From positions 1-24,168 of IMG/VR virus record IMGVR_UViG_3300009158_000196: a stretch of 24,168 nucleotides of DNA, one strand, 5' to 3'. Of the stretch, positions 1 to 24,168 are shown in pieces. Position 1 is the first letter of the stretch. Each line of letters starts with the position of its first letter. The translations under genes were made by a program, and so were the position numbers. Under the pieces are notes generated by a model. That model was not told the DNA's origin. It saw only the letters and a program-made list of their open reading frames with translations, and did no database searches. This stretch comes from a virus.

Positions 1-168
1 GACTCCGCTACCTGTAACTGGATTGTCAGGAAACTCAACACCATCTGTGACTGCCAAACGCTCAAGACTCGAAACGGCAGATAGAAGTCGAATTGCATTA
101 GCTTGCCTTTCTTCCGTAGCGTCAGGATGAGCGATCCAGTCGGAGAAATACTGCTCGAATGTAATCAC
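1..168 (-). CDS. Probable endolysin, M15/VanY-like, N-terminal part (runs off the window)
   Basis: The first 56 codons of a gene that continues past base 1. It begins with GTG at 168-166, which overlaps the TGA stop of the holin-like gene in a GTGA coupling. The readable part contains FEQYFSDW, then AHPDATEERQANA, then DGVEFPDNPVTGSGV. From memory, this kind of N-terminus heads phage proteins that continue into a zinc-dependent D-Ala-D-Ala carboxypeptidase-like (peptidase M15) fold used as an endolysin or peptidoglycan hydrolase. The catalytic His and Asp residues would lie outside the window, so the enzyme class is not proven here. Its place directly after a one-TM holin-like gene at the end of the structural module fits a lysis role. 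Confidence 0.55.
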   Translation of the reverse strand, partial: MITFEQYFSDWIAHPDATEERQANAIRLLSAVSSLERLAVTDGVEFPDNPVTGSGV

Positions 169-407
169 TTCATATGCTCCTTCGCCCAGACAAAGAGGGA
201 CCATAGCCCTGCACCGACAGCCGCCACGGCCCCTATCATAGTCCCGATGATCTTACTCCCTTTCCACAGGGCGACTAGCTCCGCCAGTGTCGGCTTAATC
301 TCATTCTCCGTAGCTATATGCGCCACGATAATATCTCTGATCTCGCGTAACAGTGTATCCTGTGTATCCATGCGACGGTGCAAGTTTGTGCTCTCATCCG
401 AACCCAT
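165..407 (-). CDS. Holin-like small membrane protein (80 aa)
   Basis: An 80-residue protein with a charged, probably helical N-terminal half (residues 1-50, including RRMDTQDTLLREIRDII) and one strong hydrophobic segment at about residues 52-74 (IIGTMIGAVAAVGAGLWSLF), ending in a short charged tail, KEHMK. The ATG at 407 has an AGGAA ribosome site about 8 bases upstream. Single-pass proteins of this size next to an endolysin are commonly holins or holin-like accessory proteins that let the endolysin reach the wall. The stop is coupled to the next gene through GTGA. No family motif is recognised, so a different membrane protein, for instance an anchor or spanin-like partner, remains possible. 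Confidence 0.6.
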   Translation of the reverse strand: MGSDESTNLHRRMDTQDTLLREIRDIIVAHIATENEIKPTLAELVALWKGSKIIGTMIGAVAAVGAGLWSLFVWAKEHMK

Positions 408-442
408 GCTGCTATTCCTTTCCCCGCTCTCTGGCGGCGATG

Positions 443-532
443 CTAGATTGGCCAGTTGCCCGACCGCTTATCCTTCCGGAGTTGCTTGTTCCAGCGCCAC
501 CGGAAGAGGAGTTTCTTGATATATGTAATCAT
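443..532 (-). CDS. Possible 29-residue basic peptide (weak candidate)
   Basis: The 134-base gap between the tailspike and the holin-like gene (408-541) contains a 29-codon reading frame starting with ATG at 532-530 and ending with TAG at 445-443. The peptide is strongly basic and aromatic (ITYIKKLLFRWRWNKQLRK) and ends RSGNWPI. Its start follows the tailspike stop by only 9 bases, with no convincing Shine-Dalgarno sequence, so translation would depend on coupling. It could be a small lysis or membrane-active peptide or a chance frame. A 7-bp inverted repeat (473-479 and 500-506) lies inside it. Confidence 0.2.
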   Translation of the reverse strand: MITYIKKLLFRWRWNKQLRKDKRSGNWPI

Positions 533-541
533 ACTAGCAAT

Positions 542-2374
542 TTATACCATTATCTTGAAGGTTTTGATGCGAGTAGTGCCGGATGCCACGGTTACACCAG
601 ATCCTGTATTATTAGTAATCACTACCGTCACTTGATTAGTAGCATTGACATAAGCCGAGATGGTACAGCCTCCAAGGTCTTGGTTATGGGATGCTATAGC
701 TATATCTCCCATAGCGATATCATTGAGTCCAGTAAACACTAACGGAGATCTTGCTCCATTAGCTATTGTTCCTGGATTCCAAGGAGTCCCCCATGTGTAC
801 TCGGTTGTGTCTCCGCTGAAATAACTATACAGCCCCCCATTAGCAAAGACGGCGTTAGCAGTTGCATTAACCGAAAAGTCATTCATGTAGTAACGGTTAT
901 AACGACAGTTGGAGTCTGTCTCTGCATAACCATAAGCTTGAGTACCTCCACCACCATCAAAGCAATGGTTGTTACTTACCAACGTGTAACGATGCCCAAT
1001 AGTAGATGTCGAGTACCATCCTTGAATACCACTTTTGTGATTAGCCGTCCCAAGCGTACCATTGCCGTAGCATACATTATCACTGATAATCCCCTGATAC
1101 AGGAAAGACCTAATCCCAGACCCAGCGTTGCTGTAGCACAGGTTGTTGCTCACGTTACTGTAAGCCCCTATGATCTCCATACCACATACAGGGAATCCAT
1201 CATCGTCAGTCCCTGTACCATTCTTACAGATGTTCCCATGAATCTGGTACTGACCATAAGAGTTAGTACCGTCAGTGGTAACGGCTATTCCAGCTCCGTA
1301 TCCAGATCCAGTAAATACGTTCTCAGCTATCGTCAGACGAATGCCTTCATAGCCAGACCCGCTCTTAGTAACCATGTTTCCTCTAATGAATCCGTGGTCG
1401 CTGACGCTCGCACTAGAAGATACATTGATTCCGTGATTCAAGCTACTTTGAGCAGATGTCCTAGAGATTGTATTATCTTCGATGTAAAACCTCTTGCACG
1501 AATCGGCGGCAATGGCGATGTAAGTAAAGTTCTTAACCTCGCACCTGTGTATATGCCAGTCATCCGAGGTGTAGTTAATAACCACGCACTTGTGATTGCT
1601 GAGAAAGCTCGCCGTATTATTTTGATCGAAGGTTATATCTTCGATGGTGTAGTAAGTACACGAAGTCAGCGTAAGCAGAGGTTGGGTGAATGTAGATCCC
1701 GAGTCTGCTTTTATAATTGTAGCACCTTGGCCTGCACCTTTAAGCGCGAAATTGCTAACACTACTCAGCGACATAGAACTCTTGATTAGATAAATTCCTG
1801 GGGGAAATTCCAATGTCCCGCTAGCCGCCGATGCCGCAGTCATCGCAGTCTGAACTGCTGTCGTAACATCCACCGAAGCGGTACGACCAAGCACGTCTGC
1901 TATCTCTGTCGCTGTCATGAAATCAAATACGCTCCAGATATCTCTGTTCTTCGAGAGATAGGGTCGCGCTACCGCACCTGTGCCGCGCTGGAGAAAGTTA
2001 CTTATATTTGAAATCAGTTGGAAGTACGTGCCATCATACACTACAGTTGTGATGGTCCCTGTAGTAAGTTCGCCGCCGGCTAAACTCGTGGAGCCGACCT
2101 TCAGCGTCTTCGCCCCCAAGGAACTCGCACCCATGACAGTCAGAGTTGCTGTCGCCGTATTCGTGTAACCCGCCTTGAAGGTAAAGGTATCGCCGGCGGT
2201 TAGCGTTGTGGCCAGGGACGTACTCGGTAAGGTGATAATCTGAGCATTTGCACTCCCTGTACTGGTGACATAGATGGGATTACTCCCTTTCCAGATCGCG
2301 TCATTAATGGAGTTCAGCCAAGTGGCGAGAACGGTAGTAACTTTCGAGACAAAGGTGGTATCTAGAGATGACAT
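542..2374 (-). CDS. Tailspike with right-handed beta-helix (putative depolymerase)
   Basis: A 610-residue receptor-binding tailspike. Residues 1-130 form a beta-rich, threonine/glycine-rich head-binding or neck region (TLTAGDTFTFKAGYTNTATA and following). Residues about 145-200 contain the junction seen in pectate-lyase-like tailspikes: FDFMTATEIADV, then VDVTTAVQTAMTAAS, then LEFPPGIYLI. Residues about 200-510 show short turns typical of a parallel beta-helix (IEDNTISR, SNNLCYSN, SDNVCYGNG). A short beta-rich C-terminus may trimerise. Such proteins bind and often cleave surface polysaccharide, but no catalytic residues can be assigned by eye. The ATG at 2374 has an AAGGAA site. It is the last structural gene before the lysis genes, which suits a host-range protein. 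Confidence 0.85.
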   Translation of the reverse strand: MSSLDTTFVSKVTTVLATWLNSINDAIWKGSNPIYVTSTGSANAQIITLPSTSLATTLTAGDTFTFKAGYTNTATATLTVMGASSLGAKTLKVGSTSLAGGELTTGTITTVVYDGTYFQLISNISNFLQRGTGAVARPYLSKNRDIWSVFDFMTATEIADVLGRTASVDVTTAVQTAMTAASAASGTLEFPPGIYLIKSSMSLSSVSNFALKGAGQGATIIKADSGSTFTQPLLTLTSCTYYTIEDITFDQNNTASFLSNHKCVVINYTSDDWHIHRCEVKNFTYIAIAADSCKRFYIEDNTISRTSAQSSLNHGINVSSSASVSDHGFIRGNMVTKSGSGYEGIRLTIAENVFTGSGYGAGIAVTTDGTNSYGQYQIHGNICKNGTGTDDDGFPVCGMEIIGAYSNVSNNLCYSNAGSGIRSFLYQGIISDNVCYGNGTLGTANHKSGIQGWYSTSTIGHRYTLVSNNHCFDGGGGTQAYGYAETDSNCRYNRYYMNDFSVNATANAVFANGGLYSYFSGDTTEYTWGTPWNPGTIANGARSPLVFTGLNDIAMGDIAIASHNQDLGGCTISAYVNATNQVTVVITNNTGSGVTVASGTTRIKTFKIMV

Positions 2375-2392
2375 TTGAGTTCCTTAGTTTAG

Positions 2393-4204
2393 TTAATAAA
2401 CACCTGCGTTATAGACGGTAGCATCCCACGCGGAATAGCCGGAAGGTGGTGTGTAGGCGAAGGGGGTGGCTCCGGTGTTTAGGGTGGCATTCTCTGGAGA
2501 AGCTACAGTGCTAATGGTTGGGAAATAGGTTCCGCTAAGTGTATTGGTGGCATATCCAGTTTCTGCTCCACCCGGAGTTCCAGAATTTTCCCATGTTCCA
2601 TTGTCAGAAAAATACAACTTCCCATCTGTTAGGTTAACAGCTACACCAACAACGTGTCCCGCAGCGACAGCACTGCCATATCCAACCGCCCCTCCACCAT
2701 TGATATATTTGCTTCCAGAACTACACCGCATAGCAAAGCCCCCGGAAGCAGTTAGGGTGCTTGCGGTCGACAGAGATGCTAGAGAAACCCCCAAATCGAT
2801 ACCCGTAGTTCCAATAGTAATTTCAAAGTAATATCTTCCTGTGCTCTTCCCCGTATTTGTCCTGACTAACCCATAATTTGGTGGAGCAGCTACGGCCCAA
2901 GACATATTGTTATTGGATAGAGTAAGTCCTCCCCCGACATCGGCATCCTTCGGATTCCAGAACGTCCCATTCGGCGGGGTGTAGGTCAGGGGGTTTTGGC
3001 CGAAGTTGGCTGTGTCGCTCATAGTGGAACTATTGGAACCAAGAGCAGGGTAGAGCGTCCCACTCAGACCCGTATATGCAATCCCTTGAAATGCATTGTT
3101 CTTGTAGAAGCTGACCGTAGCATTATCCAAATCAAGCGCACAACCAATTACATCAGCATTCGTGTAGCTTGCCCCGTAGGCAACAGAGGATGCTCCTGTA
3201 ACCTTGTTTCCTGAGTTCTGATAGCCCCATCCGTTAGCATCTTGACCGAGGTAGTTTGACAAGGTTGCCGAACTATTCGCTATCCCAAGCTCTTGCGTTC
3301 CAACTGTGCCAACGAGAACTTCCCAATAGTATTTCCCTGAAGTTTTGCCAAGCGTATCGCGTACCGTTCCAGTAGAAGCAGTTGTCGCAGCAACAAGGTT
3401 CCCACCACTTAGCGTGACGTTCGCCCCCTTATCACTCGGATTCCAAGTGGCGTAAGGTGTATTCCCCGCATTCGGAAACGCCGCACTTGGTACGGTGAAG
3501 TTGTTGGTGTAGCGGGCAATGCCTTTGGTGATGCGAAGGTCGTCGATGTTTCCGTAGAAATAAGATGAAGCGTCATACCTACGGCCAATGTTTATAGTCG
3601 AAGACAGTGCCGATCCTCCGGCAGTACAAGTAGCAGACAGCTTAAGTACGCCTCCAACAAATATGTTGATTATGTTTCCAACTCGGCATATTGAAACGAA
3701 CGACCAAGCATTCCTTGCTATGTCATATGTCGAGGGGTAACTATTGATATAAACACTTCCTCCGCTTACATATAAAACTGCAACACTAAACGCACTACCG
3801 TTGTCAAATAGATAGACCGTAAAATTGTTATTAGAGTCTGCCCCCCTAGAGAAGATGTATTGGTAGGTCGCCCCCGTAAGAGTCGTTGGGTACACCCAGA
3901 ACTCAACAGTAAAATCACCTGTTGGAACTACGTCAAAGTCTGCGGATGAAGGAGTAGTCAGGTACTGGTTTGTACCACTAAAGTAACCAACTGCTGTTCC
4001 AAACTTCGCCTGAGCTGTCGATGTCGTTGCCCCTGTAACGGTCATCGTGTGACCATACGAACTCGAATCCGTAAACGTAGTCCCACCATTGCTCCCGTCC
4101 ATGTGCAGCAGCAGGACGACGTTGGAGAAGTAGGGGTCGGTGGCCGACGGTGCTGATGCTGCATACATCATCGTAATAATTCGTCGAAGATTAGCCTGAC
4201 TCAT
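2393..4204 (-). CDS. Tail fibre/adhesin with LamG-like and two SPRY-like domains
   Basis: A 603-residue probable receptor-binding protein. After about 20 residues comes a concanavalin/LamG-like jelly roll (about 23-243) with VVLLLHMDGS, FTVEFWVYP and the closing signature YGNIDDLRITKGIARYT. Two tandem SPRY-like domains follow. The first (about 250-415) has GKTSGKYYWEV, LGIANSS, then ALDLDNATVSFYKN. The second (about 420-593) has GKSTGRYYFEI, LGVSLAS, then NLTDGKLYFSDNG. I chose the ATG at 4204 because it overlaps the upstream stop as ATGA. An upstream in-frame GTG at 4225 would add seven residues and has no better ribosome site. LamG and SPRY folds bind glycans or proteins, so adhesion is likely; no enzyme motif is visible. 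Confidence 0.8.
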   Translation of the reverse strand: MSQANLRRIITMMYAASAPSATDPYFSNVVLLLHMDGSNGGTTFTDSSSYGHTMTVTGATTSTAQAKFGTAVGYFSGTNQYLTTPSSADFDVVPTGDFTVEFWVYPTTLTGATYQYIFSRGADSNNNFTVYLFDNGSAFSVAVLYVSGGSVYINSYPSTYDIARNAWSFVSICRVGNIINIFVGGVLKLSATCTAGGSALSSTINIGRRYDASSYFYGNIDDLRITKGIARYTNNFTVPSAAFPNAGNTPYATWNPSDKGANVTLSGGNLVAATTASTGTVRDTLGKTSGKYYWEVLVGTVGTQELGIANSSATLSNYLGQDANGWGYQNSGNKVTGASSVAYGASYTNADVIGCALDLDNATVSFYKNNAFQGIAYTGLSGTLYPALGSNSSTMSDTANFGQNPLTYTPPNGTFWNPKDADVGGGLTLSNNNMSWAVAAPPNYGLVRTNTGKSTGRYYFEITIGTTGIDLGVSLASLSTASTLTASGGFAMRCSSGSKYINGGGAVGYGSAVAAGHVVGVAVNLTDGKLYFSDNGTWENSGTPGGAETGYATNTLSGTYFPTISTVASPENATLNTGATPFAYTPPSGYSAWDATVYNAGVY

Positions 4205-5244
4205 ACTGCCCCCACACAGACCCACTTGGAGGTATCTGCTCTCCAGATGAAAGCCATGTTCAGCCGCGCCGTAGTCACCGTAGTCGCAGGCAGAGCAATC
4301 GTACTAGCTTCAAACTGCGTATCGTAAGTCAGCGCCCTAGCCGCCGTACCCGTTACCGCGATGAACATCACTTGTCCATCCGTAGGAGTCCCAGTAGGGT
4401 TATTGAACTTCAACGCTCCCGCTTGCGCCGTGACAATAAACTCATCCAGGTTATCGCAGTTCAACGAAGTTCCTGTATCCGTAGTATAGGATGCCGCCGA
4501 CAAGATGCGTGGAGTGATCCTCTTATTCGTCAGTGTGGAAGTAGAAGTCAGAGTATCTAGCGTGTCTGTAATAGCTGGGAAGGTAAGCGTGTAGTTCGAT
4601 GCGCCAGCGTTAGCCGAGGTGAAGGTCGAGTAGCCCGTCGATGAACCTAGCAAACGAATATCGCTGTTCGTAAAGGTCTGTACTGCCGTCCACGTTTGCG
4701 CTACTCCGATAGCCGCTAGGGTTGATGTTGCACCTGGAAGTGTATATGTATAAGCTCCGGGGACTGTCCACGCCCAACTATACGCACCCGACGTAGTAAG
4801 AGTAGAGTTATCTGCAAGGGTCAGCGTAGCCGTGGTTGCGGGATTCGTCAGTGTAACTTTCGAAGCAGTAACATCGGTTGTTCCGTTACCTAGGATTACT
4901 TTACCTGAGGTAAGAGTGCCAGTGTTTGTAACTGTCCCTGCTCCCGCCGGCGCTGCCCAAGTTCCATCTCCGCGTAAGAAATTACTAGCACTCGGAGTTC
5001 CGGTTGCAGGGTTAGCCGCCGGCGCAGTAACACTTCCCAATACTGTACCACTACTCGGCGCACCGAGAGTAGTGCCCCAAGCAACTCCCGCAGATACAAC
5101 AACAATACCTGTACCCGTTGGGTAGGAGAAGGCGGCTGCTTGCAGCGCCGTTATCTCGTTAGCCGCCGCAAGGAAGTTCGTCCGCACATCGGCAGTCAAC
5201 GCCGCTACCGCCGTAGGTTTTGTCGGATCAATTGCACTAGTCAT
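4201..5244 (-). CDS. Phage tail fibre-like structural protein (347 aa)
   Basis: A threonine, alanine and glycine-rich 347-residue protein with the fibre signature SNFLRGDGTWAAPA at about residues 87-100, found in many phage tail fibres and in proteins that trimerise along a shaft. Later parts have short beta-strand repeats (STLTTSGAYSWAWTVPGAYT, TLTSTSTLTNKRITPRI). The C-terminal ~90 residues (from about LNCDNLDEF to VCVGAV) look like a compact beta domain. The gene follows the zinc-ribbon gene by a few bases and is coupled through ATGA to the LamG-SPRY adhesin. It may therefore be the shaft or adaptor linking the adhesin to the virion. The exact role is inferred from composition and position. 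Confidence 0.7.
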   Translation of the reverse strand: MTSAIDPTKPTAVAALTADVRTNFLAAANEITALQAAAFSYPTGTGIVVVSAGVAWGTTLGAPSSGTVLGSVTAPAANPATGTPSASNFLRGDGTWAAPAGAGTVTNTGTLTSGKVILGNGTTDVTASKVTLTNPATTATLTLADNSTLTTSGAYSWAWTVPGAYTYTLPGATSTLAAIGVAQTWTAVQTFTNSDIRLLGSSTGYSTFTSANAGASNYTLTFPAITDTLDTLTSTSTLTNKRITPRILSAASYTTDTGTSLNCDNLDEFIVTAQAGALKFNNPTGTPTDGQVMFIAVTGTAARALTYDTQFEASTIALPATTVTTARLNMAFIWRADTSKWVCVGAV

Positions 5245-5248
5245 ATCA

Positions 5249-5641
5249 TCAGTCCCAAAGAGTTAAGCCGCCGTCCCAGGTTGTAGTGCCCAGGTCCCAT
5301 ATTGTATAGGTGTGTGTTGGAGCTATAGGTAGATCCAGGAAGGGAGAGATATACTCTACCAGCCAGCAATCTGCCACTGCATAATCTGCTATCCCAGTCA
5401 TCCCTTCGGGAGTGCAGAATGCACGGAAGGCGTCCGCCGGCATTGGCTGCACCCAGGGAGCCGTAATTACATCAGGAACATTCCGTACAAAGTCCTGCGC
5501 CTCTCGTGGCTCCCAGTGCTCCGGACATACCCAATACCCTTGCCAATGCTTCTTCATCGTGGAGGCTTTGCGCTTCCTCCCGCACTGATAGCATACGGTA
5601 TTCCAGTCGCCGTCGGCAAAGAAATCTGCGCGGCCGGTCAT
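5249..5641 (-). CDS. Small zinc-ribbon phage protein (130 aa)
   Basis: A 130-residue protein with a probable zinc site formed by C17, C20, C39 and H42 (CYQC ... VCPEH). The stretch WVCPEHWEPREAQDFVRNV, with its PEHWEPR core, recurs in small phage proteins of unknown function encoded between virion genes. The C-terminal end has short aromatic repeats (TIWDLGTTTWDGG, LTLWD) that resemble strand-forming fibre or tail segments. The ATG at 5641 overlaps the stop of the giant ejection protein gene (ATGA), so the two are translationally coupled. The role is unknown. Its position suggests a minor tail or fibre-attachment protein rather than a transcription factor. Confidence 0.65.
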   Translation of the reverse strand: MTGRADFFADGDWNTVCYQCGRKRKASTMKKHWQGYWVCPEHWEPREAQDFVRNVPDVITAPWVQPMPADAFRAFCTPEGMTGIADYAVADCWLVEYISPFLDLPIAPTHTYTIWDLGTTTWDGGLTLWD

Positions 5642-8600
5642 TGCGATTGCTCCGAAAGACGTTTATCGATCCTACGTTGCACTGCGAGTCGCTTGGACTC
5701 CGCCTTCGCAGCCGCCCGTTCTTCGAGGGTCTTCCCGTACACTGGCATACCCGCCATACTCCAGGCGGCCTTCTGAGGATTCGCCGACTCAAATCCTTGC
5801 GCTGAGATCGGAGTGAACTGCCGCGCCACATGGCCCAGTCTCGTACCAATCGAAACGTCCTTGCCCCTCTCTACTCCACCCATCCTCGGCGCTCCCTTCG
5901 GTGACCAGTACTCCACATCCCCGAGTTGCGATGCAGTCTCCTTCACAAGGAACGAAGCCTTACCCATCGCTTGCTTGCGCGGATCGAGCAACCAGTGGAA
6001 GGGTTCCATGAAGTGCTTCGACAGTTGCATCGTCGTACCATCCCCGCGATCCAGGCGTGTGGGATCTTTATTATCCCAGAAGTGATGACCGGACATTTGA
6101 TAGTTCAGCGTATCTGCGATTGCGGTGTAGAGGAACGCGCTCCGCATGATGTACTGGCGGTGGAGGTCAGCCAGCTCCGTCGGGTGGAGAAGGCCACGGA
6201 AACCGCCCGAAGGCGTACCCTTGAGTCCTCCCGCCATTCCCGCTGCCAGTCCCAGACCAGCTCCAACGAACCCTCCAACACCTTTGTTCTCCGGATCAAT
6301 CTGTGATCCTAGAATCCCGCCGGCAATGACTGCACTCTCCCTAGGGCCAAAAGCCTTCACAAAAGCCCGAGTCGTGGAGATCGTCCAGTCCGGCGCGAAC
6401 AGAACCAGTCGCATTCCGAAGCGGCCGGTGGGGGACAGTGCTGCCGAGGCCAATTCCCTACCCCAGCGACTGGAGAACTCCCCTACAATCTGCTGGTAAT
6501 TCAAGCCGCCGTACAGGTCATTCGTGAAGCTGGCGGCTGCCCGTCCGATCTCCGCGCGGGACTTGGGGGGTTCCTTTCCTGCCTCAACCATGCGCGCATT
6601 ATTACGGGATAATTCGCTTACCTTATCCGCATAGGTCTCTATCTTCAGCGTGGTATGAAATCTTGCCCACATTGCATCGTCGAAGATATGGTTGAGGGCC
6701 AGTATCGCTCCGGTGGAATACTTGCCAAGGCCTGGCACTGTCTTATCAAGGAACATTGTTGCTGTTTCCAGCCCCTTGTAGATCCCTGGACGTTCCTCTG
6801 CAACGACTGAACCATGACGCTGGCGGGAGAATTCCACTCCATCCTTCATCGCCGAGTCGATCAGGTCGCCGGCTCCTCCTTCTCGAATCATCTTGACTGC
6901 CAGGCTTTCCCCGAATACCACCGGCATGAAGCTTTGCCCAAATACCCGCACTCCACGAATCGGTGACTTGAAGATCGAGGTTGCGCCCAGCATTGCATGT
7001 TCAAGGGCCGTCGCGTGGAAGAGACTCAGGGATACGCCGAGGCGCTTCTGGGTAGAGTTAATCGCATCGAGGGCTCCGAGGATTGCACCAGGGTTGCTCG
7101 AGTCGAATACGAAGCGAAGGTCGGCGGCTATGTCTGGATGGACACGTAAGCCGCGAAGCTGCGGGGCATCAACAAAGACAAACTCGGACGGTGCCTTGCC
7201 TTCCTTCTGTACCAGCTTCGTTCCGTCCGGAAGGGCCGTTTCCCGAAGCGTCTCGATGAATCGGTTATTCGCAATGGCTCTGCCGAGTGAGTCCGAGTAC
7301 ATCGTAATGACTCTGGCAATGTCAGTCGTGACCGGAACGTAGCCAGCTGCTTCCGCTTCCGCTCGAGTCTTATACCCTCGCGGCTTGCCAAAGGGGGATT
7401 CCAGACTTGTACCACCACCTAGTTGCTTCCCCTCGAAGAATCCCCGATCCGCCTTCTGATAGATCCGAGTGGCATAGTCACCGAGCAACTGCTTAACCAC
7501 GCCGGCTCCCTTGGCCAGCTGGCCAAGTCCCTCGTAGAACCCCTTGATCTCCTGGGCAATCTTAAGCTCTATCGGAGACAGCCGCACCGGACGCTCACCT
7601 TCCAGATGGTCATAGATTGCTTCGCGGCGCGCTACATCAGGCACCGTCTCAATAATCCGATTTGCCATCTGGTCGACTGCCCTGCCAAACACCTTCGTCT
7701 CATAGGCCGTCTGCGCAGTCAGTTCATCTATCCGAACGAGCTCCCCTTTATTCTGCGCCCGCTTCACCGCTTCGACCCAAGCTGCCGGCTTCGCATTGGC
7801 CAGGAGGAGTCCGACGCCGGCTCCCCAAGCCGCCCCGGTCAACGGTGCATCCTTGTCCAAATAGGCTCCGAGTGCCGCACCTCCACCAAGGATCGCTATG
7901 TTCGCCAGCACTTTCGGATCAGCGCTCCCCCGTTCCGCCGCTGGAGTCGCCCGATTCTCCGGCACTTCCGCAGCTCCCGTACTCGTATCCCGATAGTCTC
8001 GCAGATACCCGCGCAGAGCTTCCTTCGCCCTGCCTACCCGAGACTTAATCGTACCCTCGGGTACTCCGAAGTGAGTCCCTGCCTCTTCATAGCTCATCCC
8101 CTCGGCCTCTACTGCCAAGAATGCTTCCTTGAATCTCGGGTCAAGCTTCTCCATCGCGGCTTCAAGCCGACCTCCGAGTGCCTTGTTCAGCACAGCTTTC
8201 TCCGGGGTCTCTTGATGTCCCAGAGTATCCGCGATGCTGCTCCTCCCAGTCGCCGGATCTTCCGACATACTCACCGTATCGGGGCGAACCTCAGCTCTCC
8301 GCAGCGAGTCAATCGCTTTGTTCATCACAGCCTTGTGCAGGAAGGTCGAGAACGCCGATTCGCCTCGGAATGTCCCGTCAGCCACAGCCTTCATCGCGCT
8401 AAGCATTCCCTCTTGCAGGACACTCTCCACATCCACCCCCTGCCGCCCGAACTTGGATTCCAGCATCCGAAGGGTTCGAGGGGCATTCTGGCGGTACAGC
8501 TCTGTGGCTGCGTGTTGTGCGTCCTTACCCCCTGCGCGAATAGCCTCAAGAAGCATCGGCTCCGACTTTCCTTTCAGGGCAAGACCGAGTCCAAGTCCAG

Positions 8601-11406
8601 CCATGGCGAGCTCTCCGCGGTCGGGGGAAGTGAGGAGGTACGCACCAGCCGCCACCCCTGCCGCGATGCCTGCGAGGAGCTTAGGGTCGGCGGAGCCCAT
8701 CATGTGGATAGTTCCGTTCTTCACGGCCGCGCGTGTGGGGACTTCGATCCAGGTGTGGCCCTGTGCGTCGATAACTTCCTTCCCGCCGAGACCCTTGAGG
8801 TAACGAGTGATCTCGCCAGCGTAGCGGTTGTAGATGGATTGGTGGCCGGGGTCAAGAAATGCCGGAGGATTACCTGCTTTAGCATTATCGTACAATCTCT
8901 GCAAGTGAGCTACATGAGCGACTTGCTTTGGGGCAACCTCTCCACTAGCTTCTTTTTCCGCTAAAATACGCTTAGCGCTTTCAAGACTGGCAGCACGCTG
9001 GGCAAGGGGTAGATCTATCTCTCTCGGCCACCCTTCCACCTTCGCTACAGTATCTGCAGTCGCAAATCTCACCACATCCTTCGGCGCGGCCTGCTCTTGC
9101 AACTGCTTCAGCCGCGCTTCCGCTTGCGCAAGTACGCTCCCCATTTCTTCCGCAGTCTTCCCTATCCGCCCGTAGCCGCCCGTCGCTTGCATTTGGCGAT
9201 ACTGTGCAACTTGTCGAGCCTGATCCTCAACAAGCATGGCGGCTTGCGCGTCACCCTGGGAGTTCTTCAGCAACTCCTCCCGTATCAGCCGCCGAGGCCA
9301 GTTCTTGAGGATGGGGGAGAGTTGGGAGGAAACCGCCGCTCCTCCTAGCGCAGTCTTGTTCTCTGCTATTAGTTGATCCAGGGAATGGAAGCGTGCGTTT
9401 AACTCTCTGCGAAAAACTTCCCTAGCTTTACTGGGGATCTTAGCTTCGTCGAGAATATAGTTTACATAAGCTAAATCTGTAGAGAATTCACTCTTAGCTT
9501 TCAGACTTCCCTCCGCCAGCTGTAGGTCCAGCTGATCTGCAAGAATCATAGTTGCATCAGGATTGATTGCATCTATACGCTGTACAGCTTTCCTAGCATT
9601 CTCTACACTGGTACGATCGCCGGCATAGTAATCTCGATACGCGTCCATTTGCCTCTGCAAAACCTCGCCCGTTTGTAGCAACTCTGCCCGTTTCGCTTCA
9701 GGAATCTCCTTCGCGTGCTGGGCCAGATCGCTTTGAATCTCCACGACGTGCTTCACGCCGTCTTCGATAAAGCTCCGCGCCCAGCCGAACAGCCGTGAGT
9801 CGTTGAAGTGATTCGCATCCGACATCTGCATATGCTCAGGGAGTTGGTAGAGGGTGGTTGTCGGAGTACCATCCCTGTAACCGCGGCCTCCATCGAAGTT
9901 CACTCCATCTGTAGTACTAGGCGCACTGATATTCTCCAGCCCATAATCCGCATACTTCGAAGTCTCCTTCGGCGCCAGCTTCCATCCCGCAGTCTCTTCC
10001 AACAGCCCACTCATCAGATCATGCGCATTCACCTTCCCTTCCGGCAGTGCCCCGAGTACTCGTTCGAAGACAGGGCGTTCCGCTTGCAACTCTGGCTTCT
10101 TCAGCAAGTCCGTAATCTGTTGCCGAGAGATGTCGGTCGCCCCCTTCGGCAGCATCTCCAGCGTACGGAAAGTGTAAGGCGCGGATTCCTTGAGCAACGC
10201 GCCCAGAGGCGAGGCACGAGTATGACCCGTCAACGCAGTCGCTCCAAGCACTCCCACCGTCGCGAGCTTGTCCACGTCCTCCGGATTCAATGCTGCCCAG
10301 ACAGCCGCCGAGGTAATGCCCAGGGCGGTCAGCAACCGCGGATCAACCTCCCCATGCTCCGTGAAGCCAGAACCAATCCGATTCCCCTCTGCATCGACGA
10401 TCCTTCCGCCGGCTTCCGCGGTTCGGCGCAGCGCAATCTTCTCCTCTGGCGTGAGGAGGAATCCCTGGCCATGCTGAATCTTCGCGCGTCCGAGTTCGAA
10501 GTCAGTGGGAGGAGTCGGAGGCGCCCGCTCCGCATCCACCTTCGCCCGAGCTTCTTCCAGCGTCAGCCCCTCCGCAATCCGAGTCTTCGATTCTGCCACC
10601 GCTTGCTCCGGCGACTTCGGCCCCACCTCCGCCAGTCCCCTCGCCTTCGCCTTTGCAAAGATTGATTCCACCGCCGCCGTGTCGGAGACCCCAGGAACCT
10701 TATTCTCCTTCGCTGCCTTGAAAGCTGCCTTCAACGCCTCCGGAGTCATAACCTCCGGCTCGGGCAGTCCTACTTGCGCGGGCGGCTCTTCCGTCGGGAT
10801 CATATCAACCATACTTGTCCCAGGAGTCCGAGGCGCAGTTGCCTTTTCCACCCCCGCTTTCATTCCCTTCAGGGTCGCCTTCCCCATACCAGCACCCATG
10901 AGCAATCCTGCAAAAGCATCAATGTCCTCTGCAAGAAGCATTCTATTCGTACCAACTTCCACCTTCTCCCCGTAGTGATGAATCGCCTTCCCGAGCTTCT
11001 GCATCACCGAATCAATCACGGAGGGGTCTGGTTCATATCCCAGAAGCTTCGTCGCGACAGTCACTGGATTCAACGCCGCTCCGACTCGCCCAGCTGTCGC
11101 GGCCCCTTCCTGCAAGGCCTCCCGCCTCGACGTTCCCTTGGCCATCTCCTCCCCTGTACGTGCCACTCCCGCTACAGCTCCAGCCGCCATCCCTATCCCT
11201 GCTCCTGCGAACTCCCCCACACTCTTCACGAAGCCGCCGACGTCCGCTGCCTTCTCTCCCAGGAACCCCTTGAGATCCCCTAGGAAAGTCCGTTCCGGGG
11301 CAGGAGCTCCCGTAAGTTCCGAGAGTGTCATCCCTCTCCCCGAGGCCACGGTAGCATCCGGAGCCGCCGTCGGCGTACCCATCAATTCATTCAGTGTCAT
11401 CGGCAT
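5638..11406 (-). CDS. Giant ejection-type (polyvalent-like) virion protein with embedded ECF sigma factor
   Basis: A 1,922-residue multidomain protein. Visible parts: a duplicated motif (MTLNELMGTP at 3-12, MTLSELTGAP at 26-35); glycine/alanine-rich hydrophobic stretches near 56-82 and 163-180; a first D-P-R membrane-hairpin-like module at 354-394; a region with NHFNDSRLFGWA and VVEIQSDLAQ (about 515-890) of a type shared by large phage polyvalent proteins; a second hairpin at 905-945; ECF sigma regions 2 and 4 at 950-1137; a third hairpin at 1161-1205; a long helical C-terminal part; a fourth Gly/Ala hairpin at about 1690-1728; and a basic tail. An AGGAGG site precedes the ATG. Position after two ejection-type genes suggests packaging and injection. 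No lysozyme or transglycosylase motif was recognised. Confidence 0.85.
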   Translation of the reverse strand: MPMTLNELMGTPTAAPDATVASGRGMTLSELTGAPAPERTFLGDLKGFLGEKAADVGGFVKSVGEFAGAGIGMAAGAVAGVARTGEEMAKGTSRREALQEGAATAGRVGAALNPVTVATKLLGYEPDPSVIDSVMQKLGKAIHHYGEKVEVGTNRMLLAEDIDAFAGLLMGAGMGKATLKGMKAGVEKATAPRTPGTSMVDMIPTEEPPAQVGLPEPEVMTPEALKAAFKAAKENKVPGVSDTAAVESIFAKAKARGLAEVGPKSPEQAVAESKTRIAEGLTLEEARAKVDAERAPPTPPTDFELGRAKIQHGQGFLLTPEEKIALRRTAEAGGRIVDAEGNRIGSGFTEHGEVDPRLLTALGITSAAVWAALNPEDVDKLATVGVLGATALTGHTRASPLGALLKESAPYTFRTLEMLPKGATDISRQQITDLLKKPELQAERPVFERVLGALPEGKVNAHDLMSGLLEETAGWKLAPKETSKYADYGLENISAPSTTDGVNFDGGRGYRDGTPTTTLYQLPEHMQMSDANHFNDSRLFGWARSFIEDGVKHVVEIQSDLAQHAKEIPEAKRAELLQTGEVLQRQMDAYRDYYAGDRTSVENARKAVQRIDAINPDATMILADQLDLQLAEGSLKAKSEFSTDLAYVNYILDEAKIPSKAREVFRRELNARFHSLDQLIAENKTALGGAAVSSQLSPILKNWPRRLIREELLKNSQGDAQAAMLVEDQARQVAQYRQMQATGGYGRIGKTAEEMGSVLAQAEARLKQLQEQAAPKDVVRFATADTVAKVEGWPREIDLPLAQRAASLESAKRILAEKEASGEVAPKQVAHVAHLQRLYDNAKAGNPPAFLDPGHQSIYNRYAGEITRYLKGLGGKEVIDAQGHTWIEVPTRAAVKNGTIHMMGSADPKLLAGIAAGVAAGAYLLTSPDRGELAMAGLGLGLALKGKSEPMLLEAIRAGGKDAQHAATELYRQNAPRTLRMLESKFGRQGVDVESVLQEGMLSAMKAVADGTFRGESAFSTFLHKAVMNKAIDSLRRAEVRPDTVSMSEDPATGRSSIADTLGHQETPEKAVLNKALGGRLEAAMEKLDPRFKEAFLAVEAEGMSYEEAGTHFGVPEGTIKSRVGRAKEALRGYLRDYRDTSTGAAEVPENRATPAAERGSADPKVLANIAILGGGAALGAYLDKDAPLTGAAWGAGVGLLLANAKPAAWVEAVKRAQNKGELVRIDELTAQTAYETKVFGRAVDQMANRIIETVPDVARREAIYDHLEGERPVRLSPIELKIAQEIKGFYEGLGQLAKGAGVVKQLLGDYATRIYQKADRGFFEGKQLGGGTSLESPFGKPRGYKTRAEAEAAGYVPVTTDIARVITMYSDSLGRAIANNRFIETLRETALPDGTKLVQKEGKAPSEFVFVDAPQLRGLRVHPDIAADLRFVFDSSNPGAILGALDAINSTQKRLGVSLSLFHATALEHAMLGATSIFKSPIRGVRVFGQSFMPVVFGESLAVKMIREGGAGDLIDSAMKDGVEFSRQRHGSVVAEERPGIYKGLETATMFLDKTVPGLGKYSTGAILALNHIFDDAMWARFHTTLKIETYADKVSELSRNNARMVEAGKEPPKSRAEIGRAAASFTNDLYGGLNYQQIVGEFSSRWGRELASAALSPTGRFGMRLVLFAPDWTISTTRAFVKAFGPRESAVIAGGILGSQIDPENKGVGGFVGAGLGLAAGMAGGLKGTPSGGFRGLLHPTELADLHRQYIMRSAFLYTAIADTLNYQMSGHHFWDNKDPTRLDRGDGTTMQLSKHFMEPFHWLLDPRKQAMGKASFLVKETASQLGDVEYWSPKGAPRMGGVERGKDVSIGTRLGHVARQFTPISAQGFESANPQKAAWSMAGMPVYGKTLEERAAAKAESKRLAVQRRIDKRLSEQSQ
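7792..7926 (-). repeat. Membrane-hairpin module, copy 3 (protein level)
   Basis: Residues 1161-1205 of the giant protein: SADPKVLANIAILGGGAALG, the turn AYLDKDAPLT, then GAAWGAGVGLLLA. It lies just after the sigma-like module, so copies 2 and 3 bracket it. A looser fourth Gly/Ala hairpin occurs near residues 1690-1728. Confidence 0.65.
7996..8559 (-). other. ECF-type sigma factor module inside the giant virion protein
   Basis: Residues about 950-1137 of the 1,922-residue protein read as a near-complete group-IV sigma factor. The region 2-like part runs from LLEAIRAGGKDAQHAA through DVESVLQEGMLSAMKA to FRGESAFSTFLHKAVMNKAI plus DSLRR. The FxGxSxFxTxLxxxxxNxAxDxLRR pattern is the classic region 2.3-2.4 signature for -10 recognition and core binding. 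A linker of about 40 residues follows. Region 4 is LDPRFKEAFLAVEAEG, then SYEEAGTHFGVPEGTIKSRV, then GRAKEALRGYL, the standard helix-turn-helix for the -35 element. Both halves are intact and in frame with the rest of the protein. A role in redirecting host RNA polymerase is inferred. Confidence 0.8.
8572..8694 (-). repeat. Membrane-hairpin module, copy 2 (protein level)
   Basis: Residues 905-945 of the giant protein: SADPKLLAGIAAGVAAGAYL, the turn LTSPDRGE, then LAMAGLGLGLAL. It shares the G-S-A-D-P-K-x-L-A start with copy 3 and lies immediately before the sigma-like module. Confidence 0.65.
10225..10347 (-). repeat. Membrane-hairpin module, copy 1 (protein level)
   Basis: Residues 354-394 of the giant protein: VDPRLLTALGITSAAVWAAL, a short acidic turn (NPEDVDK), then LATVGVLGATAL. 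The layout is D-P-[K/R]-L-L followed by two short Ala/Gly-rich hydrophobic segments separated by a charged turn, shared with the later copies at 8572-8694 and 7792-7926. It lies just before the EIQSD region. Confidence 0.55.
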
Positions 11407-11408
11407 GA

Positions 11409-12509
11409 TCAGTCCTCCTCATCCGCAGGGCCTTGCACGCCAGTCCCTTGAGCCGCCAGGGTCTTCTTCGCCGCATTAGCCGCCGCATATTCGAACATCG
11501 GTTCCCCTCCTGCGTTCTTACCAATGTAGACGACCTTCTGCCCCTTGACCGTATAGCCTTGATTAAGCATGAACTGTTTCTGATCCAGTGGCAGGGCCGG
11601 ATATTGCTTGTCCTCCTTGGCGGCTTGCGTTGCCTGAGTCGAAGATGTTCGAGCCTTCTTCAAATCAATCGTCGCTTGCGTACCGTCACCAAGGAACTTT
11701 GCTGCATTATCTGCCTGAATTTTAATCAGTCGTTCCCGCTCTTTCGATACTCCAACCCTTGCATCAGCTGCCTTGGCGCTAGAGTCATTCAAGGCCCTAG
11801 TACTCTTCGAACTAGCCTCCTCCCGCTTAAGATCTAGAAGTTCTTTCGCCTTCATGCCGGAGTCTCTGATCGCAGTAAGTGCCGCCTCATTAAACACGGG
11901 GGGAAAGACTGTCGGGGGATTCGGCCCCGCCATTGCTTGTTGTAGTAGTGCTGAATACTGCGAGGGATTATTCAGTGCCGCTTGTGCAAAGCTAGCCGCC
12001 CGACCTGCCTTTTCCTGCTGAGCCTTTATCTGAATTTCCGCCGCTTGTGCGCTTCGATAATCTCCAATCGCAGTCTTTTCTGTAATATCTGCAAGTTCTT
12101 TCCGCAGGGGAAGCAGTTGAGTCTCCGGCAAGCCGGCCTTCTCAAGGTAGGAAATGAAGTTACCAAGACGCGCCGTGGGAGAATTTACTGCCGGTTGCCG
12201 ATTAAGTCCTATATCATTGAACGTAGCAACCTGTCCTCGTTCCGCCTTTCCCGCAATCGCTGCCTGTGCTTCCTGCTGCGAGAAAGACGTCGATAGTGCC
12301 AGCATCTGCTGTGCCGACTTATTAGCAATATCCTTCTGCTCCGCCTCCGCCCCGTATAACTTCGCGTGAGCTTGCGTAAGTGCCAGATGCGCCGGCTGCT
12401 CCGCAATCTCCCCGAGCGTCTTCTGCGCTTGTAACGCGCCTAGGATATTCTGACGACTAGATGCTTCTGCCGCCTCTATCCCAACCGGTGCGCCGAACAT
12501 ATCAGCCAT
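11409..12509 (-). CDS. Probable internal virion/ejection protein (366 aa)
   Basis: A 366-residue, alanine- and glutamine-rich protein that is almost wholly helical by composition. Long heptad-like stretches occur at about residues 15-90 (RQNILGALQAQKTLGEIAEQ) and 215-300 (LLDLKREEASSKSTRALNDS, then VSKERERLIKIQADNAAKFL). The C-terminal region has a short beta-like patch (YTVKGQKVVYIGKNAGGEPM) and an acidic end, PADEED. There is no signal peptide or clear membrane helix. Its start overlaps the upstream gene by 8 bases and the giant protein gene follows after 2 bases. Position between two other ejection-type genes suggests it is packaged in the head and released with DNA, like the P22 gp7/gp20/gp16 group, although no direct similarity is claimed. 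Confidence 0.6.
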   Translation of the reverse strand: MADMFGAPVGIEAAEASSRQNILGALQAQKTLGEIAEQPAHLALTQAHAKLYGAEAEQKDIANKSAQQMLALSTSFSQQEAQAAIAGKAERGQVATFNDIGLNRQPAVNSPTARLGNFISYLEKAGLPETQLLPLRKELADITEKTAIGDYRSAQAAEIQIKAQQEKAGRAASFAQAALNNPSQYSALLQQAMAGPNPPTVFPPVFNEAALTAIRDSGMKAKELLDLKREEASSKSTRALNDSSAKAADARVGVSKERERLIKIQADNAAKFLGDGTQATIDLKKARTSSTQATQAAKEDKQYPALPLDQKQFMLNQGYTVKGQKVVYIGKNAGGEPMFEYAAANAAKKTLAAQGTGVQGPADEED

Positions 12510-13371
12510 TGAAAATAATCCCCGAGTTCTTCAAAGCCGCGAGTTGTGCTGGAGTGAATCCCATATTGCCGCCACCCGCACTGGTCACCCCATAACCTAT
12601 CGAAGCGAGACTCTGCGAGGCCAGCGTATTCGCACCTACCTGTCCGGTCATGCCGACTTGGTAAGCGGAAGCAGGATTCTGAGAAGCTCCGGCGAGACCG
12701 CCAAGCTGCCCAAGTCTCTGATTATACCAGTCCGTAGAGGCATTCGCCCCTGCGACACTCATGGCTCCGGAGTCCTGTCCGAACTGTGCATTAGCCCGCG
12801 AAGCTCCTTGCATACGAAGGGCGTAGCTGGGATCACGTGCAGCGACCTGACTAGGGTTATTCAGAAGATCCTGGAGTTGCGTGTCAGCCAGTGCGCGTCC
12901 ACCAGAATTCCCCCAAGGATCCGCCTTCTGCTGTGCGAGCAGGGCTTGCTTACGCAAGGCATCCGCTTGGCTCATTCCGTAGATGCCGGAGCCTATAGAC
13001 ATAGCAGGCCCCGCAATTTGAAGGGCACCCTTCACGTCTCCCCAACCAACGCCGGAACCGAGAATTCCACCGCCTGAATTAGCTACACTTGCAGGATAAC
13101 CCCAAGCATCGGCGGCGGCACTTGCACCAGTGCTAAGTCCCCAAGCATCTGCAGCACTTCCAGCGGTAGCAAGACCCCCTGCGTAGGTCGTCGCATCCAT
13201 GCCATACATAGCACCACCGGCTTCTGCAGCCGTCATACCGGCGCCGAACATACTAGCTCCTCCGCCGTATTCCGCCCCAGTTGCCAGTGCGCCCGCCATG
13301 AAGGAATCCGCGGCAACACCCGTACCGATCTCTCCAAGTAACCCACCAACAAGTGCTTCTTCAATTCCCAT
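12502..13371 (-). CDS. Probable internal virion/ejection protein, Gly/Ala-rich (289 aa)
   Basis: A 289-residue protein. Residues 1-130 are a very glycine/alanine-rich, weakly hydrophobic region (GGLLGEIGTGVAADSFMAGA, and ILGSGVGWGDVKGALQIAGP). Residues about 135-240 contain helices with ADPWGNSGGRALADTQLQDL, NPSQVAARDPSYALRMQGAS, a DSGAMSVAGANAS turn, then DWYNQRLGQLGGLAGASQNP. This order (PWG...L..L..NPS......Y....Q......A....G..S) recurs in short-tailed phage virion or DNA-transfer proteins. The ATG at 13371 has AAGGAG 8 bases upstream and overlaps the end of the radical SAM gene by 11 bases. The hydrophobic N-terminal half fits a membrane-inserting ejection protein; the role is inferred. 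Confidence 0.65.
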   Translation of the reverse strand: MGIEEALVGGLLGEIGTGVAADSFMAGALATGAEYGGGASMFGAGMTAAEAGGAMYGMDATTYAGGLATAGSAADAWGLSTGASAAADAWGYPASVANSGGGILGSGVGWGDVKGALQIAGPAMSIGSGIYGMSQADALRKQALLAQQKADPWGNSGGRALADTQLQDLLNNPSQVAARDPSYALRMQGASRANAQFGQDSGAMSVAGANASTDWYNQRLGQLGGLAGASQNPASAYQVGMTGQVGANTLASQSLASIGYGVTSAGGGNMGFTPAQLAALKNSGIIFNG

Positions 13372-14635
13372 AATCCAAACTCCTTCTGAATACTAGAGCG
13401 TCGCCAAGCTGCGACACTTCGGTTAGTCCAAATTTCTCCTGCCACTTTCGAAGTTTCAAATCTCCCTTCGGTATGCAAGAGTACGCTTCCTTATACCCAA
13501 GTGCCACTAGCTCTTTCAGAAATTCTGGCCAAACGCGGAGACATTCCTTAGCCTCCCGCAGACCCCAAGCCGCCATATCGCAGTGAAGCCAAATCCGTCC
13601 TGGCCATGCGCCCCGTTCAATTGCTTTCAAAGTACCGAAGTCACGAGAAACTTCATGAATCGTGCGCTTATTATCAATTAATAACCTGCGCTCAAATTGA
13701 ATCTGCACTGGCGTCAAGGCACTAACTACTTGCATCAAAGGGCTACGCATTGGGCCGAGAGGCGTACCGAACACAGGGCCAGTCTGGCTCATCGGAGTCA
13801 CTGTAGCATTATCAGGCCAACGGACGAGGTGGAGATTAAATCCGCGATAGATCAATTCGTTGAAGTATAAATTACTCCCGCCGTCTTCCATCTTCGTAGC
13901 GCCAAGACTCAGCGCTAACTTCGCCATGTCGGACATGAAGAGTCCAGAATCTAATTTACAATCTCCTATCGCAGCGCCGGCTCTAATAACGAACTGCTCT
14001 GTCTTAGCCCCAAGATCGATAAGGAAATCTATTGCTGTAACAACCTGAGCCAATTCCTCCAGCGTCGAAATGGTAAAGGCCCATTGACACACAGGAAGTC
14101 CTACATCAATCAGATTCTTAACCACCTGTGCCTTACGCGTACTGATCTTATAAGCCGCCGAGAAGTGCATCGAATAGTTAAGATAGGTCAGTCCTGCTGC
14201 TTTCAGTGCAACGCAGTATTCCTTATCCAGCAACTTCTTCCCGTTCGTTGTAATCCCTACGATGTATCCTTGTCCCACAAGTGCCCGAATAAGTCTGAAC
14301 AGATCCTCACGAGTTGTCGGTTCTGCTCCCATCAGACAGATATTCTTAAGCCCACTCAATTTAACTTCTAGCAGGATAGATTCAATGCTACGATCTTCTG
14401 TAGTATTATCTACTTTATAGTAGCAGTACTTACAAGACATATTACAATGAGCTGTTACATCGACGACGTAGGTCTCACTAAACCGTCCGATCCAGTCATT
14501 AGTCTTCAGATCAATCATTTGACCTATGAAAGCTGCATCAGTATCTACAACCCTCCCATTGACGACAAGGTTATTCCCCTCGAGCGTCAAAGCGCGCGAA
14601 CGAAGAAAGGAGGGAACGACCAAGGCTGTGTTCAT
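13361..14635 (-). CDS. Radical SAM protein with GNAT-like C-terminal region
   Basis: A 424-residue protein. The radical SAM core begins near residue 53 with TYVVDVTAHCNMSCKYCYYK: C64, C68 and C71 form the CxxxCxxC motif that binds the 4Fe-4S cluster. LMGAEPT (101-107) matches the GGEP-type S-adenosylmethionine site and TTNGK (129-133) is the usual following strand. No second SPASM-type cysteine cluster is visible. From about residue 315 the sequence changes: TIHEVSRDFGTLKAIERGAW, IWLHCDMAAWGLR, WPEFLKELVALGYKEAYSCI, PKGDLKLRKWQEKFGLTEV. This resembles an acetyltransferase-like (GNAT) fold. The gene is coupled by ATGA to the 74-residue gene and overlaps the next ejection gene. The substrate is unknown. 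Confidence 0.85.
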   Translation of the reverse strand: MNTALVVPSFLRSRALTLEGNNLVVNGRVVDTDAAFIGQMIDLKTNDWIGRFSETYVVDVTAHCNMSCKYCYYKVDNTTEDRSIESILLEVKLSGLKNICLMGAEPTTREDLFRLIRALVGQGYIVGITTNGKKLLDKEYCVALKAAGLTYLNYSMHFSAAYKISTRKAQVVKNLIDVGLPVCQWAFTISTLEELAQVVTAIDFLIDLGAKTEQFVIRAGAAIGDCKLDSGLFMSDMAKLALSLGATKMEDGGSNLYFNELIYRGFNLHLVRWPDNATVTPMSQTGPVFGTPLGPMRSPLMQVVSALTPVQIQFERRLLIDNKRTIHEVSRDFGTLKAIERGAWPGRIWLHCDMAAWGLREAKECLRVWPEFLKELVALGYKEAYSCIPKGDLKLRKWQEKFGLTEVSQLGDALVFRRSLDYGN

Positions 14636-14856
14636 GACTTTGTTATAATACGTCCATTTACTACGTTAAGATCGTGCCCATCTGCCACGGTAGTATTAAA
14701 GGTTTCTGTCAAGCCTGTTCCACCGTCGGTTACTGAATTTACAGCCGCCGAAAGATCCAGAAACCACTTCAGCCACACCGGATGAAAGGTAGCCTTATTC
14801 GTCTTCTCATCAATCAAGATCGGCAAAGCCCAGGTCGGCGGCGGTTGAATCTGCAT
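14632..14856 (-). CDS. Small conserved phage protein (74 aa)
   Basis: A 74-residue protein beginning MQIQPPPTWALPILIDEKTN, then KATFHPVWLKWFLDLSAAV. This P-P-P-x-W ... P-V-W-L-x-W-F pattern recurs in small phage proteins placed after tail genes; their function is not known to me. Its ATG overlaps the gp10-like stop as TAATG and its own stop overlaps the radical SAM start as ATGA, so it is translated as part of a coupled chain. In P22 the gene after gp10 is the tail needle, but this protein is far too short to be a needle by itself. A minor tail or plug component is possible. Confidence 0.6.
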   Translation of the reverse strand: MQIQPPPTWALPILIDEKTNKATFHPVWLKWFLDLSAAVNSVTDGGTGLTETFNTTVADGHDLNVVNGRIITKS

Positions 14857-16637
14857 TACAGCGTCCCAATATCCAGTTGCAGTTCAATACCTTGTATTCG
14901 CATACGAGTGTCGCACTGGTGGCGGAAGTGATATGCCCTACGCATGAAGGAGCCATTATTTACAAGCATAGGTTTCTTCAGGTTAAGATCAACCTTACGG
15001 AAATTTGTCCAACGATCCGCTGCGTAGTCGCTGTCATTTGAACGGACTTGCAGGAAACTTCCTGGCGTCTGATCCCCAATGACCTCTAGAACATTAAGCT
15101 GCTTCCGCCGACGAACACCTCCGTCGAAGTTAGGAGTGTACAGATCTACAACTATATACTCTCCATTGTCACTTGTATATTCAGAATCAAATTGATAAAG
15201 TTTCCCGTTAGACTCGTGTTGGAGAATCGGGCCGACTGTTTCGGAAAAACTACACGCAACCATGGGCCAGTAGTTTCCATCCTGGTCAGTCCATTGCGCC
15301 CACTTCTGATCCGTCATATCATAAACCAGGGTGATATTCTCATTCACCAAGGTAATGCCATAAAATCTATGCCCCTCATACTTGATTCCGAAGGAGTGAA
15401 CGGAGGACAGATCGGCTTCGCCAAGGAGTCGTTCAATCGCTTTCGTAGATACAATCGTCGGCTTGAGGTTCTCTACGAGAAGTATTTGTACAGCTGCTCC
15501 TCGATTTGTAGCGATCCAGAGCAGTACTCCATCAATCTCTTGAATTGAATCCGCACTCGCACAACCATAGTTTATCTTCGCACCCTGCACAGGGCCGAGA
15601 GGCGAGGCTGTCGGGTTCATCTGATCGTAGAAAACTTCCGTCGACCATTGCCCAAAAGCGATAATGTAGACCAGTTGTTTATTCAGCGCTACGCCGCCGT
15701 CCGGTTCGATCTGTGCGGTAAGGCGATTAAGAACATCACTCCACGCAGTCGGATCATTAAGACTTGCACAGCCGCGAACTGACGCATTCGAATCCATCAC
15801 ATAGGTAGTTCCATCAAGGTACGCAATGCCCTTAACAGTGGCCGACGGGAAATTACTTGGTGTTGTTGCAGTTCCGGTACCTGTTCCTACTCCACTTACC
15901 GTAACCGTTCTTGCCGGAGCTGATCCTACTGTAGCAGAAAGATTACAAACAGAACTAACGCCACCAGTTCCTGAGGCGAAAGAAGTAATTGTAATGCCCG
16001 CAGCAAGCCCCGTTGAAGCGATTTCCATTCCAACTGCAAAAGAAGTCCCCGTAGTAAATGCAACAACTGTCATAGTAGCAGCGGCAAAGGTACAAGTCGC
16101 CACGACGCCGGCTGTGAAAACGGTTCCTGGAGTACTATTAGCCGCCCCGATTAAGGTAAAGTCTGTCGTTCCAGCCGTTGCGATGGTGTAGGATACTCCG
16201 TCCAGGAACGCCCCTGCCGTCACGGTTGCTGTAGTCGTGATCTGCACAATGCCTGCGCCGGAGTCATAATTATACGTCGCCACGCCATTTCCGAACTGCA
16301 TCCGTGGTGTAGCTCCACAACTCTGACAGAATCTATACAAGCCGCCCGTTGCGTCAAGAGTTCCTGAAACAGCCACGCCATTCTTGTACAATGTAGTTCC
16401 AAAGATAGAATAGACATCGCCGAGCCAGTTGTAGACTCCACGACCTGTCCCTGTCTGTACGCTCCCCCAGGCAAGAGTTCCTGGCCGTTTATAGATCCAG
16501 TACTCTCCTTCTTCCCTTCCCTTCTCCACGTAGCCATTAATGAGCTTCGCATCCTTAAGCGTAGTCTCATCCCGATTAGCGGGTTCTACGATGAGAGGAA
16601 GCCGCTTAGGAATCGCAACTGATTCTGCTTGCGGCAT
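14856..16637 (-). CDS. P22 gp10-like tail hub / packaged-DNA stabilisation protein with insertion
   Basis: A 593-residue protein resembling the P22 gp10 family, which closes the portal channel beneath gp4 and serves as the tail hub. Supporting stretches are LINGYVEKG and YWIYKRPGT near the start (32-54), ASLNDPTAWSDVLNRL (about 291-306), GQWSTEVFYDQ, NRGAAVQILLVENLKP, the HRFYGITLVNENITLVYDM plus WAQW core, and the C-terminal RRAYHFRHQCDTRMRIQGIE. P22 gp10 has 472 residues. Most of the extra length is explained by a beta-rich insertion at about residues 132-262. The gene starts in a TAATG overlap with the gp4-like gene, and P22 has the same gp4-gp10 order. Confidence 0.75.
   Translation of the reverse strand: MPQAESVAIPKRLPLIVEPANRDETTLKDAKLINGYVEKGREEGEYWIYKRPGTLAWGSVQTGTGRGVYNWLGDVYSIFGTTLYKNGVAVSGTLDATGGLYRFCQSCGATPRMQFGNGVATYNYDSGAGIVQITTTATVTAGAFLDGVSYTIATAGTTDFTLIGAANSTPGTVFTAGVVATCTFAAATMTVVAFTTGTSFAVGMEIASTGLAAGITITSFASGTGGVSSVCNLSATVGSAPARTVTVSGVGTGTGTATTPSNFPSATVKGIAYLDGTTYVMDSNASVRGCASLNDPTAWSDVLNRLTAQIEPDGGVALNKQLVYIIAFGQWSTEVFYDQMNPTASPLGPVQGAKINYGCASADSIQEIDGVLLWIATNRGAAVQILLVENLKPTIVSTKAIERLLGEADLSSVHSFGIKYEGHRFYGITLVNENITLVYDMTDQKWAQWTDQDGNYWPMVACSFSETVGPILQHESNGKLYQFDSEYTSDNGEYIVVDLYTPNFDGGVRRRKQLNVLEVIGDQTPGSFLQVRSNDSDYAADRWTNFRKVDLNLKKPMLVNNGSFMRRAYHFRHQCDTRMRIQGIELQLDIGTL
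15852..16244 (-). other. Inserted beta-rich modules within the gp10-like protein
   Basis: Residues about 132-262 differ from the rest of the gp10-like protein, being almost only Thr, Ala, Gly, Val and Ser. They contain two small modules seen across many phage surface proteins. The first is YTIATAGTTDFTLIGAANST plus PGTVFTAG. The second is FAVGMEIASTGLAAGITITS plus FASGTGG. A closing GVGTGTGTATT, which usually ends the first module, comes after the second, suggesting that one module was inserted into the other. Such domains are usually surface decorations. Confidence 0.5.
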
Positions 16638-17347
16638 TACCTAAACCTCCCTGCGGAAGTTCCACGAGCATCAGGAGTGAAACGCAACGGAGCATCTTCA
16701 ACGTCCCAATCTTCCAGGGTCGTCCGATAAGCCGCCGCACGTTGCTGGCAGCGATCCATAATTGCTTGTGGCTGGCCTGTACAGATCTCATCAGCAAGTC
16801 CCCAGCGCAGTGCAATCCGCCACTCAATCGGAAAGTTCATTGTTTCCGTGAGGTTGACGAAATTAGTCACCTGTACCTGAGTAAGGAGATGCGCGGTTCC
16901 TGTAGCCGCCGTAGCATCGGGGACAAGCCAGAAGAATACACTCAACTGTGTCTGTTGCTTATCGACGAAGTAAGAATTGATTGCGCCGACTTGAGTGATT
17001 TGACTCAACCTGACATAATCATTCCAACTCATGACAACTAAGGGTCGCCGAATACCATTAACATCTGCGTACCAGGCATCGAGAATCCGCGGCGGCTTAA
17101 CCATCACCACACTTCCCACTGGCCCAAGGGTGTATGTTCCCTGTCCTGCGACCAGGGTAATCGGAGTATCAACGTTAAGCCAAAGTTTCACCCCTTGCGT
17201 TTGCCAGAGATTTACCAGGTCTGTCAGTTTCCGCATCCCCGAAGTTATCTGCTCACTGTTAAGTGATTCCCCTTCTTGCAAGAGACCTGCGTCAAAGTAC
17301 GCATCTTGAATGATTGAAATGGGTGTGTTATCTACGGGGGCGGTCAT
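16637..17347 (-). CDS. P22 gp4-like head-completion / tail adaptor protein
   Basis: A 236-residue protein with the layout of the gp4-type adaptor family: an N-terminal helical bundle (ISIIQDAYFDAGLLQEGESL, NSEQITSGMRKLTDLVNLWQ), a middle beta part with the recurring VAGQGTYTLGPVG motif and KPPRILDAWYADVNGIRRPL, and a C-terminal helical part with NFPIEWRIALRWGLADEI and QAIMDRCQQRAAAYRTTLED. In P22, gp4 (166 residues) binds under the portal and makes the platform for gp10. This one is longer, mostly in the middle beta region. It directly precedes the gp10-like gene, the same order as in P22, and overlaps it as TAATG. Confidence 0.75.
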   Translation of the reverse strand: MTAPVDNTPISIIQDAYFDAGLLQEGESLNSEQITSGMRKLTDLVNLWQTQGVKLWLNVDTPITLVAGQGTYTLGPVGSVVMVKPPRILDAWYADVNGIRRPLVVMSWNDYVRLSQITQVGAINSYFVDKQQTQLSVFFWLVPDATAATGTAHLLTQVQVTNFVNLTETMNFPIEWRIALRWGLADEICTGQPQAIMDRCQQRAAAYRTTLEDWDVEDAPLRFTPDARGTSAGRFR

Positions 17348-17351
17348 GATA

Positions 17352-17831
17352 TTAAATACCGGAGTAAGTTACGCCAGGAAGAATGCCCTGAGGAATACCT
17401 ACTTGTTTATAATTCGGAGGAGCAACATCGTGCTTCCGCATACGGAGTACGAAACTTGCTTGGCAGGTCGTCGCGTTAAAGCCCTGGGTGTTCATCAACA
17501 ACTGTCCCTGGGCGTACATTCCCGAGGTGTCGATCAAGCCGCCGAAACGATGGAACTTACTACGACTATCTACCCCTGGCGTAATGATCCAAACGGGATC
17601 TACTCCTGTCAGCGTCTTCCAAGAAAACTGCAGGGTGAAACCTGAAATCTGATACCATATTTCCCATATGGACATACAAGCAGTCGTACCCATCGGGGGC
17701 GTGAGTTCGGAGGCAGAAACGAGAGGTTGATTTACTAGCTCCCCTGTTACTCCATCACTTCGCAGAAAAGTGTGCGTGTTAAAGGCGCTAGGGCCTTCGT
17801 TTATCAACAGAGTCTCTACATAATTTGCCAC
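17352..17831 (-). CDS. Probable virion protein of unknown function (159 aa), GTG start
   Basis: A 159-residue protein. The start is a GTG codon at 17831-17829, supported by an AAGGAG site 5 bases upstream; no ATG lies nearby in frame. Visible pieces are ETLLINEGPSAFNTHTFLRS, LVSASELTPP, IWEIWYQISGFTLQFSWKTL, HRFGGLIDTSG and the C-terminal TTCQASFVLRMRKHDVAPPN. The order 'beta strand, IWYxxxGFTLQFSW, FGG' recurs in small phage proteins placed near head-completion genes. A strong 8-bp hairpin (17852-17871) lies just upstream of its ribosome site. Position between the beta-helix protein and the gp4-like adaptor suggests a minor capsid or head-tail component. I cannot name a function. Confidence 0.6.
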   Translation of the reverse strand: MANYVETLLINEGPSAFNTHTFLRSDGVTGELVNQPLVSASELTPPMGTTACMSIWEIWYQISGFTLQFSWKTLTGVDPVWIITPGVDSRSKFHRFGGLIDTSGMYAQGQLLMNTQGFNATTCQASFVLRMRKHDVAPPNYKQVGIPQGILPGVTYSGI

Positions 17832-17836
17832 GGTAG

Positions 17837-17842
17837 CTCCTT
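17837..17842 (-). promoter_or_regulatory. Ribosome binding site deciding a GTG start
   Basis: On the minus strand the sequence reads AAGGAG, five bases (CTACC), then GTG. This strong, well-spaced site is the reason for accepting GTG at 17831 as the start of the 159-residue protein. Confidence 0.7.
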
Positions 17843-17851
17843 AGCTTACGG

Positions 17852-17871
17852 GGAGGGGGCCATCCCCCTCC
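17852..17871 (-). repeat. Perfect 8-bp GC-rich hairpin between structural genes
   Basis: GGAGGGGG at one side and CCCCCTCC at the other enclose a 4-base loop, giving a very stable hairpin in the 56-base gap between the 171- and 159-residue protein genes. No run of U follows in the transcript, so it is not a canonical intrinsic terminator. It may be an RNA processing or stability element, or a weak attenuator that lowers expression of the genes that follow. Its 3' arm ends 9 bases before the AAGGAG site of the GTG-started gene. Confidence 0.6.
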
Positions 17872-17887
17872 GAGTCTTGCAATTAAA

Positions 17888-18403
17888 TTACATTGGTACT
17901 TCGGCCCAGATCGCGGCAGCAATACCAACCGGAGCGGTAGTGATGTAGCTGATCTGCATGAAGGTGCCAGGGAGAAGGATCAAGGAACCTTCGAGAATAG
18001 CGCTGACGCAGAGGCCACCAGTGGTTGCGGGGGTAGTGGGGGAGTAACCCAATGAGCGCGTGTAGACCGGCAGATTCGGGGTAGTCGCCGCAGCGTCCGC
18101 CTTGCCTACTGCATTGTTCGCCACGCCACGTCCATCTGCACCGTAGACGCCCAACGGAGTCGTGTGGACTACGTTGGTGTTCAGCGGGGAAATACTTGTC
18201 GCCAGGAAGACTACGGCTGTAGCGGTCGGAACGGTGACATAGTTAAACTCCACGTTCCACAGGATCATCTTCTTGCCGGAGCCAAAGGGATTACTCAGGA
18301 TGAAACCAGTCGCAGTCGATGTATTGATCAGGGTGACTGTTGCGGCCGATTGATTACAGGCGGTGTAAACCAGTCCCTGTGCGTTCAGATCAGAGATATT
18401 CAT
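17888..18403 (-). CDS. Probable virion protein of unknown function (171 aa)
   Basis: A 171-residue, beta-rich, threonine/alanine-rich protein. It begins NISDLNAQGLVYTACNQS, has a central patch GFILSNPFGSGKKMILWNVE followed by FNYVTVPTATAVVFLATSIS, and ends GSLILLPGTFMQISYITTAP, then VGIAAAIWAEVPM. The alternating hydrophobic pattern fits a single beta-sandwich such as a capsid decoration, head-fibre or adaptor domain, but no specific family is recognised. It has a good AAAGGA ribosome site and follows the beta-helix gene by 19 bases, so it is part of the same transcript. A structural role is inferred from position only. Confidence 0.55.
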   Translation of the reverse strand: MNISDLNAQGLVYTACNQSAATVTLINTSTATGFILSNPFGSGKKMILWNVEFNYVTVPTATAVVFLATSISPLNTNVVHTTPLGVYGADGRGVANNAVGKADAAATTPNLPVYTRSLGYSPTTPATTGGLCVSAILEGSLILLPGTFMQISYITTAPVGIAAAIWAEVPM

Positions 18404-18422
18404 TTCATTTTCCTTTCAGGGA

Positions 18423-19391
18423 TTAGGAGTCAAGGGCCGGAATCGGGAAACCTTGGCCAGCGATTGCACCAGAATACGAATTACCTGCACCAACAAGACC
18501 GGTAGTGACTGTCCAGTTAGCATTAGTCGCGGTATCCAGAACGGAAGCGAAATTCCGCAGAAGGATAACCGAACTAGTCGTACCACCAACACTGACAAGG
18601 GCCACTGTACTCGTAGTGTTCTTACGTTTCGTACTGTTATCGTTGATGTTACCGTTGGTCAGGACACCCGCGCTAACTATGACAAGGGTCGCCAAATCCG
18701 TCGTATTAATCGACAGGATGGTGTTGCGGTGCATCTGCAGGCCGTTGATGTCATTTGCAGTCAGGATCGTCGTGTTAAACGTCGTGCCGATACTGCCGTA
18801 GAAGTTATCCGTGAAGGTCAGGCCATCAACGGTATTTGCTGCACCGGTAGACTTAACTACGTTAGCGAAGTTCAATGCTGCGCCGGTATCCTTGAATTCA
18901 CAATTCTGTACAGCAAAGTTCGTGGCGGTCGACAGGGTGAAGCAACTGGCAACGGTCAGGAAGTTCGCAGTGAAAACGCAGTTTTGAATACTGACGTTAG
19001 CCGCACTTACTGCGATGGTAGCAGTATTGGCCGTGTCCAGGGTGAATGTCGGACGAAGGGAACCGCCGCCGAGACCCACAATCGCTACGCCAGACTTATT
19101 GAAGAGCAGTGCCGTTGCCGACGAGATAGTCTCCGCATGGCCAGCACCTACGAAGATGATATCTCCGCGACCGGCAGTGCAAGAATTAATCGCATATTGC
19201 AAGGTTGCGAAGGGACGCTGATAAGTTCCACGATTGTTGTCCGAACCTACTGCGGCCTGTGCATTCAGCACTGTTGAGTTATTAACCCAGAAGACATTCC
19301 CTGGCTGCATCTGCAGCAGGGGCATTCCCCTGACATTCATCCCAGAGGTAAACCCCTGAGGGAAGTTGGTGATATTTCCACCGATAGGCAT
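18423..19391 (-). CDS. Parallel beta-helix structural protein, downstream of the capsid gene
   Basis: A 322-residue protein. After a short N-terminus containing GMPLLQMQPGNVFWVNNST comes a pattern typical of secreted and phage beta-helix (pectin-lyase-like) proteins: VGSDNNRGTYQRPFATLQYA, then DIIFVGAGHAETIS and GVAIVGLGGGSLRPTFTLDT. It is followed by repeated N-C/N-x-F turns (VSIQNCVFTANF, FAVQNCEFKDTG, DGLTFTDNFYGS, GLQMHRNTILSI) that mark successive coils. No catalytic site is evident. An AAAGGAG site precedes its ATG. Its place after the capsid gene, not with the tail fibres, suggests a head-attached fibre or spike. A promoter-like element lies in the gap before it. Confidence 0.7.
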   Translation of the reverse strand: MPIGGNITNFPQGFTSGMNVRGMPLLQMQPGNVFWVNNSTVLNAQAAVGSDNNRGTYQRPFATLQYAINSCTAGRGDIIFVGAGHAETISSATALLFNKSGVAIVGLGGGSLRPTFTLDTANTATIAVSAANVSIQNCVFTANFLTVASCFTLSTATNFAVQNCEFKDTGAALNFANVVKSTGAANTVDGLTFTDNFYGSIGTTFNTTILTANDINGLQMHRNTILSINTTDLATLVIVSAGVLTNGNINDNSTKRKNTTSTVALVSVGGTTSSVILLRNFASVLDTATNANWTVTTGLVGAGNSYSGAIAGQGFPIPALDS

Positions 19392-19474
19392 TTGATTCTC
19401 CTTTGCGTAGAGCCTTGATGGCCTCTAGTTTCCTGCCAGAATGCGCTGGCACGCTTGCTGCAACTGCTTTGCTA

Positions 19475-19510
19475 ATGTGCGCGAATTATTATAGGATAAC
19501 CCGCGCACAT
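19475..19510. repeat. 9-bp perfect inverted repeat flanking the -10 box (operator candidate)
   Basis: ATGTGCGCG at 19475-19483 and CGCGCACAT at 19502-19510 form a perfect 9-bp inverted repeat with an 18-base centre. One arm lies in the spacer between the -35 and -10 elements of the candidate promoter, and the other covers the expected transcription start. Such an arrangement suits a repressor operator. The same repeat could also fold in RNA read through from the capsid gene, but no U run follows, so it is not a typical terminator. Confidence 0.5.
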
Positions 19511-19516
19511 AGACAA
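19488..19516 (-). promoter_or_regulatory. Candidate sigma70-type promoter in the capsid/beta-helix gap
   Basis: On the minus strand the sequence reads TTGTCT (19516-19511), 17 bases, then TATAAT (19493-19488). The -10 is a perfect consensus, the -35 matches 4 of 6 and the spacing is ideal. It lies in a true intergenic gap of 134 bases (19392-19525) and points at the beta-helix gene, about 95 bases ahead of its ATG. Two smaller hairpins follow in the predicted leader: TGCCAG/CTGGCA (19434-19451) and a bulged one at 19409-19426. Confidence 0.5.
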
Positions 19517-19525
19517 CGCTACTGC

Positions 19526-20446
19526 TTACGGGCCGTTCGAACCAAAGATGCCGCGAGGATCAGTACAACCGACGCTGAACCGCATATACGAAGCTGCCTT
19601 CGCATTCTTGGTATCAAAGTCATTATCCTGATCAAACATCGGCTCATCACGCCAGAAGAACGTCATACCATTCGGGCAGTTCGTCCTGATGAACCAGGGG
19701 TGCGCGCTCGAGAAGTAGTGATTCATCTTAATGCCCTTCGGGAACGCATTGGTCGCCTTGAGCACGTTGATGTTGTTGTTGGCCGAATCTGACTGCAACA
19801 CCGAACCCATGATCCGGTTAGCATTGTACCACTCTTGGCGAGCGATATGCAGCGATTCTGGCATGATGTTGATGAGCAGACCCGTATCGTTCTGCGTACC
19901 CATGATCTGGATCGTGAGATCCTCAAGGGCAGCTTCGGACAAGTCAGCCGCCGGACTCAGCGCATTGCTGTACGTACCACCAGTCGCATTGACGTGGGAA
20001 GTCGAACACAGCGCAGCAGCATCACCAGTCGTGAAGTACGTCGTAACGAAGGCATTGTTGTAGATGAAAGCCGCGACGTTTTCAACCGTCTGGTTCATCG
20101 AGAACGCATTAGCCTCAGCACGACGAGTCGCAACTTCCTTATACAGGTTGTCACGCAGTTCTTCAAATGTAACGATGTAGCCCAGGGCGTATGCAATGTG
20201 CGAATAAGTCGTCACTGCGCCTTGAATTTCACCGTCATAGGTAACGCCAGAACCTTGGGTCTTAACCGGAGCCAGACCGAACGGAGAGATTTGCACCGCC
20301 TGTTCGTAGGCCTTATCCGAGGTCTTGATGTCGAAAAGATCGGTATACTCCTTTTCGTGAGAGTCATAAATCTGACCCCATGTAGTGAAGATGCCGGGCC
20401 AAAGCAGTTTAGGATGCGAGCCTGTGTTGATAACGCCACCAGCCAT
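19526..20446 (-). CDS. Major capsid protein (HK97 fold, gpT-like)
   Basis: A 306-residue major head protein. Recognisable parts are the N-terminus NTGSHPKLLWPGIFTTWGQI, YTDLFDIKTSDKAYEQAVQI, the YSHIAYALGYIVTFEELRDN segment with the following helix KEVATRRAEANAFSMNQTVE (the long spine helix of the HK97 fold), the central ALCSTSHVNATGGTYSNALS, and the C-terminal GMTFFWRDEPMFDQDNDFDT. The pattern resembles major head subunits related to Mu gpT. It has an AAAGGAG site and follows the decoration-like gene by 12 bases. There is no N-terminal delta/protease region, and a separate scaffolding protein is encoded two genes upstream. Confidence 0.85.
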   Translation of the reverse strand: MAGGVINTGSHPKLLWPGIFTTWGQIYDSHEKEYTDLFDIKTSDKAYEQAVQISPFGLAPVKTQGSGVTYDGEIQGAVTTYSHIAYALGYIVTFEELRDNLYKEVATRRAEANAFSMNQTVENVAAFIYNNAFVTTYFTTGDAAALCSTSHVNATGGTYSNALSPAADLSEAALEDLTIQIMGTQNDTGLLINIMPESLHIARQEWYNANRIMGSVLQSDSANNNINVLKATNAFPKGIKMNHYFSSAHPWFIRTNCPNGMTFFWRDEPMFDQDNDFDTKNAKAASYMRFSVGCTDPRGIFGSNGP

Positions 20447-20458
20447 GGTAGGTCTCCT

Positions 20459-21073
20459 TTAAACGCCAGCGGCGCCAGTACCCGTGCCCAACTCATGCAC
20501 GTTGATCTTAACGAGCCACTTGGCATAAGCGCCAAAAGTGTTCGTCCCCGCAGGCTTCTGTGCCAGCCCAAGCAGTCGCAATGGAAGCGTTGCCGTAGTA
20601 TTAGGCGTAGCACCAGAGGCTGAGGCCAACAGCCAACCCGACAGATACGTACCTGCAGTTGCTAGAATCGGAACTTGATTCAGACCAACTTCAGTCGCGG
20701 CCAGGGCCGTACCATTCGATTGCTCTTGAAGCTCGAACACGATAGCCGGATCATCAGCAACCATGCAATACCAGTCCTTCGACTGGGCAGCAGCGGGCCG
20801 CTTAGTCGAATCCAGATTACTCGGATTGGCGATCAGGCCAGGAGTAGTACCGATACCAACAATCACTCCGCGGATTGCGCCGGTAGCAGCTGCCAGGGCA
20901 ACTCCAGGAATACCACCAGCGTCAGAAGTACCGCTACTGATAACGGGATCGCCAACAGCGAGTTCCACGTTATATGCAGCGGCTATGCTGTAAAGATTTG
21001 CTTGCCCGTTCCAGGAAGCTCCGTTAAGATACTTAACAGGAGTGAACCCAGACGGCTTATTTACGTTAGCCAT
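20459..21073 (-). CDS. Probable capsid decoration/structural protein (204 aa)
   Basis: A 204-residue protein starting MANVNKPSGFTPVKYLNGAS. This N-terminus recurs in phage proteins encoded beside the major capsid gene. The middle has AVGDPVISSGTSDAGGIPGV, then GAIRGVIVGIGTTPG, a small beta-barrel-like pattern. The C-terminal part has VGLNQVPILATAGTYLSGWL, then LPLRLLGLAQKP and YAKWLVKINVHEL. The gene sits directly before the capsid gene with a 12-base gap and has a GGAG ribosome site. A head decoration or head-fibre protein is the likeliest reading. It carries no enzymatic motif. Confidence 0.65.
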   Translation of the reverse strand: MANVNKPSGFTPVKYLNGASWNGQANLYSIAAAYNVELAVGDPVISSGTSDAGGIPGVALAAATGAIRGVIVGIGTTPGLIANPSNLDSTKRPAAAQSKDWYCMVADDPAIVFELQEQSNGTALAATEVGLNQVPILATAGTYLSGWLLASASGATPNTTATLPLRLLGLAQKPAGTNTFGAYAKWLVKINVHELGTGTGAAGV

Positions 21074-21093
21074 AAGAATCTCCGTTTGTTAAA

Positions 21094-21621
21094 TTAGGCA
21101 GTGGCGCGAGGCCGTTTTGCCTTAAAGAGGTCGGGAATCTGCGTTCGTGCCTTATCTACGTAACGATGCTGAGAATCACCGGAGCCGTCTTTCTCGCTTC
21201 CGATTGCTCCGCTCGTCAGAGACTGGGCTACTCGCGCATTCTTCTCGTCTACCAGTTTTTGATCTTCCTCGTACCATTCGAGCTTAATCTTCATAAGAAT
21301 CAATCTCGTCGGTTGACCGTCCTTCCCTACCTCTTGGCCCGACACTACACTAACTCGAGACCCCATATCGGTGTTGCCGGAGGCTGTTGAATCACCACCC
21401 AGGCTCACGTTATTGATCTTCATTTCTCTTTCATCTACAAATTCATAGCCGCCGTCGAGCGCGCGTTGCAGACGTTCCGGCGATCCGGTGAACCAGTGGA
21501 GATGGTAGCCTGCAATCTCGGGGGCTTCAAGTCTCTGCACCGGAACCGACATCGGAATACGCTTACGCTCCGCGTTTGTCTTGCCTCCAGCATTAGCTGG
21601 GTTAATATCTTTTAGTGCCAT
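21094..21621 (-). CDS. Conserved phage protein of unknown function near the scaffold (175 aa)
   Basis: A 175-residue protein with a positively charged start (NPANAGGKTNAERKRIPMSV), then the recognisable YHLHWFTGSPERLQRALDGG and YEFVDEREM. A flexible serine/glycine middle (GGDSTASGNTDMGSRVSVVS) and a helical, charged C-terminal half (RLILMKIKLEWYEEDQKLVD) follow, with a basic tail, FKAKRPRATA. Similar proteins with the H-W-F-x-G-x-P-E-R-L motif occur between scaffold and capsid genes in phages, but I know no function for them. The GGGAG ribosome site is good. A minor head or assembly protein is the most likely role. Confidence 0.6.
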   Translation of the reverse strand: MALKDINPANAGGKTNAERKRIPMSVPVQRLEAPEIAGYHLHWFTGSPERLQRALDGGYEFVDEREMKINNVSLGGDSTASGNTDMGSRVSVVSGQEVGKDGQPTRLILMKIKLEWYEEDQKLVDEKNARVAQSLTSGAIGSEKDGSGDSQHRYVDKARTQIPDLFKAKRPRATA

Positions 21622-21623
21622 TT

Positions 21624-22478
21624 CTAACTCCCTTCAAAATATATTTCAGCGTAGCGAGCACGCCACTCCGCCGGTGTTTTATAACGCTTGTTTGCACCTA
21701 CGAAGTTACGAGCATCCGCATCGCAAGCTGCCCGCGCATCGGCCGGAAGCGCACTCCAGCCCTTGCTTGTTCCGGAGCGGGGAGCTTCATCACTTCCATT
21801 ACGAGCTCCCTCAACCTTACTCCGAGGAGTCTCTGCGCTCGGATAAGAATCTTCCATCTCGGTCTTCACCTTATCGAAGAAGCGCCGCCCCGTAGATGAT
21901 TCACCCCCTTCCCGAAGTTCCTGCGCAATGGCAAGAGCCAAGGCAGTCTTACGCTTATCCTTTCCGAACCACGGATTCTCTTCGTTCCAATCGGCCAGTT
22001 CTGGCGGAGCGACGAAGGGCGCGGGTTCGGGCGCAACTTTCTTTACTGGAGGCGCTTCTGCTTCTGCAGCGTTGAGTTGAGTGAGTTGATCAGTAAGTTC
22101 TGCCACACCTTCATGATCGCCGGCTTCTGAAGCAGCAGCCAACTGTGCCTTCACTTGACGCCGAGCATTCTCCACCGCCTTTTGAGTAGCGACAGTGTGG
22201 CGTTCCTCAATTTCCTCAATTGCCTTCGTAGCCGCCGAAAGGGCAGCTTCCGTTTTCGTCTGATTGGCCTTGAGACTTTCGACCTCAGCCTGCAGTCGCT
22301 TGTTCTGTTCCTTGACTATCGGCAGTACTGTCTCACCGCGCTCCACATAGGCATCTGCGTCAATGAAACGCTCAGGGTCGCCCTTGAAGCGGGAGGGGGG
22401 AATCCAACCAAGCTTCTCCGCCCTTGCTTGAATTTCCGGAGTGGCGACTGATTCGACCGGAGGAGCTTCATCAGACAT
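21624..22478 (-). CDS. Probable head scaffolding protein (284 aa)
   Basis: I place the start at the ATG at 22478, not the upstream in-frame codon at 22547. The later start has a GAGGGGG site 6 bases ahead and makes a short overlap with the co-chaperonin stop. The 284-residue product is highly charged. It begins with the phage scaffold-like GWIPPSRFKGDPERFIDADA, then YVERGETVLPIVKEQNKRLQ, and has a long coiled coil (about 50-140). A flexible Pro/Ala/Glu linker follows, then a basic C-terminal end (NKRYKTPAEWRARYAEIYF) that suits capsid binding. Scaffolds direct capsid assembly and are then lost. The order co-chaperonin, scaffold, two small genes, capsid supports it. Confidence 0.75.
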   Translation of the reverse strand: MSDEAPPVESVATPEIQARAEKLGWIPPSRFKGDPERFIDADAYVERGETVLPIVKEQNKRLQAEVESLKANQTKTEAALSAATKAIEEIEERHTVATQKAVENARRQVKAQLAAASEAGDHEGVAELTDQLTQLNAAEAEAPPVKKVAPEPAPFVAPPELADWNEENPWFGKDKRKTALALAIAQELREGGESSTGRRFFDKVKTEMEDSYPSAETPRSKVEGARNGSDEAPRSGTSKGWSALPADARAACDADARNFVGANKRYKTPAEWRARYAEIYFEGS

Positions 22479-22797
22479 GATCTTCCCCCTCGTGAGTAAT
22501 CGCACAGAAGATGTCGCGGTCATTGACCAGACGATACATCTCTCCATCTCTTGGCCCCTTGGCCATGAAGCCGGCGAACTTCGTTACGAGTACCTTGTCT
22601 CCAACAGTTGCCCGAGGCGCCGGCTCATCATGCCAAGCAGCCGGCCCTACGGCAATTACCGTAGCCCGATTGTCGACCATAGCCAGCCTTCCTTGAACAT
22701 TATCAGGTATCACGATTTGTGCGCCTTTTCTTTCCGGTTCATATGTTTTAATAAGGACTGCTACGCCCCTAGGTTCCAACCCGCTCAAATTCTCCAT
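22471..22797 (-). CDS. Phage GroES-like co-chaperonin
   Basis: A 108-residue Cpn10-type protein (109 if the first of two adjacent ATG codons is used). Starting at 22797 puts the GGAG site 7 bases ahead, which is why I chose it. Numbered from the first ATG, it has the N-terminal strand LEPRGVAVLIKTYEP, a mobile-loop-like segment with an IVI tripeptide (29-31, in ERKGAQIVIPDN), the strand NRATVIAVGP, the barrel motif VGDKVLVTKFAG and the closing YRLVNDRDIFCAI. GroES-type proteins cap GroEL; phage T4 gp31 does so to fold its capsid protein. Encoded beside the scaffold, this one likely helps fold the capsid protein on host GroEL. It overlaps the end of the previous gene by about 29 bases. Confidence 0.8.
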   Translation of the reverse strand: MENLSGLEPRGVAVLIKTYEPERKGAQIVIPDNVQGRLAMVDNRATVIAVGPAAWHDEPAPRATVGDKVLVTKFAGFMAKGPRDGEMYRLVNDRDIFCAITHEGEDHV

Positions 22798-23035
22798 CAT
22801 CTATCTCCGTTACGTAGTCTTCGTAGGTAAGTTCGGATACAAAAGCGTATCCCCTGCAAGTCCCTAGATTCCCTACATTGATCAAGGACGTTGTTCCTGC
22901 ATCGTAATCAGTGAAACTACCTGCTTCCCATTGCCGCCGAAGTGAGTCCCGTTTGGCTTCAAGAACCGCAATGATAGCTTGCGTTCCTGGATGTAATCTC
23001 CATTCGTTGAATTCTTCCTCGGTCAATGCGCGCAT
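22769..23035 (-). CDS. Small phage protein of unknown function (88 aa)
   Basis: An 88-residue acidic protein starting MRALTEEEFNEWRLHPGTQA, then VLEAKRDSLRRQWEAGSF and a C-terminal YEDYVTEIDDGEFERVGT. The pattern 'E-x-W-x-x-H-P-x-T-x-A ... L-R-x-x-W-x-x-G-x-F' recurs in small phage proteins encoded between portal and scaffold genes, with no function known to me. It starts 1 base after the repeat-protein stop (TGA T ATG) and its 3' end overlaps the co-chaperonin gene. It may be a small assembly factor; this is position-based inference. Confidence 0.55.
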   Translation of the reverse strand: MRALTEEEFNEWRLHPGTQAIIAVLEAKRDSLRRQWEAGSFTDYDAGTTSLINVGNLGTCRGYAFVSELTYEDYVTEIDDGEFERVGT

Positions 23036-23036
23036 A

Positions 23037-23888
23037 TCAGTCCAATAGTAAAGCCATCATTAAGTGTTCCTCATCTGATTCAGCTGCAGCTTCGAGAAGG
23101 ACAATCTCCGTCTGGATCGCTGCAATGTTACGTTGAATCGCTGCAAGTTTCTTTTGTTTCTTCTGTAATCCTGCTAACTTTGTTTCTTCCTGCGCCTTCT
23201 CTAACTTGAGCTCCTGCGCAAGAAGTTTCTGGAATAATTCTTCATATCGCCGTGAACGCTCTTCGGTGAAATGCGCCCACTTTTTCTTACGCTGTTCAGG
23301 ATGCCCTGTAGTTCCGCCACCAATGCCACTGCTAGGAGATACTGAAGCACTTTCTTCACTTGCTATGATTGCAGTTACATCAGCATCTTCTACCCAAGCT
23401 AGATCAGCAGTTACGGTCACACTACCGACAGTGCCGACTATTGCAGTTACATCATCCGACTCAGTCCAGGCCAGGGCAATCGCTGCACTAGCTCCTGCAG
23501 CAACTGCACTTACATCATCCGCTTCCGTCCAGGCTAAGGTTGCGAATTGCTTGACCAGAGCTGCAAGGACAACTACGTCATCTGCTTCTGTCCAGGTTAG
23601 GGTTGCTGCCTGGGCGACCACTACTGCAATTGCTGCTACATCAGCATCCTCTGTCCAAGCTAGCGCGGCTGTTACTGCGCCACCGGAGGTTACTGCTACA
23701 ATCGCTGTTACATCATCTTCTTCAGTCCAACTTGCCGTTATGAATACATCAAGTATCGGCGGTGCTGGACTCTCGTAGTCTGTACCTCTCGGCTCAACAA
23801 CAACTGGCGGTACTGCATTTTGTGGAGCATTCAGAACCAAGTCCGTGGACTTGATCTGTATCCCTAGTGGGCCTAGCAGCAGGCTCAT
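23037..23888 (-). CDS. Repeat plus coiled-coil protein, probable virion component (283 aa)
   Basis: A 283-residue protein. Residues 1-50 are a proline-rich lead (LLLGPLGIQIKSTDLVLNAP). Six copies of a short unit, consensus WTExDDVxAI, follow. The invariant W sits at residues 54, 78, 99, 120, 141 and 165, so the spacing is 24, 21, 21, 21 and 24. Each unit is an acidic strand followed by a hydrophobic stretch. After a glycine-rich hinge (SGIGGGTTGHPEQ), residues 200-270 form a strongly charged coiled coil rich in Lys, Glu and Gln. The start is 4 bases after the upstream stop. A fibrous, surface or head-linked role is possible. No enzyme motif is present. Confidence 0.6.
   Translation of the reverse strand: MSLLLGPLGIQIKSTDLVLNAPQNAVPPVVVEPRGTDYESPAPPILDVFITASWTEEDDVTAIVAVTSGGAVTAALAWTEDADVAAIAVVVAQAATLTWTEADDVVVLAALVKQFATLAWTEADDVSAVAAGASAAIALAWTESDDVTAIVGTVGSVTVTADLAWVEDADVTAIIASEESASVSPSSGIGGGTTGHPEQRKKKWAHFTEERSRRYEELFQKLLAQELKLEKAQEETKLAGLQKKQKKLAAIQRNIAAIQTEIVLLEAAAESDEEHLMMALLLD
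23367..23729 (-). repeat. Six diverged tandem repeats coding for WTExDDV units
   Basis: The central part of the 283-residue protein consists of six related units of 63 or 72 bases. On the plus strand each carries a variant of a 'cat-ca-tc-...-gtccaggct' block, such as near 23515-23540, 23575-23600 and 23640-23665. The units differ at many synonymous positions, so the array is old or selected to diverge rather than freshly duplicated. Confidence 0.7.
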
Positions 23889-23892
23889 GGCG

Positions 23893-24168
23893 TTACGGTG
23901 TTACGGGATAGTCTTTGAACTTAGCACGTAGCATCTCAATCGGTTCTGTCTCAGGGTTCACCAATGCGTAGATCAGTTCTGTCAGCACCCGCAACTCAAT
24001 CAAGACATTGGTAAGCAATTCCGTTTCAACGTCATTGACGATAGGAACCGGTGTAGTGGTCGCCACGTTGATCGGCGCACCGGCACTCGACAGAAACGAA
24101 TCGACTACCGATTGCGTCTGGACGTTGTTGGCATCACCTACCGTTGCTACGGTAAGTGCGCCAGAGGC
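23893..24168 (-). CDS. Unknown protein, C-terminal part (runs off the window)
   Basis: The last 91 codons of a gene whose start lies beyond base 24168. The readable frame ends at TAA 23895-23893. It has a serine/valine-rich stretch (NNVQTQSVVDSFLSSAGAPI), a threonine/proline linker (VATTTPVPIVNDV), a leucine-rich helix (ETELLTNVLIELRVLTELIY) and a final MLRAKFKDYPVTP. The helix resembles small trimerising coils near the ends of phage proteins, but the family is not recognised. It ends 4 bases before the repeat-protein start, so it belongs to the same operon. From its place upstream of the co-chaperonin it could be a portal-proximal or minor structural protein. Confidence 0.55.
   Translation of the reverse strand, partial: ASGALTVATVGDANNVQTQSVVDSFLSSAGAPINVATTTPVPIVNDVETELLTNVLIELRVLTELIYALVNPETEPIEMLRAKFKDYPVTP

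Follow-up and report, generated by a model that had tools for sequence, protein, structure and literature searches.

A radical SAM enzyme joined to a predicted GNAT-fold domain in the virion operon of an uncultivated podovirus

Why would a podovirus keep a radical SAM gene between the genes for its tail and those for its ejection proteins? The question is raised by a 424-residue protein encoded in an uncultivated virus record of IMG/VR (24,168 bases; this whole stretch is termed here the window), which an earlier note had described as a radical SAM enzyme fused to a GNAT-like region, and which it had read either as a virion maturation enzyme or as an injected enzyme acting in the host. The observation itself is confirmed, and that interpretation is supported in part, in that a radical SAM enzyme and a GNAT-like fold, the latter predicted, do occur together in a virion operon. 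The superfamily and the fold are both known, and our literature search returned no description of their combination or of its genomic setting, nor any mention of radical SAM enzymes in the internal virion modules of podoviruses.

A gene translationally coupled to tail and ejection genes

The main genes of the window all lie on the minus strand, in the order GroES-like co-chaperonin, scaffold region, capsid protein (19526-20446), tail tubular A-like (16637-17347), tail tubular B-like, adaptor-like, fusion and gp14-like genes, followed by genes for proteins of 366 and 1922 residues. The fusion gene reads from an ATG at 14635 down to a TGA at 13361; the earlier note had placed it at 13361-14635, which is right, and had left out the strand, which is minus. 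Its open reading frame and translation are backed by a Radical_SAM match and by a full-length homologue in another contig (L149:2640-3917, minus strand; 55% identity). Immediately upstream are a tail tubular B or packaged-DNA stabilization-like protein of 593 residues (14856-16637, minus strand), recognized by tblastn to phage stabilization proteins, and a small tail-adaptor-like protein of 74 residues (14632-14856, minus strand), whose N-terminal part related contigs also keep behind their tail B gene. Downstream, a gp14-like small ejection protein of 289 residues (12502-13371, minus strand) is assigned by position, with homologues in related contigs and with a counterpart in the distant podovirus contig L128 that belongs to phrog_598 'DNA ejection'; beyond it are an ejection-module protein of 366 residues (11409-12509, minus strand), likewise assigned by position, and a large internal virion or ejection-type protein of 1922 residues (5638-11406, minus strand) with Pfam matches to sigma-70 regions 2 and 4.

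The start of the fusion gene overlaps the stop of the upstream gene by 4 nt (ATGA), and the gp14-like gene starts 11 nt before the end of the fusion gene, with an AGGAG ribosome site ahead of it. The fusion gene is thus translationally coupled on both sides, as had been claimed. The absence of a nearby metabolic partner gene also held up: none was recognized among the genes of the window, or among the open reading frames read, mostly by eye, in the 46 kb genome L130.

Other genes of the window deserve mention in their own right. The GroES-like co-chaperonin gene (22471-22800, minus strand; phrog_3188, 3.6e-8) lies ahead of the capsid genes, and such a gene is also present in MW202796 and in Alcaligenes phage vB_Af_QDWS535. 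Within the 1922-residue protein, the sigma-70 regions 2/4 map to 8017-8502 (minus strand; PF04542 1e-7, PF08281 5.6e-12), and the same domain recurs in L130, L114/L115, L108, L051, L012, L018 and L016; it looks like a sigma factor borne by a virion protein of this phage group.

An intact radical SAM domain outside the named families

The three motifs that had drawn attention to this protein are all present: the cluster cysteines C64, C68 and C71 (CNMSCKYC, residues 64-71; 14423-14446, minus strand), GAEP at the position of the SAM-binding GGEP motif (residues 103-106; 14318-14329, minus strand) and TTNG (residues 129-132; 14240-14251, minus strand). The cysteine motif is invariant in both the full-length homologue and the radical SAM protein of L128, while GAEP is identical in the homologue and reads GGEP in L128, and TTNG is retained in the homologue and reads ATNG in L128. 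Pfam Radical_SAM (PF04055) matches residues 60-157 with an E-value of 8.3e-13 and 49.3 bits, above the gathering score of 29.5; together with the conservation of the fusion, this rules out a chance occurrence of the motif. An AlphaFold2 model of the full-length protein, for which the alignment had six rows, reached a mean pLDDT of 68, with values mostly of 65-96 in the blocks of the barrel; Foldseek matched it to both radical SAM enzymes and GNATs, with E-values of 2.1e-9 for MoaA and 3.1e-8 for GDGT-MAS. In VIA comparisons, GDGT-MAS (7tom) aligned over model residues 53-282 with a Z of 17.3 and MoaA with a Z of 15.0. Residues 53-214 (13994-14479, minus strand) are accordingly modeled as a partial TIM-barrel radical SAM fold closest to GDGT-MAS and MoaA.

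With these two enzymes, GDGT-MAS being the tetraether lipid synthase Tes, the protein shares the barrel fold, the CX3CX2C cluster and the SAM-binding motifs, but identity is about 20%, and the fusion bears a GNAT-fold C-terminus in place of their C-terminal parts. The 61 NCBIfam matches to the fusion protein are all partial, MoaA and TrsS being the best, and every one of those listed falls far under its cut-off: the MoaA models score 56.4, 54.8 and 45 bits against cut-offs of 325, 231 and 284, and the Tes model 40.8 against 450 bits, none of them as a full-length match. An ordinary MoaA, QueE or SPASM maturase is ruled out by these partial, sub-cut-off matches. The cysteine set of a SPASM or twitch auxiliary cluster is absent, the only cysteines after the barrel being C226 in the post-barrel region and C352, C365 and C387 in the GNAT part. 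With its motifs complete and its predicted fold intact, the protein looks like a working radical SAM enzyme. The region that follows the barrel (residues 215-310; 13706-13993, minus strand), to which the L128 protein still aligns as far as about residue 283, is probably the substrate-binding part.

A predicted C-terminal GNAT fold that lacks the acetyl-CoA loop

The claim that the C-terminus has an acetyltransferase fold was borne out by structure prediction but not by sequence profiles, as neither Pfam nor PHROGs gave a match to this region. Residues 295-424, modeled separately from a five-row alignment (mean pLDDT 72, rising to about 80 from model residue 28 on), follow the order helix-helix-beta-beta-beta-helix-beta-helix-beta-beta, and the PDB matches listed for this model are essentially only GNAT acetyltransferases (best Foldseek E-value 3.1e-5, to GNAT 2g3a; VIA Z about 10). 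Among viral models in BFVD, its best matches are unnamed phage proteins of 96-98 residues, and two entries named 'Internal virion protein A' are also matched. The acetyl-CoA pyrophosphate loop (R/QxxGxG/A) is missing from the fusion protein and its aligned homologues: between the strand at 347-352 and the helix at 359-378 the fusion protein reads DMAAWG, and a tryptophan is invariant across the fusion protein and its homologues at the would-be acetyl-CoA-binding stretch. We take residues 323-419 (13379-13669, minus strand) to be a degenerate GNAT fold without the usual cofactor site, a module that is probably non-catalytic.

The same domain also occurs alone, outside any metabolic radical SAM family. 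The two findings by which the earlier note would have been refuted, a cysteine motif that varies among homologues and a C-terminus that has no GNAT-like fold and is always tied to a host metabolic radical SAM family, were thus both contradicted. RIO-1_39 (YP_008051109; 96 residues), from Pseudoalteromonas phage RIO-1 of the Zobellviridae, is 33% identical to it over most of its length and is encoded after a tail appendage gene and shortly before an internal virion protein; KZY1 has another stand-alone copy ahead of its ejection genes, and a more distant relative occupies an equivalent slot in L104/L114/L115. The RIO-1 and KZY1 proteins thus correspond to the whole C-terminal domain and share its place after tail genes and before internal virion proteins; they differ from the fusion in standing alone, at 96-100 residues, without a radical SAM part. 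Because phages that lack the radical SAM half retain the C-domain, it probably has a job of its own.

The slot concerned, between the tail or adaptor genes and the gp14-like gene, is that of T7 gene 13, and it often bears a GNAT gene. Ordinary GNAT genes lie in or near it in L009, L010, L039, L049, L106 and L110, and in it in MW202796 and Alcaligenes phage vB_Af_QDWS535; the GNATs of the latter two (phrog_1249) share fold and genome slot with the fused domain but stand alone and are seen by ordinary GNAT profiles, to which the fused domain is invisible. The earlier statement that T7-like ejection proteins can contain GNAT-like domains is therefore better worded as a property of this slot. T7 gp13 itself (PF11090, probable scaffold or internal virion protein A) is encoded between tail tubular B and gene 14, which is the position of the fusion gene, with one small adaptor gene intervening, and the C-domain resembles proteins named 'Internal virion protein A' at the level of structure, whereas T7 has no radical SAM. 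The PF11090 profile does not match the fusion protein (hhalign probability below 1%), and hhalign comparisons of the C-domain with T7 gp13 and with slot GNATs, all based on thin profiles, gave nothing significant. Across related contigs (L004, L008, L015, L039 and others) the interval between the adaptor and gp14-like genes varies from about 1 to 7 kb, with gene contents that differ widely; from this varied length and content, the slot behaves as a cargo hotspot.

Recurrence and conservation of the fusion

When IMG/VR was searched with a degenerate DNA pattern for the cluster motif, a full-length homologue emerged in two contigs, the 46 kb genome L130 and L149. It has 426 residues, is collinear with the fusion protein, and has the same neighbors: an adaptor gene before it and, after it, a gp14-like gene and a large protein that shares the sigma-70 domain. 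As these contigs come from two other metagenomes, an assembly artefact joining two genes is ruled out. Cysteines 64, 68, 71, 100, 183, 226, 365 and 387 are kept between the two fusion proteins, whose identity is highest in the post-barrel region (71%), compared with 53% in the barrel and 50% in the GNAT-fold part, and their genes differ at 34, 30 and 63% of first, second and third codon positions, respectively. This pattern indicates purifying selection that maintains both halves, and the constraint is strongest after the barrel, where a conserved, putative site for the substrate would lie. Elsewhere in L149 (8364-8780, minus strand), the capsid gene is separated from the following structural gene by a small gene that, read by eye, looks like one of HNH/endonuclease VII type.

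Among the related contigs examined, the fusion is present only in L130/L149 and in the record itself (with an identical fragment, L002), and the survey of relatives that the earlier note had proposed thus separates phages with the fusion from those that have the C-domain without the N-terminal half (RIO-1, KZY1 and, more distantly, L104/L114/L115). A motif scan of the post-barrel region returned the known members alone; the full-length family is known from two phage types. No radical SAM gene was found in six other related records of up to 46.6 kb, near-complete genomes included; the radical SAM step is therefore dispensable for the group. Pattern scans of 84,980 species genomes gave no close bacterial homologue, the first scan yielding no relative and the second barrel-level matches alone. 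When 379 genomes from a single phylum were searched with a profile, there were two strong matches only, both ending before about residue 155. These scans are of limited reach, and a bacterial source is still conceivable.

The two folds also meet, unfused, in a different and distant podovirus represented by the 61 kb contig L128 (7968-9375, minus strand). There, stabilization-type and adaptor genes are followed by a stand-alone radical SAM gene (326 residues, with an HMPTM-type zinc ribbon), an overlapping stand-alone GNAT gene (151 residues; PF00583 1.3e-6, phrog_1249 5e-9) and the phrog_598 gene. The fused C-domain and this GNAT are not demonstrably orthologous. Being fused in one lineage and neighbors in another is a classic sign of a functional link, and the gene arrangements suggest one here. 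In a further viral contig (L152:7965-9463, plus strand), a 303-residue radical SAM gene precedes a gene with a weak, sub-cut-off match to Asp/Arg beta-hydroxylase (3.5e-4), possibly another protein-modifying pair.

Possible roles in assembly or entry

What might such a protein do? The reading we prefer is that the enzyme would be synthesized late, alongside the proteins of the tail and of ejection, and that its GNAT-fold module, of a kind that stands alone at the podoviral T7 gene 13 position, would dock it on the forming ejection core, so that within the producing cell the barrel could carry out a single radical modification on one particular component of the particle under assembly. It is because phages without the radical SAM half retain the module that we infer this docking role, and the site of action and the class of substrate are conjectural in the same way; we put the whole forward tentatively, with rather less than even confidence. 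Several observations count against it: the nearest matches of the barrel are MoaA and GDGT-MAS, which act on small molecules and lipids, and not SPASM peptide maturases, the C-domain has no significant sequence link to T7 gp13 or to canonical GNATs, and the family is confined to two phage types, with near-complete relatives that have no radical SAM gene. The affinity of the barrel to enzymes acting on GTP and lipids speaks instead for a late, host-directed or metabolic enzyme that would have a small molecule, lipid or RNA in the producing cell as its target, its gene lodged in a cargo-tolerant slot and its GNAT fold perhaps helping to bind substrate; the HMPTM zinc ribbon of the L128 relative, as in pterin- or lipid-type enzymes, and the wide variation of the slot in length and content point the same way. 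A random place is nevertheless opposed by the use of one slot by two diverged lineages and by the repeated company of GNAT or gp13-like genes, and a partner gene that such metabolism might call for was recognized neither in the window nor in the reading frames read in L130, leaving this role improbable, if still worth keeping in view.

Alternatively, the protein could be packaged with the ejection proteins and injected, its radical SAM part altering a host or early phage target and its GNAT-fold part serving as a packaging or ejection tag. We regard this as unlikely, if less so than the metabolic role: an injected Fe-S cluster would need to survive in the virion and be rebuilt after a narrow channel. 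The position between tail and ejection genes nonetheless fits injection, and the sigma-70 domain of the neighboring ejection-type protein suggests that this group loads enzymatic or regulatory cargo. GNATs have been discussed as cargo of capsid-delivered polyvalent proteins (PMC5512222), and host RNA polymerase is a target of the phage GNAT Rac (PMC7552054), both of which favor an injected effector. Those polyvalent proteins resemble the fusion in tying enzymatic domains, GNATs included, to virion delivery genes; the fusion differs in being small, with two domains only, and the word 'radical' does not occur in their description (PMC5512222). The virion proteins listed for the T7-like phage phiPsa17, in the portion of that account drawn on here, include gp14-16 and not gp13 (PMC4517105). 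Because of this list, and because an Fe-S enzyme is poorly suited to virion storage and unfolding, we prefer action during assembly over injection, neither argument being strong.

Elp3 likewise comprises radical SAM and GNAT folds in one protein, and the fusion of the two here and their adjacency in L128 could suggest a similar two-domain catalysis, in which both halves would carry out radical acyl chemistry on tRNA or protein. The Elp3-type cysteine motif, however, differs from CX3CX2C, the acetyl-CoA loop is missing from the fused GNAT half and from its stand-alone relatives, and no Elp3 was found among the PDB sequence matches (nor among the best 50 VIA matches for the full-length model, which by itself is not evidence). 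Such catalysis is therefore very improbable, and the fusion, judged on its sequence, is a combination independent of Elp3.

Implications for podovirus biology

Phage-borne radical SAM enzymes are mostly assigned to the metabolism of nucleotides or cofactors. The present one forms a single protein with a domain of the ejection operon, and a distant phage has the pairing too, as separate genes. We give nearly, but not quite, even chances to the view that a radical SAM enzyme serves podoviruses, with a reused gp13-like GNAT module as its tether, either in modifying part of the ejection apparatus or in acting within a cell just infected. Should the enzyme target the ejection core or be injected, phage assembly or entry would gain a step of a new kind, and the T7 gene 13 position, which is poorly understood and bears GNAT folds in several podovirus groups, would become easier to approach. 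The recurrence of the fusion, together with the neighboring genes of L128, suggests a so far undescribed chemical step in the building or launching of these viruses.
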